Assembly (NCBI GenBank): GCA_013151555.1
Contig: JAADIA010000018.1
Span: 1 to 55,194 of the forward strand
Source of the DNA: Nitrospirota bacterium
GTDB lineage: Bacteria; NPL-UPA2; JAADIA01
Direction of reading: 5' to 3'
DNA: 55,194 bases
Below, piece by piece: positions 1-55,194 of this stretch (within the stretch, counting starts at the first letter, position 1; each line of letters opens with the position of its first letter). The position numbers and the translations under genes are program-made. Under the pieces are notes generated by a model, which saw nothing but the letters and a program-made list of their open reading frames with translations, was not told where the DNA came from and ran no database searches.

Positions 1-746
1 CTCTCGGCAATATCTATCCCGGCCATAATTTTTACCCGGGAGATGACCGAGCCTTGAAGTCTCTTGGGAGGAGCGGGAACCTCATAGCAAATTCCATCTA
101 TCCGATATCTTACCCGAAACCGATTAGGGAGAGGTTCCAAATGAATGTCGCTCGCCCGACTTCGGAAGGCCTCTAAAATAAGAAGACTGACCAACTTAAT
201 TACCGGAGCTTCATCTTCTAACTCCTCTCCCTTGGTTTTATCTTCTTCTGCCTTTACGAAGGTAATATCCCGCTCGCTGATATCCTGAATCATACTCTCG
301 ATGCTCTCTTCTCCTGTTCCGTAATATCTATCCAGAGCCCGGGTCATCTCATCTTCAGGAGCCAGCACCCCTTCTACTTCACAATCAAGCATTACCCTGA
401 GATTATCCAGGGCAGAGAAACTTAAAGGGTCAGCCATAGCTACGGTAAGAGTATTATCATTCATCTTCAAAGGAAGGAAGCGATGTCTGCGAGCTAAAGC
501 AGCAGGGATCTTATCAATAATTTCCTTATCTATCTGATAGTTAGAAGGCTTAACCACCTCCATATTAAATTGAATAGCTAAGCACTTACAGAGGTCCTCC
601 GCATTAATAAATCCGTCTCTTAAAAGGATCTGACCTAAATTCTCCCCTCTGTTTTTCTGTTCCTCCAGAGCTTCGTTCAGATCTTTCTCGCCGACTAAAC
701 CTTGTTCTAATAAGATATCCTTTAAGGACCGCTGCATCTCTGCCAT
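1..746 (-). CDS. Type II secretion / type IV pilus assembly ATPase, N-terminal part (partial)
   Basis: My own reverse-strand translation from the ATG at 746 gives an open frame running off the left edge (about 248 residues). The N-terminal part (MAEMQRSLKDILLEQGLVGE...) is an MshEN/T2SSE-N type domain, with repeated xDLxxAL-like helices and the typical 'DPL..SALDNL' stretch. It then enters the GspE/PilB ATPase domain, recognised by ASDIHLEP at about residue 207 and RYRIDG just after it. In this family it is the cytoplasmic hexameric ATPase that powers pseudopilus or pilus assembly. The Walker motifs lie beyond the edge, so GspE and PilB cannot be told apart. It has its own perfect sigma-70 promoter (820-848), so it is transcribed separately from accA upstream. 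Confidence 0.88.
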   Translation of the reverse strand, partial: MAEMQRSLKDILLEQGLVGEKDLNEALEEQKNRGENLGQILLRDGFINAEDLCKCLAIQFNMEVVKPSNYQIDKEIIDKIPAALARRHRFLPLKMNDNTLTVAMADPLSFSALDNLRVMLDCEVEGVLAPEDEMTRALDRYYGTGEESIESMIQDISERDITFVKAEEDKTKGEELEDEAPVIKLVSLLILEAFRSRASDIHLEPLPNRFRVRYRIDGICYEVPAPPKRLQGSVISRVKIMAGIDIAE

Positions 747-819
747 AATAAAAAAAATCCCTCTTTCTATTAATCAAAAGGCCTTGGTACAGGCACTTTT
801 TTTACCTTGCTTTGAGCTT

Positions 820-848
820 ATTATACCGGGAGATTCTCTTTCTGTCAA
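820..848 (-). promoter_or_regulatory. Sigma-70 promoter for gspE/pilB-like gene
   Basis: On the minus strand TTGACA (843-848) and TATAAT (820-825) are both exact consensus hexamers separated by 17 bases. The expected transcript start is about 813, giving a leader of roughly 65 nt before the ATG at 746. Confidence 0.85.
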
Positions 849-897
849 CTCATTTAAACTCGTATCTATCGCTAGGGTTCGTTTGCTTTCGCTCTTT

Positions 898-1854
898 TTA
901 GCTCTCGAGAAATTTTCCCATTTTTCGATATTTATTATATCTTCTCTCTACTAATTCTCTTCCTGAAAGCTTCGTAAGCTCCTCCAAATTCCTCTTTAAA
1001 GATTTCTTAATATTAGAAGCAGATTCCTCATAATTCCGATGGGCTCCCCCTAAAGGCTCGGGAATAACCTCATCGATTATTTCCAATCCTAAAAGATTTT
1101 GAGCTGTCAAGTTCAAAGCCTTAGCCGCCTCTGGCGCTTTTGACCTTTCCTTCCAGAGAATAGCGGCACAACCCTCCGGAGAGATCACGGAGTAAACGGC
1201 ATTTTCCAACATCAGAATCCTATCTCCCACTCCCAAGCCCAAAGCTCCTCCACTTCCTCCTTCCCCAATAACTAAACTGACCAGAGGCACTTTCAGATGG
1301 GACATCTCCCTTAAATTTTCAGCAATAGCTCCAGCCTGCCCTCGTTCTTCCGCTCCGATTCCAGGATAAGCTCCCGGAGTATCAATAAAAGTAATAATAG
1401 GTAATCCGAATTTCTCTCCCAACTCCATTATTCTCAAGCTCTTGCGATATCCTTCCGGATGAGGCATACCAAAATTTCTTTTCAGATTTTCTTTAGTATC
1501 TCTTCCTTTCTGATGACCAACAACTACTATCGGCCGACCATCCAACTTAGCCATCCCCCCAACGATAGCTTTATCATCGGAAAAACTGCGGTCTCCATGA
1601 AGTTCCTGAAAATCATCCATAGTCAGATTGATATAATCCAGAGTGTAAGGACGATGGGGGTGACGGACTAACTTAATTCTTTGCCAGGGAGTGAGGTTGG
1701 AAAATATTTCCTTCTTCAGCTTCTCCGCTTTTTTTCTTAACTCCCCGATCTCTCCCGCCAGGTTCATCTCTTCAGAATCGGTGAACTTCTCCAGTTCCTC
1801 TATTTTCCTTTCCAATTCGACGATCGGCTTCTCAAACTCCAAATAAATACTCAT
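898..1854 (-). CDS. accA: Acetyl-CoA carboxylase carboxyltransferase subunit alpha
   Basis: The 318-residue protein has normal length for AccA. With AccD it forms the carboxyltransferase that moves the carboxyl group from biotin to acetyl-CoA, the committed step of fatty-acid synthesis in the cytoplasm. Visible landmarks are the N-terminal coiled helix pair (residues 1-50), [10 protein letters not shown], the oxyanion-type glycine stretch [18 protein letters not shown] and the [15 protein letters not shown] loop, and the C-terminal [11 protein letters not shown]. The start is an ATG preceded by GGGGATAGGGG. No accD, accB or accC lies in the window, so the enzyme must be encoded at dispersed loci. 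Confidence 0.96.
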
Positions 1855-1915
1855 TCTTAACCCCTATCCCCGGAGAGCGGGGAGAGAAAAAGATTGAAAT
1901 CAGGTTCCGGATTTT

Positions 1916-1942
1916 CCCGGACTACAAGAAAATGCGTAGTCC
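1916..1942. repeat. Small inverted repeat upstream of accA
   Basis: GGACTAC and GTAGTCC (7-bp perfect arms) enclose about 10 bases in the accA/LdT spacer. The 242-nt spacer (1855-2096) otherwise shows no gene and no convincing promoter. Confidence 0.4.
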
Positions 1943-2096
1943 TGCTCTTCATTTCTTAAGATTACGATAAGGAAGTTATAAATATACAGGGGAAAGTTAA
2001 AATAGGGTCTAACTTATTGCTTGTTCACCTGCAACACATCCCCGAACCAACTATGAAGCAAATAATCCCGGTTAAAATTTTTCCTGAATAAAAAGT

Positions 2097-3239
2097 TTAT
2101 TCTTTGATAATCACCGGCGTTCCCGGAGGAACTAAATCATACAGTTCTTCTACATCCTTATTGAACATTCTGATACAACCCTGACTCGATTTCTTGCCGA
2201 CTGTTTCCGGCTGAGTGGTGCCATGGATACCATATCCAGGCGAGGAGATACCCATCCAGCGGGTACCGAGAACATTCTTCGGATCCCCATAGGGATAGAC
2301 TCCATCCGGCGCATACCAGTCCGGATCAATAAGTTTATTGATAATCTTAAACTCCCCGGTGGGAGTATAGTAATCCTCAATACCAATTCCTACCGAATAT
2401 ACCTTAATCAACCGATCATTGAGATAAAGGGAAAGAGTGAATTCAGGTTTACTAACCACGATACGAAAATTGCCGGGAGTGACTTTTAAGGTCTTCCCGG
2501 GCCTGATCACCGAGCTTTTCAGTCCGTTGCTTTTCTTCAGAAGAGCAATAGTCGTCTTGAACTTTTTCGCTATGGTATAGAGAGAATCGCCGTCTTCCAC
2601 CTTATAGGCCAGGCTGTCCTTCTTATCTGTAATGGCAGAAGAAAAAATCAATTTGATATTAAGGTTACCAAGAGCCTTTCTGGCTTGAAGGAAAGAACTA
2701 CTTTCCGGAAAATCATCCATTACTTTCTGAAAAGCTTCCCGGGCTAACTTCCATTCTCCTTTAGCCGCCCGGATCCTCCCTTGGCCCAAAATGGCCTTAG
2801 CACTCATTTCCTTTGAGGAAAAATCGGTGAGAACCTTTTGATAGAACTGCAATGCTTTATCTGAATTACCTTGTTTTTCTTCCAGCCACCCCAACTGGTA
2901 ATATACTTTATCGGCATAGTTGCTTTCCGGGAAATCCTTAAGGAACTTCTGAAAATAATCTTCTGCTTTTTTATAGCTCTCCAACCCTACAAAAGATAGA
3001 GCAATCCGGTAAGAAGCATCGCGGGCTTCTTCACTCTGAGGATAATGCTCAATAACTTTCTTAAACTGGTTGATTGCCTCGGGATACTTTTTCTCCTCGT
3101 AAAGCGATTTCCCAAGGGCATAGGTCGAAATACGTTTCTCCTCCAGGCTTTTCTGCCAACGCAGAAGAGCCATAAAGGAAACGGCAAGCAAGCCAAGAAT
3201 GATAATCAAAACAGAACTTACCAATACTCTTTTACTCAT
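2097..3239 (-). CDS. TPR-LysM-L,D-transpeptidase (YkuD) membrane-anchored protein
   Basis: The protein has 380 residues. An N-terminal membrane anchor (about 7-26, VLVSSVLIIILGLLAVSFMA) is followed by tetratricopeptide/YbgF-like repeats (about 40-195), a LysM peptidoglycan-binding module (about 214-256, YKVEDGDSLYTIAKKF) and a C-terminal YkuD domain. The catalytic signature HGTT...SQGCIRMF is present, with nucleophile Cys355. YkuD enzymes make 3-3 peptide crosslinks or attach proteins to peptidoglycan, so it should act in the periplasm. Its ATG lies 8 bp inside the end of the kinase gene, implying translational coupling and suggesting that the wall enzyme and the kinase share a pathway (inference). 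Confidence 0.92.
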   Translation of the reverse strand: MSKRVLVSSVLIIILGLLAVSFMALLRWQKSLEEKRISTYALGKSLYEEKKYPEAINQFKKVIEHYPQSEEARDASYRIALSFVGLESYKKAEDYFQKFLKDFPESNYADKVYYQLGWLEEKQGNSDKALQFYQKVLTDFSSKEMSAKAILGQGRIRAAKGEWKLAREAFQKVMDDFPESSSFLQARKALGNLNIKLIFSSAITDKKDSLAYKVEDGDSLYTIAKKFKTTIALLKKSNGLKSSVIRPGKTLKVTPGNFRIVVSKPEFTLSLYLNDRLIKVYSVGIGIEDYYTPTGEFKIINKLIDPDWYAPDGVYPYGDPKNVLGTRWMGISSPGYGIHGTTQPETVGKKSSQGCIRMFNKDVEELYDLVPPGTPVIIKE

Positions 3240-4056
3240 AAAATGTTCTCCAGGTTTTCTCTAAATCCACTAACATCTCAGCTACCGATTGGTACCTCCG
3301 GGAAGGATTCTTCTCCAATGCCTTTAAGGTTAATTCTTCTAACGGAGGAAGAATATCATTGTAAACTGATGGTGGTTTAGGAACAACTCTTTTATCCAGA
3401 TGCATCTTTATGAGACTTTCTCGATCTTCCCCGGCGAAGGGTATTCTTCCCGCCAGTATTTCATACATTGTCACCCCGAAAGAATAGATGTCCGAACGTT
3501 CATCCACCCTTTCCCCTCTGATTTGCTCGGGAGACATATAAGCAAGAGTCCCATCAACCCCGCTTCCAAACAGCCGGGATAACTTTCCATCCTTTCTCGC
3601 CAAGCCAAAATCAGTGATTTTCACTTCTCCTTTCGTCGAGATAAGGATATTCTCCGGTTTAATATCTCGATGAATAATACCGTATTGATGGACATGATTA
3701 AGTCCTCTTGCAACTCCCAGGATAATGCGCAGGGGTTCTTTCAACAGCTTATCTCCCCTTATTATTAACTCCTTGAGATTTTTTCCCTCCACATATTCCA
3801 TGATAAGACAGGGAACACCTCTCTTTTTTCCTAATCTAAAGATCTTAATCACATTAGGATGATCAAACTTAGCTGCTAATTTAGCTTCTCTATAAAATTC
3901 TCTTACCACTCGCCGGTCAAGGGCCAAATGAGGAAGGAGTTCTTTAAGAGCCATCGTCTCATTTTTTTCCCTATCTTTAACTCTATAAACGTTAGCAATG
4001 CCTCCCTGATTGATTTTTTCTAAGATCTGGTACCTTCCCTCAAAAGAAAAGCTCAT
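3232..4056 (-). CDS. Hanks-type serine/threonine protein kinase
   Basis: At 274 residues this is nearly a bare kinase domain. It has the glycine loop INQGGIANVYRV (15-26), ATP-binding Lys38, helix-C Glu57, the catalytic loop HRDIKPEN (Asp121, Lys123, Asn126), DFG at 139-141 and an SPEQ substrate-lobe motif. All catalytic residues are present, so it should be active. It has no transmembrane segment, PASTA or sensor domain, so it is cytosolic and must sense through partners. It overlaps the downstream TPR-LysM-LdT gene by 8 bp and has its own strong promoter. It should phosphorylate Ser/Thr on unknown targets; the LdT partner, whose bulk is periplasmic, is unlikely to be a direct substrate except at its short cytoplasmic tail. 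Confidence 0.93.
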   Translation of the reverse strand: MSFSFEGRYQILEKINQGGIANVYRVKDREKNETMALKELLPHLALDRRVVREFYREAKLAAKFDHPNVIKIFRLGKKRGVPCLIMEYVEGKNLKELIIRGDKLLKEPLRIILGVARGLNHVHQYGIIHRDIKPENILISTKGEVKITDFGLARKDGKLSRLFGSGVDGTLAYMSPEQIRGERVDERSDIYSFGVTMYEILAGRIPFAGEDRESLIKMHLDKRVVPKPPSVYNDILPPLEELTLKALEKNPSRRYQSVAEMLVDLEKTWRTFYE

Positions 4057-4124
4057 TATTTCATCAATCCTTTAAACTTAGCGACAGAGTTTAGCAGTCT
4101 AATAAGAACATTAATCCCGGTTAA

Positions 4125-4154
4125 ATTATAGATGTAGAGGTTAGATTATGTCAA
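4125..4154 (-). promoter_or_regulatory. Sigma-70 promoter for kinase-LdT operon
   Basis: Minus-strand TTGACA (4149-4154) and TATAAT (4125-4130) are exact consensus with an 18-base spacer. The leader to the kinase ATG at 4056 is about 60 nt. Confidence 0.8.
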
Positions 4155-4301
4155 GGAGTTTCCACCGCTTTCCTTTTTGATACAAAGAAAGTTAATTAAC
4201 ATAAAAGGGGAGAGAAACTGAAGATCACCGCTGAGGTGGAACAGTTTGGAAAAAGAGAAATGTCCCGGAAACCCTTTTATCCTAAAAGCCTACTTCTTGA
4301 G

Positions 4302-6725
4302 TTACCTTTCTCTATCTGTAAAAATAATTTTTGCTTCAGAAATAAAAAACCAGTTTCCCTGGGGTCCGGGCGCTTCCAGGTCATTTATTGTTAATGTGTT
4401 TTTTCCTTTTCTCAAATATCTTTCAGGTATCCGGTACTTCAATTCGGTCCAATTCGTTTCCCCGGCTTGATTCGGCCCCTTAAACACTTCTTTTCCATTT
4501 AACAATATTTGTATCGGGGTAACCCCGGGCTTATCATCATCCAGCCCACTTAACACCAGAAAGGCATCCTTTTTTGACATCTTATCCAGGATAAACACCG
4601 TCTCCATGCTTTCCTTTCCGTATACGCCTATTGCTACCTTGGGTGGAACCTGATAGGAATATCTTTTAGGGCCAAATGCTGCTCCATAAAGATCGAATCC
4701 GGGCAACAAAAGGTCTATCTCATTTTTTTTATTTGCCTGACGAACTTTTTTCGGCTGCGACGCTTCTATTTTTCTTATGAATTTTCCCATATTACTACGG
4801 TCATAAGAAGTAAGTTCTTTTAATATCGGCGCATCGTACCAGGGCACATCCTTACCGGGATTAATCTTCATTCCGAATTTATCGGAAAACCATTCCGGCA
4901 TCGATATCCTGGCTATAAAGCTTCTGGACATCTTTCTTTCTCTGGCAATTTCAACCATTTCCTTGAGTTTCAAAAACCTTTCCATCTTATCTCTGGTAAC
5001 ATACTGATCAAGGTCGGACCAGAGCACGCCGGTAAACTTCTCAAATTCGACCCGGGCATAGATCTGCGGGTTATCCTTTACTGCCGCTTCCGCCTTCTTA
5101 AATATGCGGTAAGCTTTTTTTGCATAATCAGCATTAATTAATTCATTGGCACGGGAATAAATCCCTTCATGGACAGGATTTTTTTTGTCATATATCCGGC
5201 TCCGAATTAAAGTCAAAAACTCTTTCATCTGTCCCGCAGCTTTCCCATAATATATTCCTAAAAACTCATTCTCAAGCTTCTCCGGGTCGAGCCCGGGATT
5301 CCATAAGAGTTTCCCCTGCACATAAAGAAATAAGTCCCCAAACAACCTCGGGGAACCACAGTATCGTATTCCCCTTATCCCCCTTGAATAATAAAACTTA
5401 AGCTTCTTATTCATAGCATCTAAAGGGAAAAAAGGTGAATATCTGTTTTTAAAATTCATCGCATAATCGAACATATATATGTTCTCAGGGGCAACTTTCA
5501 ACCAACCCTCAAAATCCGGAAGAAACTCTTTGTTGAGAGGGCAGAATAAATCGTGATCATGACATTTAGCTCCCCCGGGAGTGACATAGGGCGCTAACAA
5601 TATTCTCACATTAGAAGGTACTTTCTCTCTAATAGGCGGAGACTGGGTTGCCGGCGTATAAGCAAACGTCAAGATTAATTTGTCCGGGTACTTCTTCGCT
5701 ACGGCCCGGGCAATCGGTTTAATAAAATTCAACCATCTGTCCGTCAGGTAAGCCGGATACTTTCCTTTCATTACCACCGGCCCCGAGTCCAACACTCTGT
5801 CTTTATATTCATCCCACCCCGGACCGTCTCCCTGCGTCACCACAAAAAACTTGCCTTCGGGAAATTTGTCAATCCATTCAAGCACTCTCCGGGTAGCAAT
5901 CTTGCGAACTTCAGGGTTGCTTAACGTCAAGTGCACCCAATTATTGGTAAACGGTTTTAGCTTGCCGGACTTGTCATGAGCATAATACTCGGGATGGGAT
6001 TTTAAATATAAGTAGGGCGGACATAGATACCTTGAGGTATGCCCAACCTGCACTTTCTTAATTTTCGGATCCGCCCAGGTGGCCTCCGGGAAAACACTCA
6101 ACTGCTCTTCCAGGAAATGGGCGCTGAACCCTAATCTTGTCGTAGCAAAACCAGATATCTTTTCAACCCAGCCAAAACCGGACCTTACAAACCTGAACTC
6201 GAAGGCCGGGTTACGAACCAGGGAAAACTCCGGAACGATAATGCGCGTCGCAGAAGGTAAAATTTCCACTCCCTGGGCATATATCTTCACCCCCAATTTG
6301 TTCAGAAAACCATATACCCCGTAAATCACTCCCGCCCCTTTGTCTCCGAATATTCCGACATTCCCTCCTTTGCTTACCACGATATATCCATCAAACTTTA
6401 TTTTCTTCAGATCCTCTTTACCAATAAGCCCGGCATCTAAAGCCGCTTTCCCTAAATATATATTACCTTTGGACAAACGCCCTTGCCCATCCTTGTAAAC
6501 GGTTAAATTCTTACCCGTAATCTTCTTCAGATAATTCTGCAGCTCTTTTTCAGCCAAAGCCTCCCACCGGGTAGGAGTTGCAGGCAAGATAATTGCTTTC
6601 AACTCCCCGGTTCCCCCCCCAGACGATACCCCCCGAACAGGTTTAACCCCTGAGGCATGAGAAAAAGAAAAAGTGGAGAAAACCGGAATTAACAACAAGG
6701 CGATTATTATCAACTTCCTGTTCAT
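4302..6725 (-). CDS. Secreted DUF4838-family protein (long paralog)
   Basis: The protein has 807 residues with a signal peptide (MNRKLIIIALLLIPVFSTFS, cleavage near SHA-SG). A GH67-like N-terminal alpha/beta domain (about 45-165; VIYGVYGFLNKLGVK) precedes the DUF4838 core barrel (about 180-500; CPPYLYLKSHPEYY, VTQGDGPGW, FAYTPATQ). A helical segment follows (about 500-650), then a C-terminal beta-rich, possibly carbohydrate-binding domain (about 655-800; VAIGVYGK..., ILLNGKEVF). The family is presumed to contain glycoside-hydrolase-like enzymes; the substrate is unknown and I cannot assign catalytic residues. The start is supported by GGGGAGGTAAGCAA just before the ATG. A close, shorter paralog lies directly upstream. 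Confidence 0.85.
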   Translation of the reverse strand: MNRKLIIIALLLIPVFSTFSFSHASGVKPVRGVSSGGGTGELKAIILPATPTRWEALAEKELQNYLKKITGKNLTVYKDGQGRLSKGNIYLGKAALDAGLIGKEDLKKIKFDGYIVVSKGGNVGIFGDKGAGVIYGVYGFLNKLGVKIYAQGVEILPSATRIIVPEFSLVRNPAFEFRFVRSGFGWVEKISGFATTRLGFSAHFLEEQLSVFPEATWADPKIKKVQVGHTSRYLCPPYLYLKSHPEYYAHDKSGKLKPFTNNWVHLTLSNPEVRKIATRRVLEWIDKFPEGKFFVVTQGDGPGWDEYKDRVLDSGPVVMKGKYPAYLTDRWLNFIKPIARAVAKKYPDKLILTFAYTPATQSPPIREKVPSNVRILLAPYVTPGGAKCHDHDLFCPLNKEFLPDFEGWLKVAPENIYMFDYAMNFKNRYSPFFPLDAMNKKLKFYYSRGIRGIRYCGSPRLFGDLFLYVQGKLLWNPGLDPEKLENEFLGIYYGKAAGQMKEFLTLIRSRIYDKKNPVHEGIYSRANELINADYAKKAYRIFKKAEAAVKDNPQIYARVEFEKFTGVLWSDLDQYVTRDKMERFLKLKEMVEIARERKMSRSFIARISMPEWFSDKFGMKINPGKDVPWYDAPILKELTSYDRSNMGKFIRKIEASQPKKVRQANKKNEIDLLLPGFDLYGAAFGPKRYSYQVPPKVAIGVYGKESMETVFILDKMSKKDAFLVLSGLDDDKPGVTPIQILLNGKEVFKGPNQAGETNWTELKYRIPERYLRKGKNTLTINDLEAPGPQGNWFFISEAKIIFTDRER

Positions 6726-6813
6726 TTGCTTACCTCCCCTAAGGTTATAAGGCTTTTAGAAACAACTGCATGAACCATCCTGCCTGCGGCAAGCCACAGG
6801 GAATTCTTAAATT

Positions 6814-6935
6814 AGCGCCCTTCGGGCGAACTTCTAACCACGGAAGCACAGAAACAGTGGTCTTTCTTAAGTCGTTAATCTCTCGAACTCTCTTATGCTC
6901 AATAATGTTAAAAAGGAAACACCTATAGTATCAAG
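6814..6935. repeat. Dispersed intergenic repeat D, copy 1 (internally deleted)
   Basis: The spacer between the two DUF4838 genes holds the word AACCACGGAAGCACAGAA followed by GTGGTCTTTCTTAAGTCG and TATGCTCAA. The same words in the same order occur at 46630-46820. Copy 1 lacks about 70 central bases present in copy 2. A CGCCC-TTC-GGGCG hairpin opens the element. Confidence 0.7.
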
Positions 6936-6980
6936 TTAAAAAAATCTGTTTTCCCTTACCTTTCCAGGATACCATCCTGA

Positions 6981-8939
6981 TCATTTTTTGATGAATTTTC
7001 TGATATTATTACGGTCGGAAGAAGTAAGTTTTCTTAATGTTGGCGCATCATACCAGGGTCTACCTTTGCCGACCCTAATCTTGATCCCAAACTTATCAGA
7101 AAACCATTTTTGCATCGATATCTTGGCTATAAATTTCTGGGACATTTTTCTTGCCCTGGCAATCTTAACCATTTCTTTTAATTTCAACAACCTTTCCGTC
7201 TTATTTTTAGTAATATTTTGATTAAGGTCGGACCAGAGTACCCCGGTAAACTTTTCAAATTCAACCCGGGAATATATCACCGGGTTATTTCTTACCGCTG
7301 CCTCAGCTTTCTCAAATATCCGGTAAGCTTTTTTTGCATAATCAGCATCAACTAATTCAGAAGATTTCGCGTAAATATGCTGATGGACAGGATTCCTTCT
7401 GTCGTATATCCGGCTCCGAATCAAAGTCAAAAACTCTTTCATCGGCCCCGCAGCTTTCCCATAATACATCCTTAAAAATGTATTCTCAAGCTTCTCCGGG
7501 TCAAGCCCGGGATTCCATAAGAGTTTCCCCTGCACATAAAGAAATAAGTCCCCAAACAATCTCGGGGAACCACTGTATCGTATTCCCCTTATCCCCTTTG
7601 AATAATAAAACTTAAGTTTCCTATTCATAGCATCTAAAGGGAAAAAGGCCCCATATCTATTTTTAAAATTCATCGCATAATCGAACATATATATTTTTCC
7701 GGGAGCTACTTTCAACCACCCCTGAAAATCTTTAAGGAACGTTTTGTTGAGGGGACAGAACAAATCATGGCTCCAGCATTTAGCACCTCCGGGAGTAGAA
7801 TAGGGAGCTAACAATATTCTCACATTAGAAGGCACTTTCTCTCTAATAGGCGGGGACTGGGTTGCCGGTGTATAAGCGAACGTCAAGATTAATTTGTCCG
7901 GATACTTCTTCGCTACGGCCCGGGCAATCGGTTTAAGAAAATTCAACCATCTGTCCGTCAGGTAAGCCGGATATTTTCCTTTCATTACCATCGGCCTCGG
8001 GTCCAACACTTTATCTTTATATTCATCCCACCCCGGACCGTCTCCTTGAGTCACCACAAAAAACTTGCCTTCGGGAAACTTGTTAATCCAGGAAAGCACC
8101 CTCCGGGCGGCAATCTTGCGAACTTCCGGGTTGCTTAACGTCAAGTGCACCCAACCATTGGTAAACGGTTTTAGCTTGCCGGACTTGTCATGAGCATAAT
8201 ACTCGGGATGGGATTTTAAATACAAGTAGGGCGGACATAGATACCTTGAGGTATGCCCAATCTGCCATCCTTTAACTCTCGGGTCTGCCCAACGAGAACG
8301 GGGCATTACACTCAATTTCTCTTCCGGAAAAACAGCACTGAATCCTAACCTCATTTTAGCAAAGCCGGCCATCTTTCCATCCCAGCCATAACCCATTCTT
8401 AAAAACCTCAATTCGAAGGCCGGATTGCGAACCAGAGAAAATTCCGGAACAATAATGCGCGTCGCAGAAGGTAAAACTTCCACTCCCCGGGCATACATCC
8501 TCACCCCTAATTTATTGAGAAAACCATACACTCCGTAAATTACTCCCGCCCCTTTATTCCCAAATATTCCGATATTCCCTCCTTTGCTTACCACAACATA
8601 TCCATCAAACTTTATCTTCCTTAAATCCTCCTTGCTAATCATCCCGGCATCTAAAGCCGCTTTCCCTAAATATATATTCCCTTTTGCTAAACGCCCTCGT
8701 GAATACCGGTAAACAGTTAAATTCTTACCCGTAATCTTTTTTAAATAATTCCTCAACTCTTCTCCGGCCAACACATCCCATTTGGTAGGAGTTGCAGATA
8801 TGACTATCGATTTTAATTTCTCAGCTCCCGCAGAGGACGATACCCTGATAATAGATTGAGCCGGAAAGGCCAGAGAAAAAGAAAAGCTAAAAAAAGTTAA
8901 TGCTAATATTAATACATTTACAATTAATTTCTTTCTCAT
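6981..8939 (-). CDS. Secreted DUF4838-family protein (short paralog)
   Basis: The 652-residue protein is a tandem duplicate of the downstream gene, with long stretches near identical (for example LKSHPEYYAHDKSGKLKPFT). It has a signal peptide (MRKKLIVNVLILALTFFSFS), the GH67-like N-terminal domain, the DUF4838 core and the helical segment, but it stops right after the KFIKK that matches KFIRK in the long paralog and lacks the last 150 or so residues. I chose the ATG at 8939 because AAGGGAGGGTAAGCAA precedes it, the same leader as the other copy; an upstream in-frame ATG at 9023 has no ribosome site. The substrate is unknown. The missing tail may alter binding rather than catalysis (inference). 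Confidence 0.84.
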   Translation of the reverse strand: MRKKLIVNVLILALTFFSFSFSLAFPAQSIIRVSSSAGAEKLKSIVISATPTKWDVLAGEELRNYLKKITGKNLTVYRYSRGRLAKGNIYLGKAALDAGMISKEDLRKIKFDGYVVVSKGGNIGIFGNKGAGVIYGVYGFLNKLGVRMYARGVEVLPSATRIIVPEFSLVRNPAFELRFLRMGYGWDGKMAGFAKMRLGFSAVFPEEKLSVMPRSRWADPRVKGWQIGHTSRYLCPPYLYLKSHPEYYAHDKSGKLKPFTNGWVHLTLSNPEVRKIAARRVLSWINKFPEGKFFVVTQGDGPGWDEYKDKVLDPRPMVMKGKYPAYLTDRWLNFLKPIARAVAKKYPDKLILTFAYTPATQSPPIREKVPSNVRILLAPYSTPGGAKCWSHDLFCPLNKTFLKDFQGWLKVAPGKIYMFDYAMNFKNRYGAFFPLDAMNRKLKFYYSKGIRGIRYSGSPRLFGDLFLYVQGKLLWNPGLDPEKLENTFLRMYYGKAAGPMKEFLTLIRSRIYDRRNPVHQHIYAKSSELVDADYAKKAYRIFEKAEAAVRNNPVIYSRVEFEKFTGVLWSDLNQNITKNKTERLLKLKEMVKIARARKMSQKFIAKISMQKWFSDKFGIKIRVGKGRPWYDAPTLRKLTSSDRNNIRKFIKK

Positions 8940-9097
8940 TTGCTTACCCTCCCTTATTTGCAAGGTTAAGGATTCCGGTAAATAGATACTGAGAAGAAAC
9001 CTGTTTCTCTCGAAATAATACATAAGGCATGAAAGTATCGCCCTTAAGGTTTTCCGTCCCCCCGGCTAAAACTATCGGTAATGCAGTCCATAAAGTA

Positions 9098-10351
9098 TTA
9101 TCTTAAAGGAGTAACGGTAAGAATCTTTCTGGCTTGCTCCGGATATGCAGCAATAAATTTCAACTCGTCGTTGGTAAGGGGTTTCTGGGTATGGACATTG
9201 GCATAACGGGCCAGCTCTAAGATTTTAGTAGCTTCCTCATCGTTTTTGAACTCTATCTCCAGCTTATCATAGACATTCCTAAATCCCTTGATACCCGCAT
9301 ATTCTCCGACGGTTATCTGCCGTCCCGTCTCTACTAACTCCGGTTCTCCCCGTCCTAGCTCCTCGTAATCATAAAGTTCATAATTCCGCCTGTCCTTAAG
9401 AGCTCCATCGGCATGAATTCCCGATTCATGGGCAAAGGCATTTTCCCCTACTCCCACCTGGTTTATCGGGAGAGGAACGCCAAAGGCATAGGAAGCATAT
9501 TTAGCAATTTTCCAGGCCCTGGAGAGGTCAATCCTTTCATCAAGGATATATTTATCATGGAGCCCACTGGACTTCTTGATCGCCAGAATCACCGAAACCA
9601 AATCAGCATTTCCGGCTCTCTCCCCCATCCCATTGATGGCTGTATTTATGTAGGTATCCACTCCCCCGTCTATTGCTCCCTTAGCTCCTGCCACTGAGCA
9701 AGCTACGGCCATTCCCAGATCGTTATGGCAGTGGATCTCTATCGGGAGATTCACCTCCTCCGCTAACATCTTTGCCCTCTGATAGATACTAAAAGGATCA
9801 TCGTAACCCAGAGTATCGCAATAGCGGAAACGGGTGGCTCCGTACTCTTTAGCTGTCCTGGCAAACCTGATAAGGTAATCATCATCAGTGCGAGAAGCAT
9901 CTTCAGCATTAACGCCGACAGTCTCTGCTCCCAATTCCTTAGCTTTCTCCAGGGATTGAATCATCATCTTAAGAACGTCTTCCCGGTTCTTTCTCCCTTG
10001 AAACTTCCCCAGAGTCATCTGCTTCGAAGTGGAGATGGAAAGATTCACATGTTTAAGTTTGGTAAGCTTAAAAGAATTCTCTACCTCCCTTTGAATCATC
10101 GGGCACCAGCCCTCCAAACGCATAGGCTTGATAACACCCATCTCCGCCAACTCTAAATTAGCATTAATATAACTTATCTCATGATGGGTATAAGGGAAAC
10201 CGAATTCACTCTGGAATACCCCCATCTCGTTAAGGAAGATATTTATCATTGTCTTCTCTAATTTAGCTAACCCTAATCGAGAAGTCTGCACCCCGTCTCT
10301 ATTAGTAACATCAACAAGGTATATTTTATTTTTCCTTTTTCCTTCACTCAT
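9098..10351 (-). CDS. Homocitrate / Re-citrate / isopropylmalate synthase family protein
   Basis: A DRE-TIM metallolyase of 417 residues. The metal and substrate motif is VTNRDGVQT near the N-terminus (instead of the DTTLRDGEQ of LeuA), with the HCHNDLGMA metal site and the HESGIHADG signature. It lacks the C-terminal leucine-regulatory domain of LeuA. The family condenses acetyl-CoA with an alpha-keto acid. The unusual N-terminal motif and the absence of leuBCD or nif neighbours make a homocitrate-synthase-like enzyme or the anaerobic Re-citrate synthase the leading options; sequence alone does not decide. AGAGAGGTAGAT supports the ATG start. It is last of the run lon-aminotransferase-serA-this gene. 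Confidence 0.85.
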   Translation of the reverse strand: MSEGKRKNKIYLVDVTNRDGVQTSRLGLAKLEKTMINIFLNEMGVFQSEFGFPYTHHEISYINANLELAEMGVIKPMRLEGWCPMIQREVENSFKLTKLKHVNLSISTSKQMTLGKFQGRKNREDVLKMMIQSLEKAKELGAETVGVNAEDASRTDDDYLIRFARTAKEYGATRFRYCDTLGYDDPFSIYQRAKMLAEEVNLPIEIHCHNDLGMAVACSVAGAKGAIDGGVDTYINTAINGMGERAGNADLVSVILAIKKSSGLHDKYILDERIDLSRAWKIAKYASYAFGVPLPINQVGVGENAFAHESGIHADGALKDRRNYELYDYEELGRGEPELVETGRQITVGEYAGIKGFRNVYDKLEIEFKNDEEATKILELARYANVHTQKPLTNDELKFIAAYPEQARKILTVTPLR

Positions 10352-10366
10352 ATCTACCTCTCTATG

Positions 10367-10476
10367 GGTCGCCGCGCCAGGATGTCTTGCAAACGCAGAG
10401 CAGTTATGCCACAGTCCGCCTCAGGCGGACGAGGAATAAGAAAGCCAAGCGAGCAAGACCCCGCCAGTAGGCGACC
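10367..10476. repeat. Three-tier nested inverted repeat
   Basis: Three perfect 7-bp arm pairs are nested inside one spacer: GGTCGCC (10367-10373) with GGCGACC (10470-10476); GTCTTGC (10384-10390) with GCAAGAC (10453-10459); and GTCCGCC (10414-10420) with GGCGGAC (10424-10430) around a TCA loop. Left and right internal spacers are near equal (10/10 and 23/22 bases). It fills almost all of the gap between serA and the synthase gene. Confidence 0.8.
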
Positions 10477-10478
10477 AC

Positions 10479-12059
10479 TCATAACTTCGCTAACCTAACT
10501 TGGAGAATTTCCTTTATCTCTTCTATATCCTTCAAGATCTTTTCGGAAACGGAACCATCCAGATTGAGAACAGTTAGTTCGTTTCCCCCTTTTGCCTTCC
10601 GGCCTAAAGTCATCGCAGCAATATTTATTCCTCCATCACCAAGAAGAGTTCCCAGCTTTCCGATGATCCCCGGCTTATCCTCATGGGAAGCAATAAGCAT
10701 ATACCCTCGGGGAACAGCATCCACATGAAAACCGTCCAGGCGAACAATTCGAGGATCCCGACGGCTAAAAAGGGTTCCGGACACCGATCCTTTATCCTGA
10801 GTGCTTTTCACCTCCAGGGAAATAAGACTGGCAAAGTCTTCCAGGGTATCGCTTGTCGTCTCCGTTACGCTAATTTCCCTTTCCTTGGCAATAACAGGAG
10901 CATTGACATAGTTGACGGCTTCTTTCAAGATAGGTTCTAAAAGACCTTTTAAAATAGCCGTCGTTATCGGGGCAAGGTCATAGTTGATAATCTCCCCACT
11001 GTACCTCACTCGCACGGCCAGAATACGGCCTTTTAAGAGTTGCGATTGGAGACGACCCAACTTTTCCGCTAATCCGAAATAAGGCTTTATTTCCTCATAA
11101 GCTTCCGGTTCAATGGAAGGAACATTAACAGCGTTACGGATAGTCCTTCCCTTAAGAACATCCACTATCTGATGAGCAATCTCTATAGCCACATTCCTCT
11201 GAGCTTCTTTAGTGGCCGCCCCGATATGAGGAGTAAGCACTAAATTATCCAGCTCCAGCAAAGGATTTTTATTCGGGGGTTCTTCCTCATAAACATCCAG
11301 GGCCGCTCCGGCAACCTTGCCGCTCTTCATTGCTTCGTAAAGAGCTTTCTCGTCGATAATTCCTCCCCGGGCACAGTTGATAATCCTCACCTCATCTTTC
11401 ATTAAGGCAAATTCCTTGCTTCCGATCAGATGCTTTGTCTCTTCGGTGAAAGGAGTATGGACAGTAATGTAGTCCGACCGGCGCAATAAGTCCTTCATCT
11501 CTACAAGCTCTACTTTCCATCTCTTAGCCGCTTCCGGAGAGAGAAAAGGATCACAGGCAATTGTTTGCATTCCTAAAGCCTGAACCCTCTTAGCTACCTC
11601 ACCCCCAATCCGCCCCAGCCCAACTATTCCCAGAACCTTTCCATGCACTTCTACCCCCATGAATCGTTTCCGGTCCCATTTGCCCTCTTTTAAAGAGATA
11701 TAAGCATGGGGAATATTTCGGGAAAGAGCTAAAAGTAAAGCAACGGTATGTTCCGCCGTAGAGATAGTATTTGCTCCGGGGCTGTTCATCACGATGATTC
11801 CGTTTTCAGTGGCAGCTTCTACATCTACATTATCCACTCCCACCCCGGCCCGGCCGACAACTTTCAGGTTCTTCGCCGCATTAATTAAATCCCTGGTTAC
11901 CTTAGTCCCACTCCTGATAATTAAGGCCTCGGCATCTTTGATCTTCTCTTTCAATTCTTCCAAGGGAAGCTTTACCGCAACTTCTACTTCAATGTCCTTT
12001 TCCTTCCTGAGAATTTCCAACCCTTCTTCAGCAAGAGGATCACTAACCAATATTTTCAT
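10479..12059 (-). CDS. serA: D-3-phosphoglycerate dehydrogenase
   Basis: The 526-residue length matches the long (type I) SerA. It oxidises 3-phosphoglycerate to 3-phosphohydroxypyruvate with NAD, the entry to serine synthesis. Visible are the Rossmann motif [13 protein letters not shown] (about 143-155), catalytic Arg in [10 protein letters not shown], Glu in VYEEEPP and His in [12 protein letters not shown]. An intervening ASB domain and a C-terminal ACT domain (about 455-526, [15 protein letters not shown]) allow serine feedback. GGAGAG precedes the ATG. It lies downstream of the class V aminotransferase, which probably does the next step. Confidence 0.97.
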
Positions 12060-12075
12060 TTCTTTCTCTCCATGA

Positions 12076-12175
12076 CTTAAAATGCAGACTTTAGACTTCA
12101 GACCTTAGACTCCCAACCAAAAAAATCCTTTACTCTTGGGTCTATAATCTATTGTCTATAGTCTACTTCCGGTAG
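12076..12175. repeat. Intergenic word repeat C (AGACTTTAGACTTCAGAC type)
   Basis: The left half repeats AGACTT/TAGACT words and ends AGACTCCCAA; the right half begins TTGGGTCT and repeats GTCTATA/AGTCTA words, so the two halves can pair. It fills the serA-aminotransferase spacer. A relative lies at 51553-51615. Confidence 0.65.
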
Positions 12176-12178
12176 TTT

Positions 12179-13324
12179 TCATCCTTTGCTCTCCAACAGT
12201 ATTCTCTCTGCTGCTGCTACCCCACGGCCAAGCTCAACCTTATACCCCAATTCGGAGAGAACCATCTCCAGAGCAGACATAGCCAGGGTAACATCGAACT
12301 GACCCGCATAACCCAAATGAGCAATGCGGAAAATTTTTCCTTTGAGATGGGCCTGTCCTCCGGCAATGGTTACCCCCTGTTTTTCACGCATATTTTTAAC
12401 CAGGACGGTCCCATCAATTCCTTCCGGCACCTTCACTGCCGTCACGGCATTAGCCGGGGCTTGAGAAGCAAACAACTCCAGTCCTAAAGCAGTCACCCCG
12501 GCGCGAGTAGCTTCAGCCAGGCAAGCGTGCCTTTCCCAAACGTTTTCCAACCCCTCTTCCTTAATCATCTTCACCGCTTCCCGCAAGGCTATCACAAGGG
12601 AAACAGCCGGAGTAAACGGGTGGTCGTTTTTCTTCAGACTTATCCTGGTTTTCTCAAAACTGAGATAATATTTAGGGAGCTTTGATTCTCCAACTAACTT
12701 CCACCCCTTCTCGCTCAAACTGACAAACGCTAAGCCGGGAGGAATCATTAATCCTTTTTGGGACCCGGCTACGGTCACATCGACTTTCCAATCATCAGGT
12801 TTGAACTCCATTGCTCCCAGGCCGCTAATAGCATCGACTACCAGGACAGCTTCATGGTCCTTCACTACCGCCCCAATTCCTTTGATGTCATTAGCTACTC
12901 CCGTAGAAGTCTCACATAAAGTAGTAAAGACGGCTTTAATGTCTCCCTTTTCTTCCAATTTTCGGGCAATGTCTGCCGGCTCCACCGGGCTTCCCCATTC
13001 CACATCCAGAGGAATTACTTCTACCCCATAAGCTTCACCTATCTCTCCAAACCGTTCTCCGAACTTGCCTCCCCTGACCACCAAAATCTTATCGCCGGGA
13101 GAAAGAAGATTGGCTATAGTTCCCTCCATAGCACCTGTCCCTGAAGAAGTAAAGGTAAGGACCTCGTTCTCCGTCTGGAAGATATACTTCAACCCCTCAT
13201 TAACTTCCGAAAATATCTCTCTATATGCTGCGGTCCGGTGATGGATAATCGGTTGACTCATCGCCATCAACACTTCAGCAGGAACAGGCGTCGGCCCCGG
13301 CGCTAACAAATATTTCTTTTTCAT
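12179..13324 (-). CDS. Class V aminotransferase (alanine/serine-glyoxylate type), probable phosphoserine transaminase substitute
   Basis: A 381-residue PLP enzyme of fold type I. The N-terminus ([22 protein letters not shown]) is typical of alanine-glyoxylate/serine-pyruvate aminotransferases. Other landmarks are [11 protein letters not shown], the PLP aspartate in [10 protein letters not shown] and the Schiff-base lysine in VAGSQKGLM. Known family members use serine or alanine and glyoxylate. Next to serA, and with no serC in view, it may act on phosphohydroxypyruvate (inference). Its ATG overlaps the lon stop by 4 bp (ATGA), so it is translationally coupled to lon. Confidence 0.9.
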
Positions 13325-15708
13325 AGTTTTTCTTTTCTCCTTGAACTTTTAACTTTTAACTTTGAACTTTTAACTTTCTTTTTATTCTCAATAGCTATCT
13401 TAAGCACCTCGTCCATATTTTCCACGAAACGAAAATTCAGTTCCCGTTTAACATTCTTAGGAATCTCTTCCAAATCTTTTTTGTTCTCACCCGGCAAGAT
13501 AACGGTCTTCATTCCCACTCGATGAGCAGCTAAAACCTTATCCTTAACTCCCCCGACAGGCAAAACTTTACCTCGAAGGGTAATTTCCCCCGTCATGGCT
13601 ATATCCTTATGCACCGGCTTTCCCGTTAAAGCAGAGACTATCGCCGTAGCCATAGTAATCCCTGCTGAGGGGCCATCCTTGGGAATAGCTCCTTCCGGAA
13701 TATGAACATGAATATCAAGATTTTTATAAAAACTTTCCCCGATTTTTAAATTCTTGGCCCGGGAACGGATATAGCTGAGAGCTGCCTGAGCACTCTCTTG
13801 CATTACCTCTCCCAGTTTCCCCGTTAAAATAAGTTTTCCTTTTCCCTTCATAGTAGAGACTTCTGCCGCCATTATGTCCCCTCCCGCTTCCGTCCAGGCC
13901 AATCCCGTGGCTACCCCTACTTCGTTCTTTTCCTCGGCCTTAGTAAGATGATATTTAGGAGAGCCCAAATATTTAGATAAGTTCCGGGCAGTTATCTTAA
14001 TTTTATCCCTTTTCTTCTTTGCTTGAGCTACAACCTTGGCTACCTTGCGACAGATAGAGGCTATCTCTCTCTCCACATTTCTCACCCCCGCTTCCCGAGT
14101 ATAGCAACGGATGATTTGCCTGAGGGCAAGCGAAGAGATAGAAAGATCCTTTCCTTTCAACCCGTGAACCTTCAACTGTTTGGGAATTAAAAAAAGCTCC
14201 GCAATTTTAACTTTCTCCTCCTCCGTATAGCCGGGAAGATGAAGTATTTCCATCCGGTCCTGCAAAGGAGGGGGTATAGCCTGCTGAGTATTGGCAGTAG
14301 TGATAAAAAAGACATCGGACAAATCAAAATCAACTTCTAAATAATGGTCATTAAAAGCGTTATTCTGCTCCGGATCCAGAACCTCCAGGAGTGCCGCTGA
14401 AGGGTCTCCCCTGAAATCAACACTCATCTTATCCACTTCATCCATTAAAAATACGGGGTTCTTCGTCTTGGCCTTTTTCATGGACTGGATAATTCTTCCC
14501 GGCAAAGCCCCGATATAAGTTCTCCGATGGCCTCTTATCTCGGCTTCATCTCTTACCCCTCCCAAAGACATGCGAACAAAATTTCTTCCCAGAGCCCGGG
14601 AAACAGACTTAGCTAAAGAGGTCTTTCCTACTCCGGGAGGACCTACAAAACAAAGAATAGGACCTTTCATTTTCTTTACCAGTTTACGCACCGCTAAAAA
14701 CTCTAATATTCTTTCTTTGACCTTCTCTAATCCATAGTGGTCCTCGTTAAGAATCTTCTCGGCATTCTCAATGTTAAGGTTATCCTTGGTCTTCTTTGAC
14801 CAGGGCACAATGATTAACCAATCGATATAATTGCGGATAACCGTAGCTTCCGGAGAAGTCGGCATCATCCTGGAAAGACGATCCAATTCCGTGTTTGCTT
14901 TCTCTTCTGCCTCCTTAGGCATTTTAGCCTCAGCAATCTTCTTCCGGAGACTTTCTATCTCAACCGCATACTCGTCTTTTTTTCCCAATTCTTTTTCAAT
15001 GGCCTTAAGTTGTTCATGAAGGAAATAATCTTTTTGACTCTTTTCCACCTGTTTACGAACCTCGCCGAATATTTTCCTTTCAATCTGTAATATCTCTATT
15101 TCCATGCTTAAAATTGCCGTCAATTTCCGCAACCTCTCCTCCGGCAAGACTGTTTCCAGAACGAGTTGTTTATCCTCAATCTTCAGGGTAAGGTGAGATG
15201 CTACGGTATCCGCTAATCTTTCCGGATCATCAACGCTAGCTAAGGAATTAGCAACCTCATCCGATATCCGGGGATTCAACCTCACATAGTTATCAAATTG
15301 AGTCTTCACGGATCTCATCAAAGCTTCTATCTCAGGAGTATGTTTTATATCAACCTTTATTTCCTCAATCTCCACTTGAAAGAAAGGGGAAGAAGAGATA
15401 AACTGTTTGAGACGAGCCCGGAATATTCCTTCCACCAGCACCCGCGTAGAATTATCAGGAAGCTTAATAACCTGGAGGATTTCAGCTACCGTTCCCACTC
15501 GATGGATATCCGCTTCCGTAGGATCATTAACCTTAGCTTCCTTCTGAGCCGCAAGAAGAATCAGATGATCCTTCTCCATGGTTTTCTCTACCGCTTCCAG
15601 GGAAGATTCTCTCCCCACCAGGAGAGGAATCACCATGTGCGGGAAGACTACCACATCCCGCAATGGAAGCAAGGGCAAATTCTTGGATTTTTTTTTCGAG
15701 TTCTTCAT
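13321..15708 (-). CDS. lon: ATP-dependent protease La
   Basis: A 795-residue cytoplasmic AAA+ serine protease of normal length. It has an N-terminal substrate domain ([19 protein letters not shown]), coiled helix, Walker [10 protein letters not shown], Walker [10 protein letters not shown] and the C-terminal protease domain with catalytic Ser in KDGPSAGIT and Lys in [10 protein letters not shown]. It degrades misfolded and regulatory proteins. The last 20 or so residues ([17 protein letters not shown]) are not Lon-like: they are the translation of the spacer-type repeat at 13333-13381. It sits downstream of tig and clpP. No CIRCE-type heat-shock operator is visible in its 153-nt leader. Confidence 0.97.
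13333..13381. repeat. Word repeat A (AACTTTTAACTTTGAAC type) inside lon 3' end
   Basis: Tandem words AACTTTTAACTTTTAACTTT and GAACTTTTAACTTT on the plus strand encode the [14 protein letters not shown] tail of Lon on the minus strand. A diverged relative in opposite orientation lies at 18122-18160 between two tRNA genes. Confidence 0.65.
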
Positions 15709-15808
15709 TTATACCTTTCCCCAACTTTCTTCTGTAAATATCCAATCTGACGTAACCGGTTTATCCTTCGCGCTGTTCCCGCCAACGCTTTGTGACGGGA
15801 AAAATTCC

Positions 15809-15829
15809 GGTAAACTAACCAAGTTTACC
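15809..15829 (-). terminator. Possible intrinsic terminator after clpP
   Basis: A perfect 8-bp stem GGTAAACT/AGTTTACC with a 5-nt loop is followed on the minus strand by CGGAA and then five T. The T tract is displaced, so this may be a weak terminator or an operator ahead of lon. Confidence 0.4.
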
Positions 15830-15861
15830 TAAACAACGGTGGGCATACACCAGGAATAAGC

Positions 15862-16482
15862 CTACTTTCTGCGTCCAATTATCTCATCGATAATACCATA
15901 TTTTTCAGCCTGCTCAGCTGACAGGAAAAAGTCTCTATCTGTATCCTTTTGAATTTTCTCCAGTACTTGTCCCGTATGCTTGGCAAAAATCTCATTCAAC
16001 TCTTTCCGCAACCTGAGAATTTCCCGCGCCTGGATATCAATATCGGTCGCCTGCCCTTCTGCGCCCCCCATCGGCTGATGGAGAAGAACTCGAGTATGAG
16101 GCAAAGCTAATCTCTTCCCCTTAGCTCCCGCAGCTAATAACAAAGCTCCTCCGCTGGCAGCCTGGCCAACACAGATAGTGGAAATATCGGGTTTAACATA
16201 TTGCATAGTGTCATAGATCGCCAGCGTGGCTGTTACCGAACCACCGGGACTATTGACATAAAGATAAATATCCTTATTGGCATCTTCTGATTCCAGATAA
16301 AGAAGCTGGGATATGAGAATATTAGCTTCTAAATCCGAGATGACTGCCGAGCCGCCCCGGACCACCGTCATCGAACCACCCAAAAAGACTATTCTCTCTT
16401 TTAAAAGACGGTCGAAAATATCGTAATGGATTCTTCCTCTCCCATCATCTACCACTACTCCCGGCAATCTGTTCCACTCCAT
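15862..16482 (-). CDS. clpP: ATP-dependent Clp protease proteolytic subunit
   Basis: A 206-residue self-assembling serine protease that partners with a Clp ATPase. The catalytic triad is visible: Ser110 (GQAASGG), His135 (LLHQPMGG) and Asp174 ([10 protein letters not shown]). I chose the ATG at 16482 because AGGAGGTCAAAA precedes it; an upstream frame start at 16503 has no support. About ten extra residues (in [13 protein letters not shown], near 37-49) lie between the first strand and the DLEAN helix compared with E. coli ClpP, and the usual AASMGAFLL is AASGGALLL. Its own ATPase clpX, usually next door, is absent between clpP and lon. Confidence 0.95.
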
Positions 16483-16510
16483 TTTTGACCTCCTATTCAG
16501 CATTAAGTTG

Positions 16511-16573
16511 TAAGGATTAAGAATTAAGCAAAAACTTAATCCTTAGAGCGAAGCGTCTTAATCCTTAATTCAG
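16511..16573. repeat. Intergenic word repeat G (AAGGATTAAG hairpin)
   Basis: AAGGATTAAG (16512-16521) pairs perfectly with CTTAATCCTT (16535-16544), with a second CTTAATCCTTAATTCAG at about 16557-16573. It fills the tig-clpP spacer. A fragment of the same word is seen at 37549-37566. Confidence 0.6.
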
Positions 16574-16575
16574 TA

Positions 16576-17880
16576 TTAGGGAACAATGATTCTCCCTCCG
16601 CCCGGTTTGCGAAACTTCTTCTCCTGGGGCATCAGCATCCTCACCTGATCCGGGGTAAGCACCAAAGGTTTCTCTTTCTCTTTCACCTCGGCCTGGTTTA
16701 TCAGAAAATCCAAAGTTTTCCTTCTTTTTATCCGATGAGCTAAATCTTCCCGATTTTCTTTGGTAAGAGAAATCTTGCTTTCTTCCGCCTCTTTCTTTAT
16801 TTCTTCCTCTGTCGCTACAATATTCTCTCTCCGGGAAATCTCCTCCAAAATCAGGGAGGACTTAACCTGTTTGATAGCCAGAGGCCGAAGTTTCTCCCGC
16901 AACTCGTTTTTCCCTTCCTCCTCATCCGAAGCCCGGGAGACGAGCATCAGATGATCAAGCTGCTCCTCGACCAAACGAGAAGGAAGTTCCATTTCATTCT
17001 CTTTTATTAGAAGATCAACTGCCTCACCCTGGAGCTTTCCTTCTTCTTCCTCCCGGGCCCGGGCTTCCAACTTATTCTTGATATCTTCCCGCAGCTCCGC
17101 CAGGCTATTGAACTCTCCCAGGTCCCGGGCAAACTCATCATCAACGATGAGAAGCCGACGTTCCTTGATTCCTTTCAGTTTAACCCGATAAAGCAGCTTC
17201 GCCGATGATTTCCCCTCCGGCAAGGGAACTTCTATTTCTTGCTCTTCATCCGCCTCCGGTAATTTACCAATCAGTTTCTCTTCAAATTCAGGAGGAAAGA
17301 CACCTGAACCCAGGCGGAAAAGATATCCTTCCGCACTTTGAAACGGCTTCTCATCAAGGAAGCTTTTAACATCGATCACTACCCAGTCATCCTTTTGCAC
17401 CGGACGACCTTCTACCGGAAGGAAGTCGGCATTCTCTTCCCGTTTCATCTCCAAAACTGCCTCTATTTCCTCGTTGCTAATTTCGATCCTTTCTCTTTCC
17501 AGAGACAACCCTTTATATTTCTTTACCTTCACGTCCGGCCAGGTCTCTATGGTAACCTGGAAAGAAAAAGGTTTTTTCTCTTCAGGGAGCTCTTCCCCAA
17601 CTTTCACATCCGGGTCACCCAAAGGAAAAATGTTTTTCTCCTTCACAGCTTCTGTATAAGCAACCGAAACGATTTTCTTCAAGGCCTCACTGGCGGCTAC
17701 TTCTCGAAAACGCTTTTTTAAAATGGGGAGAGGCACCTTTCCCTGTCGGAACCCATCCACCCGGGTTTCTCTTCCTAATTCCTTATAAGTTATTTCAAAT
17801 TGCCGGTCAACTTCTTCAGCCGAAACCTCGATCTTAAATTGCTGCTTACATTCGGGTAGTTTTTCTATTTCTATTTTCAT
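16576..17880 (-). CDS. tig: Trigger factor (ribosome-associated chaperone/PPIase)
   Basis: The 434-residue protein is of standard length. The N-terminal ribosome-binding domain carries VDGFRQGKVPLPILKKRF, equivalent to the GFRxGKxP signature. The FKBP-type domain is at about 155-245 (DWVVIDVKSFLDEKPF, LGSGVFPPEFE) and the C-terminal chaperone arms are helical. It binds at the ribosome exit tunnel and folds nascent chains. It is the first gene of the tig-clpP-lon run. GGGGGTGTT precedes the ATG. Confidence 0.95.
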   Translation of the reverse strand: MKIEIEKLPECKQQFKIEVSAEEVDRQFEITYKELGRETRVDGFRQGKVPLPILKKRFREVAASEALKKIVSVAYTEAVKEKNIFPLGDPDVKVGEELPEEKKPFSFQVTIETWPDVKVKKYKGLSLERERIEISNEEIEAVLEMKREENADFLPVEGRPVQKDDWVVIDVKSFLDEKPFQSAEGYLFRLGSGVFPPEFEEKLIGKLPEADEEQEIEVPLPEGKSSAKLLYRVKLKGIKERRLLIVDDEFARDLGEFNSLAELREDIKNKLEARAREEEEGKLQGEAVDLLIKENEMELPSRLVEEQLDHLMLVSRASDEEEGKNELREKLRPLAIKQVKSSLILEEISRRENIVATEEEIKKEAEESKISLTKENREDLAHRIKRRKTLDFLINQAEVKEKEKPLVLTPDQVRMLMPQEKKFRKPGGGRIIVP

Positions 17881-17891
17881 AACACCCCCAT

Positions 17892-18035
17892 AAAGACAGA
17901 AGTCAGAAAACAGATATCAGAAGCCAGAAAATAAAATTAGAAATAAAGGTTCTTCTAATCCCTAATCCCTGTTTTTTTGTTTTTTGTTTTTTGTTTTTTG
18001 TCTTTTGTTCTCTGTCTTCTGTCTTCTGTTTTCTA
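17892..18035. repeat. Intergenic word repeat B (AGACAGAAGTCAGAAAACAG type), inverted halves
   Basis: The left half (17892-17931) is built of ACAGAAG/CAGAAAAC words. The right half (about 17969-18035) is TTTTTTG iterations followed by CTGTCTTCTGTCTTCTG, the complementary words. It lies between tig and tRNA-Gly. A third copy (31797-31850) encodes the BatD N-terminus. Confidence 0.65.
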
Positions 18036-18044
18036 TCTTTGGAG

Positions 18045-18116
18045 AGCGGGTGATGGGGTTCGAACCCACGACATCTACCTTGGCAAGGTAGCGCTCTACC
18101 ACTGAGCTACACCCGC
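18045..18116 (-). tRNA. tRNA-Gly (anticodon GCC)
   Basis: The reverse strand folds as a full cloverleaf: acceptor GCGGGTG/CACCCGC, D arm AGCTCAGTGGTAGAGC, anticodon stem-loop CTACCTTGCCAAGGTAG with GCC, and T arm GTGGGTTCGAACCCCAT. CCA is not encoded (CTCC follows the discriminator T), so it must be added enzymatically. Confidence 0.95.
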
Positions 18117-18121
18117 AAATT

Positions 18122-18160
18122 ATAGTTAAAAGTTTAAGGTCGAAAGGTTAAAGTTATAAA
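18122..18160. repeat. Diverged word repeat A between tRNA genes
   Basis: AGTTAAAAGTTTAAGG...GGTTAAAGTTATAAAA shows the same AACTTT/TTAAAG words as the lon 3' repeat, in opposite orientation. Confidence 0.4.
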
Positions 18161-18172
18161 AACCTCTTCTCA

Positions 18173-18255
18173 TGGGCGGAAGAGGACTTGAACCTCCACG
18201 GATATTCTCCACGAGATCCTAAATCTCGCGCGTCTGCCAGTTCCGCCATCCGCCC
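18173..18255 (-). tRNA. tRNA-Leu (anticodon UAG)
   Basis: The reverse strand gives acceptor GGGCGGA/TCCGCCC, a D arm with TGGCGGAACTGGCAGACGC, anticodon loop TTTAGGA (UAG) on a CGAGA/TCTCG stem, a long variable arm as expected for class II tRNA, and T arm GAGGTTCAAGTCCTC. The discriminator is A; CCA is not encoded. Confidence 0.95.
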
Positions 18256-18265
18256 TGGAATCAAA

Positions 18266-18353
18266 GACAGGGGTCAGAGACCCGGGGTCAGTTTTCATAA
18301 AATACTACTCTGACCTCTAATCCCTCATCCCTGTTCCCTGATTACTGCTCCCT
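18266..18353. repeat. Intergenic word repeat H with hairpin between tRNA-Leu and tRNA-Lys
   Basis: GGTCAGAG (18272-18279) pairs with CTCTGACC (18308-18315). Flanking ACAGGGG and CCCTGTTCCCTG words can extend the pairing. The stretch holds no gene. Confidence 0.6.
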
Positions 18354-18362
18354 CATCATCAG

Positions 18363-18435
18363 TGCCCCCACCAGGGCTCGAACCTGGGACACCCTGATTA
18401 AGAGTCAGGTGCTCTCCCAACTGAGCTATAGGGGC
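18363..18435 (-). tRNA. tRNA-Lys (anticodon CUU)
   Basis: The reverse strand folds with acceptor GCCCCTA/TGGGGGC, D arm AGCTCAGTTGGGAGAGC, anticodon loop CTCTTAA (CUU) on CCTGA/TCAGG, and T arm CCAGGTTCGAGCCCTGG. Discriminator A; CCA is not encoded. It is the first of three tRNA genes read in the same direction. Confidence 0.95.
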
Positions 18436-18449
18436 TTAAAACCAAGGTT

Positions 18450-18479
18450 ATACTAACATAACTACTTCCTCTTTGGCAA
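18450..18479 (-). promoter_or_regulatory. Possible promoter of the tRNA cluster
   Basis: Minus-strand TTGCCA (18474-18479) and TAGTAT (18450-18455) are 18 bases apart and end about 15 bases before the tRNA-Lys 5' end. The -10 is a weak match. Confidence 0.45.
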
Positions 18480-18499
18480 GAAAATTCCTCACCTTCGCT

Positions 18500-18533
18500 C
18501 CTCATTTCTTTTTGAGGGGGATACCTCTGCCCC
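18500..18533. repeat. Dispersed CTCATTT...GAGG/GGATACC repeat, copy 1
   Basis: CTCATTTCTTTTTGAGGGGG followed by GATACC recurs at 20658-20684 as CTCATTTCTTTTGAGGAGG plus ATACC. Both flank the DinG-helicase gene, one on each side. CTC/GAG arms allow a small hairpin. Confidence 0.55.
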
Positions 18534-18586
18534 CCTCAACGTTCGCTCCCGCTCCCTGCTCTCCCCAACCCCTTCGGGGAAATCAG

Positions 18587-20527
18587 TTAATCAACGATTA
18601 CCCGGCAAGGAGGAAGAGAATTAAGGAAGAGTCTTCCATAAGAACGGGTGAGGAGACGACTGTCGAGAATAGCGATAATACCTTTATCTTCTTTATTGCG
18701 AATTAACCTGCCAAACCCCTGCTTTAACTTAATAATGGCTTCGGGAAGGCTATATTCCAAAAAAGGGTCTCCTCCCTTTTTCCTTATGTTCTCGATCCTG
18801 GCTTCATTGAGAGGATGGTCGGGAACATCAAAGGGAAGTTTAGTAATAATGACATTGCTCAAGGCTTCCCCTTGAACATCTACTCCGGTCCAGAAACTAT
18901 CCGTCCCAAAGAGAACAGAGTTAACATCCTCCCGGAACCTTTCCAGCATTATGTTCCTGGGAATACCCGCTCCCTGCCGGAAGGAATTGATTCCCTGCTC
19001 TTTCAGAAAAGGCTGAAGAGCTTGATGCACCTCATTCATAAGCTTGTAACTGGTGAAAAGAACAAAAGCTCTCCCCTCAGTCAGCTTGAGGTAATGTTTT
19101 ATCTTTTCAATTGCTTCCTCCCGATATTTCTCCACTTCCTGAGGCTCAGACATTTTCTTTGTGATAAAAAGGCGGACTTGTTTTTCATAATTAAAAGGCG
19201 AGCCGGCTTTCAACTCCAGAGGGTTTTCCAACCCGACCCTATCCTTAAAATACTGAAAAGAATTATTGGTAACCAGAGTAGCACTGGTCATAATAATGGT
19301 AGGTACTTGCGTAAAGAGGTTTTCTCTCAATTCCACACTGATATTTACAGGAGAAGATTTAAGAACGACCCTTTTGAAACCTTTCCCTTCCCTTTCTATC
19401 CAGTAAACATGGTCCTTCAGCGTCTGGCCAAGAAAAGCATTCAATCCATCGGCCAAGTCCAGGCATCTTCTCATCCAGGCACTGATTTCCAATTCATCTT
19501 CTTTAGTCTTTGCCCTTGACTTCAGCTCTTTTAAAGATGAATATATCTCCCTCAGCGGTCCATCCAGGCAGTTAGAAAAAAAATCGGGTTTACGAATTCT
19601 CTTTATCGGAGAATCAATATTCCTCATTGATTTCAAGATATCCTTAAAGAAAAGCGCCGCCTGGGACCGGGCCCGGTCAACATATTTTAAGGCATCCCCG
19701 GCCCTGAGATAAATCAGAAGTCCTTTTTTCCTCTCCCGGGTGGAGAGAGAATCTAAAAAATGTTTGATCCGATAATTGCTAATCTCAATCCCCAGATAAT
19801 CACCGGCCACCGACTCTATTTGATGAGCTTCATCCAGAACAACGCATTTACAAAGAGGGAGAAAGTCCGCCTGCACCTTTTTTAAAGCCAGGTTGGAGAA
19901 GAAAAGATGATGATTAACGATAAGGAGATGAGCCTCATATATTTTCTTCCTTGCTTTCTGAAAGAAACAATTATCCCGGTAGGAACACCCTTTCCCCAGA
20001 CAATTATCGTGCTCCGAGCAAACTTTATTCCAGATGCGGTTCGACGGCAACTTTTCCAGATCAGAGAGGCTGCCATCCGTAGTTTCCTGAAGCCAATCGG
20101 CGATCATCTGCAAATCCCGGGCTTCCCCCACGTTATCAAACAGACCTTCCTCCTTACTTTTCAGCTCCCTTTCCCAACGACGAAGACAGAGATAGTTGGA
20201 ACGCCCTTTAACCAAAGCAGCTTTGAAAGAAAGAGGCAATACTTGCTTAAGGAAAGGAATATCTCTTTTGAGAAGCTGCTCCTGAAGGTTTATGGTCTTG
20301 GTAGAAACAATTACCCTTTCCGAGTTAGCCACGGCATAGCCGATAGCCGGAACCAGATAGGAAAAACTCTTACCCACCCCGGTTCCCGCCTCAACTATCA
20401 GGTGCTTCTTGTTATCTATAGCTTTAACCACCGCCTCGGCCATCCGGAACTGCTGAGGACGATACTCGTAAGCAGGCAAACTTTTTGAAATGAGACCTTC
20501 CGGCCCGAATATTTCTTTAAGATTCAT
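18587..20527 (-). CDS. DinG/XPD-family ATP-dependent helicase
   Basis: A 646-residue superfamily 2 iron-sulfur DNA helicase. It has Walker A EAGTGVGKSFSYL (about 45), a cysteine cluster between motifs I and II (CLRRWE, then CSEHDNCLGKGCSYRDNC, consistent with a 4Fe-4S site), the DEAH box VVLDEAHQIESV, and motifs V/VI DSFWTGVDVQG and QGFGRLIRNKEDKG. Family members unwind 5'-to-3' and resolve R-loops and repair intermediates. The exonuclease domain of the Gram-positive DinG form is absent. It has its own near-consensus promoter and is divergent from the histidine kinase. Confidence 0.9.
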   Translation of the reverse strand: MNLKEIFGPEGLISKSLPAYEYRPQQFRMAEAVVKAIDNKKHLIVEAGTGVGKSFSYLVPAIGYAVANSERVIVSTKTINLQEQLLKRDIPFLKQVLPLSFKAALVKGRSNYLCLRRWERELKSKEEGLFDNVGEARDLQMIADWLQETTDGSLSDLEKLPSNRIWNKVCSEHDNCLGKGCSYRDNCFFQKARKKIYEAHLLIVNHHLFFSNLALKKVQADFLPLCKCVVLDEAHQIESVAGDYLGIEISNYRIKHFLDSLSTRERKKGLLIYLRAGDALKYVDRARSQAALFFKDILKSMRNIDSPIKRIRKPDFFSNCLDGPLREIYSSLKELKSRAKTKEDELEISAWMRRCLDLADGLNAFLGQTLKDHVYWIEREGKGFKRVVLKSSPVNISVELRENLFTQVPTIIMTSATLVTNNSFQYFKDRVGLENPLELKAGSPFNYEKQVRLFITKKMSEPQEVEKYREEAIEKIKHYLKLTEGRAFVLFTSYKLMNEVHQALQPFLKEQGINSFRQGAGIPRNIMLERFREDVNSVLFGTDSFWTGVDVQGEALSNVIITKLPFDVPDHPLNEARIENIRKKGGDPFLEYSLPEAIIKLKQGFGRLIRNKEDKGIIAILDSRLLTRSYGRLFLNSLPPCRVIVD

Positions 20528-20600
20528 TATTCTCCGCCCGACTGACCACCCCGGTATCTACCGGAAAAGCGCTCTCTTACTTTCCGGAAAACCTACAGGA

Positions 20601-20629
20601 ATTATATCATCCTCTCCCCCAACCGTCAA
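20601..20629 (-). promoter_or_regulatory. Sigma-70 promoter for DinG-like helicase
   Basis: Minus-strand TTGACG (20624-20629) and TATAAT (20601-20606) with a 17-base spacer; leader about 65 nt. Confidence 0.78.
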
Positions 20630-20657
20630 AGCACAAGAAAACTCATTGCCTCGCGCC

Positions 20658-20684
20658 TCATTTCTTTTGAGGAGGATACCTGAA
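20658..20684. repeat. Dispersed CTCATTT...GAGG/GGATACC repeat, copy 2
   Basis: CTCATTTCTTTTGAGGAGG plus ATACC matches the word at 18500-18533. The 514-nt divergent spacer 20528-21041 otherwise holds two promoters and no recognisable RNA gene or ORF. Confidence 0.55.
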
Positions 20685-20867
20685 TTCTTTTCATAATCCT
20701 ACCTGCTGACCGGTGGCCGTCAGACAATTTACTAACGGCAATTCAAACTCTTTAATGATTGTTGTCACTATCTCTTCTACTCTTAGAATTATATCCTGTC
20801 TATCCTATCTGAAATTATTTAAAGATTCTTTCTCTCAATACTATTTTGGGAGAAGCGCCAGAAATGT

Positions 20868-20897
20868 ATTGACCAATATCCCCGGCTTTCATATAAT
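20868..20897 (+). promoter_or_regulatory. Sigma-70 promoter for histidine kinase-response regulator operon
   Basis: TTGACC (20868-20873) and TATAAT (20892-20897) with an 18-base spacer. The leader to the kinase ATG at 21042 would be about 138 nt. Confidence 0.7.
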
Positions 20898-21041
20898 TAT
20901 ACTGGTTCAGGGAAGGATATATCCCGCCAGGCGGACTACTCTGCAATCTTTAACTAATAACGCTAAACGCTTTTTTAATTATGCCGCCCTTTAGGTAGAC
21001 TTTTTCCCGGGAAGAGAATAACCCCGGTTAGGTGAATCCCT

Positions 21042-22508
21042 ATGAAACTCAGAACAAAACTCAGCCTCATAATGGTTTCTCTTTCTTCCCTTTCCATCCT
21101 TCTCCTTTTTCTCATCAATTACCGAAACGAAACTTCTCTAATTGAGAGTCTGGAAGAACATGCCAGCTCCCTAAACAAGGTATCCCAACTCAGTCTAACC
21201 CAGTTGACTAAAGAACCGGATTCCGATACTGTTCTTCTCCAACAGTTCATCACTAAGTTAAGCAGAGAGAAGGGAGTCTACGAGGTCTCAGTGGTCAATA
21301 ACAAAGAAAGAATCGTTTTAAGCTCCAATCCGGAACGAATCGGCAGGTTATTGGGAACCCAGGGAATCACCGAGCTATATTCCAAAAAAGGAAACGGAAA
21401 GTTAGCGCCGGGAAGTGAACAAATATTTATTTCTCAGATAATCGGCACTCCTAATAATTCCGATAAAAAATATAATGTAGTCGTCCCGCTAATCAGGAAC
21501 AACAAACGTATAGGTTCCATTCACATCCTCGTGTTCCGGGATGATTTCAAGAAGATGTTCGCCACCATGCGTCTTAGAAGTATTCTGACCACATTCAGCA
21601 TCTGGACCCTGGCTACGGCTCTTATAATCTTAGTATCCGGACGGTTCCTCCGCCCGTTTAAGAAACTGGCTCTGGCCACGGAGAGGATTTCTCAAGGTGA
21701 TTTCTCCCAGGATATCCCTTCCCAGGGAGAAGACGAGGTTAGCAGCTTAGCTCGTTCCTTCAACCAAATGACCAAGTCCCTTCGCCGGTACCGGAAGATA
21801 GAAGAACAAATGCACCGGGCCAATCGACTATCTGCCCTCGGGCAATTGGCTGCCGGGGCAGCCCATGAGATCCGGAACCCCCTAAACGCTATCGGGTTCG
21901 CTGCCGATAATCTCCGGGAAGATTTTGCTCCTGAAGACCATAAGATGCGGCAGGACTACTTCCAAATTATCCGGAACATCAAGGGAGAGATAGTCCACCT
22001 GGATGGGATCGTCAAAGGGCTAATAGACTTTTCTAAACCCCGGGAACTCCATCTCCGGACAGAAAAGGTAAATGCTATCCTCAAAGACACTTTAAGTTTA
22101 ATGGACAGGGAAGCCCGGGAAAAGGGAATAACTATCAAGTTACAGTTGGAAGATAACCTCCCTGATAGCAATCTGGATACCGAACAAATCCGGCAGGCTT
22201 TTATGAACATCATCATTAACGCTTTCGAGTCCATGCCTCAGGGAGGCACTTTGGTTATAGCTACGAGATTATCTCAAAAGACAGTGGAAATATCCTTCAC
22301 CGATACAGGCTGCGGAATATCTCCGGAACATAAAAGCAAGATATTCAATCCTTATTTTACCACCAAAGAAGAAGGTAGCGGCCTGGGGCTGGCTACGGTT
22401 CATCGGATAATCCGGGACCATGGAGGCAACGTAGAGGTTGACTCCCAGGAAGGCAAAGGCACCAACGTAACCATATATCTTCCCGGGGACGAAGGTTCAA
22501 ACAAATGA
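21042..22508 (+). CDS. Membrane sensor histidine kinase
   Basis: The 488-residue protein has TM1 at about 8-26, an extracytoplasmic sensor of about 150 residues (GRLLGTQGITELY region), TM2 at about 181-201, HAMP (about 201-250), HisKA with phospho-acceptor His275 in AAHEIRNPLNAIGF, and HATPase_c with N box (IIINAFESMP), DTGCGISPE and GSGLGLATVHRII. It should sense an envelope signal and phosphorylate the adjacent regulator, whose ATG overlaps its stop by 4 bp. AGGTGA precedes the start. The ligand is unknown; the sensor domain resembles CACHE/sCACHE only in size and layout. Confidence 0.93.
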   Translation: MKLRTKLSLIMVSLSSLSILLLFLINYRNETSLIESLEEHASSLNKVSQLSLTQLTKEPDSDTVLLQQFITKLSREKGVYEVSVVNNKERIVLSSNPERIGRLLGTQGITELYSKKGNGKLAPGSEQIFISQIIGTPNNSDKKYNVVVPLIRNNKRIGSIHILVFRDDFKKMFATMRLRSILTTFSIWTLATALIILVSGRFLRPFKKLALATERISQGDFSQDIPSQGEDEVSSLARSFNQMTKSLRRYRKIEEQMHRANRLSALGQLAAGAAHEIRNPLNAIGFAADNLREDFAPEDHKMRQDYFQIIRNIKGEIVHLDGIVKGLIDFSKPRELHLRTEKVNAILKDTLSLMDREAREKGITIKLQLEDNLPDSNLDTEQIRQAFMNIIINAFESMPQGGTLVIATRLSQKTVEISFTDTGCGISPEHKSKIFNPYFTTKEEGSGLGLATVHRIIRDHGGNVEVDSQEGKGTNVTIYLPGDEGSNK

Positions 22509-23869
22509 CAGATAAATCCAGTCGCATTCTCATAGTAGAAGATAAAGGCTTCGAGAAAGAGATGCTTTGCCGCTCCTTAGCCAGGGAGAACTATCAGATA
22601 ACCTCTGCCCGGGATGGCAAAGAAGCTTTATCCCTTTTCCGCCAGGACAACTACGATGTCGTCCTCTCCGACCTTAAAATGCCCGGGATGGACGGGATTG
22701 CTCTTCTTCAAGCCTTGATAGAAATGGACTCTGAAGTAACGATAATCCTGATGACTGCTTACGGGAGCGTGAAAAGTGCCGTTCAAGCTATGAAACTGGG
22801 AGCTTTCGATTATCTGACCAAACCCTTTGATAGTGAAGAACTCAAGGTAACGATAAAGAGAGCTCTTGACTACCGTCGGCTTCGCCAGGAGAATAAGGGC
22901 CTGCATTCGGAGCTGGAAGATAGATACAGTTTCCATAACATCGTAGGCAAGAGCCCGTTAATGCAGGAAACCTTCCGCCTCATTGACAAAGCTGCTCCTT
23001 CCAACAGCACTGTTATCATCTACGGAGAAAACGGCACCGGCAAAGAACTCGTAGCCAAGGCTATTCATTACCATTCCAAGAGGAGAAAGCAGATATTCCT
23101 GCCCCTAAGTTGTGCCGCTATACCTCATACCCTTTTAGAGAGCGAACTCTTTGGATACGAAAAAGGAGCTTTCACCGGCGCTACCGCCAGAAAAAAAGGG
23201 ATCTTTGAGGAAGCAAACGGCGGCACCTTCTTTCTGGACGAGATTACCGAGTTGGACATCAATATGCAGGCCAAACTTCTCCGGGCTATTCAGGAAAGGG
23301 AAATCCGCCATCTGGGAAGTTCCATATCCATTCCCGTGGACGTCCGGCTGGTTGTGGCCACCAATAAAAATATGGAAGAAGAACTCAAATCCGGACGCTT
23401 CCGGGAAGACCTTTATTACCGGATTAATGTTATCTCCATCTTCCTTCCTCCTTTAAGAAAGCGTAAGGAGGACATTCCCTTGCTGGCGAACCATTTCTTA
23501 ACCCGGTACCATTCAGGTAACAAGAAGGCCGTCCCTTCTATCAAACCTCAAGCCCTGGAAGCGCTGATGAACTACGACTGGCCGGGGAACGTCCGGGAAC
23601 TTCAATCCACCATCGAAAGAGCACTCATCCTCAATGGAAGTCAAACTATTCGCCGGGAGGACTTACCTCCCCAGATCAGAAATAAATCCAACCAAAATCC
23701 GGAGACCTCTTTCCCCCTACCCGATAAAGGATTTTCCCTGGAAGCTCACGAAAGAGAGCTGATCATTCAAGCCTTGAAGAAAACCAACGGTTCTCAGATC
23801 AAGGCAGCTGAATTGCTGGGCTTGAGCTACAAGACCTTGCAGTATAGAGTGCGAAAATATGGTATATAA
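22505..23869 (+). CDS. NtrC-family sigma-54-dependent response regulator
   Basis: The 454-residue protein has a receiver domain (phospho-acceptor Asp56 in LSDLKMPG, Thr84, Lys106; acidic pair Glu12-Asp13), an AAA+ domain with Walker A GENGTGKE (about 174-181) and the sigma-54 contact loop GAFTGA at 221-226, and a Fis-type helix-turn-helix at the end (GSQIKAAELLGLSYKTLQYRV). Activators of this kind bind upstream enhancers and open promoters held by RpoN. The nearest target is the sigma-54 promoter only 250 bp downstream, ahead of the MoxR/Bat operon. Confidence 0.95.
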   Translation: MTDKSSRILIVEDKGFEKEMLCRSLARENYQITSARDGKEALSLFRQDNYDVVLSDLKMPGMDGIALLQALIEMDSEVTIILMTAYGSVKSAVQAMKLGAFDYLTKPFDSEELKVTIKRALDYRRLRQENKGLHSELEDRYSFHNIVGKSPLMQETFRLIDKAAPSNSTVIIYGENGTGKELVAKAIHYHSKRRKQIFLPLSCAAIPHTLLESELFGYEKGAFTGATARKKGIFEEANGGTFFLDEITELDINMQAKLLRAIQEREIRHLGSSISIPVDVRLVVATNKNMEEELKSGRFREDLYYRINVISIFLPPLRKRKEDIPLLANHFLTRYHSGNKKAVPSIKPQALEALMNYDWPGNVRELQSTIERALILNGSQTIRREDLPPQIRNKSNQNPETSFPLPDKGFSLEAHERELIIQALKKTNGSQIKAAELLGLSYKTLQYRVRKYGI

Positions 23870-24006
23870 AGAAGATAGAGCCCGTTTTCTTACCCCTTTC
23901 AAAAACCTCATTTCGGGTTTTCTCTTCAGTTCCAGGGAATTTCTAAGCAACTATTTTCATTTAAAAGGCTTATCTGTATTTTTTGGGGGAAATCCCGGCT
24001 CCGCCC

Positions 24007-24025
24007 ACCTCATTTGAGGTTTTTT
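24007..24025 (+). terminator. Intrinsic terminator or activator site after the NtrC gene
   Basis: ACCTC-ATTT-GAGGT followed by T6 is a short terminator-like stem. A related CCTCATTT word at 23906-23913 sits in AAAACC...GGTTTT. Because both lie about 110-210 bp upstream of the sigma-54 promoter, they could equally be enhancer half-sites. The rest of the 331-nt spacer 23870-24200 holds only the sigma-54 promoter. Confidence 0.45.
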
Positions 24026-24117
24026 AAGTTCTTATTCTTCCTTTTCCGTTTCTTCTTTTTATTTTATAACTCTTATTGCTTGAATATGTTATGCTAATTA
24101 TTTCCGTTTTTTTTCTC

Positions 24118-24135
24118 TTTGGCACACTTCTTGCT
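24118..24135 (+). promoter_or_regulatory. Sigma-54 (RpoN) promoter of the MoxR/Bat operon
   Basis: TTGGCACACTTCTTGCT matches the -24/-12 consensus: TTGGCAC and TTGCT, with GG (24120-24122 region) and GC (24133-24134) separated by exactly 10 bases. The start would be about 24146, giving a 55-nt leader to the ATG at 24201. It directly follows the NtrC-type activator. Confidence 0.85.
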
Positions 24136-24200
24136 TATTAGTTTAATAAAGTATTTCCGGTGAATCTTTAATAAATATCTTCCAAATTAATAAGAGAGAA

Positions 24201-24746
24201 ATGAGAAAGATTCTTTTCATGTTTTTCATTTTATCCTGGTTGACGACCTCAACCTTTGCTCAAGAAGGACAACTCGATATCCGGGTTAACCTGGACCAAA
24301 CTATCATCCGGAAATCGGAACCCTTTCACCTTACGGTAATCTGTACCGGCCGTCAGGCCCTCACTGAAAACATGAAACTTATCCCGGGAAAATTTGCCGG
24401 TTTCCGTCTTATTGGAATCTCCAAATCAACGAGCCTTTACGAGGAGAACAATATACAAATGGTTTCGGCCCGGATAGAATATCAACTTGTACCAATTGCA
24501 ACCGGCCGAAGAGAAATCCAGCCCCTCGTTGTTGAATACCATGATCCTGCTTCCCGCCTCATCCAATCAGTAAGGAGCCGTCCTATCTCCATCATCATCC
24601 AGGGCAATGAGGATCGTCTCTCGGAAAAAACAGGTTACTTTTTCCGGCAACCGGTCTTGATCGGGACCGCCGGCGCCCTGATGGCCGGGGCAGGCTTCTT
24701 TCTCTTCCGGCGCCGGCGCCGGCGATATCTGAGGGAAAGAACTTGA
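24201..24746 (+). CDS. Short secreted BatD-like beta-sandwich protein with C-terminal membrane anchor
   Basis: The 181-residue protein has a signal peptide (MRKILFMFFILSWLTTSTFA), one beta-rich domain (LDIRVNLDQTIIRKSEPF... then YEENNIQMVSARIEYQLVPI) resembling a single BatD/oxygen-tolerance repeat, and a C-terminal transmembrane helix (about 154-168, IGTAGALMAGAGFFLF) followed by an Arg-rich tail RRRRRRYLRE. It would sit in the inner membrane with its domain in the periplasm. As the first gene after the sigma-54 promoter it may present substrates or bind the Bat complex. Family assignment rests on fold-level resemblance and context. Confidence 0.65.
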   Translation: MRKILFMFFILSWLTTSTFAQEGQLDIRVNLDQTIIRKSEPFHLTVICTGRQALTENMKLIPGKFAGFRLIGISKSTSLYEENNIQMVSARIEYQLVPIATGRREIQPLVVEYHDPASRLIQSVRSRPISIIIQGNEDRLSEKTGYFFRQPVLIGTAGALMAGAGFFLFRRRRRRYLRERT

Positions 24747-24787
24747 TGACCCAAAGGAGTTAATTATTAAATTAAAGGAGAAAAACG

Positions 24788-25777
24788 ATGGAAGTAGATG
24801 TCAAACAGATCTCCGGCAGAGTAGAAGAAGAAAGTAAACTTATCTTTGAAGTAAAGAAGGAACAAGAGAAAGTCATTGTCGGACAGAAGTATATGATGGA
24901 AAGGCTTCTTGTAGGCTTGCTCTGTAACGGCCATGTGCTCATCGAAGGAGTACCCGGCCTGGCCAAGACCCTGGCCGTAACTACTCTCTCCCGTATCCTT
25001 CAGACAAAATTCCACAGGATACAGTTCACTCCCGACCTCCTCCCGGCGGACCTGATCGGGACCCTGATTTACAATCCCAAGACGGGAGACTTTACGGTTA
25101 AGAAAGGACCAATCTTTGCCAACATCATTCTGGCCGATGAAATCAACCGGGCCCCGGCCAAGGTCCAGAGCGCCCTTCTGGAAGCCATGCAGGAACGGCA
25201 GGTAACTATCGGTGAAGAAAGTTATCCCCTCGAAGAACCTTTCATCGTTCTGGCCACCCAAAATCCTATTGAGCAGGAAGGAACCTATCCTCTTCCGGAA
25301 GCTCAAATCGATCGTTTCATGCTCAAACTCAAAGTTACCTATCCGAAAAAAGGAGAAGAGAAAACAATCGTCCAGAGAATGGCCCATTCCCTTCCCCGCA
25401 CCGAAGTCAACCCGGTAATGGGTCCTGAAGATATTCTACGGTTACGCCGCCTGGTAGATGAGATCTATATGGATGATAAAATCCAAGATTACATCATCGA
25501 CATCGTCCAGGCCACCCGTACCCCTAAGGATTATGGATTAGAGTTGGAAGAATACATCCGTTACGGAGCCTCTCCCCGAGCTTCCATTTACCTCACGATG
25601 ACTTCCAAAGCATATGCCCTTCTCCAGGGACGCGGTTATGTGACGCCCCAGGATATCAAGACTGTGGGCCCGGATGTGCTTCGACACCGGGTTATCATCA
25701 GTTATGAAGCAGAGGCCGAGGACATGACCTCGGAAGACATCATTCAGAAAATTTTCGATAACGTGGAGGTACCTTGA
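24788..25777 (+). CDS. MoxR-family AAA+ ATPase
   Basis: The 329-residue protein has Walker A GVPGLAKT (Lys60), Walker B ILADEINRAPAKVQSALLEAMQER, sensor 1 FIVLATQNPIEQEGTYPLPEAQIDRF, and the C-terminal lid typical of MoxR. These ATPases act as chaperones for von Willebrand A proteins; here DUF58, BatA and BatB are encoded just downstream. AAAGGAG sits 7 bases before the ATG. The stop overlaps the next gene by 4 bp. Confidence 0.96.
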   Translation: MEVDVKQISGRVEEESKLIFEVKKEQEKVIVGQKYMMERLLVGLLCNGHVLIEGVPGLAKTLAVTTLSRILQTKFHRIQFTPDLLPADLIGTLIYNPKTGDFTVKKGPIFANIILADEINRAPAKVQSALLEAMQERQVTIGEESYPLEEPFIVLATQNPIEQEGTYPLPEAQIDRFMLKLKVTYPKKGEEKTIVQRMAHSLPRTEVNPVMGPEDILRLRRLVDEIYMDDKIQDYIIDIVQATRTPKDYGLELEEYIRYGASPRASIYLTMTSKAYALLQGRGYVTPQDIKTVGPDVLRHRVIISYEAEAEDMTSEDIIQKIFDNVEVP

Positions 25778-26397
25778 TGAAAACAAATTCTCAACCAATG
25801 GATGCCGGAAAACGCCGGGTGCTGGAAGCCATCTATCATAAACGGGGCTTATTGCTAACACCGCTTTGGATTGTCATGCTCTTTGTCTTCTATAAAGAAT
25901 ACGAAAATCACTATCTCGTCTGGCCTCTGGGAATAAGTATAATAATAGGAGCAGGACTCCTGCGCATGTGGTCACAGGCTCATATAAGGAACCGGGAAAT
26001 ATTGAAAACCGAGAGGATTCTGACTACCAGTGGACCCTATCATTATGTCCGCAATCCCCTCTACATCAGCAACATCCTCATCCTTGCCGGGGCATCTATC
26101 CTTTCCGAGTTAATCTGGTTCCTGCCTTTTGTTCTCCTTTACTCGGGAATCATATATGCCTTAGTGGCCCGGAGAGAAGAAATAAGGCTTGAGGGAGAAT
26201 ATGGCGAAGCCTACCTCAAGTATAAAGAAGAAGTACCTCGCTGGATTCCAAGAATCTCCACCCCCCCGGCACCGGCGGCTGCTTCCAGGCCACTCTTTAC
26301 CCGCCGCGTCCTCATCGCGGAATACAGCCACTTCCTGGTAATAGTGCCCTTCCTGATAAAGGAAATGGTAGGACACTTGTTGTGGGGGTACGGTTGA
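25774..26397 (+). CDS. ICMT/PEMT-like membrane methyltransferase
   Basis: The 207-residue protein has several membrane helices (about 27-42, 47-65, 100-130, 180-195) and the conserved GPYHYVRNPLY motif followed by EGEYGEAYLKYKEEVPRWIP, which marks the isoprenylcysteine carboxyl methyltransferase / phospholipid N-methyltransferase superfamily. Members use S-adenosylmethionine at the membrane face to methylate prenylcysteine, lipids or small molecules; the substrate here is unknown. It is tightly placed between moxR (4-bp overlap, GGAGGT site) and the DUF58 gene, an unusual guest in this operon. Confidence 0.85.
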   Translation: MMKTNSQPMDAGKRRVLEAIYHKRGLLLTPLWIVMLFVFYKEYENHYLVWPLGISIIIGAGLLRMWSQAHIRNREILKTERILTTSGPYHYVRNPLYISNILILAGASILSELIWFLPFVLLYSGIIYALVARREEIRLEGEYGEAYLKYKEEVPRWIPRISTPPAPAAASRPLFTRRVLIAEYSHFLVIVPFLIKEMVGHLLWGYG

Positions 26398-26398
26398 A

Positions 26399-27274
26399 AT
26401 GATTCCCCGAGAACTGGTCAAAAAGATCCGCCGCATTCGGATTTCCACCAATCATGCCGTCAATGATGTCCTGGCCGGCGAATACCAGAGCGTCTTCAAA
26501 GGACAGGGAATGGAATTCGAGGAAGTGCGGGAGTATCTTCCCGGAGACGAAATAAGAACCATAGACTGGAATGTTACCGCCCGCTTCGGTCATCCTTATG
26601 TGAAACGGTTCGTCGAAGAGAGAGAATTGACGGTGATGCTTCTGGTAGACCTGAGCTCGTCCGGCAGATTCGGTTCAGTGGACCAGCTCAAGAACGAAGT
26701 CGCTGCCGAACTCTGCGCTCTCCTGGCCTTCTCGGCTATAAAAAACAATGATAAGGTAGGACTGATCATCTTTACCGATCGCATCGAGAAATTTCTTCCT
26801 CCCCAGAAAGGGTCAGAGTATGTGCTTCGGGTTATCCGGGAGCTTCTTTACTTTAAACCGACAGCGAGTAAAACCGATATCGGCCAGGCCTTAGCTTATC
26901 TGGGCCGGGTGACTACCAAACGCACCGTAGCTTTCCTGGTCTCCGACTTTCTCAATAGCGGATTTGAGAAACCGCTGCGGGTAGTCAGTAAGAGACATGA
27001 CCTCATTGCCGTGACCATCACCGACCCGCGTGAAATAAGTCTTCCCGATGTAGGAATCATCGAGCTGGAAGATGCCGAGACGGGTGAGACCATACTTTTC
27101 GATACCCGGGGTAAAACCCAGAGAAAAGAATACGAGAAATATTCTTTGGAGCGAGCCCGGGAACTGGAGAAACTTCTCCGCTCGGCGGATGTGGACCAGA
27201 TACATATACGCACCGACCGTTCCTATATCCGGCCCCTGGTCAGATTCTTCCGCCTGCGGGAGAGAAGAATATGA
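26399..27274 (+). CDS. DUF58 domain protein (VWA-like partner of MoxR)
   Basis: The 291-residue protein has the conserved DUF58 core GMEFEEVREYLPGDEIRTIDWN (about 40-61), TARFGHPYVKRFVEERE, and a VWA-like fold with a MIDAS-type LLVDLSSSGRFG. It has no signal peptide. It is the usual partner of MoxR in many bacteria and is thought to be a substrate or adaptor of the ATPase. It starts one base after the ICMT-like gene. Confidence 0.93.
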   Translation: MIPRELVKKIRRIRISTNHAVNDVLAGEYQSVFKGQGMEFEEVREYLPGDEIRTIDWNVTARFGHPYVKRFVEERELTVMLLVDLSSSGRFGSVDQLKNEVAAELCALLAFSAIKNNDKVGLIIFTDRIEKFLPPQKGSEYVLRVIRELLYFKPTASKTDIGQALAYLGRVTTKRTVAFLVSDFLNSGFEKPLRVVSKRHDLIAVTITDPREISLPDVGIIELEDAETGETILFDTRGKTQRKEYEKYSLERARELEKLLRSADVDQIHIRTDRSYIRPLVRFFRLRERRI

Positions 27275-27342
27275 AATGGCAGACAACTGAATCCAAATGA
27301 TAAATTGGAACAGATTATAAACTATAGACTGAAAGAGTAACC

Positions 27343-28404
27343 ATGGTTTATTCAGATAGACATTCCCGGCGCAGGCGCCTTATCTGGCTATTTGCCCTGA
27401 CGGTTTTTCTGCTTTCCTCCTGCTCTTCCCGGAAAGCGCCGGAGGCAGAGAAAAAGAAATTTGAAATAGATAAGGTGACCACCCGTGGCCCCTTAACAGT
27501 CCATGTTCGGGTGAGCAAGAGCAAAATCTCCCTGGCCGACGAACTGGACCTGGAGCTTGAAGCCTCTATAAAAGAAGGTTACCGGGTCGAATTTCCTCAG
27601 TTCGGGAAGAAATTAGAACAGTTCAGGATAAGGGACTACCGGAACTTTCCTCCGAAGCTTTCCAACGACGGGCGCATCCTCTTCCGAAAACTTTATCGCC
27701 TGGAACCCTTCCTTTCCGGAAACTATAAGATCCCGGCAATGACCATCAAGTTCTATAAGGAAGCCGTCCCGGCGAAAAAGAAAGAGAAGGGGAGCGAAAA
27801 GGAGAAGAAGCATCAGTTAGAGACGGAAGAAATACCCATCAAGGTCACCTCTCTTATCGGTAAGGAAAGAAAAAACCTCTCTATCAGGAAAGCCAAAGAT
27901 GTGGTTGCCCTGCCACCTTCAAGAAAGCCTCTTCTCTACCTCGCTCTTGCTGCAGCCATTGGAGGAACAGCAATAGTCACCTTGCTCATTCTCCGTCAGC
28001 GGAGACGCCACCGGAAAGGAGAAGAACCCAGGCTCGTTTCCCCCCATGAGCTTGCCTATGAGCAACTAAGAAGGTTAGACAAGGAGAAGCTTATCGAAAA
28101 CGGTCAAATTAAAGAATTTTACATTCGTATTTCCGACATTCTTCGCCACTATATCGAGAATCGGTTCGGTCTCCGGGCCCCCGAACGCACCACGGAAGAA
28201 TTCCTCCTCGAGCTGGCTGGAAGCAATGAACTGGATAAGAAGCAAAAGGAACTCCTTCAGGATTTTCTCCAAACCTGCGACCTGGTCAAGTTTGCCCACT
28301 ACCGGCCGGAAATCAAAGAAATTCAGGACACCTTCGATGCCGCCCGGAGATTTATCAAAGAAACAGCCCGGGAAGAAAAGACCGTAACCGTAGCTGTTGC
28401 TTGA
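27343..28404 (+). CDS. BatD-like / DUF4381-like lipoprotein
   Basis: The 353-residue protein has a lipoprotein signal with lipobox LLSSC (Cys about 28), a beta-sandwich region (about 45-170) like BatD, a transmembrane helix (about 195-213, LLYLALAAAIGGTAIVTLLI) and a cytoplasmic helical DUF4381-type tail (LAYEQLRRLDKEKLIENGQIKEFY...TTEEFLLELA). It would bridge periplasm and cytoplasm and could link MoxR/DUF58 to envelope targets. It is separated from batA by a spacer with a terminator-like hairpin. Confidence 0.78.
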   Translation: MVYSDRHSRRRRLIWLFALTVFLLSSCSSRKAPEAEKKKFEIDKVTTRGPLTVHVRVSKSKISLADELDLELEASIKEGYRVEFPQFGKKLEQFRIRDYRNFPPKLSNDGRILFRKLYRLEPFLSGNYKIPAMTIKFYKEAVPAKKKEKGSEKEKKHQLETEEIPIKVTSLIGKERKNLSIRKAKDVVALPPSRKPLLYLALAAAIGGTAIVTLLILRQRRRHRKGEEPRLVSPHELAYEQLRRLDKEKLIENGQIKEFYIRISDILRHYIENRFGLRAPERTTEEFLLELAGSNELDKKQKELLQDFLQTCDLVKFAHYRPEIKEIQDTFDAARRFIKETAREEKTVTVAVA

Positions 28405-28520
28405 AAATAAGGATTCAAAGATTCGAGGACTTGAGGATTCAAGTGCTTATTTTTTCAGGACTTTCACTTGACCTCTCAGATCCTGGATTTCTTAAATCCT
28501 CATCTATGGAGAAGTAGAGG
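28405..28520 (+). repeat. Intergenic word repeat F inside the Bat operon, with terminator-like hairpin
   Basis: Words GGATTCAAAGATTCGAGG, GACTTGAGGATTCAAG and complementary CACTTGACCTC...AAATCCTC fill the spacer. ACTTGA-GGAT-TCAAGT (28429-28444) is followed by a TTATTTTTT tract (28447-28455), so it could attenuate transcription into batA. Confidence 0.55.
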
Positions 28521-29585
28521 ATGCGCTTCTACAGCCCTTGGGCTTTTTTGTTACTCTTAATCATTCCCGTAATTCTCTTCCGTTATTTTAAAAAGGGGCG
28601 GACCGGAAGCATCCGTTTCCCTTCCCTGGAGAGCGTCAAGCAAGTTTCTCCCTCCCCCATCTTTCGTTTCCGGCACTTACCCCTCTTCTTGCGGCTTCTC
28701 ACCCTCACCCTTTTAATCATCGGCCTGGCCCGACCGCAGAAGGGAAAGGAAATAGTCCGGGAATTCAGTCAGGGTGTAGCCATTGAGATGGTCTTGGACC
28801 ACTCCGGAAGCATGGCATCAGAGATGGAATATGGAGATCAAAGACTCAACAATCTGGAGGTGGCAAAGAAGGTCTTCAAGGAATTCGTCCTGGGAAACGG
28901 AAGAACCTTAAAAGGGCGACCGAATGACCTCATCGGTATGGTGGTCTTTGCCCGCTATGCGGATACCATCTGCCCCCTCATTCTGGATCATGGAGCCCTG
29001 CTCCAGTTTCTCAAGAACATCCACATCGTCAAGATAAAAAGCGAAGACGGAACGGCTATTGGCGATGCTCTGGCCCTGGCTGCCGCTCGTCTGCAGACGG
29101 CTGAGGAAAAGTTGAAGAAGATGACGAACAACCCCAACCGCTCCCAACCCTTTCAGATAAAGAGCAAGGTCATTATCCTGCTCACTGATGGAGTTAATAA
29201 TGCCGGTAAAATGTCTCCCCTGGAAGCCGCCGAACTGGCCCGGAAATGGGGTATAAAAATTTATACCATCGGTTTCGGGGGAAGAGAAGGCGTCGCTACC
29301 ATTCGCACTCCTTTCGGAGATTACACAGTGCCTACAGGGATGACCCTTGATGAAGAAACCTTAAAGGCTATAGCAAAGAAGACGGGAGGCATCTACCGCC
29401 GGGCCACGGATGAGAAATCCCTCCGGGCCGTCTATGAGAAGATAGACCATCTGGAGAAGAGCAAGATAGAGTCCCTCCGCTATCTCGATTATCAGGAGTT
29501 ATTCCCTAAATTTATCATCGCCGGACTTTTTCTCCTTCTTTTGGAAATACTAATTTCCCACACTATCTTTCGGAGGATACCTTGA
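28521..29585 (+). CDS. batA: BatA-type von Willebrand factor A membrane protein
   Basis: The 354-residue protein has two N-terminal transmembrane helices (about 7-20 and 55-72), a VWA domain with MIDAS motif DHSGS (about 93-97, with Thr and Asp in LLTDGVNNAG), and a C-terminal helix (about 328-345). BatA and BatB are inner-membrane proteins linked to stress tolerance in Bacteroides and to virulence-related envelope functions elsewhere. GGAGAAGTAGAGG precedes the ATG. Confidence 0.93.
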   Translation: MRFYSPWAFLLLLIIPVILFRYFKKGRTGSIRFPSLESVKQVSPSPIFRFRHLPLFLRLLTLTLLIIGLARPQKGKEIVREFSQGVAIEMVLDHSGSMASEMEYGDQRLNNLEVAKKVFKEFVLGNGRTLKGRPNDLIGMVVFARYADTICPLILDHGALLQFLKNIHIVKIKSEDGTAIGDALALAAARLQTAEEKLKKMTNNPNRSQPFQIKSKVIILLTDGVNNAGKMSPLEAAELARKWGIKIYTIGFGGREGVATIRTPFGDYTVPTGMTLDEETLKAIAKKTGGIYRRATDEKSLRAVYEKIDHLEKSKIESLRYLDYQELFPKFIIAGLFLLLLEILISHTIFRRIP

Positions 29586-29586
29586 G

Positions 29587-30594
29587 ATGCATTTCGGCAA
29601 CCTGAGATACCTGTATCTATTATGGCTGGTGCCCCTTCTCATCATCTTCTACCTTTATGTTTTTCGGAGGAAAAGAAAAGTTCTGGAGACCTTTGCCTCC
29701 GTTCATCTCCTGCCCCAGCTCAGCGTTTCCTTCAGCCCGGCGCGCCAGAAAGTAAAGGCCGCTCTTCTTATCCTTGCCTTTATCTTTTTGGCCTTCACCC
29801 TTACCCGGCCGGGCTGGAACCCTCAGCCCCAGAAAATAGAACGGCGGGGGCGGGATATAGTATTCCTCCTCGACGTATCCCGGAGCATGCTGGCTGAAGA
29901 CTTAAAACCCAACCGTTTAGAGAGAGCCAAGATAGCCATTCGGGATGTCCTGGACGTCCTCCAGGGAGACCGGGTAGCTTTGATAGCCTTTGCCGGGACT
30001 GCCGTGGTGAAATGCCCCCTTACCCTGGACTACGGATTCTTCCGCATGGCCTTAGAAAACATATCCGTGGAAAGCACCTCCCGGGGAGGCACCCTTATCG
30101 GAGATGCCATCCGCAAGGCCATCCAGGTATTTGATGACCCGGAGAAGAAATTCAAAGATATCATCCTCATCACCGATGGTGAAGACCACGATAGTTTCCC
30201 CGTAGAAGCAGCCAAAGAGGCAGGAAAAAAAGGTATTCGCATCATCGCCGTGGGCTTAGGCGACGAGAAACAGGGTCAGAGAATTCCCATCACCGACAAA
30301 TTCGGTAATCGCACCTTCCTCAAATACCATGGTCAGGAAGTCTGGTCCAAGTTAGATGGAGATACTCTAAGGAAGATTGTAAACGTATCCAACGGCGGAA
30401 AATATTTCGGGGTAGCTACAGGAACTATTGACTTAGGCAACATCTACCGGCAATTGATTGCCAGGGCCGAGAAGAGAGAATTAGAATCCCGGACCATCAG
30501 GAGATATCAGGAAAAATTTCAGATATTTCTGGCCCTGGCCCTGGGACTTCTTTCCCTGGAAGCCCTCATGAGTGAAAGGAAAAGAGGAGTTTAA
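29587..30594 (+). CDS. batB: BatB-type von Willebrand factor A membrane protein
   Basis: The 335-residue protein has the same layout as BatA: TM helices at about 9-25 and 56-74, a VWA domain with DVSRS (about 98-102) and LITDGEDH, and a C-terminal helix (about 312-328). It begins one base after batA with GGAGG upstream. It should pair with BatA in the inner membrane. Confidence 0.93.
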   Translation: MHFGNLRYLYLLWLVPLLIIFYLYVFRRKRKVLETFASVHLLPQLSVSFSPARQKVKAALLILAFIFLAFTLTRPGWNPQPQKIERRGRDIVFLLDVSRSMLAEDLKPNRLERAKIAIRDVLDVLQGDRVALIAFAGTAVVKCPLTLDYGFFRMALENISVESTSRGGTLIGDAIRKAIQVFDDPEKKFKDIILITDGEDHDSFPVEAAKEAGKKGIRIIAVGLGDEKQGQRIPITDKFGNRTFLKYHGQEVWSKLDGDTLRKIVNVSNGGKYFGVATGTIDLGNIYRQLIARAEKRELESRTIRRYQEKFQIFLALALGLLSLEALMSERKRGV

Positions 30595-30599
30595 GAACG

Positions 30600-31793
30600 A
30601 TGAAAAAAAATTCCCGAATTCTCTCATTTGTCTTCCTCATCTTTCTGACCGGAGCCGGAATACCTCTTTTTGCCGCCTCCCCTTCCCGGCTGGTAGAAGA
30701 AGGGAACCGGTTATACCGGGAAGGTAAATACAATGAGGCCATCCGGAAATATGAGAAAGCATCCGTGGCCCGACCAGAATCTCCCCGGATTTACTTCAAT
30801 AAAGGGAATGCTTATCTCGCCGAGGGGAACCTGGATAAAGCCCGGAAACTTCTCCGTCAGGCAGCCCAGAAGGCTACTAACGTGAAGCTGGAAGCCCGGG
30901 CCAAGTATAACCTGGGAAACCTGGCCTTTCAGGAAGCAAAGAAATATCAAGACAAGGACCCTCAGAAAGCTCTCTCCAAACTGGAAGAAAGCACCCGACT
31001 TTACCGGGAAACTCTGGACCTCGACTCCAGCGATGAGGATGCCAAATATAACCTTGAGGTAGCCCGGATTCTCATGAAAGATATTCTCGACAAACTCAAG
31101 AAACAGCAGGAAAAACAGAAAGCCCGGCAGAAAAAAGCAAATAATTTAGCAAAAAAATTAAAAGAACTCATCGCTGCTCAAGGAGAAGAGCTGAAAAAGA
31201 CAAAAGAGTTAGAAACCCGAAAAGCCGCGGGGAACAAGTCCCCGGATAAGGTGACAGAAAGCACAGATAAGGAACTGAAATCCCTGACCGAACGCCAAGG
31301 CAAGACCCGGGAAAAAACAGGAAAGCTGACCAAGGAACTGCGGGACCTTTCCCGCCGCCAGACCCCATCCAAATCGAACCGTCCCTTTGCCAAGATAGCC
31401 GGGCATACGGACAAGGCCAATCTGGCCCAGGCCCTGGCCGAGAACGAACTGAGAAAAGGAAAACTTCCCGGAGCCCGGGCTAACCAGGAGGAAGCTCTTC
31501 AGGAACTGAACAAGGCTCTCGACCTGCTCAAGAAGCCGGCTTCTCCTCCCCCTTCCCCGGGAGGGAACAAACGGAAAAAAGAAGAGGAGAAAAAAGGAAA
31601 ACAGAAAAAAGGGAAACAGAAAGGAAGTCAGCAGACGGGAAAGAGTAAAGAGAAAAAAGAAGGACTCCGGAAGAAACAGGTTCAGATAAGTAACACCCTG
31701 GCCCGGGACATTCTCGAGCAAGAGAAAAAGAATAGAGAGTTGCGCAACCTTCCCCAGGCCAACAGTTATCAACCGGTAGATAAGGATTGGTGA
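30600..31793 (+). CDS. batC: BatC-type TPR protein
   Basis: The 397-residue protein has a signal peptide (to about residue 26), three or so TPR repeats (about 30-155; LYREGKYNEAIRKYEKA, FNKGNAYLAEGNLDKARKLL), then a long charged coiled region (about 155-300) and a Lys/Gly/Gln-rich linker. It is a predicted periplasmic scaffold of the Bat complex, much longer than minimal BatC. Its stop TGA overlaps the batD ATG (TGATG). Confidence 0.85.
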   Translation: MKKNSRILSFVFLIFLTGAGIPLFAASPSRLVEEGNRLYREGKYNEAIRKYEKASVARPESPRIYFNKGNAYLAEGNLDKARKLLRQAAQKATNVKLEARAKYNLGNLAFQEAKKYQDKDPQKALSKLEESTRLYRETLDLDSSDEDAKYNLEVARILMKDILDKLKKQQEKQKARQKKANNLAKKLKELIAAQGEELKKTKELETRKAAGNKSPDKVTESTDKELKSLTERQGKTREKTGKLTKELRDLSRRQTPSKSNRPFAKIAGHTDKANLAQALAENELRKGKLPGARANQEEALQELNKALDLLKKPASPPPSPGGNKRKKEEEKKGKQKKGKQKGSQQTGKSKEKKEGLRKKQVQISNTLARDILEQEKKNRELRNLPQANSYQPVDKDW

Positions 31794-33745
31794 TGATAAA
31801 AGACAGAGAACAGAAGACAGAAGACAGAGGACAGAGGACAAAGAATGGAGAAAAACTGACTCCTGACTTCTATTTTCCATCTTCGGGAACATGGCGTTGG
31901 GGGGGGCTTCTCTTATTAATCTTCCTCCTCTACCTGCCCGGGTCCGCTTTCGGAGAAGATATCCGTGTAAGAGCAGCGGTGGGAAACCAGGAAGTCTATG
32001 TGGGCGAACCCTTTCTCTTCCAGATACAGATAGAGGGAAACGATCAACCCGGGAAACCCGACCTATCTGCCCTTTCCGGAAACTTCTTCATCGAGGAACA
32101 AGGCGGCCAGCAGAATAGCAGTACCTCCATAACCATCATCAACGGCCGAATGCAGCGGGTGGTCAAAAAAGGATACGTCTTCTCTTACCGTCTCACTCCC
32201 CGTCGAGCAGGAACCCTGAAGATACCTCCCCTGCCGGTAAAGGTTGGGAGAACGGTTTTCAACACTCAACCCCTATCCATCAATGCCCTGCCGCCCGAGA
32301 AGAACGAAGATTTTAAACTGCGGATGAGCTTATCTAAAGAAACAGTCTATGTGGGCGAGCCCCTCACCCTGAAAATCACCTGGTACATCGGCAAGAATGT
32401 GGAAAAATTTCAGTTTAATGTTCCCTTTCTCCAGGACAACCCCGACTTTGAATTCGCTAACCCTCAGGTAAAACTTGACCAGAACAAGAAATATTTCAAA
32501 ATCCCGGTGGACGGGAAGGAAATAATCGCCCAGCAGGGACAAGGAATTCTGGAAGGACGTTCCTTTACTACCCTCTCCTTCGCCAAAATAGTTATTCCCA
32601 AGCGAAGCGGCACCTTCAAATTGTCCCAGGCTCAAGTTTTCTGTCAGGTTCCGGAAGGATACCGGAACCACCGACAAGGCTTCTTCAATTTTGATGAAGA
32701 CTTATTCAACTTCGGACCGGAAAAAGTTTACAAGAAATATGTCATCCCCTCCAATACTCTGAGCCTGACCGTCCTCGATCTCCCGGCTGAGGGGAGACCC
32801 CCTAACTTCACGGGACTGGTAGGCAAATATCATATCAGCACTTCGGCTGTCCCCACCGAGGTAAAGGTAGGAGATCCCATTACCTTGACTATGAAGATTT
32901 CCGGACCTTCCTATCTCCAGGGGATTCCCTCTCCGGACCTCAACCGGCAGGAGGAACTCCAGAGCCGGTTTAAGATTCCTAAGGAGATATCCTCCGGGAA
33001 GGTTGAAGGCAAAGTCAAGGTCTTCACCCAAACCATCCGCGCCAGGAACGAGAAAGTAACCGAGATTCCCCCGGTGGAGATTAGCTACTTCAACCCGGAG
33101 ACCGGTCGCTACGAGATAGCCCGGAGCCAGCCTATACCCCTCGTCGTTCATCGGACGAAAGTGGTCACCATAGCCAATGCCGAAGGAATAGGAGAAATAC
33201 CGGAAAAGAGCAACCCGGAAAATCTTCCCGGAGGCATTGCCTATAACTATGAAGGGCCGGACGTCCTGAAAGACCAAGGATTTAACCCCTCCACCCTATT
33301 CCACAGCTGGTCCTGGTTAGGAGCTCTCTTCGGTCCCATGGTTTTCTACCTTATCTGCCTCTTTACCATCAGGAGGCGGGATAGGGCCAAAGCTGATATC
33401 TCCGGTCGGAGAAGAAAAACCGCCTACAGGAAAATCAACCGGGGATTTAAGAAGGTAAAAAACCGGATTAATGACGAACCCGGATACTACGAAGAACTCA
33501 TAAAAGAAGTGAGAAACTACCTGGCCGATAAATTCAATATCCCGGCCGCCGGTCTCACCTTCAGCGAAGTGGAACGCCTCCTGGCCAATAACGGCGTGGA
33601 CGGGGAAACCGTTCGCCGGTTAAAACACATATTCGATACCTGTGATGCCGGCCGCTTCGGCATCTCCGGGAGCTCACGAGAAGATAGAGAAGAACTTCTA
33701 AGCACTGCCCGGGAGGTTACGAAACATCTGGAGAAATGGTTATGA
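31793..33745 (+). CDS. batD: BatD protein with repeat-derived N-terminus
   Basis: The 650-residue BatD/oxygen-tolerance protein has tandem beta-sandwich domains in the periplasm (VRAAVGNQEVYVGEPFLFQI...; ETVYVGEPLTLKITW; VGDPITLTMKISG), a C-terminal transmembrane helix (about 514-532, LGALFGPMVFYLICLFTI) and a cytoplasmic helical tail ending HLEKWL. I chose the ATG at 31793 (TGATG junction with batC). The first 20 or so residues (KDREQKTEDRGQRTKNG) are the translation of word repeat B, upstream of the real signal helix (LLLLIFLLYLPGSAFG). No other canonical start lies between repeat and signal helix. Confidence 0.88.
   Translation: MIKDREQKTEDRGQRTKNGEKLTPDFYFPSSGTWRWGGLLLLIFLLYLPGSAFGEDIRVRAAVGNQEVYVGEPFLFQIQIEGNDQPGKPDLSALSGNFFIEEQGGQQNSSTSITIINGRMQRVVKKGYVFSYRLTPRRAGTLKIPPLPVKVGRTVFNTQPLSINALPPEKNEDFKLRMSLSKETVYVGEPLTLKITWYIGKNVEKFQFNVPFLQDNPDFEFANPQVKLDQNKKYFKIPVDGKEIIAQQGQGILEGRSFTTLSFAKIVIPKRSGTFKLSQAQVFCQVPEGYRNHRQGFFNFDEDLFNFGPEKVYKKYVIPSNTLSLTVLDLPAEGRPPNFTGLVGKYHISTSAVPTEVKVGDPITLTMKISGPSYLQGIPSPDLNRQEELQSRFKIPKEISSGKVEGKVKVFTQTIRARNEKVTEIPPVEISYFNPETGRYEIARSQPIPLVVHRTKVVTIANAEGIGEIPEKSNPENLPGGIAYNYEGPDVLKDQGFNPSTLFHSWSWLGALFGPMVFYLICLFTIRRRDRAKADISGRRRKTAYRKINRGFKKVKNRINDEPGYYEELIKEVRNYLADKFNIPAAGLTFSEVERLLANNGVDGETVRRLKHIFDTCDAGRFGISGSSREDREELLSTAREVTKHLEKWL
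31797..31850. repeat. Word repeat B copy inside batD 5' end
   Basis: AAGACAGAGAACAGAAGACAG and GACAGAGGACAGAGGACAAA words match the tig/tRNA-Gly spacer repeat, here in frame as the BatD leader. Confidence 0.7.
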
Positions 33746-34581
33746 TTAACAATAGACGGGTAGGGACAATCCTTCTAATCTTCTTATCCGCTATTACTCT
33801 CTTCCCTCAAGCTATCAGAGCGGAAAAGTCCTCCCTGACCCGGGGACAGATATATACCCTATTCAGCCAGGGGAATAAATTCTTCCGTCAGGCAAACGAG
33901 CTGGCGGCAACCAGCCCTCAGGAAGCGAAAACCCTCTATATGCAAGCTATCCTCCGCTTTGAAAAAATTGTTAACGAGGGAAATATCAGGAACGGCCGGC
34001 TTTTTTACAACATAGGGAACGCTTATTTCCGCCGGGGCGAACTGGGCAAGGCTATCCTTTACTACAAAAGAGCCGAGAAACTCATCCCTGCCGATTCCAA
34101 CCTGCGTCAGAATCTAAAGTACGCTCGCGCCCGCCGCCGGGACAAAATTGAAGAAAAGACAGAGAGAAGATTCCTGGAGACGCTTTTCTTTTGGCATTAC
34201 GATCTAAGCCTGAAAACAAAATTTCTGTTTTTTGTCATCTTCTTTGATACCTTCTGGATTCTGGCCATAATCACCTTGTTCATCAAGAGAAACTTACCCC
34301 TGAAGGCAGGAATATACGGAACCGGCCTTCTCGCTGCGGCCCTGCTGTTTTCCCTCTGCCTTGATTTCTCTTTCCAACAAAGGCTGAAAGAAGGGGTAAT
34401 TATTTCAGCAGAGGTAGTAGCCCGGAAAGGCGATGGAGAAAGTTACCAACCCAGTTTCAAAGAACCCCTTCACGAGGGTACAGAGTTTATCCTGCTTGAA
34501 AAACGCAGCGGCTGGCAGCATATCCGGCTACCCGACGGACGGCAGTGTTGGATACCGGAAAGAGATGCCGAATCCATCTAA
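33742..34581 (+). CDS. batE: BatE-type TPR-SH3 protein
   Basis: The protein has about 279 residues: a signal peptide, TPR repeats (about 30-125; FYNIGNAYFRRGELGKAILYYKRAEKL), two transmembrane helices (about 150-175 and 185-205) and a C-terminal bacterial SH3 domain (EGTEFILLEKRSGWQHIRLPDG). I chose ATG 33742 because it overlaps the batD stop as ATGA with GGAG 8 bases upstream. It completes the Bat complex. Confidence 0.88.
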   Translation: MINNRRVGTILLIFLSAITLFPQAIRAEKSSLTRGQIYTLFSQGNKFFRQANELAATSPQEAKTLYMQAILRFEKIVNEGNIRNGRLFYNIGNAYFRRGELGKAILYYKRAEKLIPADSNLRQNLKYARARRRDKIEEKTERRFLETLFFWHYDLSLKTKFLFFVIFFDTFWILAIITLFIKRNLPLKAGIYGTGLLAAALLFSLCLDFSFQQRLKEGVIISAEVVARKGDGESYQPSFKEPLHEGTEFILLEKRSGWQHIRLPDGRQCWIPERDAESI

Positions 34582-34618
34582 GACAGGAGATAGACCTAAA
34601 CGATAACAGGAGATGGGA

Positions 34619-35860
34619 ATGAATGTTTACCTGATAATTATTCTGGCCATTTTAATCGGAAATTATGTTTTAAACCTTATTGTTGAGAGCTTGAACCTCC
34701 GGCATCTCCGGACTGATTTACCCGGAGAATTTAAAGGATACTACGATGCGGAAAAATACAAACAAGCACAAAATTACCTGAAAGAAAATACCGGTTTTGA
34801 AACAGTCACTGAGACGTTTTTTCTTATAATTACCCTGGCCTTTATTCTGACTGGTGGTTTCAACATCGTTGACCGATGGGCAAGAAGCTTCCATGTAGGT
34901 CCTATCTCAACAGGCCTGATCTTTGCCGGAATTCTCCTCTTCGCTTTTCAATTCCTTCACCTTCCCTTTTCCGCCTATCACACATTTGTCATCGAAGAAA
35001 AATACGGTTTTAACAGAACCTCTCTCAAAACCTTTATCCTGGATATATTAAAATCCTGGCTCCTGACAGCCATCATCGGAGGGATTGTTTTCTCCGGCAT
35101 CCTCTGGTTTTTCGGTAAAGCCGGTAATTTAGCCTGGCTCTACGGCTGGATAGCCCTGACTATATTCCAAATATTCCTGATGTTTATAGCCCCCGTGGTA
35201 ATCATGCCGCTGTTTAACAAGTTTATTCCTCTTGAAGAGGGAGAACTCAAAAAGGCTATTGAGGACTATGCTAAATCTCAAGGCTTTAAAATAAAAGGCG
35301 TTTTCAAAATGGACGGCTCAAAACGCTCTACCAAATCCAATGCCTTCTTCACCGGTTTCGGCAAATTCAGGCGAATCGTATTATTTGACACGCTTATTGA
35401 GAAGCATACCGTTGAGGAACTCGTTTCCGTCCTGGCCCACGAAATGGGACATTACAAAAAAAAGCATATCCTCAAATCCATCATCATTTCCATCATCACC
35501 ACAGGATTAATGTTCTTTATTCTTTCCTTATTCATAAATAACCCGGGGTTGTTTTCAGCTTTTAAAATGGAAAAGACTTCAATTTATGCCAGCTTATTCT
35601 TTTTCGGTTTTCTCTATGTACCCATAAACCTGCTATTCTCCATCCTGGTCCATATTCTTTCCAGAAAGCATGAATACGAAGCAGATGTTTACGCAGTTTC
35701 CACATATAAACAACCGGAAGCCATGATTACCGCCTTAAAAAAACTGAGTGTGAGCAACCTATCGAATTTAACTCCTCATCCCTTAAAAGTGTTTTTACAA
35801 TACAGCCATCCCCCCATCCTGGAAAGAATCAAAGCCCTCAGAGAAGAAAGGGTTACCTAA
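34619..35860 (+). CDS. M48-family (Ste24/CAAX-protease-like) membrane metallopeptidase
   Basis: A protein of about 413 residues with seven or so membrane helices and the zinc motif HEMGH (in VLAHEMGHYKKKH), with a second Glu ligand likely in HEYEADVYA. The N-terminal half (ESLNLRHL, FHTF-like AYHTFVIEEKYGFNRTS) is typical of Ste24/CAAX prenyl protease 1, longer than HtpX. It should cleave proteins inside or at the inner membrane. I chose ATG 34619, 6 bases after AGGAG. It ends the Bat gene run, with the ICMT-like gene near the other end. Confidence 0.9.
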   Translation: MNVYLIIILAILIGNYVLNLIVESLNLRHLRTDLPGEFKGYYDAEKYKQAQNYLKENTGFETVTETFFLIITLAFILTGGFNIVDRWARSFHVGPISTGLIFAGILLFAFQFLHLPFSAYHTFVIEEKYGFNRTSLKTFILDILKSWLLTAIIGGIVFSGILWFFGKAGNLAWLYGWIALTIFQIFLMFIAPVVIMPLFNKFIPLEEGELKKAIEDYAKSQGFKIKGVFKMDGSKRSTKSNAFFTGFGKFRRIVLFDTLIEKHTVEELVSVLAHEMGHYKKKHILKSIIISIITTGLMFFILSLFINNPGLFSAFKMEKTSIYASLFFFGFLYVPINLLFSILVHILSRKHEYEADVYAVSTYKQPEAMITALKKLSVSNLSNLTPHPLKVFLQYSHPPILERIKALREERVT

Positions 35861-35889
35861 ACAGGTGCCCCCTTGACCACAATTTTTTA

Positions 35890-35918
35890 TTGTCAAGATG
35901 AGATAAAAGGAGTATAAT
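35890..35918 (+). promoter_or_regulatory. Sigma-70 promoter for ExeA-like gene
   Basis: TTGTCA (35890-35895) and TATAAT (35913-35918) with 17 bases between. ACAAT-TTTTTT-ATTGT overlaps the -35, so a repressor site or the end of the previous transcript is possible. Confidence 0.75.
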
Positions 35919-35945
35919 TTTTGTTTGGAAGGGAAAAATAATATA

Positions 35946-36749
35946 ATGTATGAGCAATATTGGGGGCTAAAAGAGAAACCTTTTGAGAATACTCCAGACC
36001 CTCGTTTCCTCTATCGTTCTCCTCAACATGAGGAAGCCCTGATGAGGTTGCTTTATGCTATAGAAGAAAAAAAGGGGGCAGCTATTCTCAGTGGAGAATA
36101 TGGGAGCGGTAAGACTGTTTTAAGCCGGGTCCTCCTGGACAGTATCGACCCTAACAAATTTCAGGTAGCTATCCTCACTAATTCCAAACTTCCTTCCCTG
36201 GAATTTCTCAGGGAGATTGCCCGCCAATTAGGTGACACCACTCTTCCGGAAAAAAAAGTTGACCTCCTCAACAATCTCAACGATATCTTAAGCAGAAACG
36301 CCAGTATTAACAGACATACAGTAGTAGTTATAGATGAAGCTCAATTGATTGAAGAGAGGGAAGTTTTTGAAGAGTTGAGATTGCTCCTCAATTTTCAATT
36401 CAATAATCAGTTCCTTCTCACCCTCCTTCTCTTAGGACAGCCGGAACTAAGGGAAAAAGTTAATCGTATTCCCCAGCTGAGACAACGGATAGGAATCAGA
36501 CACCACCTGGTATTTCTCAACGAAGTAGAGACAGGCAACTATATAAATCATCGCCTGAAGACAGCCGGAAAAAAAGAAGAAGTCTTTACCAAGGATGCCC
36601 TAAAAGTGATTTATGATTACTCGAAGGGTTGTCCAAGGATGATAAACAACATTTGTGACTTGAGCCTTCTTGCCGGATTCGGCCGGAAGATAGTAAAGAT
36701 AGAAGAAGATATAATTCAAGAAGTAGCCAAAGACTTAAAGGAATGGTAA
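35946..36749 (+). CDS. ExeA/GspA-like AAA ATPase
   Basis: The 267-residue protein has the family opening YWGLKEKPFENTPDPRFLY, Walker A GEYGSGKT (about 41-48), Walker B TVVVIDEAQ and sensor LLLGQPELREKV. ExeA-type proteins work with GspB/ExeB in placing type II secretin, and related ATPases occur in polysaccharide export. It lacks the periplasmic peptidoglycan-binding and TM domain of full ExeA, so it is a cytosolic version. I chose ATG 35946 over a TTG at 35925 because the conserved block starts there. Confidence 0.87.
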   Translation: MYEQYWGLKEKPFENTPDPRFLYRSPQHEEALMRLLYAIEEKKGAAILSGEYGSGKTVLSRVLLDSIDPNKFQVAILTNSKLPSLEFLREIARQLGDTTLPEKKVDLLNNLNDILSRNASINRHTVVVIDEAQLIEEREVFEELRLLLNFQFNNQFLLTLLLLGQPELREKVNRIPQLRQRIGIRHHLVFLNEVETGNYINHRLKTAGKKEEVFTKDALKVIYDYSKGCPRMINNICDLSLLAGFGRKIVKIEEDIIQEVAKDLKEW

Positions 36750-36750
36750 A

Positions 36751-37233
36751 ATGCTAAAATTATCTCAGGTAATTAAAAAAGGTCTGCAGGAAAAGCAAGC
36801 TCAGAACAAGGGAAACCCGGAGAAGATCCCAGCTCCGGAAACAGCCTCCCCTCCGACAAAAAAGATTGAACCTCACGCGCAGAATTCTCTTCCGGAAGTA
36901 CCCGTTCATACCTCTCCGCAAGTGAAAACAACAGATGAAGAAACCTCCCCTATTTCCCTGATAAATAAAGAGATAGAATCTTTAGAATTGACAACGGATG
37001 AGGAAGAAAAACTCTATAAGGTTGGAGACTTAGCCACTCTTAGTTTCAAGGACCTGGAAGGATACAACCCGGTAATGGCCACTGCAAAAGTTAAGGAAGC
37101 GGTGAAGGAATCTCTTCTTAAAAGATATGATGTAAAGCCGGAGGAACTGGAAAAGGAGCTGGAAGGCTTTAAGAAAAAGTTTCGTGCCTTCGGCACTCAC
37201 TGCTATATCCGCGCGCTCAAAGAGAAGATCTGA
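36751..37233 (+). CDS. Unknown Pro/Lys-rich protein coupled to ExeA-like ATPase
   Basis: The 160-residue protein has a low-complexity Pro/Thr/Gln-rich N-terminal half (residues 1-75) and a compact charged C-terminal domain (about 80-160; LYKVGDLATLSFKDLEGYNP, KELEGFKKKFRAFG). It has no signal peptide or TM. It starts one base after the ATPase gene with AAGGAAT upstream, so the two form a cassette. I do not recognise the family; by position it could fill a GspB-like partner role, but nothing in the sequence shows that. Confidence 0.7.
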   Translation: MLKLSQVIKKGLQEKQAQNKGNPEKIPAPETASPPTKKIEPHAQNSLPEVPVHTSPQVKTTDEETSPISLINKEIESLELTTDEEEKLYKVGDLATLSFKDLEGYNPVMATAKVKEAVKESLLKRYDVKPEELEKELEGFKKKFRAFGTHCYIRALKEKI

Positions 37234-37267
37234 TTTACCGGAGGTAACAAGCATAGTGAGGATTAAT

Positions 37268-37468
37268 TTATTTCAATCTTTCCTGCCTCTTCCTGATATC
37301 TTCCCGCCTTTCCATAGTCGCTTTCTTATCCAGAGTGATAATAATCTCAAGGACACTTCCCTCCTCACTGCCTGGCGGAAACCTGTCAGCAGGTAAGAGC
37401 ATCTCCCCTCCTTCTTCCAGCTGGACCACCCCTACCCCTTCTTCTATCCGGTCAATAATTCCTTTCAT
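37268..37468 (-). CDS. Small DUF3006-like protein
   Basis: The 66-residue protein MKGIIDRIEEGVGVVQLEEG..., with MLLPADRFPPGSEEGSVLEI, fits the small DUF3006 beta domain (about 70 residues). I chose ATG 37468, preceded by GAAGGATAAAG, over a longer frame start. Function unknown. It is convergent with the ExeA cassette. Confidence 0.72.
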   Translation of the reverse strand: MKGIIDRIEEGVGVVQLEEGGEMLLPADRFPPGSEEGSVLEIIITLDKKATMERREDIRKRQERLK

Positions 37469-37575
37469 AGTCTTTATCCTTCTAACTCGCAGCTTGATTA
37501 TAAGGACACAAAGCAAGAAAGGTACCTGGGATATGTAAGATTATTAAGAAAAACTTAATCCTTACAACTTACCAC

Positions 37576-38742
37576 TTATCCTGTTTTTTGGGCTTCCTTA
37601 TAGACTTCCCGAAAAGGTATCCCCTTTTGTTGAGCTATCTTTCGGCAATCTTCATACTCCGGAGACAGGTGTCTTACCTTCTCATCCGTCCCGGCTATTT
37701 TGACTTTAACCTTTCCATATTTTGTTTTAACCTCTTTTACCACCCGAGACAGTTTTCGACGTTTTGTCCGGTAGGTCCTCACTCCCAGGGAAGAGGTTTC
37801 TGCAAAAATAATAGCAATGAGAGCCTCAACGCGAGGAGGTTCAGCCAAGACAGTAACAAGCGTCCCCGGCCGGCCCTTCTTCATCTGCACAGGCGTCAGG
37901 AAGACATCCAGGGCCGCCTCTTCGAACAATCTCTCCTGAAGGTAGTTATAGACCTGAGGGTTCATATCGTCAATATTAGTCTCGATAACAACAATTTCAT
38001 CCTGCTCGCCTTCTCCCGGCGATTGACCGATAATCACTCTCAAAAGATTCGGCCGGGTAGAAAGGTTTCTGGACCCGACTCCATAGCCAACGGCTTCTAT
38101 CTTCATCGGAGGAACATCACCAAAACTCTCAGCCAGGACGGTAATGACCGCAGCTCCCGTGGGAGTAACCAACTCCACCTTTTCCTCAGACGGCAAAACC
38201 GGAACATCTTTAAGAAGCTCTATGGTAGCAGGAACAGGCACCGGCAATTGTCCTCCCTGACAATCAACCCATCCTCTCCCCAGGGAGAGAGGAGAGCTAT
38301 AGACCTTATCAATTCCCAACACCTGCAGACCCGTAAACGCGCCTACGATATCCACTATAGAGTCAACAGCTCCTACTTCGTGAAAATGAACCGTTTCCTG
38401 TTTTTGGTCATGAGCTTTAGCCTCAGCCGCTCCCAGTTTATTAAAAGTTTTTTTACTTTTCTCTTTAACTTTCCGGTCGAGCCGGCTTTTTTCTATTAAT
38501 CTTAGGATCTGACTTAAAGAACGTTCCTTTTCTTTTTTCTTACTCCCGGTAGTTTCTACCAGGAACTGTTTCCCTCTCAAGTTTCGGCGCTTTACGGTTT
38601 TGACTTTTATCCGGTAATCCTCAAGCTTCAGTTTCTTTAGTTCCTTACGCAATGCTTCTACAGATAAACCGGCATCGATTAACGCCCCTAAAATCATATC
38701 TCCGCTGATGCCGGAGAAGCAATCGAAATATGCAATTTTCAT
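37576..38742 (-). CDS. larC: Nickel pincer cofactor biosynthesis protein LarC
   Basis: The 388-residue DUF111 protein starts MKIAYFDCFSGISGDMILGA and carries VHFHEVGAVDSIVDIVG, VPVPATIELL and ETNIDDMNPQ. LarC inserts nickel into the pyridinium dithiocarboxylate intermediate to finish the lactate racemase cofactor. In Lactiplantibacillus larC is split by a frameshift; here it is one intact frame. It lies 41 bases after larB. LarE and LarA are not in the window. Confidence 0.94.
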   Translation of the reverse strand: MKIAYFDCFSGISGDMILGALIDAGLSVEALRKELKKLKLEDYRIKVKTVKRRNLRGKQFLVETTGSKKKEKERSLSQILRLIEKSRLDRKVKEKSKKTFNKLGAAEAKAHDQKQETVHFHEVGAVDSIVDIVGAFTGLQVLGIDKVYSSPLSLGRGWVDCQGGQLPVPVPATIELLKDVPVLPSEEKVELVTPTGAAVITVLAESFGDVPPMKIEAVGYGVGSRNLSTRPNLLRVIIGQSPGEGEQDEIVVIETNIDDMNPQVYNYLQERLFEEAALDVFLTPVQMKKGRPGTLVTVLAEPPRVEALIAIIFAETSSLGVRTYRTKRRKLSRVVKEVKTKYGKVKVKIAGTDEKVRHLSPEYEDCRKIAQQKGIPFREVYKEAQKTG

Positions 38743-38783
38743 CTTTAAGCTTTACCCCTTGAACCCTTAATCTTTCTTCTGCC

Positions 38784-39566
38784 TCATCTATCAACGCCAA
38801 CTATCAGGCTGGCCATATAGCCGGCCCCGTAACCGTTATCTATATTAACTACGGCTATCCCGGGAGCACAACTATTAAGCATCGTAAGGAGGGGAGCAAC
38901 TCCCTGGAAATTAGCTCCATAGCCAATGCTGGTAGGTACAGCAATAACCGGGCACTCGACCATCCCTCCCACTACACTGGCTAATGCTCCCTCCATTCCC
39001 GCCACGACGACAATAACTTTCGCTTTCAAGAGCTCCCCTCGCTGATCGAAAAGACGATGTATCCCGGCCACCCCCACATCATATACTTTCTTTACTTTAC
39101 TCCCCATAAACTCGGCTGTGACGACAGCTTCTTCAGCTACAGGAATATCGGAAGTACCCGCGGTAATGACCAGGATTGTTCCTTTTGTCCGTAACGGCGA
39201 TTTCTTCGTTCTTCTTTTTTTCGTTTTGCTTTCTTTCTTGATAACAATAACTCCAGCCTTCTCAAAGTAGCAAGCATGAGGGTGATACTCCTTGACAGCC
39301 TGGAAGACCGTCTCAGTGGCCCGGGTAGCTAAAACATCGATTTTTTCTCTTACCAATCTATCGATAATCTTTACTATCTCGTCTGTTGCTTTCCCCTGAC
39401 AGAAGATAGTCTCCGGGAAACCTTTCCTTAAAGACCGGTGGGTATCCACCCGGGCAAAACCGAGGTTCTGATAAGGCAGGGATTTCAGTTTCCGGAAAGC
39501 TTTCTCTGTAGATACCTTGCCGGCCCGGACTTCTTTCAAAAGTTGTTTGAGCGAATCAGTATCCAT
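38784..39566 (-). CDS. larB: Nickel pincer cofactor biosynthesis protein LarB
   Basis: The 260-residue protein has a PurE-like C-terminal fold (GTSDIPVAEEAVVTAEFMG, VVAGMEGALASVVGG, VPTSIGYGANFQG, NIDNGYGAGYMA). LarB carboxylates and hydrolyses nicotinic acid adenine dinucleotide, the first step of the cofactor pathway. I chose ATG 39566 (MDTDSLKQLLKEVRAGK), where homology begins; AGAGGG lies somewhat far upstream. It precedes larC in one operon. Confidence 0.93.
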   Translation of the reverse strand: MDTDSLKQLLKEVRAGKVSTEKAFRKLKSLPYQNLGFARVDTHRSLRKGFPETIFCQGKATDEIVKIIDRLVREKIDVLATRATETVFQAVKEYHPHACYFEKAGVIVIKKESKTKKRRTKKSPLRTKGTILVITAGTSDIPVAEEAVVTAEFMGSKVKKVYDVGVAGIHRLFDQRGELLKAKVIVVVAGMEGALASVVGGMVECPVIAVPTSIGYGANFQGVAPLLTMLNSCAPGIAVVNIDNGYGAGYMASLIVGVDR

Positions 39567-39693
39567 TTTAAGACAATACCCTCTCCGAACACCGGGAGTC
39601 CCTGACTGCCCGGGCAATATTAGTTAATAGGAAACCCGCCATCCACCGGACAGTGACCATAGTTCCGATATTTATTCCCAATTTATTGATGCT

Positions 39694-40368
39694 TTACCTA
39701 CCTGAGATTATCCTGTTCAAACAGTCGGCTACGTTCTCAGCATGATCGGCAATAGCTCCTACTTCCCTGGAGATATTTATCAGGAAGAAAACGGAAACCG
39801 GAGTTAGCTTCGTTTCTATCCCGAACAACTTCTTAGCAAAATCGAGCTGTATTTCATCTGCCTCCCATTCCCTTCGGGCAGCCAATTCTAAGGTTTTCAA
39901 GAGCTTGTCTAACTTACTTCTATTATAGGAGCTCTCTGCCAAATTTTTCAATTCCTTGCTGACCTCCCTTACCGCCTCAACCGCCTTCATTACCTTATCG
40001 GTCAGCTTGAGGAGACTTTCCTGCAAAACCGGGGGCACCTCCGTCTTCCTCATCTCCAAGAGCTTGGCAACATCCTCACAGGAATCAGCGATTCTATCTT
40101 GTTCCTTTAGACAGGCTAAGATATCCGCTCTTTCTACAGAGACAAAGAGACTTCTGGAGAGACTTTTTTTAATAATCCCTTTTATCATATCCGCCTCATG
40201 CTCCAATTTGGAAATACGCCCGGCCTTATCGGCTACCTTCCGGTAATCCTGCTCCAGGAAACTTTCCATCAAGGGCTTGAGCATCTTCAAACAGTCATTT
40301 ACTTTCATCATATGCTCATGCAGAGGGCCAAAGGGAGACCGCCCCAAGACTCCACCTATAGTTTTCAT
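39694..40368 (-). CDS. DUF47 / PhoU-like phosphate transport regulator
   Basis: The 224-residue all-helical protein (MKTIGGVLGRSPFGPLHEHM... KLEHEADMIKGIIKKSL... KEQDRIADSCEDVAKLL) carries the paired E/DxxxD-type metal motifs of the TIGR00153/DUF47 family. These proteins usually accompany Pit or Na/Pi transporters and modulate them. I chose ATG 40368 because AAAGGAGG lies 10 bases upstream. It is divergent from an Na/Pi cotransporter 132 bp away. Confidence 0.9.
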   Translation of the reverse strand: MKTIGGVLGRSPFGPLHEHMMKVNDCLKMLKPLMESFLEQDYRKVADKAGRISKLEHEADMIKGIIKKSLSRSLFVSVERADILACLKEQDRIADSCEDVAKLLEMRKTEVPPVLQESLLKLTDKVMKAVEAVREVSKELKNLAESSYNRSKLDKLLKTLELAARREWEADEIQLDFAKKLFGIETKLTPVSVFFLINISREVGAIADHAENVADCLNRIISGR

Positions 40369-40445
40369 AAAGCCATCGCCTCCTTTAGATAACATAACTA
40401 CATGAATTATACTTTACTACACTTCAAAAGATAGTGCAACCATTT

Positions 40446-40473
40446 TTGATTGAATCTTCAGCGCTGGTATGAT
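40446..40473 (+). promoter_or_regulatory. Sigma-70 promoter for Na/Pi cotransporter
   Basis: TTGATT (40446-40451) and TATGAT (40468-40473), 16-base spacer, 27 bases before the ATG at 40501. On the opposite strand TATAAT at 40409-40414 may serve the DUF47 gene, but no good -35 is seen. Confidence 0.55.
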
Positions 40474-40500
40474 ACCCTCTCAAAGAGGGAGAATTGCCAT

Positions 40501-42126
40501 ATGAATAGCCGGGAGATAAGCCTTTTAGCTTTTGGCTTGGTCGGGGGGTTAGCCATATTCCTCTACGGAATGCGGTTAGCCAGCGAGGAGTTGCAAAAGA
40601 TTGCCGGAGGACACCTCCGGGCCATCCTGGGATTACTAACCAGGAACCGTTTCCTGGGAATGATTGTTGGTCTCTTAGTTGCTGTGGCTACTCAGAGCTC
40701 CAGCGCTACAACTGTTATGTTGGTTAGTTTTGCTGACACTGCCCTTATGGAATTGAGACAGGCCATCGGAGTAATCTTAGGAGCCGCCATCGGAACCACT
40801 TTAACAGTGCAGTTGATTGCCTTCAAGATAACCGATTATGCGCCTCTGCTCATCGCTCTGGGTTTTTCCCTGACTCTCATTAAAAAACAGAAGAAGACGG
40901 AACGCTTCGGGAGGGCTCTTCTGGGATTTGGTTTCATCTTCCTGGGAATGGGAATAATGTCATCTGCCTCCGCCCCCTTAAAATCTTCCCCGCATTTCAC
41001 CAGATTCCTTCTCAGCCTGGGAGAGAAACCTTTCCTGGGACTACTCCTGGCCACAGCCTTCACCGCCGTTATCCAGTCAAGTGCAGCCACCTTGGCCCTG
41101 GCGATCACTCTATCCGCTCAGGGATTATTAACTCTTAACGGAGCCCTGCCGATAATCCTGGGAGCAAACATCGGCACTACGGCTACGGCTCTCCTGGCAA
41201 GTATAGGAAGCTCCCGGGAAGGGAAACAGGTAGCTTTAGCTCACTTTCTTTTTAAAGTAATAGGAGTAATTATCTTCCTTCCTTTTCTCACTCCCTTTGG
41301 AAAATTGATTGACACTACCTCAATATATGCCGCCCGCCAGATAGCTAATGCTCATACAATCTTTAATGTAATAAATACTCTTCTATTCTTACCTTTTGTT
41401 GCAACCATGTCTCATCTTGTTAAAAAGTTACTTCCCTCAAAACCCGGGAGAGAATCAATAAGTAAGAGCCGCTATTTGGATGAGAAAGTATTAGATGTTC
41501 CTTCTTTAGCTCTCAATCAAGCTGCTAAAGAGATCTCTCGCATGGCCGGGATGGTTCGGGAGATGGTTAAGGAAAGCTTCTCCGTTATCTCCGAGAACGA
41601 TGAAAACCTCCTCGAAAAACTGAGAGAGAAAGAAAGAATAATTGATGCTCTCAGCCGGGAGAATATCAGTTACCTTACCCGTCTCTCCCAGAGGAGGTTA
41701 AGCAACGAAGAATCTAAAAGAGGCATCAGCCTGCTTTATATCACCAGTGATCTGGAACATATCGGCGACCTGGTGGATAATAACCTGATGGAGTTAGCCC
41801 AGAAAAAGATAGAGAAAGCCCTCTCTTTTTCCATAGAAGGTGGAATGGACTTAGAAAAGATGCACAAGAAGATAATGGACAGCCTGGAGATGGTTAAAGA
41901 TGCCCTTGCTGATAATGACCGGGAGCTTGCTAAAAAGATCATTGATTCTAAGAATGAAACCGACCGGCTGGAAAGAAATTTGCGTCGGGCTCATCTTTTC
42001 CGTCTGGGGAAAGAATTACCGGAGACCAGAGAGACGAGCTCTATTCATCTGGACGTTCTGGACAACTTGAAGCGAATCAACTCTCATGCTGCCGACATTG
42101 CTCATGCTATCTTAGAAGAGATATGA
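40501..42126 (+). CDS. Na+/Pi cotransporter (NptA/YjbB type) with PhoU tail
   Basis: The 541-residue protein has eight or nine membrane helices in two inverted halves, each with a QSSS/A motif (ATQSSSATTVMLV, AVIQSSAATLALA) and a GANIGTT repeat, the signature of the SLC34-like family. A C-terminal cytoplasmic PhoU-like helical domain follows (about 350-541). It should import phosphate with sodium. I chose ATG 40501 with GAGGGAG upstream rather than a TTG at 40450. Confidence 0.92.
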   Translation: MNSREISLLAFGLVGGLAIFLYGMRLASEELQKIAGGHLRAILGLLTRNRFLGMIVGLLVAVATQSSSATTVMLVSFADTALMELRQAIGVILGAAIGTTLTVQLIAFKITDYAPLLIALGFSLTLIKKQKKTERFGRALLGFGFIFLGMGIMSSASAPLKSSPHFTRFLLSLGEKPFLGLLLATAFTAVIQSSAATLALAITLSAQGLLTLNGALPIILGANIGTTATALLASIGSSREGKQVALAHFLFKVIGVIIFLPFLTPFGKLIDTTSIYAARQIANAHTIFNVINTLLFLPFVATMSHLVKKLLPSKPGRESISKSRYLDEKVLDVPSLALNQAAKEISRMAGMVREMVKESFSVISENDENLLEKLREKERIIDALSRENISYLTRLSQRRLSNEESKRGISLLYITSDLEHIGDLVDNNLMELAQKKIEKALSFSIEGGMDLEKMHKKIMDSLEMVKDALADNDRELAKKIIDSKNETDRLERNLRRAHLFRLGKELPETRETSSIHLDVLDNLKRINSHAADIAHAILEEI

Positions 42127-42163
42127 TTGAATCGTTAAACCTTTTCCTTGAACCCTTATTTTT

Positions 42164-43219
42164 TTACAGGCTTAGATTAGCGACGGCGTTCAAGGTGAGA
42201 GGATTACTTCTCTCTCCTTTCTTAATCCGATGGTAACCGGAAGCAGCTACCATAGCGGCATTGTCGGTAGCCAGGTCAGGGGGAGGCATGTAGACTTTTA
42301 TCTTATCTTCTTCAGCTTTATCCCGGAGAGCTTTTCGTAAACCGCGGTTAGCCGTTACCCCACCCCCCACTACCAGCGTCTTTACTTTCGTCTCCATAAC
42401 GGCTCGGAAACTTTTCTTTACCAGAACGTCAACAACAGCCGCCTGGAAACTGGCAGCAATGTCAGCTACTTCGCTAACCGATAACTTGCCTGTGCCCGGA
42501 AGGGTATAATCCGCATCTCGCAACTTGAATCCCGTAACCGGCAACTTTTTTCTGTCCCTCAGGTAATAAAGGACGGCGGTCTTTAAACCGCTGAAACTGA
42601 AATCGAAGGAGTTAGGTAAATAAGGTCGGGGAAATCTGATTTTGTCTTTATCTCCTCTCTGAGCCAACTTATCTATTTCCGGTCCCCCTGGATACCCCAA
42701 GCCCAGGAGTTGGGCGACCTTGTCATAAGCTTCTCCTGCCGCATCGTCCCGGGTAGCTCCCAGGAGCTTGTAATCACTATCTCCCTTAATAAAGACGAGG
42801 CTGGTATGCCCCCCCGAAGCAATGAGAGAAACGAAAGGAGGATTGATAGAATGGCTTAAAGAAGCAGAATGGATATGTCCTTCCAAATGATTGATTCCAA
42901 TGAAGGGTAGGTTATGAACATAACTCAGGGACTTGGCCACGGATACTCCCACAAGGAGGGAACCGATTAACCCGGGGCCATAAGTCACGGCGATACCACC
43001 TAGATCTTGCAGGGAAACTCCGGCTTGTTGGCAGGCTTTTTCCAAAACCGGGGAGATAGCCTGAAGATGGGCGCGGCTGGCTAATTCCGGGACTACGCCC
43101 CCAAATCTTCTGTGCAGACTTAACTGGGAGGCAACAACGTTTGAACGGATTATTTTACCATCTTCAACGATAGATGCCGCCGTTTCATCACAGGAAGTTT
43201 CAATTCCCAGAATCAGCAA
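42164..43219 (-). CDS. tsaD: tRNA N6-adenosine threonylcarbamoyltransferase
   Basis: The protein has about 351 residues and belongs to the ASKHA fold. It has the opening ILGIETSCDETAASI, metal motif INHLEGHIHS, the RDDAAGEAYDKVAQLLGLGYPGG block and VGGGVTANRGLR. With TsaB and TsaE it installs t6A37 on ANN-reading tRNAs. No ATG precedes the conserved start; TTG at 43219 follows ACTGGAGCACTTATC, a good ribosome site, so I chose it. That site lies inside a repeat that can pair with upstream sequence. Confidence 0.94.
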   Translation of the reverse strand: MLILGIETSCDETAASIVEDGKIIRSNVVASQLSLHRRFGGVVPELASRAHLQAISPVLEKACQQAGVSLQDLGGIAVTYGPGLIGSLLVGVSVAKSLSYVHNLPFIGINHLEGHIHSASLSHSINPPFVSLIASGGHTSLVFIKGDSDYKLLGATRDDAAGEAYDKVAQLLGLGYPGGPEIDKLAQRGDKDKIRFPRPYLPNSFDFSFSGLKTAVLYYLRDRKKLPVTGFKLRDADYTLPGTGKLSVSEVADIAASFQAAVVDVLVKKSFRAVMETKVKTLVVGGGVTANRGLRKALRDKAEEDKIKVYMPPPDLATDNAAMVAASGYHRIKKGERSNPLTLNAVANLSL

Positions 43220-43223
43220 GATA

Positions 43224-43288
43224 AGTGCTCCAGTACTTGAGTGCTCCAATTAATAACTTTAATGCTTTGACCGGAGCACTGGAGCACT
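43224..43288 (-). repeat. Inverted word repeat E covering the tsaD ribosome-binding site
   Basis: AGTGCTCCAGTACTTGAGTG (with CTCC, 43224-43247) and GGAGCACTGGAGCACT (43273-43288) are complementary over 11-16 bases. In the transcript the GGAG used by tsaD is in one arm. The other arm ends in the stop codon of the previous gene. Confidence 0.65.
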
Positions 43289-43772
43289 AAGGTTTTAACA
43301 GTTGTTTTTTGGGTTGCTCCAAAGTAAGGGAATAAGTAGCGATGGTTTTAATACCGATAGTCATCATTAACGATTGCGTCTTTTTGCTTTCAAAAGTGCG
43401 AGAGCTGAGTATCCTTCCTCCCACTTTTTCTACTGCCTTCTTTATGTCATCACGATATTCCTGCAATGATCGAGTGGCCGGAACTCTAATTTGAGATGTG
43501 AAGTGAATCCATTCTCGTTTTCCTTCCTTTTTCTCCTCAGGATACTGGAGAATTAAATTCTTATTAGATATCCCCATTCCGGCGAGAGCCTCTCCCGTGC
43601 TGAAATAAATCTTTCGGGAAATTGCTCCATAGTCAATCAAAGAAGGCCAGGGAAGAAGAGAATCCCCTCCCTTCCGTGCTTGCAGGAAGTCAAGAAAGAG
43701 AAATCCTCCTATAAGGATGAGCAGCAGTCCGAAGATTACCATCCGGGAAGAACCGCCCTTTTTATTTCCCAC
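43287..43772 (-). CDS. Unknown membrane-anchored protein downstream of CtpA protease
   Basis: The 161-residue protein starts at GTG (GGAGG 6 bases upstream) and overlaps the protease gene by 11 bp. It has an N-terminal membrane helix (about 11-28, MVIFGLLLILIGGFLFLDFL) and a periplasmic domain (EWIHFTSQIRVPATRSLQEY, KKAVEKVGGRILSSRTF). The layout resembles the N-terminal part of divergent polysaccharide deacetylase (YibQ-like) proteins, which often follow CtpA genes, but the deacetylase domain is absent. Function unknown. Confidence 0.7.
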   Translation of the reverse strand: MGNKKGGSSRMVIFGLLLILIGGFLFLDFLQARKGGDSLLPWPSLIDYGAISRKIYFSTGEALAGMGISNKNLILQYPEEKKEGKREWIHFTSQIRVPATRSLQEYRDDIKKAVEKVGGRILSSRTFESKKTQSLMMTIGIKTIATYSLTLEQPKKQLLKP

Positions 43773-45024
43773 TCTTCGCCTCCTTTAAACTATTAAACAT
43801 AGCCTCAAAAGTAGGCCAGGCTTTCAAGATGCTGACGGCCTGCTGCAATTGGTTATCCTGCGCTTCTCTTGTCTTCAAAGAGTTTTGTTCTTCTGCTTTA
43901 TTCTCCTCGCCTTCCTTGTGAGGAAGAGACACATTCTCTTCTTTAACCGTTCTTCTCTTAACAATAATATCCGGGACAATCTTCTCCTCATGGATAGAGC
44001 GTCCCTTGGGAGTAAAATACTTCGCCGTGGTCAACCTCAGAGCTGAACCATCGCCAAGAGGAAGAATCGTCTGAACCGTGGCCTTACCGAAAGTCTTTGT
44101 CCCGATGATTATACCTCTATTCCAGTCCTGGATAGCTCCGGCAACGATTTCAGAGGCACTGGCACTGCCACCATTGACCAACAATACAAGCGGATAGTTA
44201 GGATGAGGTTTCACTCGAGCACGGAAATCACGATTACTTCCGGGCGTTCGTCCCCTGGTATAGACGATCATATCTCCTTTAGGAAGAAACTTATTAGCCA
44301 CTGCCACCGCCATTGTTAAAAGTCCGCCGGGATTGTTCCGCAGATCCAGAATCAGCCCTTTCATCCCCTCCCCTTCCAATTTCTGAAGCGCCGCTTCCAA
44401 TTCCTTTCCTGTACCCTCCCGGAATTCGACGAGACGAATGTAACCGATTCCATCCTCAACTATGTGAGCATTTTTCACGGCAGGCAACTCAATATTTTCC
44501 CGGGTAAGAGTAATCTCAGGAATCAGTTTCCGGTCACGGATCACGGTAATAGTTACCGGAGTACCCTCCGGCCCCCGCAGTTTCTTTACCGCTTCCATAA
44601 GGGTCATATCCTTTGTCGGCTTGCCTTCTATCTTGATAATAATATCCCCGGACTTAATACCCGCTCGAGAGGCCGGAGTATCTTCCAGGGGAGAGATAAC
44701 CGTCAGAAAATTATCTTTTACGGTAACCATCATCCCCAAACCTCCAAAGTGACCCTGGCTCTGTATCTTGAGTTCACCATACAGGTCCGGACTCATAAAC
44801 TGGCTGTGAGGGTCCAGGGAGGCAAGCATCCCTTTCAAAGCCCCATAAATCAGTTTTTGGGCATCCACCTTTTCCACATACTGCTTCTGGACAATATCCA
44901 GGGTATCGGCAAAAAGTTTCAGTTGCTTATAAAGGTCTTTATCACTCTTACCTGAAGCCTGCCCTCCCGAAGACAGAACGACAAATATAATTATGATACC
45001 TGCTAACCACCGATTCAATCTCAT
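43762..45024 (-). CDS. S41-family C-terminal processing protease
   Basis: The 420-residue protein has a signal peptide (to about residue 25), a PDZ domain (about 90-175; GLGMMVTVKDNFLTVISPLE) and a tail-specific protease domain with catalytic Ser in NGGSASASEIVAGAI and Lys in TKTFGKATVQT. It acts in the periplasm on peptidoglycan hydrolases or misfolded proteins. AAAGGAGAG precedes the ATG. The C-terminal tail after about 360 is low-complexity. Confidence 0.94.
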   Translation of the reverse strand: MRLNRWLAGIIIIFVVLSSGGQASGKSDKDLYKQLKLFADTLDIVQKQYVEKVDAQKLIYGALKGMLASLDPHSQFMSPDLYGELKIQSQGHFGGLGMMVTVKDNFLTVISPLEDTPASRAGIKSGDIIIKIEGKPTKDMTLMEAVKKLRGPEGTPVTITVIRDRKLIPEITLTRENIELPAVKNAHIVEDGIGYIRLVEFREGTGKELEAALQKLEGEGMKGLILDLRNNPGGLLTMAVAVANKFLPKGDMIVYTRGRTPGSNRDFRARVKPHPNYPLVLLVNGGSASASEIVAGAIQDWNRGIIIGTKTFGKATVQTILPLGDGSALRLTTAKYFTPKGRSIHEEKIVPDIIVKRRTVKEENVSLPHKEGEENKAEEQNSLKTREAQDNQLQQAVSILKAWPTFEAMFNSLKEAKSGK

Positions 45025-45165
45025 CTTTACTCTCCTTTTCTTCCTACAATATCATAAAGTCTTAAGCAATGTAAAGTTTTTTGAAAACTTATTCCGGTTT
45101 TTCTTTATTAAGCCTAAAATCCCACCAATTAAACATTCTCTTATTTGCCGTTAATGACTCATTTA

Positions 45166-46608
45166 TTACTTCAGCTTACCCAGCTTTTCCTTAAGTAACT
45201 TATTTACCAACTGAGGGTTAGCCTTACCCCGGGTCACTTTCATCACTTGCCCGATAAAAAATCCCAGAGCCTTCTCCTTTCCGCCCTGGAAATCTCTCAC
45301 CGATTGAGGATTCTTCTCAATTATTTCGTCGGCTATCCTACTCACTTCATCCTCATCGCTCATCTGACTCCAACCCTTTTCCTTGACTATCTCCTCAGCC
45401 TCCTTGCCGGTATCAAGCATCTCGGCAAATACATCCTTGGCTATCCGACCGCTGATTGCTCCCTTCTTAATCATATTAAGCATATTTGCGAAATGCGTCG
45501 CCGGTAAGAGACATTCTTCAATATTTATATTCCTCTCTTTCAATCCTCTCAGAAGTTCCCCCATCACCCAATTGCTGACCATCTTCGCCTCCGGAAAAAG
45601 TTTCACCGTATCCTCATAGAAATCCGCTAAATACTTATCGGCAATGAGAACCTGAGCATCATATTCCGGGATTTTGTATTCCCGGGAGAAACGAAGCTTA
45701 CGTTCCCGGGGTAATTCCGGCATTGCTTTTCGAACCCTATCTATCCAATTATCTTTGATTATCAAGGGAGAAAGATCCGGTTCCGGGAAATAACGATAGT
45801 CGTGAGCTTCCTCCTTGCTGCGCATAGTTGAGGTTACTTCCTTTTCTTCATCCCAGAGACGCGTCTCTGCTTTTATATGGCCCCCTTCTTTTAAAACTTC
45901 TCCCTGTCTTCTCATTTCATGCTGGAGAGCCTTGGAGACCATTTTGAAAGAATTCAAGTTTTTCATTTCCACCCGGTTTCCCAGCCGGGATTCTCCCTCT
46001 AACCTTAGAGAAATATTGGCCTCAAAGCGGAGGGAACCTTCTTCCATACAGCAGTCACAAACACCCAGATAGAGCAAAATATCTCTCAGAGAAATCATGA
46101 ATTTCTCTACTTCCTCCAGACTTCTCATATCCGGTTGAGTAACTATCTCTATAAGAGGAATCCCCGCCCGGTTAAGATCCACCAAACTCTCCCCCGCATC
46201 AGCGCCTCCTCCATGAATATTCTTCCCGGCATCTTCTTCCAGGTGAATATTGTCAATACCCACCCGCTTCGTTCCCTTCTCCAGAGGAACATCCAGGTAA
46301 CCTTTGAAAGCAACGGGAAGATAGTTCTGGGATATCTGATAGTTTTTGGGAAGGTCCGGGTAATAATAATTCTTTCGGTCGAATTTGCTGTAAGGAGAAA
46401 CTTGACAATTCAAGGCTAAAGCAACTTTTATGGCATCCTCGACCGCTGCCTCGTTCAAAACAGGAAGCACGCCGGGAAGACCCAGACAGACGGGACAAGT
46501 CTGGGAATTGGGACTGGCTCCGAACTTCGTGCTGCAACCACAAAAAATCTTCGAATTAGTGGACAGCCCCGCATGTACTTCTAATCCTATCACAGTTTCA
46601 TATTGCAT
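45166..46608 (-). CDS. gatB: Aspartyl/glutamyl-tRNA amidotransferase subunit B
   Basis: The 480-residue protein begins MQYETVIGLEVHAGLSTNSK, with the four-cysteine zinc site (FCGCSTKFG...CPVCLG), GIDNIHLEEDAGK and the C-terminal YqeY-like helices. With GatA and GatC it amidates Glu-tRNA-Gln or Asp-tRNA-Asn. I chose ATG 46608 over the TTG just before it. gatA precedes it; gatC is not in the window. Confidence 0.97.
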   Translation of the reverse strand: MQYETVIGLEVHAGLSTNSKIFCGCSTKFGASPNSQTCPVCLGLPGVLPVLNEAAVEDAIKVALALNCQVSPYSKFDRKNYYYPDLPKNYQISQNYLPVAFKGYLDVPLEKGTKRVGIDNIHLEEDAGKNIHGGGADAGESLVDLNRAGIPLIEIVTQPDMRSLEEVEKFMISLRDILLYLGVCDCCMEEGSLRFEANISLRLEGESRLGNRVEMKNLNSFKMVSKALQHEMRRQGEVLKEGGHIKAETRLWDEEKEVTSTMRSKEEAHDYRYFPEPDLSPLIIKDNWIDRVRKAMPELPRERKLRFSREYKIPEYDAQVLIADKYLADFYEDTVKLFPEAKMVSNWVMGELLRGLKERNINIEECLLPATHFANMLNMIKKGAISGRIAKDVFAEMLDTGKEAEEIVKEKGWSQMSDEDEVSRIADEIIEKNPQSVRDFQGGKEKALGFFIGQVMKVTRGKANPQLVNKLLKEKLGKLK

Positions 46609-46629
46609 CAAGATGTCCCAGTAAATTAT

Positions 46630-46820
46630 CGCCCTTCGGACGGACTTTTAACCACGGAAGCACAGAATCACGGAAAAATTTGACTTATTTTTCTTTCTTA
46701 ATTCTAAATTCATTATTCCGTGTTTGCCGTTATTCCGTGTTTCCGTGGTCTTTCTTAAGTCGTTAATTTTTAACCTTTTTATGCTCAACAAGTTGAAAAG
46801 GATATTCCTATACAGTCAAG
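46630..46820. repeat. Dispersed intergenic repeat D, copy 2 (longer)
   Basis: It has AACCACGGAAGCACAGAA at the left and TTCCGTGTTTCCGTGGT at the right, giving complementary ends, and then GTCTTTCTTAAGTCGTTAAT and TATGCTCAA as in copy 1 (6814-6935). It fills the gatA-gatB spacer. A third, looser relative lies at 48343-48476. Confidence 0.7.
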
Positions 46821-46831
46821 CTATTAACTAA

Positions 46832-48304
46832 CTACAGGTTACATTTTCTCTTATGATAGTCCGTATTCTGTTCGTAAGTATAGGCGATCCTGAACAATGT
46901 TTCCTCGGCAAAGGGCTTGGCTATTAGCTGAAGACCGATAGGCAATCCCCCCCCGGTAAAACCACCGGGAATAGCCAGAGCAGGTATTCCTGCCAGGTTA
47001 ACGGATATGGTAAAAATGTCCGAGAGATACATCTGCAAAGGATCATCCATCTTCTCACCGATTTTAAAGGCGGCTGTAGGAGCAGTAGGAGTAAGAAGAC
47101 AATCGAATTCCTCAAAAGCCCGGTCAAAGTCCTGTTTAATAAGCGTCCTAACCTTCTGAGCTCTCAGGTAATAAGCCTCGTAGTAACCCGCGCTTAATCC
47201 GTAAGTACCCAGCATAATTCTTCTTTTCACTTCATCTCCGAAACCCTCTGCTCTTGTCTGTTCGTACATATCTATCGTCGAGTTTCCGGATAGAGATTCC
47301 TGCTTACCAACTCTATATCCATACTGCACTCCATCATAACGAGCTAAGTTAGAGCTGGCCTCAGCCGTAGCAATCAGATAATAAGTAGCCACAGCATACT
47401 CGGTATGAGGCAAGGAAGTCTCTTTTATCTTCGCGCCCAATTTGCTTAAGAGTCGGATAGTCCGTTCTACGGTTTCTCTTACCTCCCTATCTATTCCTTC
47501 CCCAAAATATTCCCGGGGGATCCCTATTTTCAACCCTTTAACATCATTGACCAAAGCCTGCGGATAATCAGGGACTTCTCTATTTACCGAAGTGCTGTCT
47601 TTCCGGTCATGACCACAGAGAGCATTCATCAAGTAAGCAGCATCGGTAACATCTTTGGTAAGCGGACCAATCTGGTCCAATGAAGACGCAAAGGCTACCA
47701 GACCGTATCGGGAAACCAAACCATAGGTAGGCTTCATTCCCACCACTCCGCAGAAAGATGCCGGCTGGCGGATGGAACCACCGGTATCGGAACCGAGAGC
47801 CATAATTGTCTCACCGGCAGCCACAGCAGCTGCTGATCCCCCGCTGGAGCCACCGGGAACAGTAGATAAATCCCAGGGATTATGCGTAATCCCGGAACGA
47901 GAATTCTCCGTAGAAGAACCCATCGCGAACTCGTCCATATTGGTCTTGCCGATGAAAACAGCTCTCTCCTGCCTCAACTTGTCCACAACCGTAGCATCAT
48001 AAGGGGGACGAAAGTTATCAAGAATTTTAGAAGAACAAGTAGTAGCTGCTCCCCTCAGGCACATATTGTCCTTAATTGCTATCGGGATACCAGTGAGAGG
48101 AGCGACTTCCCGGCCTCCGGCAATAGCAGCATCAATCTTTTTTGCTTCCCGGAGAGCCTCTTCCCCCATCACCGACAGGTAAGCATTTACTTTTTCTCCT
48201 ACCGCCTCTATGCGTTCAAGTATGGCCTCTGTAACCTCAAAGACACTGATCTTCTTAGCAACAATTAAATCGTGTATCTCATGAGCAGTAAGCTCGTTCA
48301 GCAT
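46832..48304 (-). CDS. gatA: Aspartyl/glutamyl-tRNA amidotransferase subunit A
   Basis: The 490-residue amidase has the Ser-cisSer-Lys triad region: Lys in IPIAIKDNM and the Ser-rich [15 protein letters not shown] plus [16 protein letters not shown]. It releases ammonia from glutamine for GatB. Three starts are close (GTG 48316, ATG 48307, ATG 48304); AAGGA best suits 48304, where homology ([13 protein letters not shown]) begins. Confidence 0.96.
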
Positions 48305-48342
48305 CATATCCTTCACCCGTTATCTATATTTCAAGAAAACTT

Positions 48343-48532
48343 CTTCACCGCAGAAACACGGAGAACACAGAGAAATACTTAAAAAATTTATAACAACAGA
48401 TTATTTTTTTAAATTTAAAGAAAAATGTAAGATATTAATTCTTCCGTGTTTCCTTAGTTCCGTGCTTCTGTGGTTGATTTAGTCTAATATTTATCTTGAT
48501 TTTAATTCTTTTCTGTGCTCTCTGTGGTGTTT
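48343..48532. repeat. Intergenic repeat D-like (accgcagaaacacggagaa words)
   Basis: Left words ACCGCAGAAACACGGAGAAC and right words CTTCCGTGTTTCC, TTCCGTGCTTCTGTGGT, CTCTGTGGTG are complementary. Fills the gatA-trpG spacer; no gene seen. Confidence 0.55.
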
Positions 48533-49096
48533 TTACATCTTCAAGAAATTGTCCAGGAGCTTTTTCCCCTCTTCCGTGAGGATGGATTCCGGGTGGAACT
48601 GCACCCCCCAGAGAGGATATTTCCGGTGTTTCAGACCCATTATTTCTTTCTCCTCCGTCTCCGCCGTTATTTTCAGACAGGCAGGAACGCTATCCCGTGC
48701 AAGGATCAAAGAATGATAACGGGTGGCAACAAAAGGATTTTTTAACCCTTGATAAATATCTTTTTTATTATGGTGGATGAGAGAAGTCTTTCCATGCATC
48801 AAGCGTTTAGCCCGAACTATTTTCCCTCCGAAAACATGAGCAAGACATTGATGTCCCAGACAAACTCCCAGGAGAGGAATATCTTTCCCAAAAGTCTTAA
48901 TAACCTCATTAGAAATCCCTGCTTGAGAGGGCGTTCCCGGGCCGGGAGAGATAAGAATTTTTTTTGGCTTCATCTTTCGGATTGTTTGAATATCTATCTT
49001 ATCATTCCGGTGTACGGAAACATCCGCTCCCAACTCTCCCAGGTACTGGACAAGATTATAAGTAAAAGAATCGTAGTTATCAATTACCAGAATCAT
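48533..49096 (-). CDS. Anthranilate / aminodeoxychorismate synthase glutamine amidotransferase subunit
   Basis: The 187-residue class I amidotransferase has Cys in LLGVCLGHQ, the His-Glu pair in FHPESIL, and [20 protein letters not shown] at the start. It supplies ammonia to TrpE or PabB. No other trp or pab gene is nearby, so TrpG and PabA cannot be separated. I chose ATG 49096, which follows GTGGAGTGAGGAAG across the glmS stop; a longer start at 49153 lies inside glmS and has no support. Confidence 0.92.
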
Positions 49097-49101
49097 CTTC
49101 C

Positions 49102-50931
49102 TCACTCCACCGTAACGCTCTTGGCTAAATTGCGGGGCTGGTCCACCGAACAACCCCGTTTCACAGCCATATGGTAAGCCAGGAGCTGTAAGGGAACTAC
49201 TGCTAAGATCGGCGTCAGGGGAACAATCGTCCGGGGAATATAGATTACCTCATCTGCTTTCTGCTTAATTTCTTCATCCCCCTCGCTAGCCAGGGCAATC
49301 ACCGTTCCTCTTCGCGCTTTAACCTCCTCGATATTTGACAAAATTTTCTCATACCGGCGGCCTTTGAGAGCAATAACCACCACGGGCATTTTCTTGTCAA
49401 TTAAAGCAATGGGTCCATGTTTCATTTCCGCTGCCGGATATCCCTCAGCATGAATGTAGGAGACTTCTTTCAACTTCAAAGCTCCCTCCAGGGCAATCGG
49501 AAAACCTTTCCCTCGTCCCAGGTAAAGGAAGTTATTATGCCGGTAGAAACGGTCGGCGATGGCTACAATCCTCCGGTCGTCTTCCAACAAAAGCTTCAAC
49601 TTCTCAAGAACTTTCCTCAAAGCAGTAATCATCTTTTTGCAAGCTGTCGGGGAAATAGTCTCCCTCGCCCGGCCTAAAAACAAGGTAAGCATATAGAGCA
49701 CGGTCAATTGGGACGTAAAAGCTTTCGTAGAAGCAACGCCAATCTCCGGACCGGCATGAGTATAAATTACTCCGTCGGATTCACGGGTTATCGAACTGCC
49801 CCTTACATTACATATAGAGATTACTTTTCCCCCGGCACCCCGCGCCTCTTTCACTGCAGCTAAAGTGTCCGCCGTTTCCCCCGACTGGCTGATAGCTATA
49901 ATAAGAGTATGTTTATCGATGATAGGGTTCCGGTATCTGAACTCGGCGGCATATTCTACTTCCACAGGAATACGGGTATATTCTTCCAACATATACTCCG
50001 CCACCAAACCCGCATGCCAGGAAGTACCGCAAGCAATGATAATTATTCTCTTTATAGATTTTACTTCCCGTTTGGATAGCCCAATCTCTTTTAAATAAAT
50101 ATTGGACCCATCCTCAGATATCCGGCCCCAGATGGTTTCTTCAATAGCCCGGGGCTGCTCATAAATTTCTTTCAGCATAAAATGAGGATAGCCTTCTTTC
50201 TCAGCTAATCGAGTATCCCAGGAGATTTCAGTTGCTTTCTTAGCCACCGGTTTATTACCCAGCGTCTTAACCTTCACCCCTTCCCGGCTCAAGATAGCTA
50301 TCTCGCCATTCTCAAGATAGATTACTTTCCTGGTCTCTTTCAGAATTGCCGGAATATCGGAGGCCAAGAAACATTCTCCTTCCTTAAGCCCGATAATCAG
50401 AGGGCTGCCGCTGCGAGCAACTATTATCTTCTCGGAATCCCCTTTCCACATCGCTCCCAGAGCATAAGAACCCTTCACCCGGCGGAGCGCTTTCCGTACG
50501 GCCTCCTCCAGACTGTCGCAAAGATACTTTTCGATAAGATGAGCAATTATCTCTGTATCTGTCTCCGACCTGAACACATGTCCTTCTTTGCCCAACTCTT
50601 CCTTAAGGGAAAGATAATTCTCTATAATCCCATTATGAACAACAACCAAGCTTCCCCGGCAATCAGTATGGGGATGAGCATTTTCCTCCGATGGTCTCCC
50701 ATGCGTTGCCCAGCGAGTATGTCCTAACCCTATCCGGCCTTCAACAGGCTTTTTCTTTAAGACCTTTTCCAATCCCCGGATCTTCCCCTGACAGCGACGG
50801 ACAGTCAGCTTACCTCTATTAAGAGTAGCTATCCCCGCCGAGTCATAACCCCGGTACTCTAATCTCTTGAGCCCTTCCAACAAAATAGGAACGGCTTTTC
50901 TGTCCCCGATATATCCTACGATACCACACAT
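49102..50931 (-). CDS. glmS: Glutamine-fructose-6-phosphate aminotransferase
   Basis: The 609-residue protein has N-terminal nucleophile Cys2 ([11 protein letters not shown]), glutaminase motifs [10 protein letters not shown] and HNGIIENY, two SIS sugar-isomerase domains ([37 protein letters not shown]) and the classic ending [13 protein letters not shown]. It makes glucosamine-6-phosphate for peptidoglycan and LPS. Its ATG shares one base with the kdsD stop (TAATG), so they are coupled. No glmS ribozyme is visible upstream. Confidence 0.98.
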
Positions 50932-51521
50932 TATTTTTTTCTCCGCGACTTCTTTCCCAGACTTCCCCCGGGATGGAAACGCGCAAAATCTTTCTTTTTA
51001 AAACCCCGTTTGTCCAGAAGAGTCATAGCCAAAGCATCCCCCATAGCTAAAGAAGCAGTAGTGCTGGCCGTAGGAGCTAACCCTAAAGGACAAGCCTCTT
51101 TTTCCACACTCACATCTAAAATAATATGGCTATCTTTAGCTAAGGTAGAGTCCGCTTTCCCGGTAAGGACAATCACCTTGGCCCCGATTTCTTTAATAAA
51201 AGGAAGAAGTTCTTTTATTTCAGCAGTCTCCCCACTATTGGAGATAGCTAAGACGACATCATCTCCGGTAACCATTCCCAGATCACCGTGCCGGCCCTCA
51301 ACAGGGTGAAGGAATAAAGACGGCGTTCCCGTACTGGCCAGAGTGGCGGCTATCTTCCTACCGATGTGACCGGATTTTCCTATTCCGGTAACCACCACCC
51401 TTCCCTTGCTTTTCAAGATCATCTCCACCGCCAGGGAAAAGCTTTCCCCAATCCTGTCTATCAGCGCCTCTATCGCTTCCGCTTCTATTCGGAGAACCTC
51501 TTTAGCTCGTTCGATGATCAC
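50931..51521 (-). CDS. kdsD: Arabinose-5-phosphate isomerase, CBS-less short form
   Basis: The 196-residue protein is a single SIS domain with GIGKSGHIGRKIAATLASTG, HPVEGRHGDLGM, SNSGETAEIKEL and the KdsD tail CPLGLAPTAST...FARFHPGGSLGKK. It converts ribulose-5-phosphate to arabinose-5-phosphate for KDO. Canonical E. coli KdsD is about 328 residues with two CBS domains; they are absent here, as in some shorter homologs. It starts with GTG, with GGAGG 8 bases upstream. It marks an LPS-type outer membrane. Confidence 0.9.
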   Translation of the reverse strand: MIIERAKEVLRIEAEAIEALIDRIGESFSLAVEMILKSKGRVVVTGIGKSGHIGRKIAATLASTGTPSLFLHPVEGRHGDLGMVTGDDVVLAISNSGETAEIKELLPFIKEIGAKVIVLTGKADSTLAKDSHIILDVSVEKEACPLGLAPTASTTASLAMGDALAMTLLDKRGFKKKDFARFHPGGSLGKKSRRKK

Positions 51522-51552
51522 TTAAGAAACCTCCCTAAAAAGACCCGCAATT

Positions 51553-51615
51553 CAGACTTTAGACTTCAGACAAAACCAAAAAAATCTTTTAGACTATGGT
51601 TCATAGTCTAAAGTC
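51553..51615. repeat. Intergenic word repeat C, copy 2, with 10-bp perfect hairpin
   Basis: GACTTTAGAC (51555-51564) and GTCTAAAGTC (51606-51615) are perfectly complementary. The right arm abuts the stop codon of the DHDPS-family gene. Same words as 12076-12175. Confidence 0.65.
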
Positions 51616-52575
51616 CTACTTGATAAGACCATACTCGGTGAGGAGATGAATAATCTTTCTTTCCTCCTCATCAGAAATAGAGGCTGTTCCCTCAACCACC
51701 CGCTTACTTTTAATAATTCCCATACATTTTAAAGCCGTCTTGATTATAGCCGCCGGATTAGAACGATAAGCAAAATGAAAAAGTTTTAACTTCTCTCCCG
51801 TTTCCCATAAATGGCGACAGTAACCAGGATCCTCCTTCCGGGAATCATGAGGGTTCAAAGAAGAATCAACTATTTCTCTCCAATCCTTAGGCAGAATATT
51901 CACTCCCGCAGAAATAATCCCTCCCGGGCCGGGGCTATTCAAGAAGTTAAGTTCATTCCCGTCATAAAAGATAAAACTCTTCCTCTCCCGAACAGCTCTT
52001 AGATAATTAAGGCTTCTCCTCATCTCTCCACTATGTTTTAATCCCGCTATCTGTGCATTCTCGGACAGCTTTTTCAAAACATTTGTCCTGATATTTCTCC
52101 TCCGGAGATGACCCTTAAGACGGTTGATCAGATAAGGATTATTATAGAGGACAAAAGGGAGTTTCGTCAATTTCCCTAATTCCCGATAATGATAAGGAAG
52201 ACCTCGATTACTGTGGTACCAGAGAGGACAATCGAAGAGGAAAATTTTTCCGGAATAGTTTAACTCGTTCCTTATCTTTTCCAGAAAAACGATGTTCTCC
52301 GCCGTCTCTTCATAACTATTTCCGGTAATCCCTAAAAACAGAGGAACCCTCCCCCTGATTATCTCTAAAGATATCCTTATAAGTTCAAGTTTCTTCTCAT
52401 TCGGGAGAAGAAATCCCTCTCCGGTATAACTAACCCCGGCAAGAAAACCTTCGACATCGTTCCGGGTATAATTTATAAGATTTTCCAGACTCCGGGCATC
52501 GATCTTCCCTTTATCATTGAAAGGAGTTATCAAAACTCCAATTAATCCTTTCGGAGGTGAGTTAATCATATCCAT
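51616..52575 (-). CDS. Dihydrodipicolinate synthase / N-acetylneuraminate lyase family protein
   Basis: A 319-residue class I aldolase TIM barrel. Landmarks are LIGVLITPFNDKGKID, a GVSYTGEGFLL loop in place of GTTGE, Tyr in VLYNNPYLI and the Schiff-base Lys in IAGLKHSGEM. Substitution in the pyruvate-side loop and extra residues around 150-165 (LKGHLRRRNIRTN) suggest it is not DapA but another family member. Its substrate is unknown. It is divergent from thi4. Confidence 0.85.
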   Translation of the reverse strand: MDMINSPPKGLIGVLITPFNDKGKIDARSLENLINYTRNDVEGFLAGVSYTGEGFLLPNEKKLELIRISLEIIRGRVPLFLGITGNSYEETAENIVFLEKIRNELNYSGKIFLFDCPLWYHSNRGLPYHYRELGKLTKLPFVLYNNPYLINRLKGHLRRRNIRTNVLKKLSENAQIAGLKHSGEMRRSLNYLRAVRERKSFIFYDGNELNFLNSPGPGGIISAGVNILPKDWREIVDSSLNPHDSRKEDPGYCRHLWETGEKLKLFHFAYRSNPAAIIKTALKCMGIIKSKRVVEGTASISDEEERKIIHLLTEYGLIK

Positions 52576-52753
52576 AGTTTCTGAATACCAATGAGTTACG
52601 CCATAAACTCCAAATCCATATGCTTACCGATTTCTATAGAGGATAGAATATCATAAGTTGCTTGTAAGAACAAGAAAAAAGAAGAATCCTGATCTTAGCA
52701 CCGGCAGAAATCCGCTTGAATCAAATTTTTACCCGATAATTCACAAAAAGGCC

Positions 52754-52782
52754 TTGACCAACGACCCGGTCTCTGATAAGAT
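52754..52782 (+). promoter_or_regulatory. Sigma-70 promoter for thi4
   Basis: TTGACC (52754-52759) and TAAGAT (52777-52782) with a 17-base spacer; start about 52789, leader only about 28 nt, leaving no room for a TPP riboswitch. Confidence 0.65.
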
Positions 52783-52816
52783 ACCCCCTGGACAAAAAGA
52801 AAGGAGACAAATAGAG

Positions 52817-53605
52817 ATGGTTGAAAATATTTTTAGTGCCGTAGGCGAGAAAGAGGTTACTCGAGCTATTGTCAGTGAGTTTGCTAAGCAGTTCCAGGAA
52901 TATGTGGAGAGCGATTGCCTCATCATTGGAGCCGGGCCAAGTGGTCTTATGGCCGGCCGGGACTTAGCCAAGCAAGGGGTTAAAGTCCTCATCGTGGAGA
53001 GGAACAACTATTTGGGGGGCGGTTTCTGGATCGGGGGTTACCTGATGAATAAGGTGACGGTAAGAGCACCCGGGCAGGAAATCCTCTCAGAGTTAGGAAT
53101 ACCTTTCACTGAATTCTCTAAAGGGTTATACGTAACCGATGGCCCGCATGCCTGTTCCAAACTTATTGCGGCTGCTTGCGACGCTGGAGTAAAGTTTGCC
53201 AATATGACGATATTTGACGATGTCGTCCTGAGAGAAGAAAACCGGGTGGCCGGTGTAGTTATCAACTGGACACCGATAAAGGCTCTTCCCCGGGAAATCA
53301 CTTGCGTTGACCCCGTGGCCCTGGAAACCAAAGTAGTCGTCGATGCTACCGGGCACGATGCCTGTGTAGTCAAAAAAATGGAAGAGAGAGGACTGGTTAA
53401 AACTCAGGGATTTGGAGCCATGTGGGTAGAAAAATCAGAGGACCTTTTGGTAGAACATACCGGTGAAGTTCATCCCGGCCTGATTGCCACTGGCATGTCC
53501 GTAGCTACTACCTACGGACTTCCCCGTATGGGTCCCACTTTCGGAGGCATGCTCCTGTCCGGGAGAAGAGGCGCCGAGATTATCAAGAAAACCCTGGAGA
53601 GATAA
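52817..53605 (+). CDS. thi4: Thiamine thiazole synthase (Thi4 family) with active-site cysteine
   Basis: The 262-residue protein has the dinucleotide-binding [22 protein letters not shown] (Cys-Leu-Ile; about 33-54), [33 protein letters not shown] and the C-terminal [20 protein letters not shown]. Thi4 makes the thiazole of thiamine from NAD and glycine. Cys163 in ITCVDP lines up with the sulfur-donor Cys205 of yeast Thi4, where many anaerobic archaeal Thi4s have His. I chose ATG 52817 with AAAGGAGAC upstream, where homology begins, over a TTG at 52658. Confidence 0.92.
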
Positions 53606-53684
53606 AAGCATTAAAAGGCAATTGACCTGCTTGAGAACTTTCCGGGGATAAAAGGATAGCTGATTTCAATGAGGAGGACGGGCC

Positions 53685-55194
53685 ACGTATTCACCAATCC
53701 GTTTTCATCTTCTTAGAGGGATATTTTTTTCCTTCTTTATTCTCCTTATATCTGCCGCATTTCAAGCCGACGGACAAGAGAGATGGAGACCGGGATTTAA
53801 CCGGACCACTCAATTGAAGCGGATTGATGTAATAAGCTATTTCCCGAAGTTATCTCGTGACGTAAACATAAAACCTCGTCCACCATGGTGGTGGTTTGTT
53901 TCCGACCGTCAATATCTCTGGCCTTATAAATACGGCATTCAAAAGTGGCCGGTAACCGTTCGAATCCGCATTCGCGACGGCAAACCGGTCTATCTTAAGA
54001 CCCCGGATTTAGCTCCACTTACGGCAGAGATAATGTTCCAGGGTATTTTTGTAGAAATCTCTGATATTGAAAAACCGGATAAAGCCTTTTTAAGATTTAA
54101 AACTTTCAACATGCGAAATTCGCAAGATTTCTCCCTCAACTATTTGCCCGATTCTATCCAGTATTCACCCGGCAGCACCATTCTCTATTTAGTGCGCCTT
54201 AGCGAGCTCCCTTTAGGAAAAAGCACCCTAAATATCACCATAAAAGATTCTGATAACAAAGAAATAGGAAGTCTTCCCTTACCCATTACCACGAAGAAAC
54301 CTGCCTACCTGAAAGTAACGGTTAGAGATGAGAAAGGAGAACTTACCTCCGCACGGGTTGGGGTTTATTCAGATGGACGCTTCAACTATCCTCCCGAGAC
54401 CCTTCCCCTGTACCCCTGGGATCATAAGACGGCAGAAGGATTAAACTATGACCCTACATGGCCTTCAAAGAGCAAGCGGGTATTCTATACCCGGGGAACG
54501 TTTAAGATGGCAATACGACCGGGAGATGTTTTGCTTGTGATAAAAAAAGGGATAGAATATAAACGCCGTAAGGAACGTTTTCAAATAAAAGCAGGAGAAA
54601 CCAAAAAATATCCGATTCAACTTGAGAGATATTTCAATTTACCAAAAGAAGGATGGTATTCAGCCGACGACCATGTTCATGTATATCGAGACGGGAAAAA
54701 CAATGAAGACATCTTGGAATGGGCAAAAGCCGAAGATATTCATTTTGCAAGCATATTACAGATGGGAGATATAACCCGCGAGTATTATTTGCAGTACGCG
54801 TGGGGTGACAAAGGAACATATTCCCAGGGCGATTACTTCATCCGCTCCGGTCAAGAAAATCCCCGCACCCATGAACGCGGACATATCCTGATGATTAACA
54901 ACGCCCGATCGCACTGGGACCCTTCCATGTATTATGTTTATGAAAAAGCACTCGACCTGACGCACAGAGACGGTGGCGTAAACGGCTATGCCCACAATGG
55001 GACAATATTCAAGGCAGAACGGGGCCTTGCCATTGACGCACCACTTGGCAAAAGCGATTTTATTGAGGTCGATGCTAACCATATGAAGGCTTTATACGAC
55101 TGGTGGAATTTAGGGTTTAAACAGACAGTCGCCTTAGGCTCTGATTATCCTTATGCAGAATGGTTTGGTAATCGCAATTTCTTTGTTTATGTCC
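53685..55194 (+). CDS. Secreted CehA/McbA-like PHP-domain metallohydrolase (partial, no canonical start)
   Basis: My translation of this frame gives about 503 residues running off the right edge. A signal-peptide-like segment (RFHLLRGIFFSFFILLISAA) is followed by a beta domain, a carboxypeptidase-regulatory-like stretch (LKVTVRDEKGELTSARVGVY) and a PHP metal motif (GWYSADDHVHVYRDGKNNED). Later landmarks are WAKAEDIHFASILQ, GHILMINNARSHWDP and YAHNGTIF. The family includes carbaryl and other hydrolases; the substrate is unknown. In frame, TGA at 53670-53672 leaves no ATG/GTG/TTG before the signal peptide. GAGGAGG at 53671-53677 lies 7 bases before ACG at 53685, so I mark that as the tentative start. 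Confidence 0.75.

Follow-up and report, generated by a model that had tools for sequence, protein, structure and literature searches.

A multicopy palindromic element, probably mobile, at the serA-synthase junction of a Nitrospirota bacterium

Known palindromic repeats and the serA-synthase spacer

ERIC sequences (IRU) are imperfect palindromes of ~127 bp that lie between genes within transcription units, lack coding capacity and vary in copy number among related genomes. Bacterial MITEs, including NEMIS/Correia, RUP, Nezha and YPAL, are short (70-300 bp), non-coding and multicopy, carry terminal inverted repeats and direct repeats, lie next to genes and are expected to be transcribed as hairpins; in the case of Correia and ERIC elements, such hairpins are known to be processed by RNase III or RNase E (PMC10969869). 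The GTAG- and CGTC-tagged REPs are palindromic units of 20-40 bp located downstream of genes and distributed patchily over phyla, some of which are inserted in longer palindromes, for example CGTC-1 dimers inside 41-bp palindromes (PMC3733652). Rickettsia palindromic elements (RPEs) insert without destroying genes.

In the window, meaning the whole 55,194-nt stretch of DNA analysed here, the spacer between serA and a downstream synthase gene holds an imperfect palindrome that shares with ERIC its size, its full-length imperfect palindromic form, its intergenic position within transcription units, a copy number that varies among related genomes and the lack of coding capacity. It differs from ERIC in its lineage, in an 8-9 bp duplication at two loci and in apparent modules common to different genomes, and blastn searches of the insert in E. 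coli genomes and plasmids, among them one of 20,395 E. coli records at E 0.01, returned no match. Like the bacterial MITEs, the element is short, non-coding and multicopy, lies next to genes and is expected to be transcribed as a hairpin; direct repeats are clear at two of ten insertions, and it has a length of ~110 nt, six dispersed copies in the genome and terminal inverted repeats (GGTCGCC/GGCGACC and equivalents) whose outer helix is paired in 90.7% of cells. In contrast to known MITEs, the outermost stem sequence varies yet stays complementary, and a search that covered Y1_Tnp genes identified no parental IS. With the tagged REPs it has in common its palindromic form, its location downstream of genes, a patchy distribution over phyla and a palindrome-in-palindrome arrangement, but it is one ~110-nt hairpin, ends in GGTCGCC/GGCGACC without a GTAG or CGTC end tag and has no RAYT association in the window's genome. 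On the gene strand a CGTC overlaps the apex stem, at an internal position and not at the end of the element. Like the RPEs it is a palindrome that leaves genes undestroyed, and it differs from them in being intergenic in all ten copies found. At the element no Rfam 15 family exceeded its gathering score, the best match below it being CRISPR-DR28 (14.1 bits, E 4.9, with E up to 5 considered). We file the element as a new family of an already known kind, unusual in its apparent construction from nested palindromes: the nested repeats are most probably one copy of a small, non-coding, non-autonomous and mobile palindromic element of ~110-130 bp, similar to MITEs and ERIC. The parts of the locus are listed in Table 1.

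Table 1. Coordinates of the palindromic element, its target site and the adjoining genes in the window.
Feature	Position	Strand	Remarks
Target-site duplication copy 1, CACTCATA (TATGAGTG on the gene strand)	10345..10352		Holds the synthase start codon; exact 8-bp match to 10476-10483
Inserted DNA between the target-site copies	10353..10475		123 bp, or a net 131 bp when one duplicate is counted; junction lacks the spacer in G001, G003, G004 and G005
Palindromic element, imperfect ~110-nt hairpin	10367..10476	+	Same family at five other places in the genome
Outer module, left arm (GGTCGCC...GTCTTGC)	10367..10390	+	Partner arm at 10453-10476; G003 L140 has related outer arms and a different interior
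Middle module, left side, CGCAGAGC.GTTATGCC.CA	10391..10413	+	Conserved, partly unpaired; kept in the G000 copies and in the G002 copies, which have another apex and another outer stem
Apex module, GTCCGCC-TCA-GGCGGAC	10414..10430		Core TCCGCCTNAGGCGGA, a palindromic word in its own right, is widespread
Middle module, right side, GAGGAATAAGAAAGCCAAGCGA	10431..10452	+	Conserved between G000 and G002 copies
Outer module, right arm (GCAAGAC...GGCGACC)	10453..10476	+	Arms checked as exact
Target-site duplication copy 2, CACTCATA	10476..10483		Holds the serA stop codon (10479-10481)
Likely synthase ribosome-binding site, AGAGAGG	10357..10363	-	Within the inserted DNA; read from the sequence
serA, phosphoglycerate dehydrogenase, 526 aa	10479..12059	-	Upstream gene; TIGR01327, 708.7 bits (cut-off 454)
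Isopropylmalate/citramalate/homocitrate-family synthase, 417 aa	9098..10351	-	Downstream gene; below all curated cut-offs, best TIGR02660, 274.1 bits (cut-off 462.9)

Structure, copies and placement of the hairpin

The element is multicopy, forms one long hairpin with covarying pairs and lies between genes. The first-pass annotation had described three concentric pairs of 7-bp arms with matched spacers, and all six arms proved exact: GGTCGCC (10367-10373) with GGCGACC (10470-10476), GTCTTGC (10384-10390) with GCAAGAC (10453-10459) and GTCCGCC (10414-10420) with GGCGGAC (10424-10430), the spacers measuring 10/10 nt from outer to middle arms and 23/22 nt from middle to inner arms. Short extra helices connect these pairs into a single imperfect hairpin of ~110 nt on either strand, not three hairpins. 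Folding of both strands, as had been proposed, gave a stable structure beyond the inner hairpin, with -50.2 kcal/mol on the plus strand (z -3.5; 0 of 200 shuffles equally stable) and -58.4 kcal/mol on the minus strand, from which the genes are read (z -2.7; 1 of 200). The earlier suggestion of a long irregular RNA hairpin was right as to structure, and its pairs covary. Control of serA read-through, the role proposed along with it, is not specifically favoured: mutS, rpsH, rplI and queA are followed by the same element, and the coding strand has no U-tract beyond the hairpin. Less of the resemblance claimed at 20922-20937 was retained: the minus strand there (AGTCCGCCTGGCGGGA) has the inner arm alone in common with the element and is one base off. 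The site was rejected as a second copy, and the covariance model finds none in the window.

A search of the window's genome (G000; 1.81 Mb, 99 contigs; genome-wide counts are search-based) for further copies, also proposed at that stage, was productive. A 121-bp query matched strongly on contigs C2 (92% identity), C97 (88%), C9 (82%) and C44 (84%); with the window copy on C57 these make five near-full copies (81-100% identity), which, once oriented, align over their full length. A sixth, degenerate copy lies on C55. The covariance model R1, built from the five copies and the degenerate one, found exactly six copies in G000, including that on C55. An isolated inner hairpin without a second copy had been named as the contrary outcome, and the opposite was found on both counts. 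From the G000 copies only, R1 led to four matches in two genomes of the same order, namely G002 (E 7.6e-8 and 2.2e-7) and G003 (E 1.7e-4 and 0.004), and the G002 copies exceeded 500 of 500 shuffles in sequence similarity. A DNA-similarity search for the element in 59 other genomes (E 1e-6) found no copy, a second model built from all ten copies found no further genome among 117 searched, and exact 30-nt element patterns had no match in collections of genome contigs and viral contigs. The outermost stem sequences vary between copies with complementarity kept, and the true ends of the element are uncertain for this reason; in the window, 14 nt beyond the stem fall within the insert, on one side only.

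In the ten-sequence alignment, which had been fitted to the structure before covariation was counted, 93.4% of cells were paired and 20 of 33 pairs had at least one change on both sides. None of 500 shuffles reached any of the five measures, and a control in which the partner was shifted by 1-3 columns brought pairing below 45%. The five-copy alignment, made without structure fitting, contained six pairs with two-sided changes. This covariation indicates that the palindrome is maintained, but RNA is not thereby the selected form, because template switching can correct palindromes. As to the strand of folding, a count of 16 G-U cells against 9 A-C cells decided for neither.

Of the six G000 copies, all intergenic, that of the window follows serA, and the others lie after a prephenate dehydrogenase-like (tyrA-like) gene (C2), after mgtE (C97), immediately downstream of mutS (C9), in the rpsH-rplF spacer of the ribosomal protein operon (C44) and ahead of queA (C55); gene names other than serA were read from translations. 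The G002 relatives are located after queA and between two other genes, and those of G003 after rplI and after rpsH. The element starts within ~8 nt of a stop codon in 6 of the 10 copies, and its orientation relative to the flanking genes is the same in all except L139 (9 of 10; two-sided binomial about 0.02, with copies not fully independent).

Insertion at gene junctions and alternative readings

The element was inserted at a formerly overlapping serA/synthase junction, with an 8-bp direct repeat on either side and both reading frames intact. The serA stop codon overlaps the synthase start in a 4-base ATGA in G001, G003 and G004, which belong to the same order, and in G005 of the same phylum; the two genes are 127 bp apart in the window. 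The direct repeat flanking the insert (Table 1) has a shuffle p of 0.013, and deletion of 10345-10475 in silico yielded ...TTAGCGAAGTTATGAGTGAAGG..., which restores the ATGA overlap of the relatives with both genes in frame.

The rpsH-rplF junction appears to be a recurrent landing site. Its spacer measures 9 nt in G001, 4 nt in G002, 12 nt in G008 and 1 nt in G007; it amounts to 150 nt in G000 and 119 nt in G003 with the element, and to 164 nt in G004 and 125 nt in G006 with other palindromic sequence. In G003 the copy is bounded by TGGTAAGAG, a direct repeat of 9 bp (p 0.001) that takes in the rpsH stop codon; at the orthologous junction its genus-mate G001 is empty. Duplication is well supported at these two loci only, since the other eight of the ten copies showed no direct repeat above chance. 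The mobile palindromic unit, one of the first-pass suggestions, agrees well with the six genome copies, the relatives in two genomes, the empty orthologous sites and the target-site duplications at two loci.

Two side observations concern this junction. Palindromic sequence that differs between genomes was seen there in four members of the phylum (loci L132, L133, L135 and L130, of G003, G004, G006 and G000), and a nearly empty spacer of 1-12 nt in four others. In addition, rplF in L132 (G003, contig C80) and L133 (G004, contig C115) encodes ribosomal protein L6 with a 9-residue in-frame insertion, SLHSRGSAA, that is not present in the other five rplF sequences aligned; the DNA of this insertion matches a multicopy palindromic repeat of G003 and G004, much like Rickettsia palindromic elements.

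Three inverted repeats nested by chance had been called very unlikely. When the 127-bp spacer was shuffled 20,000 times with dinucleotides preserved, three nested perfect 7-bp pairs never arose (the maximum, two, occurred in 154 shuffles), and to this extent the judgement stood; however, the 55-kb window shows such triple nesting three more times (tiles near 17,881, 27,351 and 32,881), so nesting alone is rarer in shuffles than in real sequence. Together with the shuffles, the multicopy family and its covariation leave chance a negligible prospect, the copies having already refuted it. (The nested place at 17881-18045 is a run of AGACAGAAGTCAGAA-type repeats adjoining three tRNA genes.) An intrinsic terminator of serA would account for a very stable hairpin directly 3' of the stop codon, but termination is not favoured because no U-tract follows the outer stem, where the gene strand reads CATAGAGAGGTAGAT; moreover, the sole scan match was within chance expectation and one copy lies inside a ribosomal protein operon, where termination would be costly, which makes this reading very improbable. 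Selection for a cis-acting regulatory or processing RNA, such as an mRNA-stability or RNase III hairpin whose spread was secondary, would explain the covarying pairs, the unpaired inner segments conserved across different taxonomic families, the common orientation of nine copies and the position right after stop codons within operons. Yet tight operon spacing alone favours sites just after stop codons, L139 is oppositely oriented, most orthologous junctions examined lack the element, and the neighbouring genes (serA, mutS, rpsH, rplI, queA, tyrA-like and mgtE) have no common pathway, and we regard such a function as rather unlikely to be the primary explanation.

Movement as a REP/RAYT-type element (REPIN) by a Y1 single-strand transposase appears decidedly unlikely. 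Such elements resemble the present one in that REPs are palindromic, occur downstream of genes and can sit within other palindromes (PMC3733652). G000 encodes two Y1_Tnp genes, and a Y1 gene of G080 lies amid GTAG palindromes and the same apex core. Nevertheless, no copy was present beside either Y1 gene of G000, within the flanking sequence retrieved (up to ~1.5 kb), or beside the scanned Y1 genes of G002 and G004, and the element has no GTAG at its end. Y1 (RAYT-type) transposition is not known to make target duplications, and the 8-9 bp duplications at two loci are a poor fit to it. Y1 genes were also scanned for in 15 further genomes, and among the loci fetched only that of G080 has the apex core near a Y1 gene. 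At this locus (L065, contig C16) the Y1 transposase gene is surrounded by GTAGTCGGGG palindromes and two core palindromes, in a genome with 71 core sites.

Apparent modular make-up and possible consequences of the insertion

From sequence comparison, the element looks modular, with outer, middle and apex parts common to different genomes. The G002 copies keep the middle part, unpaired bases included (GCGCAGAGC, TTATG.CGCAG, CGAG.AATAAGAAA and GCCAAG), around another apex (GCCACAGGC) and within a different but complementary outer stem. L140 of G003 has the outer part (AAGACCCCGAAGCAGGCG) with a different interior; it was compared with three copies, and for two of them its similarity was greater than in any of 500 shuffles. 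L142, also of G003, is not significant by itself in primary sequence. Its link to the family is that it is nearly identical to L140, the two differing in a palindromic insert of 69 nt that L140 carries at the apex; this insert is itself multicopy, with 7 matches in G001, 13 in G003 and 19 in G004. The apex core TCCGCCTNAGGCGGA occurs at 22 sites in G000, compared with 0 for the reversed control; 25 of 290 genomes contain it, the richest with 71 sites. An extended form was found in MAGs labelled Planctomycetota, Chloroflexi, Brocadiaceae, Omnitrophota, Patescibacteria and others, where the flanks are mostly unlike the element. A literature search for the 15-base core as a string found no paper.

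The core also appears in other settings. Within G000 it forms the apex of other long compound palindrome families with different stems (C7:3655, C8:10039, C30:37540, C55:6572 and C54:11015; loci L021, L022, L027, L034 and L032). In L049 of G093 (1472-1559) it constitutes the variable arm of a tRNA-Leu gene (anticodon TAG) accepted by ARAGORN, and in L045 of G274, near 1501 and 1916, it lies within tRNA-Asn-like sequence without an ARAGORN call, with an intact tRNA-Asn between them (1817-1891). In L090 and L126, MAG contigs labelled Dehalococcoidia and Chloroflexi, the core with CGAG after it lies within other sequences (CCCCGAG / CGAGGGG), next to a flanking GAG repeat, and looks like a small insertion.

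The concentric arms of the window copy may reflect modular growth, in which palindromes entered the apex of older palindromes; an event of this type was seen in a relative (G003), not in this copy. More tentatively, and as a possibility that we hold short of even, palindromes of this lineage might grow like Russian dolls: preferential insertion at the apex would leave an outer stem shared with G003, a middle part shared with G002 and an apex shared with many genomes of other phyla, the composite would move as a unit, and conserved operon junctions such as rpsH-rplF would be recurrent landing sites.

A transposase acting in trans with staggered cuts of ~8-9 bp would have moved the element. DDE transposases of several IS families make staggered cuts of this kind. 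A search that looked for Y1_Tnp genes found no transposase with ends matching the element. Placed within a transcription unit, the element would form a strong hairpin between the two cistrons of the serA-synthase mRNA, and mRNA ends may be shielded or laid open by it. The insert would also remove the coupling by overlap, and translation of the synthase is predicted to be uncoupled from that of serA; the insert supplies a plausible new ribosome-binding site, AGAGAGG, five nt before the synthase start codon.

In a bacterial lineage for which few relatives have been sequenced, the locus provides a clean example of a probably mobile hairpin that landed exactly in a 4-bp gene overlap. Through its target-site duplication the insertion leaves both frames intact, and it separates two genes whose counterparts in relatives overlap. 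Should the modular reading be true, it would suggest a testable way in which large structured palindromes could be built up from small ones.
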